The position numbers were made by a program, and so were the translations under genes. The notes below the pieces were generated by a model, which worked only from the letters and a program-made list of their open reading frames with translations, was not told the origin of the DNA and did not search any database. A stretch of 45,502 nt of DNA, taken from a virus. The stretch covers positions 1 to 45,502 of the IMG/VR virus record IMGVR_UViG_3300048444_000267; one strand, given 5' to 3'. This document shows, piece by piece, positions 1 to 45,502 of the stretch (within the stretch, counting starts at the first letter, position 1; every line of letters begins with the position of its first letter).

Positions 1-211
1 TCGCCTTGGCATTATTGGCTCGCTGGGCTTCCTGTGCCATCAGGTGACTTCCCTTCTGCAGAGCTTCTACCGCCTGCTGTCGTGCCAGCTGTTCTGCTAT
101 CGAGCGGCCAAACCAGTCGCATGACGCGAAGGCACACTTCCAGCGCACCCGGTGGTACTGCGTCACATGACGATGCAGCGAACGGCCGCAGCAATCGCAG
201 GCGATTAAGGA
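1..211. repeat. Left copy of 211-bp terminal overlap (circular closure)
   Basis: Bases 1-211 are repeated at 45292-45502 with a single difference: G at 84 and A at 45375. An open reading frame for the serine recombinase continues in phase across the join. This shows that the sequence closes into a circle of 45291 bp, or comes from a circularly permuted linear phage genome. The mismatch changes one recombinase codon (Ala to Val). Confidence 0.95.
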
Positions 212-967
212 CGAAAAAAGATGAGTCCGTTGGACGCCGACCGGAACCCGTGACTGGCTCCGACGATCTAACAGGCGTTTGGCTTTCTCCCACTCCTCAG
301 GAGAGATCAACGGCTTAGCGCCACCCTTTTGATCCGGAACAATTCCGCGAAGCATCGGGTTGCGAACCCAGTTCTTCAGACCACTGACTGAAACGCCCTC
401 ATTCAACCGGGCGTACGCGTGACAGTTCATCTCTAATGCCATGAGCCCTTCCCACCGCTCTCGTGCTGGACCCCAGTTCTCTGGGTGCGGCACTACCACC
501 CCGTCGATGTAGGCATAGCCAAATGGGCAATAGCCAATAGCGCGATGCCCAGCAGCCCGACGACGTGCCAGCCCATCCTTGACCTTGGCGCTGTTCAACC
601 GTGAATACGCCTGATTGACCACAGACATGATTCCGGCCGACATAAAGCCGCCGACCGTTTCCGTCTCGATCACGCCGCCCGTCAATGCTCGAACAGTGAC
701 CTTCTGCAGAGCACACGCCTGCAGGAACTCCAGGTCATCGCCAGAGCGGCTAAGACGCGACTGATCAACCACCAGCACCTCAGTGACCCGGCCACTGGCC
801 ACTAGGGCCCACAGGTGCGTCCATCCCTTGCGCTGCCCCTTGAAGGCAGACGCCCGCTCAACGATCACCTCATCACAGCCCGCAGCTATCAGCTGTTGCT
901 GCTGACCTTCGATCGATATATCTTGCTCGGACTTGGTCGTGGAGACACGGCAATAGCCGACTCGCAT
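1..967 (-). CDS. Serine recombinase, N-terminal part (continues at the right edge)
   Basis: This is the N-terminal 322 codons of a serine recombinase of about 429 residues; the rest lies at 44969-45291 after closing the circle. It cuts and rejoins DNA through a serine-DNA bond. The protein begins MRVGYCRVST, where Ser9 is the expected nucleophile, and has QSRLSRSG, the usual DRLSR-type catalytic-core motif. The recombinase domain follows (ARRRAAG...GYCPFGY), then a zinc ribbon (CDCC...CAFASC). The size is between small resolvases and phage large serine integrases, and resembles XisF-type cyanobacterial excision recombinases. An in-frame ATG 18 codons upstream (1021) exists, but the conserved MRVGY start is preferred. 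It is transcribed divergently from the dCTP deaminase gene. It may be the integrase of a temperate phage or a resolvase of a plasmid-like form; no attachment site could be recognised. Confidence 0.88.
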   Translation of the reverse strand, partial: MRVGYCRVSTTKSEQDISIEGQQQQLIAAGCDEVIVERASAFKGQRKGWTHLWALVASGRVTEVLVVDQSRLSRSGDDLEFLQACALQKVTVRALTGGVIETETVGGFMSAGIMSVVNQAYSRLNSAKVKDGLARRRAAGHRAIGYCPFGYAYIDGVVVPHPENWGPARERWEGLMALEMNCHAYARLNEGVSVSGLKNWVRNPMLRGIVPDQKGGAKPLISPEEWEKAKRLLDRRSQSRVPVGVQRTHLFSSLIACDCCGRSLHRHVTQYHRVRWKCAFASCDWFGRSIAEQLARQQAVEALQKGSHLMAQEAQRANNAKA

Positions 968-1023
968 ATTGATGGTGGGTGATCGCCACAAGTTACAGCT
1001 AAAAAGCGAACAGCAAACCATCC

Positions 1024-1563
1024 ATGATTCTCAGCGACCACACCCTCACCGGCCTTGCAATGGGCGGGCTCGTTCAACCCTTCATCCAAGAAAACGTTCA
1101 AGGGTCCAGCATTGATTTAACCCTTGGCGGCAGCATCAAAATCGAGGCGCCAATGCTTGAAAACGGCGACCTCACCAAAGTTCAGTGGGACACGCAGCCC
1201 ATTGACGGCGATCCTTATTACATGGCCCCTGGTGAGTTCATCCTTGCCCACACCGAGGCGACCATCACCATCCCTGAAGGTTGTGCTGCCATGGTCCTGC
1301 TGCGGTCTTCCGCTGCCCGTGCTGGCTACGAACACAGCCTGGCTGGCTGGTGCGACCCTGGCTTTACAGGCCAACTAACACTGGAGCTGCGCAACAACTG
1401 CCGTTTCCATCACCTGCCAGTTCAAGCCGGAATGCGCCTGTGCCAGTTGATCGTTCACAGGCTGGATGAGCGTGCCGTCAATCACTACGGCGTTCGCGGC
1501 AACTACCAAGGCCAAACCGGCGTAACCGCCAGCAATGACAATTTCACTCGTGAGGCGGCCTGA
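1024..1563 (+). CDS. dcd: dCTP deaminase (Dcd/dUTPase superfamily)
   Basis: This 179-residue protein converts dCTP to dUTP, feeding thymidylate synthesis. It starts MILSDHTLTG like bacterial Dcd. It carries the RSSxAR signature at about residues 94-99, DPGF at 111-114 and the expected catalytic glutamate at 121 (in TLELRNN), at the spacing seen in the family. Its length is close to the family norm (about 175-195). A bifunctional deaminase/dUTPase activity cannot be excluded by eye. It is the first gene of a small + strand cluster, with only 56 bp separating it from the divergent recombinase. Phages use such enzymes to raise the thymidine pool. Confidence 0.88.
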   Translation: MILSDHTLTGLAMGGLVQPFIQENVQGSSIDLTLGGSIKIEAPMLENGDLTKVQWDTQPIDGDPYYMAPGEFILAHTEATITIPEGCAAMVLLRSSAARAGYEHSLAGWCDPGFTGQLTLELRNNCRFHHLPVQAGMRLCQLIVHRLDERAVNHYGVRGNYQGQTGVTASNDNFTREAA

Positions 1564-1566
1564 TCA

Positions 1567-1785
1567 ATGGCGATGCGAAGCGCGATGGACTGCCCTAACT
1601 GCGGCAGCGAACGAACAAGGGTGGTGAATACCTGCCCCGACGCCTCTGGCACATATCAAGTAATCCGACGCCATAAGTGCACCGACTGTGACCACAGGTG
1701 GTACGCAGGCAACCCTTACCCCGTAGTCATCCCTTACGTGACTTACCTAGGTCACGGCACAAACCAACGTTTGGCAGCCACATGA
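1567..1785 (+). CDS. Small zinc-ribbon protein (NrdR-like N-terminal fold)
   Basis: This 72-residue protein has a CPNCG knuckle near residue 9 and a second CTDCDHRW knuckle near residue 38, separated by basic residues. The arrangement resembles the N-terminal zinc ribbon of the ribonucleotide-reductase repressor NrdR, but the ATP-cone domain is absent. It may bind DNA or RNA. It follows the dcd gene by 3 nt and overlaps the next gene by 4 nt, so the three genes are probably co-transcribed. A nucleotide-metabolism or regulatory role is only suggested by the neighbour. Confidence 0.7.
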   Translation: MAMRSAMDCPNCGSERTRVVNTCPDASGTYQVIRRHKCTDCDHRWYAGNPYPVVIPYVTYLGHGTNQRLAAT

Positions 1786-2048
1786 AACGCGCACAGTTCT
1801 GCAAGCCCGGCAGCTTGCTCATTGAGTACCAAGAGCACCGAGAAGGGCCGACACCCGTTTACGTCTGTTGGAAGCCTGGCACTGCTCAGAGCTTCACCGA
1901 CCGCAAGGCACTCCTGAAATTCTGCGCTTGGCCTAAGTCGACGCCCACCGGCCTAGAGCTGCGCGAATGGCTAGATCAGTTTGATACGCCTACGCAGCCG
2001 GAGCAAAATGAAGTTGACCCAACGGCCGATACAAAGGTCATCACCTAA
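1782..2048 (+). CDS. Hypothetical protein, 88 aa
   Basis: I do not recognise this protein. The start at 1782 (MKRAQFCKPG) is chosen because it gives an ATGA overlap with the preceding stop; a longer upstream reading frame exists but would overlap the zinc-ribbon gene heavily. It has a Pro/Thr/Gln-rich C-terminal linker encoded partly by a copy of the repeated ATACGCCTACGCAG motif (1984-1997). Its stop overlaps the endolysin start at 2048. Confidence 0.65.
   Translation: MKRAQFCKPGSLLIEYQEHREGPTPVYVCWKPGTAQSFTDRKALLKFCAWPKSTPTGLELREWLDQFDTPTQPEQNEVDPTADTKVIT
1984..1997 (+). promoter_or_regulatory. Copy of the ATRCGYMTACGYAG motif
   Basis: The 14-mer ATACGCCTACGCAG lies at the 3' end of the 88-aa gene, 50 nt before the endolysin start. 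The identical 14-mer recurs at 43532-43545, and the 11-mer CGCCTACGCAG recurs at 39213 and 44683. Its position before a gene start suggests an operator or promoter element. The function is inferred. Confidence 0.45.
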
Positions 2049-3226
2049 TGACCAAAATCAACCTGATCGATTTTTTTGAGTTCTACTCAAGCGAGCCGCA
2101 GCAAAAAGAGGGCGTAGCCCTTTTGGCGCAAGCGCTGCCTGCAGGGCTAGCGGTTGATTCGGCCCATTGGGTCAAGGCCTATCGCGGACAGCTACCGCAG
2201 CAGCAGGCGCCAGAAGGCGAGGCAATGCTCGCCAATCCACTCAATGTGGAATACGACTGTCAGCTGGACAACCCCAGCGGTGATGGCTGGCGCGAGTGCT
2301 TCAGCAGCAGCTGCGCCATGGCTGCCAAGTTCTGGCTGCCCGATCTGGAAATCAATGACTATCACCAAAGAAGGCCCAAGTTCGGAGACAGCACCGACGC
2401 CTCAGCACAGATACGTTGCTTGGAGTCCTTTGGCCTGTCTGCGCGATTTGTTCAGGTTGGTTCGGTCGAGAAACTGAAAGTACAGATTGACCGTGGCCGG
2501 CCTGCACCTGTCGGCTTCCTGCATCACGGACCAAGTCCTAGCGCCCCCTCAGGCGGCGGCCATTACGTCTTGGCTATCGGCTACACCGATGACCATCTGA
2601 TCTGTCATGACCCCCAGGGGGAACTGGACAACGTCAATGGCGGCTACCTCAAGACCGGTGGCACCTATGGCAAGGCCATTAAGTACAGCTGGAAGTATTG
2701 GGCCCCACGGTGGAGCGTCTCTAACGACCACGACGGCTGGGGGCTAGACATCTGGCTAGAAGGCGGCGCCAAGCCAAAGCCGCAGGCAACAGCAAAACCA
2801 ACAAAGATCAGCGTCAAGGGCCTGGCACTGATCAAAGAGTTTGAAGGGTGCCGGCTTGAGGCCTATGTCTGCCCGGCTGGGGTTTTGACCGTAGGCGTGG
2901 GCCATACAGGGCCTGACGTGAAGCCACAGATGATGATCACGCAGGCTGAGGCTGATCAACTGTTAGCCAAAGACGTGGAGCGTTTTGAGAAGGCTGTGAC
3001 AGAGCTGATTGACGTCCCCCTGAAACAACAGGAGTTCGACGCGCTGGTGTCGTTTGCCTTTAACTGCGGCGCTGGTGCCTTGGGCGAAAGCACCTTGAGA
3101 CGCCGGCTAAACGCAGGCGAAGAAAAGCCCAAGGTCTTTGCGGAAGAACTGCCGCGTTGGACCTCGGGCGGAATGGCTGGGCTTGTCCGCCGCCGTGAGG
3201 CAGAAGTCAAGCTGGCTAACGGTTAG
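2048..3226 (+). CDS. Two-domain endolysin: C39-like peptidase plus GH24 lysozyme
   Basis: This 392-residue protein probably degrades the host cell wall at lysis. Residues about 65-200 look like a C39-type cysteine peptidase, with likely catalytic Cys84 (ECFSSSCAMA), His172 (GGHYVLAIGY) and Asp188 (CHDPQGE). A Lys/Pro/Ala-rich linker near 240-255 leads to a lysozyme domain. Glu266 in EFEG, Cys275 and Thr281 fit the known E-8aa-C-5aa-T catalytic pattern of phage GH24 endolysins. It ends LVRRREAEVKLANG, typical of the family. No signal peptide is visible, so release would need a holin. The gene ends tail-to-tail with the large fibre gene, the two stops overlapping by 4 bp. An alternative is that the peptidase domain serves in virion entry instead of lysis. 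Confidence 0.88.
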   Translation: MTKINLIDFFEFYSSEPQQKEGVALLAQALPAGLAVDSAHWVKAYRGQLPQQQAPEGEAMLANPLNVEYDCQLDNPSGDGWRECFSSSCAMAAKFWLPDLEINDYHQRRPKFGDSTDASAQIRCLESFGLSARFVQVGSVEKLKVQIDRGRPAPVGFLHHGPSPSAPSGGGHYVLAIGYTDDHLICHDPQGELDNVNGGYLKTGGTYGKAIKYSWKYWAPRWSVSNDHDGWGLDIWLEGGAKPKPQATAKPTKISVKGLALIKEFEGCRLEAYVCPAGVLTVGVGHTGPDVKPQMMITQAEADQLLAKDVERFEKAVTELIDVPLKQQEFDALVSFAFNCGAGALGESTLRRRLNAGEEKPKVFAEELPRWTSGGMAGLVRRREAEVKLANG

Positions 3227-6200
3227 CTGTCCTCCCAGGCTTCATTTACGTCAGGCGTGGACGGGTCATCACCGCGATAGGTGCCGTCTGCATTACGAGC
3301 CCGTTTGCGCGGGCTTTCATCTTCCACGCTTAGCGCTCTCGGTTCGCCTGCCTCAGCCAGTGCTGTTCGCAGTTCACGAATCTGCCTGACGTAATGCTCC
3401 TTCAGGCTGCGGCTAGCTCCGGTGAAGAAAGTTGTGGTTTGTGACCACTGTGATTCACCAATGTTTTGCGCAAGATGTTTGACCTTGACGCGATACTCGG
3501 TATTTAATGCCAACCCTGTGGGCTTATATGGATTCAGCGTTCCAGCTGATTGCTCGACATCATTAAGAGACCAGATGATCTCTTTAAGGCCATCAACATC
3601 AGCAGGTGTTGTCGCAAACTGCGAAGACTGAAGCTCGACGTTTGAAGTCAACAGCGGTTCGTCAATGTACTTGCCGCCATTAATTACAAACTCTTTGCCA
3701 GCTTGGTTGTCATCAGCAACCCAGACCTGAGCGTTGTCGTCAGGCGTGGCGTGGGAGACATCAATGGTGGTGCCTTCGATGCGTTCGACGGTCCAGTCGG
3801 TTGGTTCTTTCAGAGGTGAGACGCAGGTGACTTCGGTGTCGCCAGTAGCTTCGCCGCTGCCGTCAGTGCCGCTCCACTCGCCACCGGTGACGGTGATGCT
3901 TGGGTGATTGGTATCGCCTGGTTTGGAGATGGAGACGATTTTGACCTCATCGACAATGATAGGTTCAAGAGCATTACCACTATCGTTAATAACAAGATTT
4001 ATGGGGTGGTATGGACTACTGGGATCGCCTAAGTAATCACCAAACATAACAATCGAACCAATTAGCACAGGACTATCAAAATCAATTCGGTATTGTTTTT
4101 CGGCTGCGTTTTGTGCACCTTTTTGTGTTTCAGCACCTGTTGTTAATGTTTGTTCCCAGCTTGTGTTGGTGGCGTATTTTTTTCCTGAAATTGTGTAAGT
4201 CGTGCCTATATTGTCTGTTGTAATTTTTGTTCCGTCTAAAAATTCAAGACGAATTACACGCGCGAAACTGCTTCCACCATAAGCATTTGAAATGCACTCC
4301 AATGAGGTTACTTCTAGACCGGTTGAGTAAGTAAATTTAGTTCCAGTTTGCTTATCAGGTAAACTTAAAGTTTCAATGCTAGGTACTTTATTATCTACAC
4401 TTTGCGCCTCATCACCTTCGCGGAAGTAGGCGAGGTCGGTATCTCCAGCAAGGGTGAGTTTAGATTGACCATCAACTAATGCGATTCCGTCAACTTCAAT
4501 AATTGCATATCCAATTACATCCTGGGAATTAATACTACCTGTCTTTTTTCTTTCTACATCGATTTTAGAAAGGGTTTTCTTGCCTGTAAATAAAGTTACC
4601 CACTTGCGCTCTGCGGATCCTTCGCCGGCAGAGTGTGGGATATTAACCCTTTCAGTTGAGCCATCCGCAAATGTTAAGTTGGCGAACTGCTCTGCTGTAT
4701 TGGAATATGCCCAGACACGCAGTTGTTGGTTAATTTTGAGACCTTCAGGAAAATTATATGTCAAGAAATAATCGTTAACAGCATCTTGACCGCCTGTTTG
4801 TGCCCAAGTATTTTCGTCGCCATCAAATGATTCAGTGGCAGGTCTATTCAGAGTTGCAGTGTTAGTTACATTGCCGCTGTAAATAATAGGGTTAACACTC
4901 GTGATCGCATCACTGACGGGTTGATACGGGACGTCCGCAGCAAGACCCATCTTCACCACGTCGCCAACATTCAAGACATCAAGGTCTTTCGTTCCAGCAA
5001 CAGTCAGGCTGCTGTTCCAACTGGTGGTCTTGCCTGTGACTGTGGTGCTACCGCCAGGGCTCACAAGTAGCTTTCCGTCAAGTTCAATGCCTTTCAGGTA
5101 TACATAGTCATTGTTTTCGACGTATCTCCAGTTAATAGAATCAAGTTCAGCGCCATTTAAGGAATAAGTAAATTCTTTCTCAGCTGCCGCTCCGTCGACT
5201 GAATCATTAACACCAAAACCATTAATAGTTGCAATGTTTTCAGTTAACCCTGCAGTAAAGACATATAGTTTTACTTGGTTAGCGGTAAATTTACTTCCGT
5301 CAGCTTTACGAGGAGAACAAGTAAGTCCGTTTGCATCACTGCGTGTGCCATTGACATAGTTGCCACTTATGTTCCCATCAAATGCCTTGCTTAACGGATA
5401 ATCAACAGTATTAAAAACAACGCCAGTACATTGGTCTTCCCACTTCATCAAGCTGATGCTTGTCGCATCTTCTGACCCAACTGCCCACTCACCACCATCA
5501 ACGGTGATTTGATACGGCGCCTCGTCGTCTTTCTTGGAGATGACTTTAACTTCTTCGGAGGTAACTAGGGTTACACCGTCGAGCTGAACTCCTACCCAAT
5601 CAGCACCTTGACTTGAACCGTGCCTAACTCCAAATTTTTCTACATTACTCTGCTGTCCAATATCACATTTAACACAATCGGTTACTCCATCAGGAGAAGT
5701 GGTAATTTCGGAACTGCCAAAGGTGTAATCTGTACTTGAACCATCGTTATAGTAAACTGTGATTATACTGTCTGGCTGAGCTTTGTAACGCCAGAAAATA
5801 AAATGCCCCGATAAATCTCCAGGTTCCCAGTAAACATACTTACCTCCTCCAGCATTAGCACCAAAGCTTGTGTAAAGACCATCAAAAGCTTGTTCTGCAC
5901 CTCGTTGCCAAGTACCACCTTCTGGATAAACGTTTGACACAAAATTAGATCCCTGCACCACATCGCCAATCTCGAAGCAGTCGAGGTTGTTGTTGGTTGG
6001 GAAGCTCAATACAATTGCATTTTTTGCGTCATAAACGAACCAACGATTGACAGTGAATCCACCTAAACCATATACTTTCAAGTAATTCTTAGTTGAAACG
6101 AACCCTCTTCCATCATTCACCGAAAGGTCAAACTGGGAGAAGTCTCCCTTATATTCCCAATTGTTTCCGTCATCACTTTCCCAAATAGAAACATTTTCAT

Positions 6201-6735
6201 CAGTACCAGGCGCGCTATCAACACCCCAGACAGACAATTCTCCCACCTCATAAAGCATCACTGAAGGGGTTCTTGAGTCTAACGGTCCTGCACCAATCGG
6301 ACGAATCTCAAGGTCTACACCGTCATCCCAATTTATAAGTTCTGCAGCGCTAAGTGACGTACCTTGATCAGCACCGTATTTGTAGCTGTAGGTTGTTGCC
6401 GTTTGGTTTGTGACTTTTTGAATCGTGTCGGTCTCGCAGGTGTAGCTGCCACCACCATCGACCGCAGTAATCTTGTCGGTCAAAAGATCTCGTTCAGTGC
6501 CGCTGCCTGCACCGTCTTCAGGCTTTAGCACTGTTGGAGTATCAACCGTACCTTTAGGCCCTAGCTCATCCTCAATCTCAGCCCAAGTAATCGTTTCAGT
6601 CTTGGTCCCGTCGTTGATCAGAAACTTGTCAGAGTCGTTTAGCACGGTGCCGTCCTTAAATTGAGCAAAAGTGATGGTTTCGGTCTTGCTGCCGTCATTC
6701 ACTAGCAGCTTGTCGGTGTCGTTTACTGGCATCAC
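3223..6735 (-). CDS. Large cyanophage-type tail fibre / structural protein, 1170 aa
   Basis: The N terminus has a tandem repeat, LLVNDGSKTETITFAQF then FLINDGTKTETITWAEI. The body is beta-rich, with several modules centred on DGGEW, TGGEW and VNDS-type turns and phrases such as LDVLNVGDVV. A fibronectin III-like segment (PTGLALNTEYRVKV) lies near residue 1080. The C terminus is charged and polar (RARNADGTYRGDDPSTPD). The modules and size fit a tail fibre or adhesin that contacts the host. Positions about 4000-5400 are visibly richer in A and T than flanking genes, suggesting that this part was acquired separately. It is the last gene of the structural block and overlaps the preceding gene by 4 nt. 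Confidence 0.75.
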   Translation of the reverse strand: MMPVNDTDKLLVNDGSKTETITFAQFKDGTVLNDSDKFLINDGTKTETITWAEIEDELGPKGTVDTPTVLKPEDGAGSGTERDLLTDKITAVDGGGSYTCETDTIQKVTNQTATTYSYKYGADQGTSLSAAELINWDDGVDLEIRPIGAGPLDSRTPSVMLYEVGELSVWGVDSAPGTDENVSIWESDDGNNWEYKGDFSQFDLSVNDGRGFVSTKNYLKVYGLGGFTVNRWFVYDAKNAIVLSFPTNNNLDCFEIGDVVQGSNFVSNVYPEGGTWQRGAEQAFDGLYTSFGANAGGGKYVYWEPGDLSGHFIFWRYKAQPDSIITVYYNDGSSTDYTFGSSEITTSPDGVTDCVKCDIGQQSNVEKFGVRHGSSQGADWVGVQLDGVTLVTSEEVKVISKKDDEAPYQITVDGGEWAVGSEDATSISLMKWEDQCTGVVFNTVDYPLSKAFDGNISGNYVNGTRSDANGLTCSPRKADGSKFTANQVKLYVFTAGLTENIATINGFGVNDSVDGAAAEKEFTYSLNGAELDSINWRYVENNDYVYLKGIELDGKLLVSPGGSTTVTGKTTSWNSSLTVAGTKDLDVLNVGDVVKMGLAADVPYQPVSDAITSVNPIIYSGNVTNTATLNRPATESFDGDENTWAQTGGQDAVNDYFLTYNFPEGLKINQQLRVWAYSNTAEQFANLTFADGSTERVNIPHSAGEGSAERKWVTLFTGKKTLSKIDVERKKTGSINSQDVIGYAIIEVDGIALVDGQSKLTLAGDTDLAYFREGDEAQSVDNKVPSIETLSLPDKQTGTKFTYSTGLEVTSLECISNAYGGSSFARVIRLEFLDGTKITTDNIGTTYTISGKKYATNTSWEQTLTTGAETQKGAQNAAEKQYRIDFDSPVLIGSIVMFGDYLGDPSSPYHPINLVINDSGNALEPIIVDEVKIVSISKPGDTNHPSITVTGGEWSGTDGSGEATGDTEVTCVSPLKEPTDWTVERIEGTTIDVSHATPDDNAQVWVADDNQAGKEFVINGGKYIDEPLLTSNVELQSSQFATTPADVDGLKEIIWSLNDVEQSAGTLNPYKPTGLALNTEYRVKVKHLAQNIGESQWSQTTTFFTGASRSLKEHYVRQIRELRTALAEAGEPRALSVEDESPRKRARNADGTYRGDDPSTPDVNEAWEDS

Positions 6736-7292
6736 TCACCCTCTAAGTCGATGATGTCCTGCGTGCCAACCATTCCTGCTGAACCAGTCGCAACACCGCT
6801 AAAAGTTGGCTCTTCTACACCAAACTCAGGATCAATTGGCTCCGGCAAAGGCGCAGGCGGTACAGGCTGCGAATAACGAATAATCGTTCTTGCCGGATAG
6901 CAAGACCAATCGTTCAGCGGGGCAACGTTACCAAGCTGAGCTGCACTGGTGCCAAATTCACTGGTGATGCCGCCAACAACACCTAAACCGCCACCGCCAG
7001 TAATGTCTTGTTTTGTTCCTTCATCGTCCAGCTTGACGAACCCAGTGACTTTCGGAACCTCATCAACCGTGATATAGCCCGCATCGTTCGTCAGTTCGCT
7101 GACGTTGTCGCCTTTCTCCAGATAGTTCGACAGGTCTTCTGCCTCGCCTATCTCAAAGACGTTGCCGTCTGCATCCTTTGAATACAGCTTTTGATCTTTG
7201 AGGTTTAGCGCTAACTCAGCAGTCGCTAAATCACCAGCAGCCGGGACCTTGGCCTCAACACTGCTGTTCTTGACTTTGAATGTTTGGGGCAT
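6732..7292 (-). CDS. Structural protein with fibre-adaptor N terminus, 186 aa
   Basis: The N terminus (KVPAAGDLATAELALNLKDQ followed by KLYSKDADG) matches the motif that opens many phage fibre and hyaluronidase-like tail proteins, and resembles the start of the 335-aa protein at 20121-21128. A Pro/Gly-rich region lies near residue 145. It overlaps the following large fibre gene by 4 nt, so the pair is probably translationally coupled, and it may anchor that fibre. A GGCAATCTAG motif lies 38 nt before its start. Confidence 0.65.
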   Translation of the reverse strand: MPQTFKVKNSSVEAKVPAAGDLATAELALNLKDQKLYSKDADGNVFEIGEAEDLSNYLEKGDNVSELTNDAGYITVDEVPKVTGFVKLDDEGTKQDITGGGGLGVVGGITSEFGTSAAQLGNVAPLNDWSCYPARTIIRYSQPVPPAPLPEPIDPEFGVEEPTFSGVATGSAGMVGTQDIIDLEGE

Positions 7293-7330
7293 GGCCTATG
7301 CAGGCAAACAATGGCCCTATACAGGGCTCT

Positions 7331-7340
7331 CTAGATTGCC
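7331..7340 (-). promoter_or_regulatory. Late-gene boundary motif GGCAATCTAG
   Basis: This is a sense-strand copy of GGCAANYTAG, 38 nt upstream of the gene starting at 7292. It is one of nine exact matches noted near late-gene starts. It may be a phage late-promoter element; that is an inference from position and recurrence. Confidence 0.5.
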
Positions 7341-7344
7341 CGCG

Positions 7345-7899
7345 CTAAACGAACACCCCGCCGTCTACAGGGTCTGGCCATTCGTCTTGCGTCGTGTCAG
7401 TCGTGAAATCGCCGCCATCCAAAATGGCGAACTTCTCTGTGGCTGGAATGCTCAGGATTGGGTGGAAATAGCCACCGTCAATTTCTTTGACCTCATAATC
7501 CTCCGCAGCAACCCAAGGGTTCCGCAACGTCACCTTGACCTGATTGGTCGGGCCCCATGACTTCGGGACGTTGATCTGTTGGAATTCAGCCCCTGGGTAG
7601 GCCGTCAGGATCAACTGCGTGGGCACCGTCAGGTCTGCGGTGTTGTCCCAACCAACTAGCCAGACCGTCCAGAAATCATCAAGCGGCTCTAACAGGTATT
7701 GCCTGACTGGCGTCTCTTCCGGGTAGCGGATAACGACCGTTTCTAGCCCTGTTGCCTTCGTGCCGGTCGGCAACCTTTCGCTTTCAGCTCGAACAGCAAT
7801 AGCCGGCGTGGTCACGCCATTGGCCAGCGTGTATTGGCCCAGCTCATCTTTGAGCAGCATTTGCAGCGTCCGGCGTATGTCTTTTGCCTTCCTCGCCAC
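7345..7899 (-). CDS. Structural/tail-associated protein, 184 aa
   Basis: I do not recognise this protein with confidence. It starts with a basic helix (MARKAKDIRRTLQMLL), continues as a beta-rich domain, and ends with three copies of a GG-aromatic motif (IDGGYF, LDGGDF, VDGGVF). Similar endings occur in other structural proteins of this genome. It lies between the tail-chaperone pair and the fibre genes and has its own boundary motif 18 nt upstream. A tail-completion or fibre-connector role is possible. Confidence 0.6.
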   Translation of the reverse strand: MARKAKDIRRTLQMLLKDELGQYTLANGVTTPAIAVRAESERLPTGTKATGLETVVIRYPEETPVRQYLLEPLDDFWTVWLVGWDNTADLTVPTQLILTAYPGAEFQQINVPKSWGPTNQVKVTLRNPWVAAEDYEVKEIDGGYFHPILSIPATEKFAILDGGDFTTDTTQDEWPDPVDGGVFV

Positions 7900-7917
7900 T
7901 GCGTTGCCTCCAGTCCT

Positions 7918-7927
7918 CTAACTTGCC
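7918..7927 (-). promoter_or_regulatory. Late-gene boundary motif GGCAAGTTAG
   Basis: This is a sense-strand GGCAANYTAG copy, 18 nt upstream of the start at 7899. Its TAG is also the stop codon of the preceding chaperone T-frame. It is a possible late-promoter -10-like element. Confidence 0.55.
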
Positions 7928-8559
7928 AAAACCAGCTCACCATCACTGACAAACGAGCTGTGACCTGTCGAACCCAAACGCACGGAATAGGTCAACAACG
8001 GCCGGTCAAGGTCACGCAAAACCACTTCACCTTTGGGCGGGTACTGCGTTACTGCAAGCAACCCACGCCAGTGTTTGCCCTCAGCCTTGGGCGCCAGCAA
8101 CGCCACGCTGTTGTCGTCACTAATCAATGCCCGCGTCTGCGGCATCCCGCTGGCTCCCTTGGCTGCTTCCAACAGCTGCGGCCATACGCCTACTAAAACG
8201 CTTGGCATTCGCTGCTCACGACGCAGAGACAAGGCAACCAAAGCCGCCTGCGCAGGGAACCCGTCGGACTTGTCCCGTTCGTAGAACAAAGCAAAGTCTT
8301 CCAACGTGAATGGCTTAGGCGAGCGCTTGCTATCACGGTTGATGTTGGCCGTCAGGCTTGCAAGCTGAGCTATCGGCAACTCGAACATCGCCAGCTGCTC
8401 TCGCTTAATGCGCTGCAAATGCTTATACGCCTTTTGCACCTTTGCTCGCAGTTCCCACTTAAACGTGCGACTGCTGAACTCAGTAGGGAAAGCGTGTATT
8501 AACTCCCAACAGATGCCGTCGTAGTCAACCGCTTGCCGTTCTTGCTCGCCTCTGGCTGC
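7918..8559 (-). CDS. Tail assembly chaperone, T frame (gpGT C-terminal part, made by -1 frameshift)
   Basis: This frame is open from 8574 down to 7918, and its upstream part lacks a convincing start. A GTG at 8439 could start a 173-aa protein, but the residues before it also read as real protein (VDYDGICWELIHAF, then FKWELRAKVQKAYK). It lies in the -1 frame relative to the gene at 8499-9080. Slippage at GGGAAAG (8559-8565) would fuse 174 residues of the upstream protein to 213 residues encoded here, giving about 387 residues. This matches the gpG/gpGT arrangement of siphophages, in which the fusion binds the tape measure and tail tube during tail assembly. Confidence 0.75.
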   Translation of the reverse strand, partial: AARGEQERQAVDYDGICWELIHAFPTEFSSRTFKWELRAKVQKAYKHLQRIKREQLAMFELPIAQLASLTANINRDSKRSPKPFTLEDFALFYERDKSDGFPAQAALVALSLRREQRMPSVLVGVWPQLLEAAKGASGMPQTRALISDDNSVALLAPKAEGKHWRGLLAVTQYPPKGEVVLRDLDRPLLTYSVRLGSTGHSSFVSDGELVLAS

Positions 8560-9080
8560 TTTCCCAGCTCTTCCTCAGTAGGCGGGGCAGATGGTTCATT
8601 TTCCTCTGCTGCAGTTTCGGCTTGCGCAAATTCCCAGATGTCGTCAAACAGAGCCTGAGGCAAGTGGGCCAAGTCATCCCAATCAGGCAAGTTCAACCGG
8701 CAACGAATCAATGCCGTCACCGTGGCCGTTTGTGTCTTGACGCCTTGCTGGGCAAAGAACACCCGCAACTTATCAATCACCTCTTGGTGACGCTCGACTA
8801 GCTCCATTTGCTTTGGATCATCGAGCGTTCCAGAGAGCGACTTTTCCATCACGCCAAACGCTTCAGCCAGGCTGATGCCTTCTGTTTTTGCAATCTGCTG
8901 CGCTAGCCGGGCACTTTCGGCCAAACTTGATTCCTGCGAGCCAGACAACTGGCTAATGATTTGCGACTCGCCAACCGTCAGACCGCCCAGAATTGGAAAC
9001 TCCAGAATGCCCGTTTGCTCGTTACCGCAACGCTGCATTTTGGGCGCTGCAGGTGGCTGAATGAACGGGAGGCTAGTCAT
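8499..9080 (-). CDS. Tail assembly chaperone, gpG-like
   Basis: This 193-residue, largely helical protein becomes very acidic after about residue 140 (IWEFAQAETAAEENEPSAP). It overlaps a -1 frame through the slippery heptamer GGGAAAG, the defining genetic arrangement of siphophage tail assembly chaperones. Most ribosomes would make this product; some would make the fusion. Unusually, the pair lies about 6 kb downstream of the tape-measure gene instead of directly before it. The start at 9080 overlaps the stop of the 47-aa gene by 8 nt. Confidence 0.75.
   Translation of the reverse strand: MTSLPFIQPPAAPKMQRCGNEQTGILEFPILGGLTVGESQIISQLSGSQESSLAESARLAQQIAKTEGISLAEAFGVMEKSLSGTLDDPKQMELVERHQEVIDKLRVFFAQQGVKTQTATVTALIRCRLNLPDWDDLAHLPQALFDDIWEFAQAETAAEENEPSAPPTEEELGKQPEASKNGKRLTTTASVGS
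8559..8565 (-). other. Programmed -1 ribosomal frameshift site (GGGAAAG)
   Basis: In the zero frame the sequence reads CTG GGA AAG, so the heptamer is G GGA AAG, the slippery sequence known from the lambda G-T genes. It lies inside the short overlap between the upstream frame (stop at 8499-8501) and the -1 frame (open from 8574). I could not identify a clear downstream stimulatory hairpin. Confidence 0.75.
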
Positions 9081-9216
9081 ACATCGAATCGCGTTTGTTA
9101 ATCATCGTACTAAGAGTTTGCCGGACTTCCCGCTGCCTTTTCTCATTTTGCAGACGGATTGAACGCGCTGCCTGTTGCTGAGTCTTTAGCTGCTGGAGCA
9201 GTTGACGCTCATTCAC
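9073..9216 (-). CDS. Small Gln/Arg-rich helical protein, 47 aa (GTG start)
   Basis: This short gene fills the gap between the 625-aa structural gene and the gpG-like gene, overlapping each by 8 nt. It starts with GTG at 9216. The product (NERQLLQQLKTQQQAARSIR...) is predicted to be one long charged helix. The tight overlaps on both sides support it as a real gene coupled in translation. The function is unknown. Confidence 0.6.
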   Translation of the reverse strand: MNERQLLQQLKTQQQAARSIRLQNEKRQREVRQTLSTMINKRDSMYD

Positions 9217-11086
9217 TTGGCTTGTCCCCAATTAGGTCTTTCCCAAAACCTAGGCTGTTTAGTTCTTCCCAGCAAAGATCAGGCCGGTTCCAGTTCCAGC
9301 ATTGATGCGTTGACAGCTTGAACGCAGGCTCGTCTTGCCAAGACCCATTAACAGCCACAGTTGCGTTGATTGATGTTGGCTTTGTTTCAGTAAAACGCAC
9401 TTTGCCATAACCGTCATGATCAACAAACAGGCCCAGGTCAACTGGCGACTCGGTATCAGGATCTGAAGGCATTCCTTGCTCAGCCTGGGCGTAGGTCATG
9501 CCAGGTCGTGCTTTGCCCTTTAAATAGCTGTAAACCATTGGCGTGAAATAGCGGTCATCCCAAAAGCCCTTGAGTTCTGAATCGATATAAGGCGAATCAA
9601 AGTGATTCTTGGTTGAAAGCTTGCCGATTCCATAACCCTTTGCAATCGACCGTTGGCGAGTTTCATCAGTCAAATAACGGCGCTTTGCCGCAACCTCTGT
9701 TTTTACGCCTGAATCAAACATGATGTTGCAGGCTTGATCGATCACATGCCAGCTGCTGGTGTCAGGCCCATCAAATTGCTCAGCCTCAAGTCCACGCCCC
9801 GTCCACTTAGCCCGCCACCTTTCTGAGGCGTACTTACGTTTAGCCGGATATTGAAAATTAATTTCAAAGTCCTTGAGGTTGGTTGAAAGAGCGCTGGCCG
9901 CATCGCGCAACTCTGTTGGCACTTGCTCCACCTCTTCCATTACGCCATTGGTGAGCTTGTATAGCTTGACCGTTTGAATTTTGTTAGCGCCAGCCTCTGT
10001 GATTTGCGGATGTGGTCTGTCAGCACCATTAAGGAACGAGCCAGTGGAAAAGTCAAAGTCAGGGAACTCATAGCCATCAGGCAGCAGCACGGTCGGCAAA
10101 TAACGCTGATAAATCACCTCATTAGTATCTGGCTGGCCTGATAAGTCTGGCCACGAAAAGGCAACTTGTGACTGCACTGTGGCCGTGCTCTGTAGCCATG
10201 ACCTTGTGGCCACCATGTAGTCAGTGAATACAACGACTAAAAACGTTGTCTCGCCGTTGTACGGCAGCAAAAACAACTCATGCACTGGATCCTTGTCAAA
10301 GTCTTCGTAACCAGTAAGGTCAACGTCACCCTGCGCTCTACCGTTTGCTTCTACGTTAGGGTTATAGGCATCATTATTGCCTGGATAATCTTCGCCGTCA
10401 TAAGGGGCAAAAGACTCCTCATAAATTGTGAAAGCAGTAGAACCGTTAATAGCAGGCATTACAACAGGCGACAAAGGCGCATAGCTGCCAAACGGTTGCA
10501 TGAAATAGCCATTATCAGTACGAATTGACCCTGGCATTACTGCGTAGCGGTCAAAGCCTTGTAAACCCCATGTATCACCAAGCGAAACGTCGTATTTCGG
10601 CCAGTCCCTAAAGCCGTTGTTGAACGTAGTTGTTCCAAACAACAGCTCTTCGTTCACGTAGCCGTCTGGGGCATCAATCTGAAACGTCGCCGTATTGATG
10701 TTTCGTGTTAGCTCAATGCGCTGACTTTCCTTTAGCTGTCCCTCTGGCGTGATTCCACGCACATTGATAAACATATAAGCCGCGTCACGCGCTGACTTCC
10801 AGGTTCCCCGCAACGGAAAGTGCAAATACGAGATATTGACGCCAGTGAACTGGCCTTGGTGTTGTTTCTTCCTGGCGAATGCTGCAGGGTCACGGCTGAT
10901 TTTGTACTGGCCTTGCTTGTTCTCACGACCGTTGCTGTCGTCATCAAGCTTGTCTGCCACCGCCTTTCTGGCCTGCCTTGTGGTGGCCTCGCTATCCAGT
11001 CGATCAGCCCGCGCACTATCACGCATGGCCTGCGAGGCCAATGCTTCCCCGTTAGCACCTACGGCAACGGTGATTTTTGTGGCCAT
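9209..11086 (-). CDS. Tail/virion structural protein, 625 aa
   Basis: I recognise no named family. The N terminus has a charged helical region (residues about 15-70) with RADRLDSEATTRQARKAVAD. The rest is aromatic and Asp/Asn-rich and probably beta-structured (YEFPDFDFSTGSFLNG). Its place after the tail-tip genes and 4 bp from the preceding gene indicates a virion protein of the tail tip or fibre. No enzymatic motif was seen. Confidence 0.65.
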   Translation of the reverse strand: MATKITVAVGANGEALASQAMRDSARADRLDSEATTRQARKAVADKLDDDSNGRENKQGQYKISRDPAAFARKKQHQGQFTGVNISYLHFPLRGTWKSARDAAYMFINVRGITPEGQLKESQRIELTRNINTATFQIDAPDGYVNEELLFGTTTFNNGFRDWPKYDVSLGDTWGLQGFDRYAVMPGSIRTDNGYFMQPFGSYAPLSPVVMPAINGSTAFTIYEESFAPYDGEDYPGNNDAYNPNVEANGRAQGDVDLTGYEDFDKDPVHELFLLPYNGETTFLVVVFTDYMVATRSWLQSTATVQSQVAFSWPDLSGQPDTNEVIYQRYLPTVLLPDGYEFPDFDFSTGSFLNGADRPHPQITEAGANKIQTVKLYKLTNGVMEEVEQVPTELRDAASALSTNLKDFEINFQYPAKRKYASERWRAKWTGRGLEAEQFDGPDTSSWHVIDQACNIMFDSGVKTEVAAKRRYLTDETRQRSIAKGYGIGKLSTKNHFDSPYIDSELKGFWDDRYFTPMVYSYLKGKARPGMTYAQAEQGMPSDPDTESPVDLGLFVDHDGYGKVRFTETKPTSINATVAVNGSWQDEPAFKLSTHQCWNWNRPDLCWEELNSLGFGKDLIGDKPSE

Positions 11087-11089
11087 TGA

Positions 11090-11524
11090 TCAAATGTTGT
11101 CGATCAACAGCTGGATCCGATATGTCTGCGTCTGGCCTGCTGCCACTGTCACGCTAGGAGCTTCAACCAAGATCGAATGGGGGTAAGTGCCCGTACCCAC
11201 CTGAATGACGACAGTATCGAACGAAAACCCAGACCCTTCAGCAGTGAAAGCGGCCTCTATGTATGTATTGGCCCCAGCCGAGCCACCAATCTCCCAACGG
11301 TCGTCAGAACCTAAATCAAGCCCACCTGCAGGCAGGCTAGCCACCGTGAAGTCTTCGTAACCGTTAGCCGCTGGCAGCTTCACAGCGTCCCATTCGGTGA
11401 TGGCACTTTCTGCCGTCAATGAGCCGCTGTTCACATGCAAACTGACACGACAGGCCAGCCCCTCGTAAGCCAATGCAGAAATCCGGGCGAACTCTTGAGA
11501 AGACAGCGTTGCGGTAAGTGCCAC
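11090..11524 (-). CDS. Structural protein, 144 aa
   Basis: This small beta-rich protein has a GTG start at 11524 (MALTATLSSQEFARIS) and a C terminus (VTVAAGQTQTYRIQLLIDNI) typical of small virion domains. It is preceded at 18 nt by the boundary motif GGCAAGCTAG and followed after 3 bp by the 625-aa gene. The exact role is unknown; a tail-tip accessory protein is plausible. Confidence 0.6.
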   Translation of the reverse strand: MALTATLSSQEFARISALAYEGLACRVSLHVNSGSLTAESAITEWDAVKLPAANGYEDFTVASLPAGGLDLGSDDRWEIGGSAGANTYIEAAFTAEGSGFSFDTVVIQVGTGTYPHSILVEAPSVTVAAGQTQTYRIQLLIDNI

Positions 11525-11542
11525 GGCAGCTAAAGCATTGAC

Positions 11543-11552
11543 CTAGCTTGCC
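11543..11552 (-). promoter_or_regulatory. Late-gene boundary motif GGCAAGCTAG
   Basis: This sense-strand copy lies 18 nt upstream of the GTG start at 11524, immediately after the stop of the 1029-aa tail gene. It is identical to the copies before the tape-measure and tail-tube genes. It is a possible late promoter. Confidence 0.6.
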
Positions 11553-14500
11553 TAACCCGCAAATGGCCCTGTTGGCACTTCGTAGTTATCGGCAGTCACG
11601 TCATAAACCGCTTTATTGCTCACTACACGCAACTCATCAATATCAAACACGCCATACCGTGAAGTGAACTGGCTCAAGTTATCTATTTGCCCGCCGATGC
11701 CTAAACGGTCAACATCACGAATGTTCAAACCAGACCAGCTGAAGAAAAATGACCGGCTGCCGTCTTGGAACAAGGCAGCGCCGTTGGGTGTTTTGCATAT
11801 TGCGCAGTGAATCCAAGTGTCAAGCGGAATAACGCCACCGTTCAGCGTTTGAGCAGCAAAGTCATTGTCTGACCTCCAGATTTTGCCTTGCAAAGACGGT
11901 GTGACGTTGGAATCGAACGCCACATTGAATTGAATAGCCCGTGACCAAGTGGCGCTATCCATTCCAACCAATGTCCAATCTTGACTTGGCTTTGTCTCTG
12001 GGATGTCCACAGCATTTAGGCGGAGCCAAAATTCAATAGTCCATTCATCACTAAGCTGCAGAGCCGTTGTGCGCGGCGAAATAACGCCACCCTGCTCTGA
12101 ACTCTCATAGAAAGGACTGCCAGACGAAAAATACGCATAAGCCGGGCCAAACCTCGACGGATAATTTTCATCACTTTCATAAACAGCTGAGCTGTAACTA
12201 CCAACATTTGTGTTGGTCATCGTGATGGCATTGGGTGAGCTATCAGTCCATGTCTCTTCGTCCATGTCGCCCACGTAATCAAAGTGCATCAGCAAGGCAG
12301 GCGCATTAAGTGCAGGGCCGACATTGATGCCAAGCGCCACACCGACGCCAACAGGCACTGACGCTTGAACTGGCTCAACGTTGCTGCCAAGCCGCACACC
12401 AATGCCAACCGTGTTCTCAACGGCCAGGGAACTGCTGGCCTCAATGCCAACGGCTACACCAACGTGCGCCAGCTGTTTGTAATTGCCATTAGTGCCATCA
12501 ACACCTAGGGCAACACCAATCTCAACGGTCTGTGGCACCAGTCCTTGCGCCAGCTGTGACATCACACGAGGGCCCAGGGCAATTCCAGTGACAACGTTTA
12601 CGCGCTCATTAAATGGCAAGATAATTTGCCCATCACCTGCTGGCGGCAAGTTTGTTTCGTCGTAATCAGGCGGCAGATAAAACCAGCAAGGCGGCAGACT
12701 TTTAGCTTTTGTTTTGAGCTTTGTTGTGTTTATGCCATTGCCGCCAATAAATAACGCATCGACGCTGGCCACAATGCCGTCACGACCAAAGCTAAAGTTC
12801 AGACCATTAACGGCATACGTCGCGGTGTAGCCCGCAGCAGTCACCCTTAAGCCGTCATACGGATTCAAGGCCAGCTTGTCGGGCGTGCTGGTGATATTCA
12901 TGCCAAGGCGGTTGCCAATTACTAAACGGTGCTGCGTACGGCCGAACATTGCTGACTTGGCGTAGCTGTCAATATTCACCGCGCCACCAGTGGACGTGAA
13001 ATAACTTTCACTGAGGTGTGGCGGGCTGTACTGCACAACACGGGCTGATCCTCCACTGCCGGCCCCATATTCCAATTGCAACTCGACGTACTTGGTTTTG
13101 CGACCCTTTTGATCAAGCGTTCCCTGCTCCACTGCGCGGTCAGCTTCGCCAGGCCGCACTTGACCCTTTGGGTTAAACGCTTTGCTGGATTCCACCACGG
13201 AATCAGTCATGACAAGGCCAAGACTTCCGTTTACATAGTCGACAACCTGCCGCGCATTTTCAAAGGCATCAAGTGTCGTGGATTCAGCTGGCCCCTGTGA
13301 GCCGCCCTGCGTCTTGCCCCACGCTTGATAGGTGTAACGATGCAAACGCTGATAAACCACTGGCTCAGCCACGTCCTGCCCAGGCTTTAAACCTTCAGGA
13401 ATTGATGCCTCGCCTGCATATTCATATTCCTCAACTGTCCGTTCAACTAGCAATTTTTCGTTGCCCATAGTGACGTGAGAATCAGCAAACACCCATTGCA
13501 GACTCATTCGGCCGGCATAAACAAAAAACGGCTCATAGGTCTCAGTAACGGTTTTTAGCGGCCGGTCTTTTTCGTCAAACTCATGTGATGTGACTTGCTC
13601 AATCTCACCTTCCAGTTCTGGATTGACTGACTTCTCCGCTTCGAGCATGGCCGTCACATAACCACCAGCGGCAAAGCCAAGCACTGTGCTGCGTGTTGTA
13701 GTGGACTTCACAACGGTGTCAGACAAGTTGCCAAAGCCACCATCAAACAGCTCGCATTGGTTAGTCAGATCAACCGGTGGGCCATATTCAGTAATAGTTT
13801 TAGTTTTTGGCGTGTGTTTGACGGTGACTGTGCCATTACTGCTTTTCAGCTCTACTGACTCAGGATCGCCAACGCTTTCTACTTCTTCCCATTTAGCCTC
13901 GTCTGGCTCATACGCTTCTAGGTTTTTGTCGATGTAGGGAATGATGACGATTGACGCTGGCTGTTCACCACTATTGATGCCCCCCAAATCAATGATGTCG
14001 GCGTCACTTAAGGCTGCACTGCCAGCACCAGGGCTGCGGTTAACGGGAACAGCATCAAAAGTCGTATTGTTGGTCATAAATCCAACAAAACCTTCACTCA
14101 ACAACAGGTTTCCAATAGCAGAAACGTAACCCTGTGTGAGGTCGTACTTTTCCATCATGTAAGTGCCCGTCAAGTTCCCATTGGCGAACATCGAAGTGAG
14201 GCCAAGCTTGCCGATGCAATAGGAGAACAGCTGACTGGCAAAAATAGGCGGCACAAATGCCGAAGGCGGCAAGCCGTTCAAACACTCCAGCTGTCTTGGC
14301 CCGACATAAGCTGCCTGACCGTTTTCAAGGCTGGGCACCGGCATCACACCATTGAGATAGGTCAGCCTGCAGCCGACTGACACTTCAGTAATTTGACGAA
14401 ACGGGTCAGCAAAGGCCGACAGCACAATCAAGCTGCGGGGTATGGTTCCGCTTGCCCCATTGTTTAGCAGGTAATTAATAGTGACTTCGCTGCCAATGTC

Positions 14501-14641
14501 AGGCGTTGCAATGCCTGCCAAGGTCAGCTGACCACGAGTAAAAACAAGGCCGCTGTTCTGCAAGTAGCTGTCACTAATGCCACCTGAGATGACTTCACCC
14601 AAATTGCAGGTGACAACAGCGCGGGAATCAATAGCGGTCAT
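11552..14641 (-). CDS. Tail-tip/central fibre protein with C-terminal LamG-like domain, 1029 aa
   Basis: The first 700 residues look like a tail-hub or central-fibre protein. From about 700 to 800 there is a run of VGVALG-type beta repeats (IGVALGVDG, VGVAVGIEA, VGIGVRLGS, VGVALGINV). The last 220 residues form a concanavalin A/laminin G-like domain, with ALLMHFDY, LSDEWTIEFWLRL, WIHCAI and a late IDELRV strand. Such domains bind carbohydrate and suggest host-surface recognition. It overlaps the preceding distal-tail-type gene by 1 nt (14641), as expected for consecutive tail-tip genes. Confidence 0.75.
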   Translation of the reverse strand: MTAIDSRAVVTCNLGEVISGGISDSYLQNSGLVFTRGQLTLAGIATPDIGSEVTINYLLNNGASGTIPRSLIVLSAFADPFRQITEVSVGCRLTYLNGVMPVPSLENGQAAYVGPRQLECLNGLPPSAFVPPIFASQLFSYCIGKLGLTSMFANGNLTGTYMMEKYDLTQGYVSAIGNLLLSEGFVGFMTNNTTFDAVPVNRSPGAGSAALSDADIIDLGGINSGEQPASIVIIPYIDKNLEAYEPDEAKWEEVESVGDPESVELKSSNGTVTVKHTPKTKTITEYGPPVDLTNQCELFDGGFGNLSDTVVKSTTTRSTVLGFAAGGYVTAMLEAEKSVNPELEGEIEQVTSHEFDEKDRPLKTVTETYEPFFVYAGRMSLQWVFADSHVTMGNEKLLVERTVEEYEYAGEASIPEGLKPGQDVAEPVVYQRLHRYTYQAWGKTQGGSQGPAESTTLDAFENARQVVDYVNGSLGLVMTDSVVESSKAFNPKGQVRPGEADRAVEQGTLDQKGRKTKYVELQLEYGAGSGGSARVVQYSPPHLSESYFTSTGGAVNIDSYAKSAMFGRTQHRLVIGNRLGMNITSTPDKLALNPYDGLRVTAAGYTATYAVNGLNFSFGRDGIVASVDALFIGGNGINTTKLKTKAKSLPPCWFYLPPDYDETNLPPAGDGQIILPFNERVNVVTGIALGPRVMSQLAQGLVPQTVEIGVALGVDGTNGNYKQLAHVGVAVGIEASSSLAVENTVGIGVRLGSNVEPVQASVPVGVGVALGINVGPALNAPALLMHFDYVGDMDEETWTDSSPNAITMTNTNVGSYSSAVYESDENYPSRFGPAYAYFSSGSPFYESSEQGGVISPRTTALQLSDEWTIEFWLRLNAVDIPETKPSQDWTLVGMDSATWSRAIQFNVAFDSNVTPSLQGKIWRSDNDFAAQTLNGGVIPLDTWIHCAICKTPNGAALFQDGSRSFFFSWSGLNIRDVDRLGIGGQIDNLSQFTSRYGVFDIDELRVVSNKAVYDVTADNYEVPTGPFAG

Positions 14642-15423
14642 CAGGCTTGAGGAGCGGCGACGGTGATGGAAACGGTGTAGAGGTCATTGCGTATCCCGGC
14701 AGTGACGCGCTTTGTCACGCTCGCGCTAGGCGACGTGACCGGGAACCAATCGCTGCTAGGCAAAGCACTGGCTTTTAGCCCGCAGTTGCTGTAAATGCTG
14801 TTCCATCCGGCTTTATCCGTATCGCCTTCCAGTACCCGCGTTTCTGTTGGCACGCGTGGCCCGGTTGTATAGCTCTTGCCACCGGCTGAAAGGGTCAGCG
14901 ATGGCATGTCTTGGTAGGACTCCGGCGGCTTGCGGAGTTTCAGCACCGTGCCCCACAGCGTGAAAGTGCCGCAGTAAACAACCTCGTCAGCCTTCTCTAC
15001 TTCTTTCTCGCGGTTGTAGCACTGCACCCACTGAGCAGCATCCACAAGCTCAAACGTGACTTGCAAGTACGACCCGAAGTCCTCAGCCTGCGGTGCAGCA
15101 AGGAAATAGCACTCACGGTCGACCCATTCAACGCCACGGGTCTTGGCACTAACCGTCACCGTTGAGCCAACAATCTCGCGGATCGTGGCCTCTTCGTCCT
15201 CGTCATAAACCTCATCCTGCAACCGGGCATCACGCCAGGCATTGAACTCATCCCTGATCGCCGTCCATTCCTCTGTTGTGCACATCACCGACACATTTAA
15301 CCCCTCAGCCGTTAAACCAAGCTCAGTGTCTTTTTCTGCGTAGACCGCCGGGTAAGCGGTCCACATGCCGGCTGCGTACTCCCAAGAGCCGACAGACAAC
15401 GGGTTAATGAGTGCGCAAGTCAT
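14641..15423 (-). CDS. Distal tail-type protein, 260 aa
   Basis: This protein follows the tape measure by 2 bp and precedes the tail-hub-type gene, the normal position of the distal tail protein. It starts MTCALINPLSVGSWEYAAGM and is mixed alpha/beta, with an acidic stretch near residue 75 (DEVYDEDEEATIREIVG). Assignment is mostly by position; no catalytic motif was seen. Confidence 0.6.
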   Translation of the reverse strand: MTCALINPLSVGSWEYAAGMWTAYPAVYAEKDTELGLTAEGLNVSVMCTTEEWTAIRDEFNAWRDARLQDEVYDEDEEATIREIVGSTVTVSAKTRGVEWVDRECYFLAAPQAEDFGSYLQVTFELVDAAQWVQCYNREKEVEKADEVVYCGTFTLWGTVLKLRKPPESYQDMPSLTLSAGGKSYTTGPRVPTETRVLEGDTDKAGWNSIYSNCGLKASALPSSDWFPVTSPSASVTKRVTAGIRNDLYTVSITVAAPQA

Positions 15424-15425
15424 GA

Positions 15426-17369
15426 TCAGCTAAGGGCGTTTTGAACGCTGATAGAGCCATCAGCTTCCAGTCTGGCCTCAACACCAACCGTCCAATCCTT
15501 TTGAGTCAGGCCATCGATTGAATCTTTCAACGCCCTGTAATCCTCTTTCTGCACGTTGCTGCCACCATCAAAGCCGCGAATGATTGTGGTGTTCAGGTCA
15601 GCTAATGCCGCAGTCAGCTTCTCATTGGCAGTGATCAATGCCTTTGACCCATACAGCTCGTCACGGGCTGCATCAATGAATTTTTGGCGCTCATCAAAAC
15701 TGCCAAATCGCTTGCCGCCAATCTGACGGGCTGCTGCGAAGTTGCCTGCTTCTGCAAATTGCTTGACCAGTTCCCGCTTTAACCGGCCTGCTTCGTTCTT
15801 CTGCAGCTGAATGCCTTCCTTGCGGCGCTTGCCAAGCGCACTCCCGCCAAGGAATTGGTTGATGCCTTCGTCTTTGTTGAACAGCTGTTTAGCGCGAGTG
15901 CTACGGGCCTCACCCAATGCATCAGCAGCTTCTAGCGCTGTGTTTCGGGCTTCCTTGTATGCCTCTTTGATTGTTTGCGCCGCTTCCTCTGCAGCCACTA
16001 GCTGAGCGCTAGCAGCATCCTTGGCAGCGTCCGTTGTCGGGTCTTTGAACATGGCAGCTTCCCGCTGCGCCTGGGCCAACTTGATCTGTGAAGCAATGAT
16101 TGCCTGAGTCTGAGGGCCATACAGAACCTTGGCTTGCTGCAGGGCTAACGCCTCAGCACGCTTTGCCTCCTCATTTGATTCGGCAAGCGCTTTAACTCTG
16201 GCTTTCTCTAGATCTAAAAGTCGGGTAGCTTCGTCAATTAAGGCGTCTTTTTTTGCGATTGGGTTTTCTTTCTCTTTCCGGTATTCCTTGATTACTTCTA
16301 ACAATGCCTTCATCGATTTTTCTTCATTCCCAATCGCGCTAGACGTGCCAAAAAGACCTGCCGTCGTACTGCCGTTTGCGTTGTTCAAAGCTGCAGCCCA
16401 CAGCTTTTTCATCTCCTTTTCGGTTAGGCCAGCCTCAATGCGAATGTCTTCAAGCCCTTTGACAAACTCCTTATTGGCATCACCGCCAAAGGTGTTGATC
16501 GGGATGTCGTAAACCTCCTCGGCCAAGTTGCCAAGATTGGCGTTGGACATCGTCTTAGTAAGGATGTTCAGCGCATTGATGACACCAGGAAGCAACACGT
16601 CACCCAGCTGACGCATGAACTCTTCTAGCTGCGCCTGAAACTTGCGGAAGTCAGCCGCTGCACCCGACAGGTCAACATCACTGCCAAGCTGCGCTAAACC
16701 TGTCGTCAGGGCTGGCACAAAGTCCTGCGCACTCAAGCTGCCGGATGAAACAAGATCGATGACCTCTGCCTGCGTCTTGCCTAAGCCAAGGGACAAGGCA
16801 GCCAGCGCTGTTGGCAAGCGCTCGCCTAACTGCTGCCGCAGTTCTTCCATCGACACCACGCCCTTCGATGCTGTCTGAGACAGAGCATTGAAGATCAGCT
16901 TGAGGTCATTGTTACCAAGGCCCAGCGCGACACTGGACTTGGTGATTTGCTCAAACAACCCAAGCTGCTGAGCGATTGGGATGTTTGCCCGTGTTGCCGC
17001 AGCAGTAAACGAACCAAAATTGTCAGTGAGACTTTTAAGGCTGACGCCGTACTCATCAGACGTTCGCCGCAGTTGCGAGAGGATTACTTGCGTTCCGCCC
17101 TTGCCCAGCGTTGCATTCAGCTTGGTGACAGCGCGATCAAAATCCAGCGCCTCTGTAATTGCAGCCTTAAAAAACGCCCCTACGCCTAAAGCGGCCGCAA
17201 TGCCTGCGACTGATTTACCAAACCCCGAGACCGTTTTATTGAGCTTCTCGAACCCTCTTTGCGCTTTCTTTGCTGACCTCTGCGATTGAGCTTCAAACCT
17301 TTTTAGGTCTCTTTCGACTTGCTTGAGGCCCGTCAGGATTAGTTCTAGTTCAACCGATCCCGCTTCCAC
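15426..17369 (-). CDS. Tape measure protein, 647 aa
   Basis: This protein sets tail length and guides DNA entry. The N-terminal 70 residues are basic and helical, followed by a hydrophobic segment (SVAGIAAALGVGAFFKAAI). Residues about 75-230 match the conserved tape-measure domain (TKLNATLGKGG, MEELRQQLGERLPTALAAL). The remainder is a long Ala/Lys/Glu-rich coiled region. The start is GTG at 17369, 15 nt after a GGCAAGCTAG motif. Its length would give a tail of roughly 90-100 nm by the usual rule for siphophages. Oddly, the tail chaperones are not just upstream; two inverted head-tail genes are there instead. Confidence 0.88.
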   Translation of the reverse strand: MEAGSVELELILTGLKQVERDLKRFEAQSQRSAKKAQRGFEKLNKTVSGFGKSVAGIAAALGVGAFFKAAITEALDFDRAVTKLNATLGKGGTQVILSQLRRTSDEYGVSLKSLTDNFGSFTAAATRANIPIAQQLGLFEQITKSSVALGLGNNDLKLIFNALSQTASKGVVSMEELRQQLGERLPTALAALSLGLGKTQAEVIDLVSSGSLSAQDFVPALTTGLAQLGSDVDLSGAAADFRKFQAQLEEFMRQLGDVLLPGVINALNILTKTMSNANLGNLAEEVYDIPINTFGGDANKEFVKGLEDIRIEAGLTEKEMKKLWAAALNNANGSTTAGLFGTSSAIGNEEKSMKALLEVIKEYRKEKENPIAKKDALIDEATRLLDLEKARVKALAESNEEAKRAEALALQQAKVLYGPQTQAIIASQIKLAQAQREAAMFKDPTTDAAKDAASAQLVAAEEAAQTIKEAYKEARNTALEAADALGEARSTRAKQLFNKDEGINQFLGGSALGKRRKEGIQLQKNEAGRLKRELVKQFAEAGNFAAARQIGGKRFGSFDERQKFIDAARDELYGSKALITANEKLTAALADLNTTIIRGFDGGSNVQKEDYRALKDSIDGLTQKDWTVGVEARLEADGSISVQNALS

Positions 17370-17387
17370 TGAAAACCCGCTTCTGGC

Positions 17388-17416
17388 CTAGCTTGCCGCT
17401 GATTCAGGCAACCTAG
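17388..17416. promoter_or_regulatory. Divergent pair of boundary motifs between tape measure and inverted gene block
   Basis: On the minus strand GGCAAGCTAG (17397-17388) faces the tape-measure gene. On the plus strand GGCAACCTAG (17407-17416) faces the gene at 17434. Together they form an inverted repeat with a 9-nt spacer and one mismatch per arm. Each copy lies 15-17 nt before the start codon it faces. The same motif serving genes on both strands argues that it belongs to the gene start and is a promoter-like element. Confidence 0.65.
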
Positions 17417-17433
17417 AGAAATGGACTAGGGCT

Positions 17434-17874
17434 GTGGTTAGTGCGCTGCTATCGCTTGAAAACTCGGTGGCGGTGTTTGAGGTTCCTACTGCTGCAGTCC
17501 AGGAAGATCCAGAAACGGGCAACGTCATTCCTGTCAATGAAACGCTGAGCTATCGGCTGTATCTGCGTCGCGGCGCATCGACAAGCCCAGGTGCGATGAG
17601 TGGAAGCAACAGCTATGCCAGGGAATTGCCAGGCATCGACCAAGAGGTTGCGGCATACGAGGGTTATTGCATCAGCCCCACGCAGCTCGACAAACGCATC
17701 AGGGCCGGCACCAAGGCCGTGCTGACGTTCGCGGGCGAGCCACCGCATGAATGCACCGTGCAGGATGCCCGTTTTGTCTACGGCTCTACAGGGCTGTTAG
17801 GCGACACGCTGATGAATGTGCTGGGCCACAAGGTCCGGCTGATCTCTTCTGACTACCTGGGGGTGGATGCTTGA
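17434..17874 (+). CDS. Head-tail joining/neck-type protein on the opposite strand, 146 aa
   Basis: This 146-residue protein starts with GTG at 17434 (VSALLSLENSVAVFEVPTAA). It is a beta-rich domain with a conserved-looking core (YRLYLRRGAS, VLTFAGEPPHECTVQDARF). The size and its pairing with an HK97-gp10-like gene suggest a head-tail connector or head-closure protein. It lies on the + strand within a 28-kb minus-strand structural block and has its own boundary motif. Exact family membership is not established. Confidence 0.65.
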   Translation: MVSALLSLENSVAVFEVPTAAVQEDPETGNVIPVNETLSYRLYLRRGASTSPGAMSGSNSYARELPGIDQEVAAYEGYCISPTQLDKRIRAGTKAVLTFAGEPPHECTVQDARFVYGSTGLLGDTLMNVLGHKVRLISSDYLGVDA

Positions 17875-18284
17875 TGGCCCGGAAACTGAAAGTCAACGTC
17901 GACATCAATATGGCCGTTATCAACCGCAAGACCCAAAAGGCTCTGGACGATTACGCCAATGCGTTAGACCCAATTCTTGATCAACAATTCAGGGACGAAA
18001 AATGGAAATGGTGGACTAACACGCCAACACGCAGACGAAACGGGACGCCGGCTGGCAATCCCCGCGACATTATCGATACGGGTACTTTGTTGAACTCCAA
18101 GCAAGGCCCCACAAAAAAGGCGCCTAACAAGCGCCTATGGGTATGGAACACCCCTTATGCCAAATACGTGAAAGATGGCTTTATGACGACACGGGGAAAC
18201 ATTATCCCCGGCCGTGACTGGGCGAAAGAAGCAATGAGAGAACTACCTTTCGCCGGATTCATTGCCAACTACCTCAAGCGGTAG
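17871..18284 (+). CDS. HK97 gp10-like neck/tail-completion protein, 137 aa
   Basis: This protein overlaps the preceding + gene by 4 nt. It starts MARKLKVNVDI (second Met) and has the pattern of gp10-type neck proteins: a helical N-terminal part, a DTGTLLNS turn, an NTPYAKYVKDGF segment (the usual NxxxYAxxxExG region), then PGRDWAKEAM. Such proteins join head and tail. Its 3' end overlaps the end of the convergent tail-tube gene by 11 bp. It is inverted relative to the rest of the structural genes. Confidence 0.7.
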   Translation: MMARKLKVNVDINMAVINRKTQKALDDYANALDPILDQQFRDEKWKWWTNTPTRRRNGTPAGNPRDIIDTGTLLNSKQGPTKKAPNKRLWVWNTPYAKYVKDGFMTTRGNIIPGRDWAKEAMRELPFAGFIANYLKR

Positions 18285-18777
18285 CGGCCTTCGTCCAGAC
18301 ATAAGCCTTGATACCGGTTAGCTGGAAAGTCACCGCAGCCACGTTCCCCGCCTGGATGTCCTCAGAGAAGTTGGTCACATAAGCCACGCCAGCATGAGTC
18401 TCGGGCGTGCTGATAGGCAAGCCAGAGTCGCAATCACCAGACGGTGTAGGTGACTCACGGAACCACTCAATAGCAGCGCCAGTGGCTGAATCCAAGGCCG
18501 CTTGCTTCAGGATCAAGTAACCCGGGTCGAGCATGTCGATGTTCAGAGTGCAGTCGACCGTGTAGCTGTTGCCGGTCACAATGCTTGCCGCCCAGCCGCC
18601 AGATGTGCTGCTGTCGTAGTCATAGGTCTGCACGTCCTCGGTGTCAGACGTTGACTGAATCGCGAAGTTAGTGAGGTTTTTAACCTCAGTCATTGACCCG
18701 GAGGTGGTGGGCACATCGCTGCAGGTGTCACCCTCTGCGATGTAGGTCTTGTACCCAAAAGCAGCGAAAAAGCTCAC
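18274..18777 (-). CDS. Major tail (tube) protein, 167 aa
   Basis: This protein has the hallmarks of a siphophage tail tube subunit: small size, beta-rich sequence, an N terminus with YKTYIAEGDTCSDV and SMTEVKNLTNFAIQ, and a C-terminal FSEDIQAGNVAAVTFQLTGI that resembles tail-tube endings. Its position next to the tape-measure region fits. It starts at 18777, 22 nt after GGCAAGCTAG, which includes the stop codon of the sigma-factor gene. Confidence 0.75.
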   Translation of the reverse strand: MSFFAAFGYKTYIAEGDTCSDVPTTSGSMTEVKNLTNFAIQSTSDTEDVQTYDYDSSTSGGWAASIVTGNSYTVDCTLNIDMLDPGYLILKQAALDSATGAAIEWFRESPTPSGDCDSGLPISTPETHAGVAYVTNFSEDIQAGNVAAVTFQLTGIKAYVWTKAATA

Positions 18778-18799
18778 GGTGAGGCAAGGGGCATTTGAG

Positions 18800-18809
18800 C
18801 TAGCTTGCC
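18800..18809 (-). promoter_or_regulatory. Late-gene boundary motif GGCAAGCTAG
   Basis: This copy lies 22 nt upstream of the tail-tube start. Its TAG is the stop codon of the sigma-like gene. It is identical to the copies before the tape measure and the 144-aa gene. A role as late promoter is inferred. Confidence 0.6.
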
Positions 18810-19369
18810 GCCGCTTCCTCCGCTATCAGCAGGTCCATTGGCCCTGGCCTAGCGCATTCATGCAGCTCAAAGCCTTGAATCTCGTGATTAACGCCAGCCG
18901 TCGCAATCACAGCATCCTTGCAAGCCTGTTTGCTCACCCCAAGGATTTGCGCAACCTCATCAAGGCTGTGGCCATTGTTCAGCAAACGCCGCACCGGCAC
19001 GCTTAACTCTCGCACCTTCAATGGCGCTGCGATCACGAAGTTGTGATCCCGGATGAAGTGTCGAATTTCACCGGTCGCAAACTTGGTAAGGATGGTGCTG
19101 AATTTGCCTTTGCTCGGGTCAAACGCACGACACGACTTCAGAAATGCAACGTCAATACAGCTGAACACGTCCAAGCTGTCCACCATCGGAAACTGACGGG
19201 TCAGCTTGGAACCAAGCAAACGCAGCAGCCCTTGGTGCTCGACATACATCTGCCCCATTCGCCGCTGTTCTTGTCTCGACAACGGGACCTTTAACCAGCC
19301 ACCCTTTGGCGGCTTACGCCGCACTGTGGCGGCATAAGCAAACAGATCTAGCTGTTCAGCTGCGGACAC
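18800..19369 (-). CDS. Phage sigma-70 family factor, apparently without region 4, with sliding-clamp motif
   Basis: This 189-residue protein (GTG start at 19369) has a clear sigma region 2 at residues about 45-112: helices leading to SCRAFDPSKGKFSTILTKF, then TGEIRHFIRDHNF. An extension of the APLKVRELSVPVRR type follows, and one HTH at about 135-155 (SLDEVAQILGVSKQ) looks like region 3. No region 4 for -35 recognition is visible. Residues 6-10 are QLDLF, the consensus peptide that binds the bacterial beta sliding clamp. T4 late sigma factor gp55 also lacks region 4 and binds a clamp, so clamp-coupled late transcription is a reasonable hypothesis. The gene overlaps the preceding connector gene by 14 nt. 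It is unusual to find such a regulator among head-tail genes. The sigma-fold assignment is strong; the clamp role is inference. Confidence 0.82.
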   Translation of the reverse strand: MSAAEQLDLFAYAATVRRKPPKGGWLKVPLSRQEQRRMGQMYVEHQGLLRLLGSKLTRQFPMVDSLDVFSCIDVAFLKSCRAFDPSKGKFSTILTKFATGEIRHFIRDHNFVIAAPLKVRELSVPVRRLLNNGHSLDEVAQILGVSKQACKDAVIATAGVNHEIQGFELHECARPGPMDLLIAEEAAAS

Positions 19370-19952
19370 GTTGCAGCACCCGTGACGTGCCCACTGATGC
19401 CACGCTTGTGGTCAGGCACCCCAACACCTGAGACAGCACCGGCAGCTTCTCCAGCAATGCCACAGACCCTGATGAACCGCTGGCATCGTCACGCCAGACA
19501 ATCTTCATCACGTCCAGCGTCAGTTCCTTCAGGTCGCTGTTCGGGATGCCAGGGACAAGCTCGCCAGGGGTGCTGCTACCGCCACCACTGCCACCTGAGC
19601 CAGGAATGCCGCCAATGATGAACGTTGGATCACCCAGCAAGACATTGGCGACAGCAAACGTGGCCTGTTCAACCTGCGGAGGCGCACCATCTGCGCATTC
19701 GTAGGCGTAATCTCCGCAGACAGCGCCAGAACGTGGCCATTTCAGTGGCTGCTTAGCGTCACACTTCCTGCCGACAAAATCCAAGGTGTCGACCCAGCGC
19801 GTTGCGCTGACCAACGCTTTTTCCTTATCAGACTCTTCAGTGACGTTGCCCCAAGCGATGTCACCCAGTGCCTGACTTGCAAAGGTGTCACCCTCAGCAA
19901 CCGTCAGATAGCTGTTGTCTTCACTTGCTCCGAGTAATGCGGTCAAGCTCAT
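19356..19952 (-). CDS. Head-tail adaptor (DnaT-like/gp15-type), 198 aa
   Basis: The first 75 residues match the phage adaptor family often labelled DnaT-like: YLTVAEGDTFASQAL, then KEKALVSATRWVDTLDF and KQPLKWPRSG. A Gly/Ser-rich linker near residues 115-130 is followed by a C-terminal helical region. Such proteins attach below the portal. It lies downstream of the capsid genes and overlaps its neighbours on both sides. Confidence 0.7.
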   Translation of the reverse strand: MSLTALLGASEDNSYLTVAEGDTFASQALGDIAWGNVTEESDKEKALVSATRWVDTLDFVGRKCDAKQPLKWPRSGAVCGDYAYECADGAPPQVEQATFAVANVLLGDPTFIIGGIPGSGGSGGGSSTPGELVPGIPNSDLKELTLDVMKIVWRDDASGSSGSVALLEKLPVLSQVLGCLTTSVASVGTSRVLQRVRS

Positions 19953-20121
19953 CAGAAAGCTCCAGAACAGCAGCGCGAAGCAACTGGTTTTCTCTTCTCA
20001 GTTTAACTGCCAATTCTGTTGCATCTTTATGGCTCAGCGCCGTGCAAACACGACGCGTCACCTCAAGATCTAACCGTTGCTCCAGTGTCACCGACGGGTT
20101 ACTGCCTGGAACACTAAGCAT
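19921..20121 (-). CDS. Small helical protein, 66 aa
   Basis: I do not recognise this protein. It is mostly helical with a coiled-coil-like C-terminal half (KLRRENQLLRAAVLELSDEL). Its start overlaps the stop of the 335-aa gene by 1 nt, and its end overlaps the adaptor gene by 32 nt. The organisation supports it as a translated gene. The function is unknown. Confidence 0.6.
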   Translation of the reverse strand: MLSVPGSNPSVTLEQRLDLEVTRRVCTALSHKDATELAVKLRRENQLLRAAVLELSDELDRITRSK

Positions 20122-21128
20122 CAGAAAACGCCCCCATCCAGTTCATTGCTAACGGCCCATCCGCCCTTTCCTGCATTCAGCGTGGTGTCCCACTGCATCA
20201 AGTCACCTTGCGTAGTGCCTTCAGGCAACGGGTCAAGATCATCAAGCGCAGTTTTGAGCTGTGATGCCTGGACCGCTACCAGCGCAGCACCGTTTTCAAT
20301 CTGTACGTCAGTGGCAAATTGAACCGCGCCTTTTTGCGATTCGCTGCCGTCTTTGATTTTGACAATGGGCTGACTGTCGCCATTAGTGGCGGTGTCAATT
20401 TCGATCGGGTCTTCGCCTGTGACGGCAGTAACGCCACCCGCGCTAGCAATCAGCGACCACTTGTTGTCATCAGCCGACCAAATGGCCTGCACGCCCTCAA
20501 CAACAGCTTCACCAGTGATGCCCGTCCAAGCGGCAGTGCCATCAGTGCTGTTGCTATAAATCCAGCCGTTTTCGGGGTCAGCTGGTTCAGCACTCGCATC
20601 AGTGAAGTCAGCTTCGCCTTTGTAGACCGTGCCCTGGGCAAGGGTGACGTTTAGCTTTCCGTCGCCTTCGATCGCTAGACCATTGCCGACCTTGATGCCG
20701 CCCAGCACCGACGCTGAGGCTTTAGGCAGCGTGTACTGATTGGCAAGGATTAGGTCAGCGCCAGGGACAACCCCAGGAGTGCCGTTATCAAGCTCATCTT
20801 GCGTGGCAAGCCGAACAACACCCTTGACCGTTGTTGTGGCATCAATGCCCGCCAGCGTTACATCGCCACTAACAGTCGTGGCACTAATGCCGGTGTCCGC
20901 TGTCGCTGAGACGGTTTTGACATAACCGCCGCCGCCTGTACTAGGCAGGAACGCACCTTCGCCGCCAATAGCGATAACGGTTTGCGCTTCCCCGCCGCCT
21001 GCGTCTCCGAGGCCATAGTAGAGAATTTTCGAGGCTTCATTGAACGCGAGTTCAGCACTAGCAAGCGTTGTTGGTGCCCCTACGCCACCGCCGCCAGCAC
21101 GGCGCTTAATCCTGATTTTTTGAGCCAT
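20121..21128 (-). CDS. Virion protein with fibre-type N terminus, 335 aa
   Basis: The N terminus (IKRRAGGGGVGAPTTLASAE then LAFNEASKILYYGLGD) matches the module that opens many phage fibre or hyaluronidase-like proteins. The middle contains phage-tail-repeat-like phrases (SGDVTLAGIDATTTVKGVVR, GGIKVGNGL). It ends ELDGGVF, similar to other structural proteins here. It lies between the capsid and connector genes, so it may be a head fibre or decoration protein instead of a tail fibre. GGCAAATTAG lies 20 nt upstream. Confidence 0.65.
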   Translation of the reverse strand: MAQKIRIKRRAGGGGVGAPTTLASAELAFNEASKILYYGLGDAGGGEAQTVIAIGGEGAFLPSTGGGGYVKTVSATADTGISATTVSGDVTLAGIDATTTVKGVVRLATQDELDNGTPGVVPGADLILANQYTLPKASASVLGGIKVGNGLAIEGDGKLNVTLAQGTVYKGEADFTDASAEPADPENGWIYSNSTDGTAAWTGITGEAVVEGVQAIWSADDNKWSLIASAGGVTAVTGEDPIEIDTATNGDSQPIVKIKDGSESQKGAVQFATDVQIENGAALVAVQASQLKTALDDLDPLPEGTTQGDLMQWDTTLNAGKGGWAVSNELDGGVF

Positions 21129-21148
21129 GGGGCGGCAAGGTCTTTGGC

Positions 21149-21158
21149 CTAATTTGCC
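21149..21158 (-). promoter_or_regulatory. Late-gene boundary motif GGCAAATTAG
   Basis: This sense-strand copy of GGCAANYTAG lies 20 nt before the start at 21128 and is followed by GCCAAAG, as is the copy at 21428-21437. It may be a late promoter. Confidence 0.6.
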
Positions 21159-21161
21159 GCG

Positions 21162-21410
21162 TCAGAAGTTGCCGCCGTTGACCTCATCAAGGCCAATCCA
21201 CTTGCCACCAATGACTTGCATGATTGACCACTCGACAGCCTCAGGGCCGCCAGCGACACGGATCAATTCAACGCCACTCTTCTGATAGTGCGCGTTTTGA
21301 TCGACGGCATAACAGATCTCACCCTCTTCCAAGTCAGCAATGCTGTTGCGCAGGTCAGTCAAGTTGCCTCGCGCAATACAGATGGGTGTCCTTGGATCGG
21401 GTGTGGCCAT
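21162..21410 (-). CDS. Small virion-associated protein, 82 aa
   Basis: The start at 21410 (MATPDPRTPICIARGN) is preferred over an upstream frame because it follows the boundary motif by 17 nt. The sequence LEEGEICYAVDQNAHYQKSG resembles the short fibre-adaptor module also seen at 6732 and 20121. It ends VNGGNF. It is probably a small structural protein; the function is unknown. Confidence 0.6.
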   Translation of the reverse strand: MATPDPRTPICIARGNLTDLRNSIADLEEGEICYAVDQNAHYQKSGVELIRVAGGPEAVEWSIMQVIGGKWIGLDEVNGGNF

Positions 21411-21427
21411 CTCACTAAACCTTTGGC

Positions 21428-21437
21428 CTAGGTTGCC
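21428..21437 (-). promoter_or_regulatory. Late-gene boundary motif GGCAACCTAG
   Basis: This copy lies 17 nt upstream of the start at 21410, immediately after the stop of the 45-aa gene. It is one of nine copies of GGCAANYTAG in this orientation. Confidence 0.6.
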
Positions 21438-21438
21438 T

Positions 21439-21576
21439 CTAAAGCACCTCAGAGTGATACAGCACCCAGCCCTCACGGCTTAGCCGAAGCCTTGTTGCCT
21501 TTACTTCGTCATACCTGCAGTCAATGACGTTCGACACGCCATTTTTGTAGACCATCAAGCGAACTAATCCGGCCAT
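21439..21576 (-). CDS. Small protein, 45 aa
   Basis: This short frame starts at 21576 (MAGLVRLMVYKNGVSNVID) and ends HSEVL. It is basic, with a plausible beta-hairpin followed by a helix. It lies between the terminator after the capsid gene and the boundary motif of the next gene. Codon structure looks coding, but I recognise no family. Confidence 0.5.
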   Translation of the reverse strand: MAGLVRLMVYKNGVSNVIDCRYDEVKATRLRLSREGWVLYHSEVL

Positions 21577-21615
21577 CAGAGGCTTCTGAGTCGGTACGCC
21601 TAACAATAGACACAC

Positions 21616-21642
21616 AAAAAAAAGGGGCCCAAGCTGGACCCC
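21616..21642 (-). terminator. Rho-independent terminator after the major capsid gene
   Basis: Read on the minus strand, a 7-bp stem (GGGGTCC / GGGCCCC, with one G-U pair) closes a 5-nt loop and is followed directly by eight T residues. It lies 26 bp after the capsid stop. It would end or reduce transcription after the capsid gene, so the downstream genes would need their own promoters, consistent with the boundary motifs found there. Confidence 0.88.
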
Positions 21643-21668
21643 CCTGCACCCTTAGACATTCAGCCTAA

Positions 21669-22790
21669 TTAGGCAGCAATACCACCGCCGTTAACGTTGG
21701 TCACAAGGCGCACCGCGTGGATGTTGCGGGGATCCTTATAAGCCAGGCCCCAGTTCGAGCCGGTAGCCAGATCAGAGTTCTTGGGATGATCCTTAGTGGC
21801 ATTCCAAGAGGTGCCGACGATGTGGTGAATCTGGCTGTAGGTCACAGCCATGCTGTCCTGCAGGCTGGCAATGTTCCGCTCAGTTTCGATGTTGATCGGG
21901 AACTGTGAGCCGGTGCGAATTACACCAGGGCCGAACATGTAGCTGACGTACTGGTTGTTTTCACCAGAACCGCCAATAACAGGCACCATCGAATCAACAA
22001 TGACTTGGAAGCCGTTGTAGAAACCGATTTGGGTGTTGGAAACACCGATGCCGCCGCCGCCCCATTCCAGGTTGCTGGAAGGGGTCACGCCCGCAGGGCT
22101 AGAGAAGGTCAGTTGACCCTGCAGCTGCAGCTGAGCAGCAACCAAGGGGTGGACAACAATGGTGCTCAACTCTTGAGCGTGCTCACCCAGAAGGTACTGA
22201 GCCGAAATCACGTTCTGCAGAGAGAACATGTTGGCCTCATCTTCTGAGCCAGCAGTGGACTCAGAAAGGTCCAGGCTGTTAGCAGCCAGGGCAGTGTCAA
22301 AGATGCCTTCAAGCTGATTGACGAGCTTGAGGGTCTGCTTTTTGTCCAGCGCCGCAGCCAGTTTGGTGCGCGTGTGGGCAAGCGCATCCTCGCCTGTCTG
22401 ATACTGACTCAGGTCATCCATGCTGTGCATGAAACCCCGAGTGCAATACGGAGCGTATTGCGTATCGGCGGTGATTTTTTGGCTGGTGTAATAGCCAGCA
22501 CCGTTGTCACCCCAAGTCGCATTTGACTCAACGACTTCTTCAGTCGGGTCAAAAATATCGAACATAGGCATTTCAACCCGTGTGCCGGTGATACCGGTCA
22601 GCCGGGAGTCACGGGCAAGAACGCCAGACTTGACGAACAAGCAACGCTCATACAGATCTTCTGCCAGATAACGGGCAAAAGGTGCAGAAGTCGCGAGCCT
22701 TGTGGGTGAAGCAATCCCATCAGGTTGCGCTGAACCAAAGACAGAATTGTCAGGGGAAGTTCCCCAGTTGTAATTAACGGCGGCAGCCAT
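21669..22790 (-). CDS. Major capsid protein, 373 aa
   Basis: Its size and its position after scaffold and head-morphogenesis genes fit the major capsid protein. The sequence begins MAAAVNYNWGTSPDNSVFG and contains TGTRVEMPMFDIFDPTEEV and a middle domain with TIVVHPLVAAQLQLQGQL, a pattern seen in coat proteins. It ends RLVTNVNGGGIAA. A strong terminator follows. The exact fold (HK97 superfamily) is inferred, not shown. Confidence 0.82.
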   Translation of the reverse strand: MAAAVNYNWGTSPDNSVFGSAQPDGIASPTRLATSAPFARYLAEDLYERCLFVKSGVLARDSRLTGITGTRVEMPMFDIFDPTEEVVESNATWGDNGAGYYTSQKITADTQYAPYCTRGFMHSMDDLSQYQTGEDALAHTRTKLAAALDKKQTLKLVNQLEGIFDTALAANSLDLSESTAGSEDEANMFSLQNVISAQYLLGEHAQELSTIVVHPLVAAQLQLQGQLTFSSPAGVTPSSNLEWGGGGIGVSNTQIGFYNGFQVIVDSMVPVIGGSGENNQYVSYMFGPGVIRTGSQFPINIETERNIASLQDSMAVTYSQIHHIVGTSWNATKDHPKNSDLATGSNWGLAYKDPRNIHAVRLVTNVNGGGIAA

Positions 22791-22815
22791 TGTTCAGTAA
22801 AGAGAGGGTTGGCAA

Positions 22816-23496
22816 TTACCCCTGAGCCTGCAGCTGAGCAGCCATCTGGGGGTTTTCCATCTCCATCTGGACGCGCTCAGAAAAGCTCATGCTTCCCCAA
22901 GACTTGCCGCCAGATGCATTAGGAGTTGAGCCACTTGCACTCATCCCACGCGCCTGCGTGCCATTGAAGAACATTTCAAATCCGCTTCCAGGCTGTTTGA
23001 GGTTGTTCAAATGCGCATTGAGATCGACTTCCACACCACCGTGCAAAGCGATCACATTGCCATTTGAATCAAGCCGCAAGTTGTCGCCCAGAATCTTCAT
23101 TAGATGATCAGGGGCATTCACGCCAGATTGGGTGAACGCATTAATGGCAGTGGCCTTGATCTGCTGCTGTTGGGAGGCAACCTGCAACTCTTGAATGCGC
23201 TTGTCGCGTGCGGCAAGTTCATCCTGGAGCGAAGAAACCGTGCCCGTTGCTTCCTGCCAGAGGGTTTTGAATTCCCCAGACTCTGCAAGCTGAGCTTGCT
23301 TTGCCTTTTGCTGGCTGGATTGCAGATCGGCCATTTGGCGCTGCATATCCTCCATCTGTTTTTTGACTGCCTGTTTTTCACGCAGCAGTTCTTGGTTCTT
23401 GGCTTTCACCAACTCAAGCTGTGCGGAAGGGTCAGGAGTCTCAGCCACAGGCTGTTGAACTTCGCCCACAGGGCTTTGCTCGGGAGTTTCAGACAT
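22816..23496 (-). CDS. Capsid scaffold protein, 226 aa
   Basis: This acidic, Gln-rich protein has a long coiled coil at residues about 25-110 (LVKAKNQELLREKQAVKKQM, DELAARDKRIQELQV), as phage scaffolds do. The C-terminal third is Gly/Ser-rich and ends with a short helix (FSERVQMEMENPQMAAQL). It directly precedes the major capsid gene. The start at 23496 (MSETPEQSP) is preferred; an upstream in-frame start at 23535 would add 13 hydrophobic residues. Confidence 0.78.
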   Translation of the reverse strand: MSETPEQSPVGEVQQPVAETPDPSAQLELVKAKNQELLREKQAVKKQMEDMQRQMADLQSSQQKAKQAQLAESGEFKTLWQEATGTVSSLQDELAARDKRIQELQVASQQQQIKATAINAFTQSGVNAPDHLMKILGDNLRLDSNGNVIALHGGVEVDLNAHLNNLKQPGSGFEMFFNGTQARGMSASGSTPNASGGKSWGSMSFSERVQMEMENPQMAAQLQAQG

Positions 23497-23537
23497 GCTG
23501 ATGAATGAAGTGATAACCCACAGGGTTGAGGTCAATA

Positions 23538-23568
23538 TAACGCTTACGCAGCAATATCAATACGCCTA
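23538..23568. promoter_or_regulatory. Two partial copies of the TACG motif upstream of scaffold/capsid
   Basis: On the + strand TAACGCTTACGCAG (23538-23551) and ATACGCCTAC (23559-23568) resemble the ATRCGYMTACGYAG family. They lie in the gap between the head-morphogenesis gene and the scaffold start. On the minus strand the first copy ends 41 nt before the scaffold start. Unlike other late genes, scaffold and capsid lack the GGCAANYTAG motif, so these copies may control them. This is tentative. Confidence 0.35.
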
Positions 23569-24810
23569 CTAATCAACTCTGAGCCCTTTCAATCGCTCCA
23601 AAGGGATCCAGGTTTGATCGCCCAAAGGGGCATTGCGCAGCATCTTCTGCAAAATCTTCTGCGGATCAGCCTTTGTCCGCTGGTATTCACGCTTAAACCA
23701 GGCGGCCCTGCCTTTGCCTAATGCCTCTTCCAGGCTGGTCATGCTGGTGTCTGCCCAACGGGCCAACACGTCGCTGTAACGCACTGGAGGCTTGCCATCT
23801 GGCGCCTTCACCATGATCGAGCGCTCAAAGTATTTCTTGTCGCCATACTTCTCAGCGGTCTTGGCACCTGTCGCATACGCGCCTGCCTCTTCGTCTCTAA
23901 TCTGCGTGCCCTCGCGTTGCGGGCTATTCCAAAACTCATCGTCAGGGTCAATCAACAACAGCTGACAACGGCATCCGATGTGCAACGGCCAATAAGGCTT
24001 CTTTGGATCGTTCTGTGCATATCGCCGCTGATCAAGCGGGGCGCATCGCTCGCACGTCCGGCTGTCTAACAACGTTGACCACAGCCAAACCATTCCGCCT
24101 AGCTCTTCCTTGTTCTCCAGTACCAATAAGTCCTTAATCGCATGGGCCATATCCGAGTTTGCAGTCCTAGCCAACGCACGCACCTGGCTTTTGATGCGAC
24201 GCGCAGCAGGGGCAGACAAACGCACACCACGCGCACCGCGTGCCATTGCATCAGTGGCAATCGAATCTGCAATCTCTTGCGTCGTCTGATTGCGCAGAAT
24301 CCCCGACCGCACCTGCGTGTCGATCGTTTTAAACAAGCTGCGATCAATGGGTGCCCCACGCCGCCGGCTACCGGTCAACGGGTTCTTTGGATCTAAACCA
24401 AATAACTTTTGCAGCGTCACCTCGCCGATCACCACAGCAAGCGCCATCTGCACGGCATCAGGCACCGGCTGCCGCTTCTTACTGACTTCAGGTGGCAACA
24501 CCGCCCCAGCATTTTCAAACTCCCTTACAGACGCATCCCGCATCGCTGGTGCTGCATCAGCAACCGTGCGCAGCATTTGCTTGCCTAGCTCGTCCGCATA
24601 TCTCTCAAGCTCAATGCGTACCAACGGCTCCATCTGAGCCCACGATTGATTTCGCAGCAGCCCTTCCTGGGGCATCGTCTCAACCAATCGCTTGATATTG
24701 AACAGGGCTAAAGCCAACGCCCCGGCAGTCAACAACTCAACCCTGTCTGCACTGTCTTGAAGCTCAATGCCTTGCTTGATAAAGCCTTTTAGTTGGTCTT
24801 CTCCACCCAC
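23569..24810 (-). CDS. Phage head morphogenesis protein (SPP1 gp7/Mu gpF type), 413 aa
   Basis: The conserved C-terminal part shows WLWSTLLDSRTCERCAPLDQ and then YWPLHIGCRCQLL, the Cys/His pattern of the minor head protein family (RTCxxC...PPxHxxCRC). The N-terminal half is helical. Such proteins bind the portal and are needed for infectious heads. The start is GTG at 24810. It lies upstream of scaffold and capsid as in SPP1-like phages, but is separated from the portal gene by fibre genes. Confidence 0.88.
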   Translation of the reverse strand: MGGEDQLKGFIKQGIELQDSADRVELLTAGALALALFNIKRLVETMPQEGLLRNQSWAQMEPLVRIELERYADELGKQMLRTVADAAPAMRDASVREFENAGAVLPPEVSKKRQPVPDAVQMALAVVIGEVTLQKLFGLDPKNPLTGSRRRGAPIDRSLFKTIDTQVRSGILRNQTTQEIADSIATDAMARGARGVRLSAPAARRIKSQVRALARTANSDMAHAIKDLLVLENKEELGGMVWLWSTLLDSRTCERCAPLDQRRYAQNDPKKPYWPLHIGCRCQLLLIDPDDEFWNSPQREGTQIRDEEAGAYATGAKTAEKYGDKKYFERSIMVKAPDGKPPVRYSDVLARWADTSMTSLEEALGKGRAAWFKREYQRTKADPQKILQKMLRNAPLGDQTWIPLERLKGLRVD

Positions 24811-24841
24811 TTAAACTAAAGGCATCGTTCTCCTAAGAATA

Positions 24842-25051
24842 ATGGGAACCAAAGTTGTCAAAGTCAGGATTGGGGATTCGGTTTTCGAGAAGACTGTGAA
24901 CGTCCCCGATGTGAAGTCGAAGCCCCCGGTTCCGACTGTGGCTGATTTGAAGCCAAAGACGATTCTTGAGAAGGCTGCTGAAGCTGTAGAGGAGGTTGTG
25001 AAGCCGAAGCGTCGCGGTCGGAAGCCGAAGACTGCTGACGCTGAGTCGTAG
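24842..25051 (+). CDS. Small Lys-rich protein with AT-hook-like tail, 69 aa (antisense to a minus gene)
   Basis: This + strand frame starts just outside the head-morphogenesis gene. It encodes a short beta-like N terminus (MGTKVVKVRIGDSVFEKTVN), an acidic helix (ILEKAAEAVEEVV) and a KPKRRGRKPK tail like an AT-hook. The amino-acid pattern looks like a genuine protein, possibly DNA-binding. It overlaps almost all of the low-complexity C-terminal part of the minus-strand 136-aa gene. Either both are used, or the minus protein's tail is only the shadow of this gene. Confidence 0.5.
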   Translation: MGTKVVKVRIGDSVFEKTVNVPDVKSKPPVPTVADLKPKTILEKAAEAVEEVVKPKRRGRKPKTADAES

Positions 25052-25274
25052 ACGAAATAGCCGCAGCACCGGCCAACAAGCCCAACACAGCCCCAAGCGT
25101 GGTCTGCACAAACTTGTCAAAGCGACTGCCTATCTCAGGACAAACAGTCGTGATGTCAGTTTGTGGTGAGACACGACTGCATAACACCACGCCAAAGCTG
25201 AAAATTGCTGCCTGCCAGGCAAGTAATCCGGCAAGCATATAAAGCAGAAACTTCTCGCGGTTGAATGGCTTCAC
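24864..25274 (-). CDS. Two-TM membrane protein, 136 aa (holin candidate)
   Basis: Two membrane segments are visible, at about residues 8-31 (FLLYMLAGLLAWQAAIFSFG) and 58-75 (TTLGAVLGLLAGAAAIS), linked by a Cys-containing loop (TTVCPEIGSRFDKF). The last 60 residues are Ser/Gln/Pro-rich. The start is GTG at 25274. Size and topology fit a holin or other small membrane protein, and no better holin candidate is obvious, but it lies in the structural block away from the endolysin. The tail overlaps an antisense AT-hook-type frame. Confidence 0.55.
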   Translation of the reverse strand: MKPFNREKFLLYMLAGLLAWQAAIFSFGVVLCSRVSPQTDITTVCPEIGSRFDKFVQTTLGAVLGLLAGAAAISSTTQRQQSSASDRDASASQPPLQLQQPSQESSLASNQPQSEPGASTSHRGRSQSSRKPNPQS

Positions 25275-26083
25275 TTTAGAACTACCTTGCCGCGGTCACT
25301 AAGTGACCTCCACGCAGGTTTCCACCATCTGTTTTTACCGTTAGAACCAGCATTCATGTCGTGGTAAGCACGGCAGTTGTATATATAAACGTCGGTAGTT
25401 GCATCACTTGTGTAGCTACCGTCTTTAGTGGCAAGGTTAAACCACAATCGTTTCACAACCCAGTTGTAATCAGCGCTGAAACCCTGCTTCCAATAATGTT
25501 GGTAGAAGTAATACTGTGTGATCGTTGATCCACTTGCAGTTCCACCATTGAAGTTGCCGTCAGTGTTCAAGGTATTTGAAGACCAGAACTTTGTACTACT
25601 GCCATTGCGTTGGACAAATTCAACCCCCCAACGTCTTAGAAAAATACAGTGCTGCTTAGCATTATTGTTGTTTGAGCTTGAATCCGTACGAGTACGGCGC
25701 ATTTCAAAACCAACACCTGTCTGTTCATAGCTTGTCCCGCAAGCAAGCCACAGCCCTTGGTTGCCGCCAACAGAAATAATGCTGGTGTGTTTGGAGCCGG
25801 TCACGCCCCAATTAGTTTTGACAGAACCTTTATTTGCGTCTTTGTTATACCACCCGGTGCCTGATGTTGAGGAACCATGGCTGTACCGCCCATACGTTGA
25901 CCAACTGGTTTTGTCCCCATGAGTAATTGTGGGAGGGCTGTTGTGATGTGTAACTCCACTGTCTATCCACTCAAACCCTCTACCGTTGCCATCATTCTTG
26001 TGGTCGCCTTCTAATGAACTTGGTTCATACTGAGAAGGGAAGTCATGCGTTGAAAAAGAAGTGTTCCCGTTTGTTCCAGCCAT
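25271..26083 (-). CDS. Tail fibre/adhesin-like protein, 270 aa
   Basis: This aromatic, Ser/Asn/Gly-rich protein (YFYQHYWKQGFSADYNWVV, YIYNCRAYHDM) looks like a receptor-binding tip. No cysteine framework or enzyme motif was seen. It is the last of three consecutive fibre-like genes that overlap or abut by a few nt, suggesting that they form one fibre complex. Its coding sequence is more A/T-rich than neighbouring head genes. Confidence 0.6.
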   Translation of the reverse strand: MAGTNGNTSFSTHDFPSQYEPSSLEGDHKNDGNGRGFEWIDSGVTHHNSPPTITHGDKTSWSTYGRYSHGSSTSGTGWYNKDANKGSVKTNWGVTGSKHTSIISVGGNQGLWLACGTSYEQTGVGFEMRRTRTDSSSNNNNAKQHCIFLRRWGVEFVQRNGSSTKFWSSNTLNTDGNFNGGTASGSTITQYYFYQHYWKQGFSADYNWVVKRLWFNLATKDGSYTSDATTDVYIYNCRAYHDMNAGSNGKNRWWKPAWRSLSDRGKVVLK

Positions 26084-27540
26084 TATTTGCCCACGTAAAT
26101 TGTATAAGTGTTGTAATTAAAGTACATTTCGCCCCTGCTCAAGTTTGGTGATGTCGAAGTACCAGAATTCATGACAGCAGTATTGGCAGGTTTTTCCCAT
26201 TTGAGACCATAACTGGAATCGTAGGCTAAGTATTTTCCAGAAGAGCCCCAACTATTGGCTGCTCTGATTCCTCTTATTCCGTAGGTTTTATCCCATCTAA
26301 GTGCGTTGTAAGCATCAGTTGTGCTATAGCCTAAATAACTTAACTTGTTATCGTCGCCAAGACCTACTCTGGTTGAACCATCGTATTGAAGGTTGCCTTT
26401 AATACTGCAGGAGCCGGTGCCGTTGATGGTGCCATTGACCTTTAATGTGCCACCAGTATTCAGATAGCTGTTTGTGCTCGTGACATACAAGCTATTCGAG
26501 TACTCAGTGCCATTAGATTTTTTCGATGCAAATGCAATCTTTGGGCTGTCTGTATCAGTGCTATCAGGCATATCGCCATGATCACCCATTTGCAAATCGC
26601 CAGTCATCGTGTCGCCAGTAATCATGACGAAACCGCTGGCCTCGCCACCTGAAGGGGCATGAAAGACCTTGAAACGGCAAAGCTCCCCAGGCCCTACGGC
26701 CGTCGTGTCTTCATTCGTGCGGACGAATTCAACGTCAACAACCCAGAACGAAGTAGCGCCTTGCGTTTCATCGTGCGCTTTGCCTTTGACTTCATATAGG
26801 CCAAACTCTGGAGACCCATCAACAAAGATCTCTAACAGCTCGCCATCATCAATGTCGGCAAAGCCATGCGATACGCCATCAGCGTCAATCTCGTTGAACC
26901 AGATTGACTTAACGCTTTTGAATAGCCCGGTAGGACTGCCACTGCCAAAGTCAGCGTCATACATGGTGAACTGACCTGGCTGGGCCACAGTTCCAACCGC
27001 CGTGAACGCCCACTTGCCGCGTTCAACAGACGGGGCAATGGCGTCAATTTCTTCCTCTAGCTCAATGATTTCGTTTTGAAGGAAGCTGACCTCTGTGCAT
27101 AGCTTTCGCGTCTTGGAGAACGTGCAGAACTCACCAACAGCAGGCTGCGGGCCGTCCTTGATAAAGAAGGTGACCCACTTATCGCTGACAACTACCTGAT
27201 CGATCTCAAACGGGCCTGCCTCGTTGATGTAATAGCTTGCGCCATCAACAAAAAACCCATCCTTTGGTGGCTTGGTCCAGTACTTAACGCCCTGATCGCC
27301 CCCGAAGTCGTAGGTAGCCATGCTGTGGCCTTTTGTTACCTCAACTGTTTGGTAGTCAGCTACAACCTCGAAGAACTCAGCGCAGACGTGATCCTTTAGC
27401 TGCGGGTCAAAGTCTTCGCCTTCCTCAGCCTTAAACGTTTTGACTTGCCACTTGCTGTCATCAGCATCCCAGGCGTAGCTGATGCCGTTTTTGCCAGTGA
27501 ACTCGGGTGTGACTTGAGGATCGGGGAAAGTGAAAGGCAT
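26083..27540 (-). CDS. Tail fibre/structural protein, 485 aa
   Basis: The N terminus (FTGKNGISYAWDADDSKWQV) resembles a cyanophage structural-protein opening. The middle is acidic with a short coiled stretch (LQNEIIELEEEIDAI). After about residue 320, MITGDTMTGDLQMGDHGDMP is the phage tail-repeat type of fibre shaft, followed by beta-rich tip repeats. It lies between the collagen-like fibre and the 270-aa adhesin-like gene, overlapping the latter by 1 nt. Confidence 0.65.
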   Translation of the reverse strand: MPFTFPDPQVTPEFTGKNGISYAWDADDSKWQVKTFKAEEGEDFDPQLKDHVCAEFFEVVADYQTVEVTKGHSMATYDFGGDQGVKYWTKPPKDGFFVDGASYYINEAGPFEIDQVVVSDKWVTFFIKDGPQPAVGEFCTFSKTRKLCTEVSFLQNEIIELEEEIDAIAPSVERGKWAFTAVGTVAQPGQFTMYDADFGSGSPTGLFKSVKSIWFNEIDADGVSHGFADIDDGELLEIFVDGSPEFGLYEVKGKAHDETQGATSFWVVDVEFVRTNEDTTAVGPGELCRFKVFHAPSGGEASGFVMITGDTMTGDLQMGDHGDMPDSTDTDSPKIAFASKKSNGTEYSNSLYVTSTNSYLNTGGTLKVNGTINGTGSCSIKGNLQYDGSTRVGLGDDNKLSYLGYSTTDAYNALRWDKTYGIRGIRAANSWGSSGKYLAYDSSYGLKWEKPANTAVMNSGTSTSPNLSRGEMYFNYNTYTIYVGK

Positions 27541-27542
27541 GA

Positions 27543-29717
27543 TCAGAAAAGTCCTGAGATTGTGATGTAGTAAGGCCCCGCGCCATTAACGAAGTTGCCT
27601 CCATTCAATGCAGTCTTGGAAGAGACATAGCAAAGAGCATGGTCAGGATGAAAATCAATCCTGCTAATAGTGCCTGTTACTTTCATTTTCCATGCGTTAT
27701 TTGATACTTCCCAAATAGTGAAAGGTATTTTGTCGTTATACCTTACGTCTTCACGGAGCGTATTAGTTCCCCAAGCGATGCCATCTCTATCTGTAGTGGA
27801 AAGCTCTAAGTGCTGATTATTGGTATTGTTATTTGTCCACCATTGAAAATACCCATTCGGTAAATTAACTATGCTGAGAAAAAACTTAAGGCCAGGTGGT
27901 CTAGATGCGGAGATGCCAAAACCACTGCCGCCACTAGGCTTAGCATCTACATAAGCTTTTGTTGCTGCGTGATGTGATTGGGTGGGCTCTTTGAGGTTGT
28001 AAACGCCAAGCTCGCCAGCCTTGATTTGTAGCAGCGTTTTATTGCTGCCTGAAGCGTTCTGCTGTCTAACTTTCCAGTCAGTGTCATTAGCAAGATCAGA
28101 GGCTCCAGAATTGTTTAGTTTTCCTGCCAGACCTGTATCGACGTAGTCCTTGCTGACGCCCGCCTCGTTCTGCGGGTAGATATAAACCTCCTGAGTTTGA
28201 TCTACTTCAAAGTCGTTAGTGCCGCTCAGGTATTCAACAGTCAGGGCATTTGAATCGCCGGACAAGATCCGGTAACGACTTACTTCACCAACATTTGCCA
28301 GCGCTACCGCTTGAACCAACTCAACGATGTCACCAACATTGCATGGCTTGATTGGCTGCCCGTTCAAGTCAAACGGCGCAAAGCTCATTGCCTGCACATC
28401 CGCTGCAACAGCGTTGTTGACATACAGCTCCCCATTACGCCCAGCCGCACCAATGTTGGTTGCCGTAATTTTGTATCGGGCAACGCTGCCCTTGGTGACT
28501 TGCAATTCTTCAAGAGCAAGCTCAATTTTGCGTTGTTCAATTTCACCCGCCTGCACGCGGTCGAGCAAATCGTTTTGAACAACCAACGCAGCATCAATCG
28601 TGGCATTGATGCCATCAAGGCTTACAGGCGGCGCAGCAGGCACCCATGCCCCACCTTCATAGATGTAAAGGGTCAGTTCATCGTCTTCAGTGTCAAACCA
28701 AAGCGAACCGGTCTGTGGCGTCAGCGGTGGCTTGTCCTGAACACTGACAATCCCGCCGTTGACGTTGATCCACTGCTTCTTAGGCGCGTTGTACTTGTAG
28801 GTGACCTGAGTAAGCGGGTTGATCCACTCCTCGCCATCAACAGCCTTCGGATAAACAACCGGCACTGATGCAGCCTGAGTGCCAGGCACCCCGGTCACAC
28901 CAGGGATGCAAATCACCCAAACGATTTTCTTGCTTGAATCTTTGGTCGCTACATAAAGCGCCAGCTGATCGCTATCAAACCAAAGGTCACCAGGCCTGAC
29001 TGGTTTGTTGTTGTTGCCGTTATCTGGCGGGTCAAGATCAATGATGACCGGCGGTACATCAACACCACCGCCACCACTCCCACTGCCACCAACAGCAGTT
29101 TGTTGTTGACCAAGCTGCGAAACACGCAGTTCAGCAAGCTTTGTCCAGCTGCCTGAGGCTTTCTTGTAAAAGCCAAAGCCAGCTGATGACAGATCAATCC
29201 AGTGGTCGGCATCTACGCCATCTTCCTGCGCAGGCGGACGAGGCCCAGACAAAACTGCAGCGCCGTCCACGCCTGACTGACCAGGAAGGCCAACAGGACC
29301 GCGCTCACCAGTCGCACCCACAGGCCCCACAACGCGGCCAACGTCAATAACCGAGCCATCAGTAAGGCCTAGGAGAAGGTGACCGTTTGAGTTGACAATG
29401 CCCGTGTCTACTGATGTTCCAGGGGTGCCGGGAAGACCGTCGCGACCGTCCAGGCCCGACTTTCCGTTTCGGCCAGGGCTTCCCGCAGGGCCAGGCTCAC
29501 CCTTTGGTCCTTGTGCACCAGCCGGACCAACTGCGCCGTCTTGAGCAGCGGGGAGCGCGATCCTTTTGAAATTGCCATCCGTAAGGCGAAGGGTGAAGCC
29601 AGTGTCATCAAATTGCTCAATGGCTGAGATCCCAACCCCAGCAGGGCCAGGCTCTCCCTTTTGCTTTTGTTGAGCCTTTTCGACAAGCTCTAGAAGTTCT
29701 AGGTCTGACATAGCCAT
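27543..29717 (-). CDS. Collagen-like tail fibre, 724 aa
   Basis: After a short helix (SDLELLELVEKAQQKQ) come Gly-X-Y collagen-like runs at residues about 20-30, 62-100 and 130-155 (PAGAQGPKGEPGPAGSPGRN, GERGPVGLPGQSGVDG). The middle repeats the phrase GSLWFDTEDDELTLYIYEGG and similar, a fibre module. The C-terminal part has NLKEPTQSHHAATKAYVDAK, a typical tail-fibre repeat. It ends ITISGLF. It overlaps the portal gene stop by 1 nt. It is probably a long, flexible host-contact fibre. Confidence 0.72.
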   Translation of the reverse strand: MAMSDLELLELVEKAQQKQKGEPGPAGVGISAIEQFDDTGFTLRLTDGNFKRIALPAAQDGAVGPAGAQGPKGEPGPAGSPGRNGKSGLDGRDGLPGTPGTSVDTGIVNSNGHLLLGLTDGSVIDVGRVVGPVGATGERGPVGLPGQSGVDGAAVLSGPRPPAQEDGVDADHWIDLSSAGFGFYKKASGSWTKLAELRVSQLGQQQTAVGGSGSGGGGVDVPPVIIDLDPPDNGNNNKPVRPGDLWFDSDQLALYVATKDSSKKIVWVICIPGVTGVPGTQAASVPVVYPKAVDGEEWINPLTQVTYKYNAPKKQWINVNGGIVSVQDKPPLTPQTGSLWFDTEDDELTLYIYEGGAWVPAAPPVSLDGINATIDAALVVQNDLLDRVQAGEIEQRKIELALEELQVTKGSVARYKITATNIGAAGRNGELYVNNAVAADVQAMSFAPFDLNGQPIKPCNVGDIVELVQAVALANVGEVSRYRILSGDSNALTVEYLSGTNDFEVDQTQEVYIYPQNEAGVSKDYVDTGLAGKLNNSGASDLANDTDWKVRQQNASGSNKTLLQIKAGELGVYNLKEPTQSHHAATKAYVDAKPSGGSGFGISASRPPGLKFFLSIVNLPNGYFQWWTNNNTNNQHLELSTTDRDGIAWGTNTLREDVRYNDKIPFTIWEVSNNAWKMKVTGTISRIDFHPDHALCYVSSKTALNGGNFVNGAGPYYITISGLF

Positions 29718-31330
29718 CAGTTAGTGCCCTCGTCAGACTCAGAATCTTCAGCCAGTCTACGCAACCTTTTCAGCACCTCTTGGCGAATTTCACTGTCACC
29801 GCCTTCCTCATCGGGGGGTGCATCACCACCGGCTTCTATCTCCTCTTCGGGAACATTGCCGCCAGCGGCGGATAGATCAAGACCAGCAAGCTTGTCCTGT
29901 TCGATCAGCTCAATCTCAGCGTCGATGTCCATCTCTTCGCTAAGCACTTCACCGCGCTGCAGTGTGCTCAGAAGCGTCTCATGACTGATCGCGCCGTTAG
30001 TCCAGAGGTTCAGGTATTGCTGCACCTGAGCGCCATCTAGCTGCTGCAGATCGAAGTCACGCGCGATAGCAACGATTGGCGTCTCAATGCCAACGAATGC
30101 CCCTGCCATATCGATGGCATTCTGCAGGCAACGTTCTAGGTCTTGCGCCACGACCGACAACATGGAGTCCGAATCGCTCCGGTCCATTGCCTTAGCTGCT
30201 GCAGTCTCAGCGGCAAAGGTCTGATTGAAAAGCGTGGAGATGCCTAAGCCTCTCATCTGCTGCTCAATCTCGGTGATGAATGCTTGCTGGGCTGCGAAGG
30301 CTTGGCTTGCAGGCTCGACATACTTGCAATCCGAATCTGGCCCCATGACAAGAGCAGAGTTGGCACTTAAAGCAATCTCGTTGTCGGTGTCATCCCATCC
30401 GGTCAGGACAAGGATTGGCATTGCCGCAACGTGAAGCGAAAATTGCTGATCGGCCTGCCTCTGACTGTGCAATATGTTCAGCGAGGCAATAGGCAGCAGC
30501 GGCGGCTTACTCATTAGCTCGCTCACCTTGTTGCTGTAGGTCACCGCCAAAGGGATGACAGGCAGGCTGGTCTCGCCACTTTGATGCTGATACCAACCGC
30601 CCTCACCTTTACGCCAAATTGACCACGAACCCTGTTCAAGGATCCGAATCTGCCTGATTGTTTGCTCGCCAAATAGACCTAGCGGCTCGGTGACATATTC
30701 ATTGATTCTGATTTGGTTGATCGGTGCCAAGGGCGAGTCAGCTTCCTTGCGAAAGCCAAGGATTTGATCAGCCCTGACTTCCAGCAAATAAGGCCGCAGC
30801 CCTAGCTGACGTTCAACCTGCAAGTTCGGTGCCGGCTCGGTGCTCGGATAATCCACGAGCACAGCGCTGTGGCCTAGAAGCAAGCTATTAAGGACAACAC
30901 GACGGGCAAACGCGTCAAGATCAGTGCCGTAGCCGTCAACGTCTTTGACCCAAGAAGTAAAAAATTCATCAACCTCGCCGCCCTCTTCTCGCGGTTGCAA
31001 TTGAATGGGCTTGCGCATGATTAGCCCGGCTGCCTGCTCAGCGATGCGCGTCAAAAACGGCGACAGGACGGCATGGCTTACACGGCGCTTCCAGGCCTCA
31101 GGTGTTTCTTTTTGCTCTTGCGGCAGAAGTGTTGCAGCGTTCTCCCTAAACGCCTGAGTGCCGCCCATGCAGACAAGCATTGGCTGCCAGCTTTCACTTT
31201 GCTGCAGGTAAGCACCCGACAGCCAGCTGGGGTCATTTCCTGCCTTGGTGTCTTCGTTCGGTATCTCGTCCGGCGGACCATTGCCGGGTGAAAAGACGCC
31301 TGATGGATACGGGCGGGAAGTATCAGCCAA
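29717..31330 (-). CDS. Portal protein (DUF4055-type), 537 aa
   Basis: This protein forms the DNA gate of the capsid. The N-terminal part contains CMGGTQAFRENAATLLPQEQ and RVSHAVLSPFLTRIAEQAAG followed by LIMRKPI, the pattern of DUF4055 phage portal proteins. The helical C-terminal part is acidic (PEEEIEAGGDAPPDEEGGDS). The start is TTG at 31330, with GAAGGA upstream and a GGCAACTTAG motif 29 nt before it. The nblA gene runs divergently from this start. Three fibre genes follow instead of the usual head gene. Confidence 0.82.
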   Translation of the reverse strand: MADTSRPYPSGVFSPGNGPPDEIPNEDTKAGNDPSWLSGAYLQQSESWQPMLVCMGGTQAFRENAATLLPQEQKETPEAWKRRVSHAVLSPFLTRIAEQAAGLIMRKPIQLQPREEGGEVDEFFTSWVKDVDGYGTDLDAFARRVVLNSLLLGHSAVLVDYPSTEPAPNLQVERQLGLRPYLLEVRADQILGFRKEADSPLAPINQIRINEYVTEPLGLFGEQTIRQIRILEQGSWSIWRKGEGGWYQHQSGETSLPVIPLAVTYSNKVSELMSKPPLLPIASLNILHSQRQADQQFSLHVAAMPILVLTGWDDTDNEIALSANSALVMGPDSDCKYVEPASQAFAAQQAFITEIEQQMRGLGISTLFNQTFAAETAAAKAMDRSDSDSMLSVVAQDLERCLQNAIDMAGAFVGIETPIVAIARDFDLQQLDGAQVQQYLNLWTNGAISHETLLSTLQRGEVLSEEMDIDAEIELIEQDKLAGLDLSAAGGNVPEEEIEAGGDAPPDEEGGDSEIRQEVLKRLRRLAEDSESDEGTN

Positions 31331-31359
31331 GGCGCTACGAATCCTTCATTAACCTGATT

Positions 31360-31369
31360 CTAAGTTGCC
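31360..31369 (-). promoter_or_regulatory. Late-gene boundary motif GGCAACTTAG
   Basis: This sense-strand copy of GGCAANYTAG lies 29 nt upstream of the portal TTG start. If nblA starts at 31378 the motif lies just upstream of it on the other strand. It is a possible late promoter for the portal-fibre-head operon. Confidence 0.5.
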
Positions 31370-31377
31370 TTCTCAAA

Positions 31378-31563
31378 GTGACTGATCGCTATGGCTTGTC
31401 CCGGGAATTCTCTTTAAGGCAGTTTGAGATGCAAATCATGAAGTGCGAAGACGTTTACGCACTCCAGGAAACGTGCGTCCGGTTGTTCAGCCAGACGATC
31501 AGCCAAAGGGTCATTTATGAGCAGCTACTCAGGGACTGCAACCGCCTCCCCCCTTCGAGCTGA
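31378..31563 (+). CDS. nblA: NblA-like phycobilisome degradation adaptor
   Basis: NblA delivers phycobilisome proteins to the Clp protease and causes antenna breakdown. The predicted 61-residue protein contains LSREFSLRQFEMQIMKCEDV and later RVIYEQLLRDC. This matches the NblA pattern (LSxEQxFxLRxFExQ...L...Y..LL) in order and spacing, and its length is typical (54-65 aa). The GTG at 31378 is chosen for length; an in-frame ATG at 31303 would add 25 residues and overlap the portal start. It is alone on the + strand, divergent from portal, with its 3' end overlapping the HNH gene end by 39 bp. Phage-encoded NblA is known from cyanophages such as Ma-LMM01. It implies a host with phycobilisomes, so not Prochlorococcus. 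Confidence 0.8.
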   Translation: MTDRYGLSREFSLRQFEMQIMKCEDVYALQETCVRLFSQTISQRVIYEQLLRDCNRLPPSS

Positions 31564-32061
31564 CGCATTGGCCCTGTAACGCGCCCCATTGGCCTGCCAG
31601 TTCGCCTTGGTAGCGGCGTTATGTATTGATCGGCCCTCTTGGTAGCCACGCGCCGTTGGCGTCGTTAAAGCTCGTTCAATTGACCAACCACGCCGAAGCC
31701 TTTCGCTGAGGGATTTTGGATTTAGATCCAGCTCTTTTGCCCAGCCCTTAATGGTCAGTTCCCTGCCACCCCAGGCGATGTAGCGATTCCGACTGGTGTT
31801 TTCGTTCTGCTGTTCCTGCGTTGCCCAGCGACAATTCTCAGGCGTGTAATCACCGTCATTGTCGCGACGATCAATGGACATTCCGACGGGCGGATGACCC
31901 ATGTCCTCCAAGAAATTAAAGATGCTGTTCCAACGTCTGCAGACTTGAATTCCCCTGCCGCCGTAATGGGAATAAACAGGACATTCAGGGTTGTAGCAGC
32001 GTGCGTGCATGGACTTCCAGGCGTTGTAGACCCTCGTCCCAGCCAATCCATGGTCTTCCAT
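31525..32061 (-). CDS. HNH endonuclease, 178 aa
   Basis: Residues about 8-90 match a well-known phage HNH family: VYNAWKSMHARCYNP, SHYGGRGIQVCRRW, then NFLEDMGHPPVGMSIDRRDN and YTPENCRWATQEQQ. The second half contains an HTH-like region (TIKGWAKELDLNPKSLSERL), probably for target binding. It is probably a selfish free-standing endonuclease. It lies between the packaging operon and the portal gene, next to nblA, where such genes commonly insert. A motif like ATRCGYMTACGYAG lies on the minus strand just upstream (32073-32086). Confidence 0.85.
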   Translation of the reverse strand: MEDHGLAGTRVYNAWKSMHARCYNPECPVYSHYGGRGIQVCRRWNSIFNFLEDMGHPPVGMSIDRRDNDGDYTPENCRWATQEQQNENTSRNRYIAWGGRELTIKGWAKELDLNPKSLSERLRRGWSIERALTTPTARGYQEGRSIHNAATKANWQANGARYRANASARRGEAVAVPE

Positions 32062-32134
32062 TTCTCCATGTTAGTACGCAGGCGTAATAACGCAAGGCGG
32101 AGTACCTGTGGTTGCCACAGTTGGGCGAACCCCC

Positions 32135-32338
32135 TTAGGCGCTGTGCTTCAAACCCGGAAAATGCCTGCCCTGACGCTTGTTTGTGCGCTTTGAGCCTGC
32201 CTTGTGCTGGCGCTTCTCTTTGGACCGCTGGACGGCTTTCTGGACGGCTTCAAGCCTTCCGGGTGAATCCTGCACCCCAGACCACATCAAAATCGACGAC
32301 CAATCCATAGTTGCGACATTGCGCCTGCTTAGGGACAT
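32135..32338 (-). CDS. Small basic protein, 67 aa (uncertain)
   Basis: The frame encodes MSLSRRNVATMDWSSILM followed by a Lys/Arg/Gln-rich helix (QKAVQRSKEKRQHKAGSKRT). The amino-acid pattern looks plausible for a nucleic-acid-binding protein. No clear ribosome binding site was seen, and the start could be the GTG at 32359 or the ATG at 32308. It lies between the back-to-back terminators and the HNH gene. Confidence 0.4.
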   Translation of the reverse strand: MSLSRRNVATMDWSSILMWSGVQDSPGRLEAVQKAVQRSKEKRQHKAGSKRTNKRQGRHFPGLKHSA

Positions 32339-32368
32339 TGTGACTGGGAGAGAAGACACCCCCAGCCA

Positions 32369-32402
32369 AGCCGCCTGCCGTCCCCACGGGCGGCTCTTTT
32401 TT
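32369..32402 (+). terminator. Rho-independent terminator (plus strand)
   Basis: AGCCGCC and GGCGGCT (32369-32375 and 32389-32395) form a 7-bp stem with a 13-nt loop, followed by CTTTTTT. It would stop + strand transcripts. The only + strand gene in reach upstream is nblA at 31378, whose transcript would have to run antisense to the HNH gene. Confidence 0.7.
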
Positions 32403-32412
32403 ATGCCAACAA

Positions 32413-32437
32413 CAAAGCCCCCGGGCGTCCCCGGAGG
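32413..32437 (-). terminator. Terminator of the packaging operon (minus strand)
   Basis: On the minus strand AGCCTCCGG and CCGGGGGCT pair with one mismatch around a short loop, followed by TTGTTGTT. It lies 13 bp after the stop of the 55-aa gene. With the + strand terminator next to it, it isolates the packaging operon from the nblA/HNH island. Confidence 0.6.
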
Positions 32438-32450
32438 CTCTGAGGGCGGG

Positions 32451-32618
32451 TTAGGCCAATGTGACCATTCCGGTCGGTGGGTCGCTATGGCGGGCCAGGG
32501 GTACTGGGTGGCCTAGCAACACGGACAACGGTCCAGGGGCACTGATGCGGCCGTCCGATGCAATCACTGTAGATACGACAAAGCCGCCCGTAAAGGCGGC
32601 TCTGCGTTTGAAGCTCAT
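32451..32618 (-). CDS. Small protein, 55 aa
   Basis: This frame starts at 32618 (MSFKRRAAFTGGFVVSTVIA) and ends GMVTLA just before a terminator. The N terminus is basic followed by a short hydrophobic stretch; the middle is Pro-rich. It would be the last gene of the packaging operon, 91 bp after the terminase gene. Codon choice looks coding. No family is recognised. Confidence 0.5.
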   Translation of the reverse strand: MSFKRRAAFTGGFVVSTVIASDGRISAPGPLSVLLGHPVPLARHSDPPTGMVTLA

Positions 32619-32709
32619 CAGCCCGCCCAATTAACAAGCCAAAGACTTGGGGCAGTACGACTGTTCAAGGGCTGCCCGACTTTCGGCAGTACAGCACGCC
32701 TCAATGCAC

Positions 32710-34119
32710 TCACCATACCTGTGCCATGCGTGACTTGCCGCTGCCCACCTTCCAGGGCTTGATACCAGCCAGCTGCCAGATCGCGTAGCCCAACGCGTCC
32801 ATCTGACCCGACAGGTCATCTACACCGCCATCGCCTTTCTCGGGCTGCTGTGTGGCTTGGTTGTACGGCTGCTGTTCAAGGCCCTTGATCACACCCGTGC
32901 AGCTGGGGTGAACGAACAGCTTGCGTTCACCATTGCCGTTAAGAATCAGCGTGTTGACCGACAGCACACGGTCGCGGATAAACGGGTTGCTGGCTTGCGT
33001 CTGAATACGAAGGCCTGCCTTACGCATCAGGCCAAAGTCAGAAATTCCGGCGTCCTTGGTCGAGCGTGACTGGCTAGACGCATCAGGGCAAACGATTAGC
33101 TGATTTGCCTTAATCCACGGGCCAAAGCGCTCATGCAGTTTCTCGATCACGCCTGGGGTGTCGCGAGCAATCATCTCGTCAATGACGTGGATGCCATCAC
33201 TGCGCTTGATGCAGGTGACAATCCAGGAGCGGTTCACATTGAAGTCCACGCCCGCGTACAAAATGTCGCCCTTATCCGGCTCGCAAATCTGGGTGATGTT
33301 TTCCTCGCGCTTGAATTCGGGATAAACAGCAGCCTGCGTGAGCTGACAGAACTCCCCGTTCAGGTAGGCCGCCAACAGGTTGGGCGGGTAGTTAGCCCGC
33401 ATCCCCTCAATGAAGTCCTCTGGCAGGTAGGGGTTGTCAGTGCTCTTGGCTCTGTAGAGGTGACGATCCGGCTTTTCGCCCTCTTCGACGAAAAGCGAAT
33501 GCATGATCCCGAAGCCTTCTGGGGTCGAGAACATGCCCAGCTGCCTGCGGTTGCCAGCACGAAGACGACCGATGAACTTCTCGATGGCACGCCTAGCAAT
33601 CTCTGGCTTGGTCGTATCTAGCTCGTCTGCACCGATAAAGAGAGCATTTGAACCCACGATTCTTTGCCAATTCTCCATTGATCTGCACAGCACCGTTACC
33701 GGGCCCAATGGCGTAATGACCTTGAACTCAGGCAGTGGGCTTGCCCGATATTCGTAAGGCACCTCCATCTCGTCCCAGTAGTCCTGCAGGCTGCGGATCA
33801 GAACGTCACGGACAAGAGGGCCGGTGGGTGCGAAGACGATGCCAACGCCATTGCCAACGTTGTTGGCGTTGTCGAGGCACATCATTGTTGTCCAGGCGCA
33901 CAGGGTGCGTGTCTTGCCTGCGCCGTAGCCCGCACAGAAGGCGACCATGCGGTGTTCGTCGTCTTCAAGAATTGGCTTCTGATACCAGAGCAAGCCGTCA
34001 ATGACGCGCTGGCGCATGGCTAATGCAGCGTCTTCGTTTTGGACCGTGAAAACTTCTGCGGGCCTAGGCGCTTCTAAGAGAGTGCCGGCCGTGTTGCTCC
34101 AGCGATCGAGAAGGCTCAT
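32710..34119 (-). CDS. terL: Terminase large subunit, 469 aa
   Basis: This is the packaging motor. The ATPase domain has Walker A GYGAGKT at residues 64-70 and Walker B ALFIGADE at about 159-166. The nuclease domain begins with ILYAGVDFNVNRSWIV (Asp292 as likely metal ligand), and later acidic residues in LIVCPDASS complete the pattern. The length is typical. It overlaps the upstream 61-aa gene by 4 nt. I cannot tell from the sequence whether packaging is headful or site-specific. Confidence 0.93.
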   Translation of the reverse strand: MSLLDRWSNTAGTLLEAPRPAEVFTVQNEDAALAMRQRVIDGLLWYQKPILEDDEHRMVAFCAGYGAGKTRTLCAWTTMMCLDNANNVGNGVGIVFAPTGPLVRDVLIRSLQDYWDEMEVPYEYRASPLPEFKVITPLGPVTVLCRSMENWQRIVGSNALFIGADELDTTKPEIARRAIEKFIGRLRAGNRRQLGMFSTPEGFGIMHSLFVEEGEKPDRHLYRAKSTDNPYLPEDFIEGMRANYPPNLLAAYLNGEFCQLTQAAVYPEFKREENITQICEPDKGDILYAGVDFNVNRSWIVTCIKRSDGIHVIDEMIARDTPGVIEKLHERFGPWIKANQLIVCPDASSQSRSTKDAGISDFGLMRKAGLRIQTQASNPFIRDRVLSVNTLILNGNGERKLFVHPSCTGVIKGLEQQPYNQATQQPEKGDGGVDDLSGQMDALGYAIWQLAGIKPWKVGSGKSRMAQVW

Positions 34120-34301
34120 TCAGCCTCTGCAGCTAGGACAGCCTCGATCTTGTGAAACACAGCACGTATGCGATGACCGCCTTCAGTGCCGTGGGCATAG
34201 AGCCCCTTGATCGGTTCTTCGAGTTCTGGGGCGTATGCGCCCGTGAGGACGTCGATAGCAGTAATGAGGTCACGTAGCTCGTCACGGGTAAACACGGTCA
34301 T
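34116..34301 (-). CDS. Small protein, 61 aa
   Basis: The product (MTVFTRDELRDLITAIDVLT) is acidic and helical, ending IEAVLAAEAE. It overlaps both neighbours by 4 nt within the packaging operon. No family is recognised. Its position suggests a terminase accessory or unrelated cotranscribed function. Confidence 0.65.
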   Translation of the reverse strand: MTVFTRDELRDLITAIDVLTGAYAPELEEPIKGLYAHGTEGGHRIRAVFHKIEAVLAAEAE

Positions 34302-34465
34302 GCGGCGTAGGCCTGCGCAGCCTCATTGCGGATACTTTGCTTTAACTGCTCTTCTTTTGTCCCGACCAAATGATGTGAGCTGACCCAACCGGTTGCGCAA
34401 ATGTTGTCTTGACAGACCCGGATTTGAACAGTTCCGCAGGGGAGGTTGGTCAACTCAGTGGTCAT
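34298..34465 (-). CDS. Small Cys-containing protein, 55 aa
   Basis: The frame starts at 34465 (MTTELTNLPCGTVQIRVCQD) and ends AAQAYAA. It has three Cys residues near 10, 18 and 23. It overlaps the genes on each side with ATGA junctions, strong support for a real coupled gene. The function is unknown. Confidence 0.65.
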   Translation of the reverse strand: MTTELTNLPCGTVQIRVCQDNICATGWVSSHHLVGTKEEQLKQSIRNEAAQAYAA

Positions 34466-34782
34466 GACTTGATGCCGACTATATCCAGTGTGGCGTCTAG
34501 ACAGGACTTAGCCACCATGAGCTGGCCACGTCTTTCTGCTTGCTGACGGATTGAGCGATAACCGGCGAGAGCCTCGGCTAGCAGGGCCTCTCGGGTGATT
34601 TGACAGTCTTGATTTAGGCGCTCTCTGGCGTCCGCAATGTATTGATCACCAGTGCGCTCAGAGACTTCCCAGGTTTCTGCTGAGTACTGAAGAATATCCG
34701 TGCGAGATCTGCCATCCACGAGCATCCCGTAAATCGCTGCTACGCGGAACTCTTTTTCACTTTTGGTGGACTTTTTTGCCAC
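34462..34782 (-). CDS. Terminase small subunit-like protein, 106 aa
   Basis: This protein (GTG start at 34782) has an HTH-like region near residues 16-50 (YGMLVDGRSRTDILQYSAET, then WEVSERTGDQYIADARERL). This is a common arrangement in phage small terminases or phage-packaging HTH proteins. It lies at the head of the packaging operon two genes upstream of terL, which supports the assignment. A regulator is the main alternative. Confidence 0.65.
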   Translation of the reverse strand: MAKKSTKSEKEFRVAAIYGMLVDGRSRTDILQYSAETWEVSERTGDQYIADARERLNQDCQITREALLAEALAGYRSIRQQAERRGQLMVAKSCLDATLDIVGIKS

Positions 34783-34852
34783 CTGAAGAAAACAAAACCA
34801 CCCACAGCATAAGCATGGATGGCAATACGAGCGCGGAATAGGTTTTAAACCG

Positions 34853-34908
34853 GGGGACGGATCAACAGTCCCCAGAGACCCTCGGAGGTAACCCGCCTCA
34901 ATCTCTGG
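34853..34908. other. Structured non-coding element upstream of the terminase operon
   Basis: This 56-nt stretch lies in a 198-nt gap without genes. GGGGAC (34853-34858) pairs with GTCCCC (34868-34873). CCAGAGA (34872-34878) pairs with TCTCTGG (34902-34908), enclosing GAGG/CCTC (34885-34888 and 34896-34899). The two main stems compete for shared bases. It could be a regulatory RNA or a packaging recognition site. Function is not known. Confidence 0.35.
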
Positions 34909-34980
34909 ATCATTCCATCGCCCTGCTTTGGTTATGGCTTTCAGACGCCGAACACAGCGCCATCAGGCTCCCCGGCAGGG

Positions 34981-35310
34981 TTAAGGATAAGTGGCTTCTT
35001 TAATTACGAGGCGACCAAGAGCAGACAGACGAACGCGCTTGCGTTTGTAATCAAGCGGGTCTTCGTAGATTTCGACCCACTTGAGGCCATCGCGGCGCTT
35101 GAGCTTGTTGCGAGGGCCAAGCCAAGAAACGTTTCGGCTAACGCTGCTGGGTGACATGCCACAGATGTCTTCGAGATCGCCTTGGCGGATGTCTTGATTT
35201 TTGGCGCTAGCAATAGCGAGAAAAATGCTGAGGACCTGAGAGGGGAACTCACGCTCGTTGGCGTGCTTACGGATGGTTTCTGTCGCTTGGAAGAGTTCTG
35301 AGATGGTCAT
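34981..35310 (-). CDS. Winged-helix transcription regulator, MarR-like, 109 aa
   Basis: The sequence has an N-terminal helix, a DNA-binding HTH (IRQGDLEDICGMSPSSVSRN) and a beta wing with KRRDGLKWVEIYEDP and RKRVRLSALGRLV, the MarR/winged-helix plan. It probably controls phage genes, perhaps through the palindromes in the control region at 35763-35862. It is the third minus-strand gene leading away from that region. Confidence 0.72.
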   Translation of the reverse strand: MTISELFQATETIRKHANEREFPSQVLSIFLAIASAKNQDIRQGDLEDICGMSPSSVSRNVSWLGPRNKLKRRDGLKWVEIYEDPLDYKRKRVRLSALGRLVIKEATYP

Positions 35311-35356
35311 GGGGCGTGAGGTGTGAGGGGCCCTCTCGGGCCCGTGTGAGTGTTGA

Positions 35357-35539
35357 TCAGGCGGTGGCCCAGCGGCGGGCGGTGGTGGGTGAGCAGTTGT
35401 AGCGGTGTGCGATGGCCTTCCAGGTGTGGCCGTTGCGGCGAAGGCGCTGGATGCGTGTGTGACGTGACTCAGTGGCCCAGAGGAGGACGATGAGCGGGAG
35501 GAGAAGCAGCGCGAGGAGCGCTGCGGCGGTGGTGGTCAT
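35357..35539 (-). CDS. Membrane-anchored HTH protein, 60 aa
   Basis: Residues about 4-22 form a single membrane helix (AAALLALLLLPLIVLLW). Residues 28-58 form a compact HTH of the homeodomain-like type (RIQRLRRNGHTWKAIAHRYN then CSPTTARRW). The combination of a membrane anchor with a DNA-binding HTH in 60 residues is unusual. The function is not known; a membrane-tethered regulator is a possibility. Confidence 0.6.
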   Translation of the reverse strand: MTTTAAALLALLLLPLIVLLWATESRHTRIQRLRRNGHTWKAIAHRYNCSPTTARRWATA

Positions 35540-35542
35540 GAT

Positions 35543-35746
35543 TCAGCGAGTAGGGGAGACAGTGATGTGTGCGAGGGCGTCCCAGAGGGCGTCGTTGATG
35601 GCGCAGTCGGAATCGTCAGCGAGCTGGTAGCCAAGTTCTTTGAGGTGGGCCTCAATGGCCTGAATAGCGACGTATGCGACGTCGCCTTTTTGAAGGACGT
35701 GAGTGTCGTTAATGGTCATTGGTTTGAGTTGAGGTGGGTAGGCCAT
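35543..35746 (-). CDS. Small acidic protein, 67 aa
   Basis: I chose the ATG at 35746 (MAYPPQLKPMTINDTHVLQ); a second ATG at 35719 is possible and a TTG at 35773 would precede the predicted transcript start. The protein is helical and acidic (YQLADDSDCAINDALWDALA). It is the first minus-strand gene after the control region, so it is likely to be expressed early. No family is recognised. Confidence 0.6.
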   Translation of the reverse strand: MAYPPQLKPMTINDTHVLQKGDVAYVAIQAIEAHLKELGYQLADDSDCAINDALWDALAHITVSPTR

Positions 35747-35762
35747 CTCTGGCCATGCATCC

Positions 35763-35792
35763 AATATAGACAATCCGTATACGTATGAGCAA
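35763..35792 (-). promoter_or_regulatory. Minus-strand promoter with operator in its spacer
   Basis: On the minus strand TTGCTC (35792-35787) and TATATT (35768-35763) are separated by 18 nt. The spacer holds the palindromic core CGTATACG, one copy of the TACG motif (35773-35786). It would drive the 67-aa gene, the membrane HTH gene and the winged-helix gene. A repressor bound at the core would block it. Confidence 0.5.
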
Positions 35793-35832
35793 TAGGTGTG
35801 CCACTTCCTGATCGAGGTGTGCCAGTTTCTAC

Positions 35833-35862
35833 TTGACGATACGTATACGTAAGAGCAATACT
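35833..35862 (+). promoter_or_regulatory. Plus-strand early promoter with operator in its spacer
   Basis: TTGACG (35833-35838) and AATACT (35857-35862) are separated by 18 nt. The spacer contains the perfect 12-bp palindrome TACGTATACGTA (35840-35851). The 3' part GAGCAATA is shared with the copy at 35773-35794, so the two sites are direct repeats. It would drive the early genes from 35903. Confidence 0.55.
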
Positions 35863-35902
35863 GTGATCAAGGGAGGCGACTCCCATCAACCTCAACAAAC
35901 AA

Positions 35903-36262
35903 ATGACCGTCGCTTACGGACAAAGTTCAAGCCAGCCCAGCCCCAAACCCACCTCACAACCAGTTGCCCCAACAAAAAAAGGGCAGGCTCTTGAGCTTTA
36001 CACCCAAGCCAAGACCTGCGTCTCCATCTCTGGCGAACTTTGCAAAGTCGTTGGCTCCCTTGGCGCCATTGCTGGCGGCGCGCTGATGGGCCTCAGTGTT
36101 CTCTCTGGCAATGTCGGCGCTCTTGTCGTTTCAGGCGGCATGACGACTGTTTTGGCCATGGCTGGCGCTCCCATCGCAGCCATTGGAAGCATGGCAACAA
36201 GTGCCAAGCGTCAAACCAAGTACGCAGAGCTAGACGCCTGGCTCAAAAAAGAAAACTACTGA
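35903..36262 (+). CDS. Hydrophobic membrane protein, 119 aa
   Basis: After a Pro/Gln/Ser-rich N-terminal 25 residues, two membrane segments follow (LGAIAGGALMGLSVLSGNVG and ALVVSGGMTTVLAMAGAPIA). The C terminus is charged (ELDAWLKKENY). It is the first gene after the early promoter. Possible roles include superinfection exclusion or host-membrane modification; the sequence does not decide. Confidence 0.6.
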   Translation: MTVAYGQSSSQPSPKPTSQPVAPTKKGQALELYTQAKTCVSISGELCKVVGSLGAIAGGALMGLSVLSGNVGALVVSGGMTTVLAMAGAPIAAIGSMATSAKRQTKYAELDAWLKKENY

Positions 36263-36292
36263 TCACATCCATTCCGCCTACGCAACAACAAC

Positions 36293-36646
36293 ATGACAAC
36301 CATCAACCCTGACATCAAGCACAGCGCTATTCGTGAGCTGAACAAGCTTTCAACTCAACGCCGTGCCAACGCCAACATCGCTGCAGCTACAGCCTGGATC
36401 GGCTTAGGCGGCATTTTTGCCACTGTCCCGATGTCTATCCGTCAACGCGATTGGAAAGTCTGGGCACTGCCTTTTGCCACTGCTTTCTTCATTGGCTTTG
36501 CCGGTTACGACAACGAGCAAGACAAGATCCCTGGCGGCTACAAGCTCATCGCGTGGGGTTCACAGGCTGGTCTAGCTGCGTGGTTCATCAAGCAAAACAA
36601 GGACGAGGCAAAGATCAAATTGGCGTCTGAAGAGGCAGCCGAATGA
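36293..36646 (+). CDS. Membrane protein, 117 aa
   Basis: Two or three membrane segments are visible (TAWIGLGGIFATVPMSI, VWALPFATAFFIGFAGY, KLIAWGSQAGLAAWFI), with charged termini. It follows the 119-aa membrane protein, and a TTCCGCCTACGCAA motif lies 7 nt before its start. It overlaps the next small gene by 4 nt. The function is unknown. Confidence 0.6.
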   Translation: MTTINPDIKHSAIRELNKLSTQRRANANIAAATAWIGLGGIFATVPMSIRQRDWKVWALPFATAFFIGFAGYDNEQDKIPGGYKLIAWGSQAGLAAWFIKQNKDEAKIKLASEEAAE

Positions 36647-36774
36647 AAGCCATTGCCTTCTCAACGGGATGGCTGCTTTGGGTGTCCGTCTGCATTGGCG
36701 GATGGGCACTAGCCAATCACGCCTTCTGGCATTGCACACCGACTGTTCAGCCCACTTGCCTTCTCGCTGAATGA
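36643..36774 (+). CDS. Small membrane peptide with Cys pair, 43 aa (paralogue 1)
   Basis: The product starts MKAIAFSTGWLLWVSVCIGG and ends CTPTVQPTCLLAE. It has one membrane segment or an uncleaved signal, then two Cys residues. It overlaps both neighbours with ATGA junctions. Its C-terminal half closely resembles that of the next gene (HCAPSVKATCLFAK), so the two arose by tandem duplication. The function is unknown. Confidence 0.6.
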   Translation: MKAIAFSTGWLLWVSVCIGGWALANHAFWHCTPTVQPTCLLAE

Positions 36775-36896
36775 AACCCTTTTCTCATCCATTCGTCCTG
36801 TTGACATGCCTGGCGTTGCTGGGCACAGGAACGATCAAGCATTGGCAGTCCCACTGCGCGCCATCAGTTAAAGCCACTTGCCTTTTTGCCAAATGA
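36771..36896 (+). CDS. Small membrane peptide with Cys pair, 41 aa (paralogue 2)
   Basis: The product starts MKPFSHPFVLLTCLALLGTG and ends HCAPSVKATCLFAK. One membrane or signal segment is followed by a Cys pair (Cys29 and Cys37). It is paralogous to the preceding 43-aa gene and overlaps it and the next gene by 4 nt. An export or periplasmic role with a disulfide is possible. Confidence 0.6.
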   Translation: MKPFSHPFVLLTCLALLGTGTIKHWQSHCAPSVKATCLFAK

Positions 36897-37228
36897 ACTT
36901 CATCAAAACCACGATTGCCACTGCAGCTGTTCTTACCTGCTGCCTTGGCAATACCTACCCAGCTCACGCCGGCCTCACAGACCGCATCGCAACAACGCTT
37001 TGCCGGGAATCGCATTCATCCCTGCGGAGTGCACATGGCAACCCTGCCTTGGTGAAGTCGATAGTCAGGCGGCACACCGAGAAAGCAATGGGTACATACA
37101 GCGACCCACTAATTGCCATTCGTGAGATGGGGGAATACGAGGACTCCACAGCACTGGGTTGGGCCATGTACCGGTCCATGAAACGCCAATGCAGCACCAA
37201 GGCGACATCACTCTTCGGGAACCTTTGA
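36893..37228 (+). CDS. Exported protein with signal peptide, 111 aa
   Basis: The start at 36893 gives an ATGA overlap and a signal peptide (MNFIKTTIATAAVLTCCLGN) ending YPAHA, with likely cleavage before GLTDR. The mature part is about 85 residues, helical and basic, with Cys residues. It has no recognised family. A run of secreted and membrane proteins in the early region suggests alteration of the host envelope. Confidence 0.62.
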   Translation: MNFIKTTIATAAVLTCCLGNTYPAHAGLTDRIATTLCRESHSSLRSAHGNPALVKSIVRRHTEKAMGTYSDPLIAIREMGEYEDSTALGWAMYRSMKRQCSTKATSLFGNL

Positions 37229-37230
37229 AA

Positions 37231-37611
37231 ATGAACAAAGCAATGATTACGGCTGCTCTCGCGGCAGTGTGCCTAGGAGGCATTGCCCCCGCCAACGCAC
37301 AACTTTCTGCCCGTGAAGACCGGATGTTTAAAGCCGGTTATGAGTACGGGTACAACTACGGAATGCTGGCTGAAACCTGCGTTCAGTTCATGTTCGGGCA
37401 CGTCAGCGAAGAAATGCTGGCACGGTCCGCTCGATACGTTCGGGATAACGAAGACCTGAAGCCTTACTTCAAAAAGAAGATCGCTCAGAACTTTGCGGAG
37501 ATGGCCCGAGACAACGACGACACAGGGGTTTGCAACCCAGTTGTTCAAAGCGTTTTTAACGCTGACACTCAACCCAGCAACGGCTATAGCCGTGCTGACA
37601 ACTGGTATTGA
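37231..37611 (+). CDS. Exported protein with signal peptide, 126 aa
   Basis: The start at 37231 (MNKAMITAALAAVCLGGIAP) yields a clear signal peptide cleaved after ANA. The mature protein is helical with two Cys residues (CVQFMFG and GVCNPVVQS), perhaps a disulfide. It lies 2 bp after the previous exported protein. A longer upstream frame overlaps that gene and would hide the signal peptide, so it was rejected. Confidence 0.62.
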   Translation: MNKAMITAALAAVCLGGIAPANAQLSAREDRMFKAGYEYGYNYGMLAETCVQFMFGHVSEEMLARSARYVRDNEDLKPYFKKKIAQNFAEMARDNDDTGVCNPVVQSVFNADTQPSNGYSRADNWY

Positions 37612-37613
37612 TC

Positions 37614-37760
37614 ATGCGGACCTTTGTTGTTTTTATGCCGGGCGGCTCACATCGCTGTGAGCTGATGGCCCGAACCCGTACGGCAGCGCTAATTACGGGG
37701 GCGGAATTACTCAATGTGCCTGTGACGCAATTACGAGCCCTTGAGTTGCATGACTTCTAA
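37614..37760 (+). CDS. Small protein, 48 aa
   Basis: The frame encodes MRTFVVFMPGGSHRCELMAR and ends RALELHDF. The last third has an HTH-like flavour (TGAELLNVPVTQLRALE). The stop overlaps the next start (TAATG). No family is recognised. Confidence 0.5.
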   Translation: MRTFVVFMPGGSHRCELMARTRTAALITGAELLNVPVTQLRALELHDF

Positions 37761-37924
37761 TGGCCGGCCCTAGTTGGAACACCCGGCCCGAGGAGTATTG
37801 CCAGAGGGCACGGCAGCGAGCGATTGCAGCGCTGCATGCAAAACATTCACGCGGACTGACTGCTTTGGAGCGCAGCTACTTGCGGGCTCTACAGGAAGGC
37901 CGAATCAACCCAACAGAACCATGA
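37760..37924 (+). CDS. Small basic helical protein, 54 aa
   Basis: The product (MAGPSWNTRPEEYCQRARQR, then LTALERSYLRALQEGRINPT) is helical and basic. It is coupled to its neighbours by overlapping start and stop codons on both sides. The function is unknown. Confidence 0.55.
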   Translation: MAGPSWNTRPEEYCQRARQRAIAALHAKHSRGLTALERSYLRALQEGRINPTEP

Positions 37925-38067
37925 CCTTTGAACAAGCCTTGAGAGAGCGTCTAGAAGCCCTGCTGCGGACGCTGACAGCCGAAGACACCAGCGACCTACT
38001 GATTGCTGAGTACAGCCGCATTCACGCTGACTTGACCCGTTTACAAGACGAGAGGAAAGTCAAATGA
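37921..38067 (+). CDS. Small helical protein, 48 aa
   Basis: The start at 37921 (MTFEQALRERLEALLRTLTA) overlaps the previous stop as ATGA. The protein is one or two charged amphipathic helices ending TRLQDERKVK. No family is recognised. Confidence 0.55.
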   Translation: MTFEQALRERLEALLRTLTAEDTSDLLIAEYSRIHADLTRLQDERKVK

Positions 38068-38336
38068 GCATCGCTATTGACCATGATTCCATCGTGGGCG
38101 TTTACGCCTTCGGTGAATGGTACGAAGTTGACAAAGGCAGCTTTGACGTTGACGCGTATCAGCTGCTGGATCCGGCAAGTAGTACGCACAGCAAGTACTG
38201 GTATGACTTGGGCAAATTGTTCTATCCAGAGGACAAGCATGCAATGACAGGGGCGACCTGGCTGACGCCCGGGACGCGTGAAAGGGTGTCGATGCCCCTG
38301 TTCGAGATCAAGGCGTTCAAGGAGAAAAGATCATGA
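38064..38336 (+). CDS. Hypothetical protein, 90 aa
   Basis: A compact mixed domain with aromatic residues (VGVYAFGEWYEVDKGSFDVD, SKYWYDLGKLFYPE). It overlaps both neighbours by 4 nt. No family is recognised. Confidence 0.6.
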   Translation: MSIAIDHDSIVGVYAFGEWYEVDKGSFDVDAYQLLDPASSTHSKYWYDLGKLFYPEDKHAMTGATWLTPGTRERVSMPLFEIKAFKEKRS

Positions 38337-38542
38337 GCACCAAGTTGAACGGCACCAAGAGCAGCAGGCCTGGGAGTCGTGTCCCGTACCACCTACTAGA
38401 GACAGCTATTGCGTGGGAGGAGTGCCGAAGTCAAATTCTGACGAGCATGGGCCGCTTTGAGGACGCGCAGAAGGCGACAAGCCTGATGCGGCTGTTTCAA
38501 CAACGGGCCGTAGACGAAGCGGATGAAACTGACCTGCATTGA
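38333..38542 (+). CDS. Hypothetical protein, 69 aa
   Basis: The N terminus is basic and polar, followed by two helices (TAIAWEECRSQILTSMGRFE, SLMRLFQQRAVDEADE). It is the last gene of the first early operon; a hairpin overlaps its stop codon. No family is recognised. Confidence 0.58.
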   Translation: MSTKLNGTKSSRPGSRVPYHLLETAIAWEECRSQILTSMGRFEDAQKATSLMRLFQQRAVDEADETDLH

Positions 38543-38556
38543 TGCAGGTACGTTTT
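38532..38556 (+). terminator. Probable terminator of the first early operon
   Basis: ACCTGCAT and ATGCAGGT form a perfect 8-bp stem around TG, overlapping the stop codon of the 69-aa gene. TTTT follows after three bases. The tight loop suggests the real pairing may use 6 bp with a 6-nt loop. It would separate the small-protein operon from the replication operon. Confidence 0.55.
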
Positions 38557-38559
38557 CCC

Positions 38560-38573
38560 ATGCTCCTACGTAG
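38560..38573 (+). promoter_or_regulatory. Copy of the TACG motif
   Basis: ATGCTCCTACGTAG matches ATGCGCCTACGCAG at 12 of 14 positions and contains the perfect palindrome TCCTACGTAGGA (38564-38575). It lies just before the -35 box of the promoter at 38581, 56 nt from the start at 38630. It is a candidate regulator site. Confidence 0.45.
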
Positions 38574-38580
38574 GAATCGT

Positions 38581-38609
38581 TTGACATTCACGGCATACGC
38601 CCACAGAAT
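38581..38609 (+). promoter_or_regulatory. Promoter of the replication operon
   Basis: TTGACA (38581-38586) is a perfect -35 box. CAGAAT (38604-38609) is a weak -10 box after a 17-nt spacer. The gene at 38630 starts 20 nt later. The region holds no gene and follows a terminator, which supports a separate transcription unit. Confidence 0.6.
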
Positions 38610-38629
38610 GCACCCATGACGTTACTCAA

Positions 38630-39283
38630 ATGACCATCACAAGCACATCACAAACACCGAAGAGGGTGGTCCTTAATCCTCAAGTGGCCGCCGGGGTCTC
38701 TCAGATCCTGCCCCCACACATGGATTTAACGACTTTTGTCAATCACGTCCTATGGACACAGTTCATAGAGGGGATTGACGAAAGGGGCAAAGGTTCCCTA
38801 CAACCCTCCAAAGGACACCACGCTTCAAAAACGGCTGTTGAAATTTCCGAGCGAAGCGAGGAACAGCCATATAAGGAAGTGAGTCTGAGAGCTGAAGAGG
38901 CTCACGTTGACGCCGAGGCTTTAGAAGCTGTCCGCGCTCCTGCTGGGCTTAAGCGTTTACAAGTGGCTCGCGCCATTGATCCGGCCTATCAGTCGCTGCA
39001 ATGTCACACAGACTTGATTGAGGAGTTTTGGCGGGCCAAGAAAGGCCGTCGATCTGACCGGTCCTGGGTGCTGCTCTTGAACGGCCTCACAGCTATTCAG
39101 TCCGCCTACGGCGACCGCGTTGTACGTGAGCAGCTGGAGCTAGCCGCAGCCAATGGCTGGAGCAGCATCACCCTGGCCAACTACGAGAAATTCGGCCTGC
39201 CTCGTGGCAATGCGCCTACGCAGGGCAACGACAAGGTCGATTGGTCAGAGGTTGACCGGATGACATTTGGGGCAGCCGTATGA
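38630..39283 (+). CDS. Putative replication-associated protein, 217 aa
   Basis: The N-terminal 60 residues are mixed, then a charged linker (residues 60-110), then a helical domain (LKRLQVARAIDPAYQSLQCH, WVLLLNGLTAIQSAYGDRVV). It has an AANGWSSITLANYEKFG segment like those seen at the end of phage replisome-organiser or DnaT-like proteins. It opens the replication/recombination operon. The assignment is tentative. A TACG motif lies in its 3' end (39210-39223). Confidence 0.5.
   Translation: MTITSTSQTPKRVVLNPQVAAGVSQILPPHMDLTTFVNHVLWTQFIEGIDERGKGSLQPSKGHHASKTAVEISERSEEQPYKEVSLRAEEAHVDAEALEAVRAPAGLKRLQVARAIDPAYQSLQCHTDLIEEFWRAKKGRRSDRSWVLLLNGLTAIQSAYGDRVVREQLELAAANGWSSITLANYEKFGLPRGNAPTQGNDKVDWSEVDRMTFGAAV
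39210..39223 (+). promoter_or_regulatory. Copy of the TACG motif
   Basis: ATGCGCCTACGCAG lies within the coding end of the 217-aa gene (APTQ), 56 nt before the next start. The same 14-mer recurs at 44680-44693. Confidence 0.4.
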
Positions 39284-39693
39284 AGTCCGACACCTTCCAG
39301 CGAATTCTCAGAGCCGCTAGCGCCCTGAACCCTTACGGGAAAAAACTCACTGACGACGATCTGCTGATCACTTGGATGACGCTTGCGCCTCGCGTGCAGC
39401 AGGAGGTCACAGACGAGATGTGGCTATATGCCCTGCAACAGCACCGCATGGACCCGGCACCCAACAAGGAACTGCCTCTGGACATGCAACTGCTGAAGCA
39501 TGTCTGGAAGTGCGAGAACGGTGCGCCTTGCCTGCGGTGGGGGCCTAAGGCTGACCTGGCGCAGCGCATGGCATTGCCTGGGCAGTTTCATGGCCAGCCT
39601 GCAAGCCCCTACGAACTGGGCGAAGACCTTGGCAGCAAAGAGCCTCAGCTGGCGCCTCAAGGCGTTCTGGCGACCTTTGGGGAGGCTGCCTGA
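39280..39693 (+). CDS. Hypothetical protein, 137 aa
   Basis: The first 80 residues are helical (LTDDDLLITWMTLAPRVQQE, DEMWLYALQQHRMD). A Cys pair (CENGAPCLRWG) follows, and the C terminus is Gly/Pro-rich. It overlaps its neighbours by 4 and 1 nt. It may be a loader or accessory replication protein by position, but no family is recognised. Confidence 0.58.
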   Translation: MKSDTFQRILRAASALNPYGKKLTDDDLLITWMTLAPRVQQEVTDEMWLYALQQHRMDPAPNKELPLDMQLLKHVWKCENGAPCLRWGPKADLAQRMALPGQFHGQPASPYELGEDLGSKEPQLAPQGVLATFGEAA

Positions 39694-40112
39694 TGGATGC
39701 CCTGTTCGGCAACGTTGGCCGCTCTTTGGCCGTCCAGGTCTCCAAAGGAATGATGACCCTGGATCAGCTGGATCAGCCGCCACCGGGTCATGAGTACGTG
39801 GAGAAGGCCCGCACCGCGTCGCGCAACCCCTGCGATTGGACAGATTCCAAGCAGACGGTTCCGTACTACAACCTCGAAAGCGAGGCGATCTGGACGTACC
39901 CACGCCCTTGCATGGAGTACCCGCCGGCCAAGCCTTACCGGAACCTGGCCCGTGAATGGATTGCAGCCAACCCCAAGGAATGGGAACGGATGAATGGACG
40001 CGAGCCGATCGCTGTTGAGGTCACCTCGCCCAAAGACCTCCCTCCTGTGCCTGCCGGAATTACGGCTCCGCAGCCGGATGGCCCGCTCACCATCGAGGAG
40101 TTCCCGCTTTGA
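39693..40112 (+). CDS. Hypothetical protein, 139 aa
   Basis: This Pro- and aromatic-rich protein (VPYYNLESEAIWTYPRPCME, REWIAANPKEWERMNGRE) ends with IEEFPL. It overlaps the next gene by 4 nt within the replication operon. No family is recognised. Confidence 0.58.
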   Translation: MDALFGNVGRSLAVQVSKGMMTLDQLDQPPPGHEYVEKARTASRNPCDWTDSKQTVPYYNLESEAIWTYPRPCMEYPPAKPYRNLAREWIAANPKEWERMNGREPIAVEVTSPKDLPPVPAGITAPQPDGPLTIEEFPL

Positions 40113-40303
40113 ACAACACCAAGCCAACCCGGGAAATGTGCCTGATGGAGTTAATCGAAATGGTTGACGTCCTTTACACCTGCCCAAGCGTTGCCGAATC
40201 AGCCGACATCAAGCGCATTGGCGACGAATGCGACTGGCCTCCGTCGGTGATCGCAAAGCTGGAACAAATCAGGGCTGAGGCGCTGAGGAGTGCTGAGCCA
40301 TGA
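40109..40303 (+). CDS. Hypothetical protein, 64 aa
   Basis: A helical acidic protein (CLMELIEMVDVLYTCPSVAE) with an ATGA overlap on each side. No family is recognised. Confidence 0.58.
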   Translation: MNNTKPTREMCLMELIEMVDVLYTCPSVAESADIKRIGDECDWPPSVIAKLEQIRAEALRSAEP

Positions 40304-40443
40304 GGAACATCCCCGAGACAAACAAGGGTCTGCCGTGGAAGCGCCACCAAGGCGAATTCAAGTTGATCCGCCTGCCGCGTGAAGCCGGAAAGACCGAGCC
40401 CATGACCCGTGAGGAGTACGACCGCTTGCACCCCAAGAAATGA
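40300..40443 (+). CDS. Small protein, 47 aa
   Basis: The product (MRNIPETNKGLPWKRHQGEF, ending REEYDRLHPKK) is basic and polar. Overlapping start and stop codons on both sides support translation. No family is recognised. Confidence 0.58.
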   Translation: MRNIPETNKGLPWKRHQGEFKLIRLPREAGKTEPMTREEYDRLHPKK

Positions 40444-40778
40444 TCCAAACCGACTTATTCGCCACCAACACCACCCCGGCCCATGTTCGCGATTCCGAAA
40501 CCTCGTTCGATGCGGCCGTCTCCATTCAGCACAAAGTCCCCAAGCTGCAGCGACAGGTTTTGGACTGCATCCGGGCGATGCCTGGGGGCGTTACTTGCGA
40601 TGACGTGGAAGTGTTCCTTGCCATGCCCCACCAAACCTGTTCAGCGCGGTTCCGTGAGCTTGCTTCGTGCCAACCGCCACTGATCAAAAAGCTGCTGTTG
40701 GCTGATGGCAGCTATGCCAGGCGAAAGACCCGGAGCGGTCGCGGTGCCTTTGTTTACGTCTGTGCGGAGGCCGTATGA
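40440..40778 (+). CDS. Winged-helix protein with N-terminal clamp-like motif, 112 aa
   Basis: After MIQTDLFATNTTP, residues 35-100 form a winged helix: LQRQVLDCIRAMPGGVTCDD, VEVFLAMPHQTCSARFREL, then a wing (GSYARRKTRSGRGAFVYVC). QTDLF at residues 3-7 resembles the beta-clamp binding peptide. It is probably a DNA-binding regulator or replication accessory. It is joined to its neighbours by 4-nt overlaps. Confidence 0.68.
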   Translation: MIQTDLFATNTTPAHVRDSETSFDAAVSIQHKVPKLQRQVLDCIRAMPGGVTCDDVEVFLAMPHQTCSARFRELASCQPPLIKKLLLADGSYARRKTRSGRGAFVYVCAEAV

Positions 40779-41461
40779 CGGTCACCGCACTCCGTCCGCG
40801 CAACTGCGTGCTCGACGAAGACACGCACAAGTACTACTGGGACCCTGAGGGCGAGAACATCCAGATGGCGATCAGCGTCACTGGGGTGATCGCTGCGGGC
40901 AAGCCACCCGTTAACTACAGCAAGTACCCAGAGGCCGCCCCACGGGGCACGCACGTTCACCGTGCAATGCAGGCCTTAGCTGAGGGCAAAGACCTGCCGG
41001 ATCCGGTCAGCCCTGAAGGCATCGACTGCAGCGAATGGTTTCGCGTCATTCAAGACGTGCCGCTGTGGGGCAACGTCAACGTGCTGGCCTGTGAGTTCAC
41101 ACTCACCAAAAAACGCTGGAGCCTTGGCGGTCAGCTCGACCTGCTGGTGGAAAAGGACGGCAAGCGCACGCTGATTGACGTGAAGTCAAAGAGCGCCAAA
41201 TGGGACCTGCCCAAGAAAGGCAGCCGGTATTACGGCGACTGGGAGAAGACCCTGCAGGGCTACAAGGCGCAAGCCGGTGCCTATGCCGATCTGCTGGAGA
41301 CAGGAGACCAGGCAGAGCCCTGCTGGATTGAGAACTACCAAACACTGATCATCACGCCATCGCATCACCAGTGGATTTCATTCGATGGGTACGAGGCCTC
41401 GCACGCCTGGGCAGACGCCTGGCAGACCTACTTAGCCCACAAACAAGCCAACCCTTTCTGA
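40775..41461 (+). CDS. PD-(D/E)XK nuclease, Cas4/RecB-like exonuclease, 228 aa
   Basis: The catalytic core is visible as GGQLDLLVEKDGKRTLIDVK, with Asp122, Asp135 and Lys137. A preceding RGTHVHRAMQAL provides the His-containing motif I. A later GYKAQAGAYADLL matches the Q/Y motif of RecB-type nucleases. It probably resects DNA ends to feed the annealing protein at 43015. Its length fits phage exonucleases of this superfamily. Confidence 0.82.
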   Translation: MTVTALRPRNCVLDEDTHKYYWDPEGENIQMAISVTGVIAAGKPPVNYSKYPEAAPRGTHVHRAMQALAEGKDLPDPVSPEGIDCSEWFRVIQDVPLWGNVNVLACEFTLTKKRWSLGGQLDLLVEKDGKRTLIDVKSKSAKWDLPKKGSRYYGDWEKTLQGYKAQAGAYADLLETGDQAEPCWIENYQTLIITPSHHQWISFDGYEASHAWADAWQTYLAHKQANPF

Positions 41462-41470
41462 GCCACTTAG

Positions 41471-42046
41471 ATGACGACATCAACCACACGCAACGCCAAA
41501 TCATGTGGCTTGAATTCTGTTGGAACCTCCGCGCCGTGGAAGGCTCCAGAACTGGACAGCCCGACACAGAGGGCTAAATGGGATCGGGCAGCGGCCAAAC
41601 CCAACGTGATCCACTTGCGTTTTTGCGGCGAGCCTGCACCGCAGGGATCAAAGCAGGTGAGCCGCTGGGGCGGCCTTCGTGAGGTCAGCACCAAGATCCA
41701 GCCTTGGCGTGCCTCGATTCAGTACGCCTGCGCAGAGCAGTACAAAGGGGAGCCGATTAGCGAGCCGGTGGCGCTTGAGGTTACTTTTGTGTTGCCGAGG
41801 GGCAAAAACCACTATGGAACCGGCAGAAATGCTGAGAAATTAAAAGGCTCAGCGCCGAAGCATCACACGAAAACCCCTGATCTGGACAAACTTTTGAGAG
41901 GGCTGCTTGACCCTCTGACCGTGAAGTGCGGGGGCAATGTGCTCATGGACGATTCTTGCGTTGTACAGCTAAACAGTGTCAAGCGATACCAAAAAGATGC
42001 TTCAGAACCGGTTGGCGCCCTATGCACCCTCCGCATCCTGCGTTAA
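41471..42046 (+). CDS. rusA: RusA-family Holliday junction resolvase, 191 aa
   Basis: After a polar N-terminal 45 residues, the RusA fold begins with VIHLRFCGEPAPQGSKQV. Key acidic residues lie in HTKTPDLDKLLRGLLDPL (Asp137, Asp139, Asp147) and VLMDDSCV (Asp160/161), the RusA catalytic pattern. It resolves branched DNA before packaging. The extended N terminus suggests that translation could start later, but no better start is seen. Confidence 0.82.
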   Translation: MTTSTTRNAKSCGLNSVGTSAPWKAPELDSPTQRAKWDRAAAKPNVIHLRFCGEPAPQGSKQVSRWGGLREVSTKIQPWRASIQYACAEQYKGEPISEPVALEVTFVLPRGKNHYGTGRNAEKLKGSAPKHHTKTPDLDKLLRGLLDPLTVKCGGNVLMDDSCVVQLNSVKRYQKDASEPVGALCTLRILR

Positions 42047-42051
42047 AACCT

Positions 42052-42065
42052 TTGCGTATACGCAG
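42052..42065 (+). promoter_or_regulatory. Copy of the TACG motif, perfect palindrome
   Basis: TTGCGTATACGCAG contains the perfect palindrome TGCGTATACGCA (42053-42064). It lies in the short gap between the RusA gene and the start at 42074, 8 nt from the ATG. It is the clearest intergenic copy after the one at 35839. Confidence 0.5.
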
Positions 42066-42073
42066 GGCGGCTA

Positions 42074-42955
42074 ATGGAAGATTCACGACTCTTAGGGCCC
42101 GTTATCAAAGCGTGGTTCAAGCTCAACGAATGGCCGCAGTCAGTCAGCGAGGGACTGGCTAGGGCCAAGGGCTGGACCGCCGGCCCCTGGGCGTCACAGA
42201 TCAGCATCTGCATGGCAGGGCGGCTTACGCCCAAGCCCAATTTCTTTTCGGCGCTTGGAATGTTCAACGATGCGGTAGCAACCCGCGATTTTCAAGGCGT
42301 CACTGACCGGCGCCTGATGGATCGCCTTAAAGCAGGCCAGCCAATTGTTCACGACGATTGCTGCGTTAGCTGTGAAGCGGGAACACCATGGACCGCCATG
42401 GATTTCTTTGGCTGCTACATAGGGGCAGTCAAGCCCCCAAAGAACCTGTCGGGGCCACAAACAGTGGCTCTGACACAGGAGATTGTTGATGAGTGGGCAA
42501 GAGGGCTTCGCGGCGCTTTTCGCGAGCTTTGCCTAACGATGATGGCCACCCCTGCTAAGGCCTGGTCAGAGGTCAATGAAGAATGCCTTCGCGCTGGGAT
42601 TGCCCCTGACGAAATCGAATGGGCGCAGGAGGTGGTTTCTGGCTTTCGGGAGCCCACTCTTGAGGAGGCTCAGCGACTTATGCAGAAATGGGGCGAAGGG
42701 CAGCCCTTAGTCAAGGCGTTCATGACACTTCAGGAAAGACATGGAGGTGACACAAGGCGCCTAAAAAAGTTTCAGGCCTGGCGTGAACGGTTGCAAAAAC
42801 CGCAGCCAGGTGAGGGTTTTGAGTCTTTACCGCTTGCGCCAGAGCCAATGCGACGCTTTGGGTTTGACCCTGAAGCGGGTGCCCCTAAATCACTGATGCA
42901 TGGCCCTTGGGGGGGGCGAAAGAGGGCAAATTATTACGCAAGCGCATCAGTATAG
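42074..42955 (+). CDS. Hypothetical protein, 293 aa
   Basis: The N-terminal half (FKLNEWPQSVSEGLARAKGW, then RLTPKPNFFSALGMFNDAVA) has Cys residues near 96-100 (DDCCVSCEAG), perhaps a metal site. The C-terminal half is helical, with a Gly/Lys-rich end. It is in the recombination/replication operon and is the largest unassigned early gene. No replicase motif (Walker A, polymerase, primase) was seen. Confidence 0.65.
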   Translation: MEDSRLLGPVIKAWFKLNEWPQSVSEGLARAKGWTAGPWASQISICMAGRLTPKPNFFSALGMFNDAVATRDFQGVTDRRLMDRLKAGQPIVHDDCCVSCEAGTPWTAMDFFGCYIGAVKPPKNLSGPQTVALTQEIVDEWARGLRGAFRELCLTMMATPAKAWSEVNEECLRAGIAPDEIEWAQEVVSGFREPTLEEAQRLMQKWGEGQPLVKAFMTLQERHGGDTRRLKKFQAWRERLQKPQPGEGFESLPLAPEPMRRFGFDPEAGAPKSLMHGPWGGRKRANYYASASV

Positions 42956-42968
42956 AAAGCTGCTTGCC

Positions 42969-42982
42969 ATACGTAGACGCAT
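42969..42982 (+). promoter_or_regulatory. Copy of the TACG motif
   Basis: ATACGTAGACGCAT lies in the 59-bp gap between the 293-aa gene and the annealing protein, 32 nt before its ATG. It fits the ATRCGYMTACGYAG family with two or three changes. Confidence 0.42.
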
Positions 42983-43014
42983 GAACTAAGTTAGTGGGGT
43001 CACTCGGCCCCTAT

Positions 43015-43800
43015 ATGGCAGACGACTCATTCCCAAACTGGGATAACTACCCAAATCTTGACGGCCTCATAAAGCCGGAAGACATCGAAACCAAAGGCGG
43101 CGGCAAATTCGCCGCTGACTACGTGCCTTGGATGAAAATCCAGTCACTGCTTCACGAACATGCACGCGGCTGGCAGTTTGCTCTCCGCACGACCATCAAC
43201 CCTGTTGATCAGTCTGAGACAGCTCTGTATAAGGCTGGCGACGGCACTGGTTACATCCTCGGATACTTCAGAGCCCCTAAGGGTTCTGGCTTTGATGACA
43301 CGCCAGAGCTGACCTATCCGGTCATGGACAACCGGAACAATCCGATTCAGATCACCGAGATTTCAGCTCGCGATCTTTCTGATGCTGATCGCCGTTGTCG
43401 CGCTGCTGCTGCTGCGGCCTTTTTCCGCCTTGGCTGGCAGCTGTGGACGAAGGATCCGATTGAGAATCCTTACCGCGAAGAGGCGACGTCAGAGCCGGCC
43501 CCGAAAGGGGTAAAACCAAAGGCAAAGCGTGATACGCCTACGCAGGCCAAATCAACCGCTAAGCCTGCAGTTGATCCACTGGAGGAACGGCGCACTAAGT
43601 GCCAATCCGACCTCATGGCTTTCTTCACTGCCGGCGATAAAGACGTTGTTGGCATTTGGCGCAAGCACATGAAGCATCGCTTCAACGGCGGCCTCAAGGT
43701 CGAAGAACAACACCTCAAGGTTGAGCACTTGACTACCACCGAAATGGTGGACGAGTGCGAAGCCTGGATCGCCACATATCAATCAACAGCAAAAGCATGA
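43015..43800 (+). CDS. Single-strand annealing protein, Sak/DUF1071-like, 261 aa
   Basis: The start at 43015 (MADDSFPNWDNYPNLDGL) is preferred to an upstream frame. Residues about 30-150 match the DUF1071/Sak pattern: YVPWMKIQSLLHEHARGWQF, GDGTGYILGYF, PVMDNRNNPI, then LSDADRRCRAAAAAAFFRLG and QLWTKDPIENPYRE. Such proteins anneal single strands and pair with an exonuclease, here at 40775. A Lys/Pro/Thr linker (residues 165-190) contains a TACG-motif copy. The C-terminal 60 residues are helical. Confidence 0.78.
   Translation: MADDSFPNWDNYPNLDGLIKPEDIETKGGGKFAADYVPWMKIQSLLHEHARGWQFALRTTINPVDQSETALYKAGDGTGYILGYFRAPKGSGFDDTPELTYPVMDNRNNPIQITEISARDLSDADRRCRAAAAAAFFRLGWQLWTKDPIENPYREEATSEPAPKGVKPKAKRDTPTQAKSTAKPAVDPLEERRTKCQSDLMAFFTAGDKDVVGIWRKHMKHRFNGGLKVEEQHLKVEHLTTTEMVDECEAWIATYQSTAKA
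43532..43545 (+). promoter_or_regulatory. Copy of the TACG motif (within a gene)
   Basis: ATACGCCTACGCAG is identical to the copy at 1984-1997. It lies inside the linker of the annealing protein (DTPTQ) and is the only exact copy not close to a following gene start. This cautions against a simple promoter reading. Confidence 0.35.
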
Positions 43801-44003
43801 CCCTTGCACCCATCTCCTATGACCCTGATCACGACGTCAAAACTGCTGCCAGAGCCCTGGCCCGGGCTCTCAACCGAATGGCAGACCTTGGACAAACAGG
43901 ACAGCTCTATGGCCAATACAAAGGCGCACTCACACTTTTGCTCGACAAATCCTGTGACGCGGAGCCGGTACTGCCTGCGCTCCCATCAAGGGTTCGCCAC
44001 TGA
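43797..44003 (+). CDS. Hypothetical protein, 68 aa
   Basis: The start at 43797 overlaps the previous stop (ATGA). The first 50 residues look real (VKTAARALARALNRMADLGQ, then YGQYKGALTLLLD). Its end overlaps the next frame by 95 nt. No family is recognised. Confidence 0.5.
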   Translation: MTLAPISYDPDHDVKTAARALARALNRMADLGQTGQLYGQYKGALTLLLDKSCDAEPVLPALPSRVRH

Positions 44004-44157
44004 AAACGGCTACACGCAGAACCCTGCAGAAGCCATCCAGGTGGTTGATCACGAGACAGCCGCCCGTCGTGTCCTGCATGCAGGCCGCCATGACCTTTTG
44101 CCTTGCTTAGTCACCTTTCAATTTGATGGAGCCAACTGGATCCCAACAACGGTTTGA
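43909..44157 (+). CDS. Hypothetical protein, 82 aa
   Basis: The end of this frame reads as real protein (NGYTQNPAEAIQVVDHETAA, CLVTFQFDGANWIPTTV). ATG 43909 has AGGA about 10 nt upstream; a GTG at 43954 would avoid most of the overlap with the preceding gene. The real start is uncertain. No family is recognised. Confidence 0.5.
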   Translation: MANTKAHSHFCSTNPVTRSRYCLRSHQGFATENGYTQNPAEAIQVVDHETAARRVLHAGRHDLLPCLVTFQFDGANWIPTTV

Positions 44158-44389
44158 AGGCGAGAGCTATCACGCCTACATGCGCCGGCTGTATCGCAAG
44201 CCATTGAACCGTGGAATCACTGCGGTTCATAAGCCCAACGATCAGACCGACATCAAAGAGCTGTGGTCTTTTCGGCCTCCAACTGATCTAACCAAAGCTG
44301 CTTACAAATTCATGCGAAAGCACGAGATGAGCATCACCACTTATCTCACCTTCGCAATGCACACCCTTCACAACAAGAAAAATGGCTGA
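44126..44389 (+). CDS. Hypothetical protein, 87 aa
   Basis: The product is basic with a YHAYMRRLYRKPLNRGITAV stretch and a C-terminal helix (YLTFAMHTLHNKKNG). It overlaps the previous frame by 32 nt and the next by 8 nt. It may bind nucleic acid; no family is recognised. Confidence 0.58.
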   Translation: MEPTGSQQRFEGESYHAYMRRLYRKPLNRGITAVHKPNDQTDIKELWSFRPPTDLTKAAYKFMRKHEMSITTYLTFAMHTLHNKKNG

Positions 44390-44753
44390 TTTCAAAGGCG
44401 CCTTGCCCTCCGTTATCAAATGGAGCGTTGGCGAAAACAAGTACGACGAAGACGGTTCAAACCCAAAGAGCTTGAGCCTGTTTATTCCTGCTGCATCCAT
44501 TGATGCCCTGGCAGCTCACCTGTCTGCAATGGCCGCTGATTCTGCAAAGCTGAAAACCGGCAAGATCTGGGACTACAGCAAAAACGAAGAGGTCGAAGTC
44601 AGCGGCGTGTATCTAAACGCCAAAGGCAAGTCTGGAGAGTATGGCGACTTCGGGAACATCAATCCTGCGGCGCTAGGCAATGCGCCTACGCAGTCGCACG
44701 GAAGGCATAACGAAGCTGCCCTGGTTCCTGCTGACAACGAACTGCCGTTCTGA
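44382..44753 (+). CDS. SSB-like protein with acidic C-terminal tip, 123 aa
   Basis: The N-terminal part is a compact beta-rich domain (LPSVIKWSVGENKYDEDG, SKNEEVEVSGVYLNAKGK). The C-terminal linker ends DNELPF, very like the acidic DDDIPF tip through which bacterial single-strand binding proteins recruit partners. Its context after the annealing protein and nuclease supports an ssDNA-binding role. The fold itself is not proven by eye. A TACG-motif copy lies in the linker (44680-44693). Confidence 0.6.
   Translation: MADFKGALPSVIKWSVGENKYDEDGSNPKSLSLFIPAASIDALAAHLSAMAADSAKLKTGKIWDYSKNEEVEVSGVYLNAKGKSGEYGDFGNINPAALGNAPTQSHGRHNEAALVPADNELPF
44680..44693 (+). promoter_or_regulatory. Copy of the TACG motif
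   Basis: ATGCGCCTACGCAG is identical to the copy at 39210. It is encoded within the linker of the SSB-like gene (APTQ), 62 nt before the next start. Confidence 0.4.
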
Positions 44754-44755
44754 CC

Positions 44756-44944
44756 ATGGCTCGCCCCCGCATCAAGTGCCGGCAGTGCGCCCAGTTCCAT
44801 AAGAACCGTTGCCAGCTGGACGTGCCTGAGTGCAAAGGGGCCAACTCAATTGCGGCGGAGGAATGCTCAATGTTCCTCTCGCCGTCCGGAATACCCGCAT
44901 TCTTGATCGAAGATGATGAACAACAACAGCTCGCGCTGTTCTGA
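44756..44944 (+). CDS. Small Cys-rich zinc-binding protein with C-terminal clamp motif, 62 aa
   Basis: The N-terminal half carries several Cys/His (CRQCAQFHKNRC, then C26 and C37) and likely binds zinc. It ends EDDEQQQLALF, where QLALF is a good match to the beta sliding-clamp binding peptide at the extreme C terminus. T4 late co-activator gp33 and sigma gp55 also carry C-terminal clamp motifs, so this could be a partner of the phage sigma factor. That comparison is inference. Confidence 0.6.
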   Translation: MARPRIKCRQCAQFHKNRCQLDVPECKGANSIAAEECSMFLSPSGIPAFLIEDDEQQQLALF

Positions 44945-44968
44945 TCGGCCTACGGAGGCGTGATGGAC

Positions 44969-45502
44969 CTACAAACCGCCGTCTTCCGTATCGCTGCCCG
45001 TCAGGCCGCGAAGCTCGAAGCCCAGGGTCTTGGGGTTTCCCTCAAAGACGATGCGCTCAAAGAACTCAAGACAAAGTGCCCTGAGTTCTTCGTCGCTGGC
45101 CTCGTCGAGCCCGTCAGCAATCAACTCCGTCAACCCCTGCCAGTCAGGTCCCGCCACCGGGGCAGCAAGAGCAGCGATCTGATCACGGAGCGAATCAATT
45201 GATCTACCCAGTTCGGGCACCCCTGACTCCTGCAGTTGCAATAGCGCTGCAAGCTTGTTCTCTGCCTCGACTTGCACCAAAGGCTTTTCTCTCGCCTTGG
45301 CATTATTGGCTCGCTGGGCTTCCTGTGCCATCAGGTGACTTCCCTTCTGCAGAGCTTCTACCGCCTGCTGTCGTACCAGCTGTTCTGCTATCGAGCGGCC
45401 AAACCAGTCGCATGACGCGAAGGCACACTTCCAGCGCACCCGGTGGTACTGCGTCACATGACGATGCAGCGAACGGCCGCAGCAATCGCAGGCGATTAAG
45501 GA
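44969..45502 (-). CDS. Serine recombinase, C-terminal part (continues from the left edge)
   Basis: This holds the last 177 codons of the recombinase that starts at 967 and crosses the join; 45292-45502 duplicates 1-211. It includes the zinc ribbon end (KCAFASCDWFG), a long coiled-coil helix (HLMAQEAQRANNAKAREKPL) and the C-terminal ECLEFF-type segment (LRALCLEFFERIVFEGN). Coiled coils after a zinc ribbon occur in large serine recombinases and mediate synapsis control. The gene ends 24 bp from the convergent early operon. Confidence 0.88.
   Translation of the reverse strand, partial: SLIACDCCGRSLHRHVTQYHRVRWKCAFASCDWFGRSIAEQLVRQQAVEALQKGSHLMAQEAQRANNAKAREKPLVQVEAENKLAALLQLQESGVPELGRSIDSLRDQIAALAAPVAGPDWQGLTELIADGLDEASDEELRALCLEFFERIVFEGNPKTLGFELRGLTGSDTEDGGL
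45292..45502. repeat. Right copy of 211-bp terminal overlap
   Basis: This repeats 1-211 with one difference (A at 45375 against G at 84). It marks the circular closure of the genome. Confidence 0.95.

Follow-up and report, generated by a model that had tools for sequence, protein, structure and literature searches.

A sigma factor without region 4 and with a predicted clamp-binding peptide among the head–tail genes of an uncultured, probably cyanobacterial phage

The sigma factor gene and its relatives

The window, by which we mean the whole stretch of 45,502 nucleotides analysed here, carries on its minus strand (19369 to 18800) an open reading frame that starts with GTG and encodes a sigma factor of 189 aa. 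The gene was described earlier as lying amid head–tail genes of a siphovirus. It indeed adjoins a head–tail adaptor gene (19356–19952, PHROG 477) on one side and the major tail protein gene (18274–18777) on the other, and the tape-measure and tail genes found in the window are consistent with the siphovirus label. The parts of the gene are:

18800–19369, minus strand: sigma factor gene, 189 aa, with regions 2 and 3 and without region 4 (ORF, Pfam, model, profile alignments)
19340–19354, minus strand: codons of QLDLF (residues 6–10), the predicted clamp-binding peptide (sequence and relatives); they are not overlapped by the upstream gene, which ends with its stop codon at 19356–19358
19040–19276, minus strand: sigma region 2, residues 32–110 (Pfam, AlphaFold2, fold match)
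18899–19021, minus strand: three-helix region 3 domain holding a helix-turn-helix (HTH), residues 117–157 (AlphaFold2, profile alignments)

The product matches the PHROG sigma families 351 and 36098 and scores above the curated cut-off of Pfam Sigma70_r2 (E 2.2e-6), which places it in the sigma-70 family. Both stretches of region 2 cited by the sequence-only reading, FDPSKGKFSTILTKF and GEIRHFIRDHNF, are found in it. Structure prediction, which that reading had proposed as a check, returned the fold of sigma domain 2: the AlphaFold2 model, built from 26 sequences (mean pLDDT 79, with low confidence in the tail, residues 1–16), consists of the tail, sigma domain 2, the three-helix domain and a C-terminal helix, and VIA-align superposed it on sigma domain 2 over 77 residues (Z 9.7, 2.1 A). 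Together with the Pfam match, this bears out the claim of a clear region 2. By structural alignment the chain follows the order of E. coli sigma70, region 2 and then region 3; the arrangement of the two domains in the model is uncertain because two-domain alignments give a high rmsd.

The single further HTH noted after region 2 is present and corresponds to region 3. Profile alignment with a domain-annotated cyanophage sigma puts it at residues ~146–188 (Pfam region 3, 146–214) and stops short of region 4 of that protein (234–283); alignments with SigB, SigA and SigF likewise stop before region 4. An assignment of the HTH to region 4 was thereby ruled out, and the 189 residues lack the region with which full-length sigma-70 factors recognise a −35 element, as had been proposed. 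Sigma70_r4 was found nowhere else in the window either. That the gene encodes a sigma factor with regions 2 and 3 is well supported.

Scans of viral contigs gave 189 stretches with the sigma, many of them overlapping on the same contigs, and about 100 distinct proteins; none was confirmed by the scan of bacterial genomes. Among isolates, the closest for the sigma are S-CRES1 and PSS2; for the terminase they are S-H1, MED4-184 and KBS-S-2A, and for the portal S-2L. Since all of these are cyanophages, this family of uncultured viruses probably has cyanobacterial hosts. The SigF-like sigmas of S-CRES1, S-CRES3, S-CBS2 and PSS2 (phrog_36098, phrog_351) are the nearest isolated homologues; that of S-CRES1 aligns with the window sigma over regions 2–3 with an hhalign probability of 97.5. 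They share ~29% identity with the window sigma but have a longer C terminus, and their genes adjoin the terminase gene, whereas the window gene lies inside the head–tail genes.

A single-element motif before virion genes

The GGCAANYTAG sites pointed out earlier exceed expectation clearly, with nine in the window against 0.67 expected. Every one precedes a gene on its own strand, 17–38 nt before the start, and the recognised genes downstream include those of the portal, major tail and tape measure proteins:

18800–18809, minus strand: site GGCAAGCTAG, which overlaps the stop codon of the sigma gene and precedes the major tail protein gene (18274–18777) by 22 nt
17388–17397, minus strand: motif before the tape measure gene (15426–17369)
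17407–17416, plus strand: divergent motif before an inverted two-gene island (17434–18284)
21149–21158, minus strand: motif before gene 20121–21128, upstream of the head–tail adaptor and sigma genes
21428–21437, minus strand: motif with an ATG 17 nt downstream
31360–31369, minus strand: motif before the portal gene (29717–31330)
11543–11552, minus strand: motif before gene 11090–11524
7918–7927, minus strand: motif before gene 7345–7899
7331–7340, minus strand: motif before gene 6732–7292

No copy was found in the rightward gene block at 35.9–45.5 kb of the window. Across 88 sigma loci we counted 189 copies, compared with 12.4 for scrambled motifs, and an ORF starts 3–38 nt downstream (median 18) at 49 of 61 non-redundant sites, as opposed to 7% of random positions. 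These 61 sites share an A-rich stretch 4–7 nt downstream of the motif, and upstream, out to −70, they show no strongly conserved position that could be a −35 element. If position 17 is taken as the transcription start, the motif would fall at −16 to −7, as an extended −10 element, in keeping with a protein that has regions 2 and 3 only.

Such a tight distance to the start codon is also what an mRNA element would show, and the motif might thus be a site close to gene starts that acts at the RNA level or binds a host factor, and not the promoter of the window sigma. We think this highly improbable. A divergent, oppositely oriented pair of sites serves the inverted gene island, and the oppositely oriented copy is conserved in relatives; the A-rich region lies at the distance from a −10 element where a start is expected; and four related cyanophages without the sigma have 0 or 1 copies, which is chance level. 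In addition, the motif varies with the clade of the sigma, being GGGAA in the QPSLDL clade, AGCAA in the L182 clade, and GGTAA or GGAAA in parts of the RPRTGYL clade. A reading of the motif by the sigma is best supported by this co-variation, which is confounded with descent. In S-CRES1, enrichment of the motif is weak at most. Altogether, the comparison of loci makes a strong case for GGCAANYTAG as the promoter of the window sigma, and a sigma with both a clamp-type peptide (see below) and a matching promoter before virion genes is suggestive of late genes that are switched on through replication.

Scanning for the motif alone turned up sigma genes overlooked by the first protein scan. A double-motif scan also gave long contigs without a sigma, carrying the palindrome only or the palindrome plus one or two sites, and many of these are probably chance palindromes. 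Contigs of the L025 type look like real family members whose sigma lies outside the fragment or is too divergent; GGCAAACTAG sites ~18 nt before gene starts occur, with no sigma found, in L025, L029, L037, L050, L051, L060 and L061. At two places (L007, 793–802; L011, 5628–5637) a terminator-like hairpin with a T run follows a canonical motif within ~30 nt, which is odd for a promoter.

A clamp-type peptide in the N-terminal tail

The translation has QLDLF at residues 6–10, as reported from the sequence alone, where it was called the consensus clamp peptide. It fits the published bacterial clamp-binding consensus QL[S/D]LF exactly (PMC12309361), and the variants in the sigma family fit the wider form QxxLF (PMC12309361, PMC4549789); the motif is known from polymerases, repair proteins and transposases. 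In the literature searched, we found no sigma factor with a clamp-binding motif outside the T4 system.

In this family the tail ahead of the conserved core evolves rapidly, and the short peptide is retained, with its anchor positions kept as the rest of the tail varies. It takes the forms QLDLF, QLNLF, QLQLF, QLSLF, QLSLL, QLSFF, QLALF, QLCLF, QMDLF, QLNMF, QLTMF and QLLLF, and one clade has QPSLDL, which is hexapeptide-like, or QPSLDF. Clustering at 90% identity gives 43 clusters, of which 19 show a relaxed pattern, Q[LM]x[LMF][FL], fixed after the sequences were seen (0.07 expected from shuffled sigma tails); at 75% identity the pattern occurs in 10 of 21 clusters (0.04 expected). The published patterns hold too: QLxLF is present in 10 of the 43 clusters and QxxLF in 11, with 0.007 and 0.11 expected. 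The clusters are related by descent, so these counts are not independent. Just four of 2284 other ORFs show the relaxed motif within 30 residues of the N terminus. A chance match of QLDLF was ruled out by the shuffled tails and this rarity, and a DNA-level element by the codons of the peptide, which vary synonymously among the homologues. In the sigma tree, every one of the 15 members of one deep half has the peptide, as do three clades within the other half; it thus spans both halves with few changes. The comparison therefore shows that the peptide is conserved across divergent sigma clades, beyond chance.

The derived RPRTGYL clade, about 16 of the 43 clusters, keeps the sigma and the promoter and lacks the peptide, and L004 and L006, which are near the window sigma, likewise have sigma and promoter without it. 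Clamp coupling would therefore not be essential for a sigma of this kind, and it is not universal in the family. The RPRTGYL clade also speaks for an ordinary, clamp-free sigma without region 4 that reads the single-element promoter, with QLxLF binding another partner such as RNA polymerase. A precedent is phiEco32 gp36: this sigma, too, is without region 4 and works from one-part middle and late promoters with starts 6–8 bp downstream, and no clamp is mentioned for it (PMC8948821). The likeness of gp36 to the window sigma, compared by description only, covers the missing region 4 and the one-part promoters, and its promoter, tAATGTAtA, is unlike GGCAANYTAG. We regard a clamp-free sigma as a serious but rather unlikely alternative: the peptide is close to the clamp consensus, the hexapeptide-like QPSLDL included, and its anchors alone are kept in a changing tail.

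Comparison with T4 gp55 and a possible clamp tether

The late sigma gp55 of phage T4 is activated through the clamp gp45 (PMC2988020, PMC7892883), and the window sigma is similar to it in having sigma domain 2 without region 4, single-element late promoters without a −35 element, and, as predicted here, a short clamp-binding peptide on a flexible tail. The promoter sequence differs from that of T4, the predicted peptide is N-terminal whereas the clamp epitope of gp55 is C-terminal, and, unlike gp55, the window sigma has a region 3 domain. Membership of the gp55 family (phrog_234) was ruled out, with an hhalign probability of 0.1 and assignment to different PHROG families; gp55 was not listed in the fold search, which is uninformative either way. 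The absence of detectable homology points to an independent origin and agrees with the independent evolution put forward earlier. No gp33-like coactivator was identified, and no ORF resembling region 4 was seen in the window.

T4 encodes its own clamp, and here no DnaN-type phage clamp was found. A search directed at bacterial-type (DnaN) clamps found no such gene in the window, and none in 23 related contigs, 21–46 kb long, although records may be incomplete; the clamp of S-H1, the positive control, was found by the same search. The host clamp DnaN is hence the likely partner. No polymerase turned up among the window ORFs of at least 390 aa, with which a 373-aa major head protein was also scanned. 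The phage itself therefore probably depends on the replisome and clamp of its host.

These results lead us to consider it fairly probable that the window sigma is a late sigma of independent origin, working like gp55 and tethered through its N terminus to host DnaN. It would be the late sigma of the phage, with regions 2 and 3 binding host RNA polymerase and reading the single extended −10-type element GGCAANYTAG before virion genes, without −35 recognition because region 4 is missing. The flexible N-terminal tail with QLDLF would tether the holoenzyme to host DnaN left on newly replicated phage DNA; this tether would supply the missing recruitment energy and would couple late transcription to replication, as gp55 does with gp45. 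The sequence-only reading had proposed clamp-coupled late transcription through host DnaN, which is supported at each step that sequence can test; reading of the motif by this very sigma, DnaN binding, activation and the coupling to replication are what we infer.

The clamp peptide of a late sigma might otherwise act on the host, by occupying or sequestering DnaN or by placing the sigma at forks, with no activation of transcription. Clamp binders that block replication do exist, for example SocB (PMC9690074), but a role of this kind is very unlikely here: both the position of the gene amid virion genes and the promoter that varies with it argue for transcription, and the phage, whose large ORFs include no DNA polymerase, probably depends on the host clamp for itself.

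Only T4-related phages are described as activating transcription through a sliding clamp (PMC2988020, PMC9690074), and the literature we searched gave no description of this beyond T4-type phages. On balance, we think it more likely than not that the window sigma belongs to a second, independently evolved clamp-activated system, made up of a phage sigma, the host clamp and an N-terminal tether, in a widespread group of uncultured phages. If true, such an unrelated case with a host clamp would show that clamp activation is a general way of linking late genes to replication and would account for how a sigma without region 4 locates one-part promoters. The sigma and promoter variants that occur naturally in the family also lend themselves to the study of −10 recognition.

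Further proteins may carry clamp peptides:

44756–44944, plus strand: possible second clamp-tethered protein, 62 aa, cysteine-rich, with C-terminal QLALF
L225 12308–13042, L233 1507–2241 and L232 1456–2076: distant cyanophage sigmas with C-terminal QGSLF

Two diverged homologues of the 62-aa protein, in L239 and L238, end in QLALF and QMALFD; it is a candidate coactivator, or possibly a replication factor. The distant sigmas listed are those of S-CRES1 and S-CRES3, which end in QGSLF, and that of S-CBS2, where the annotated protein stops early and another frame extends the homology and ends in the same peptide. The presence of the motif at the C terminus in S-CRES-type sigmas suggests more than one origin or relocation of clamp coupling among cyanophage sigmas.

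We regarded QLAMF in the product of 7918–8439 as incidental, because this protein bears a weak resemblance to minor tail protein T. A 123-aa protein (44382–44753, plus strand) with no family matches ends in DNELPF, similar to the acidic tip of single-strand DNA-binding proteins.
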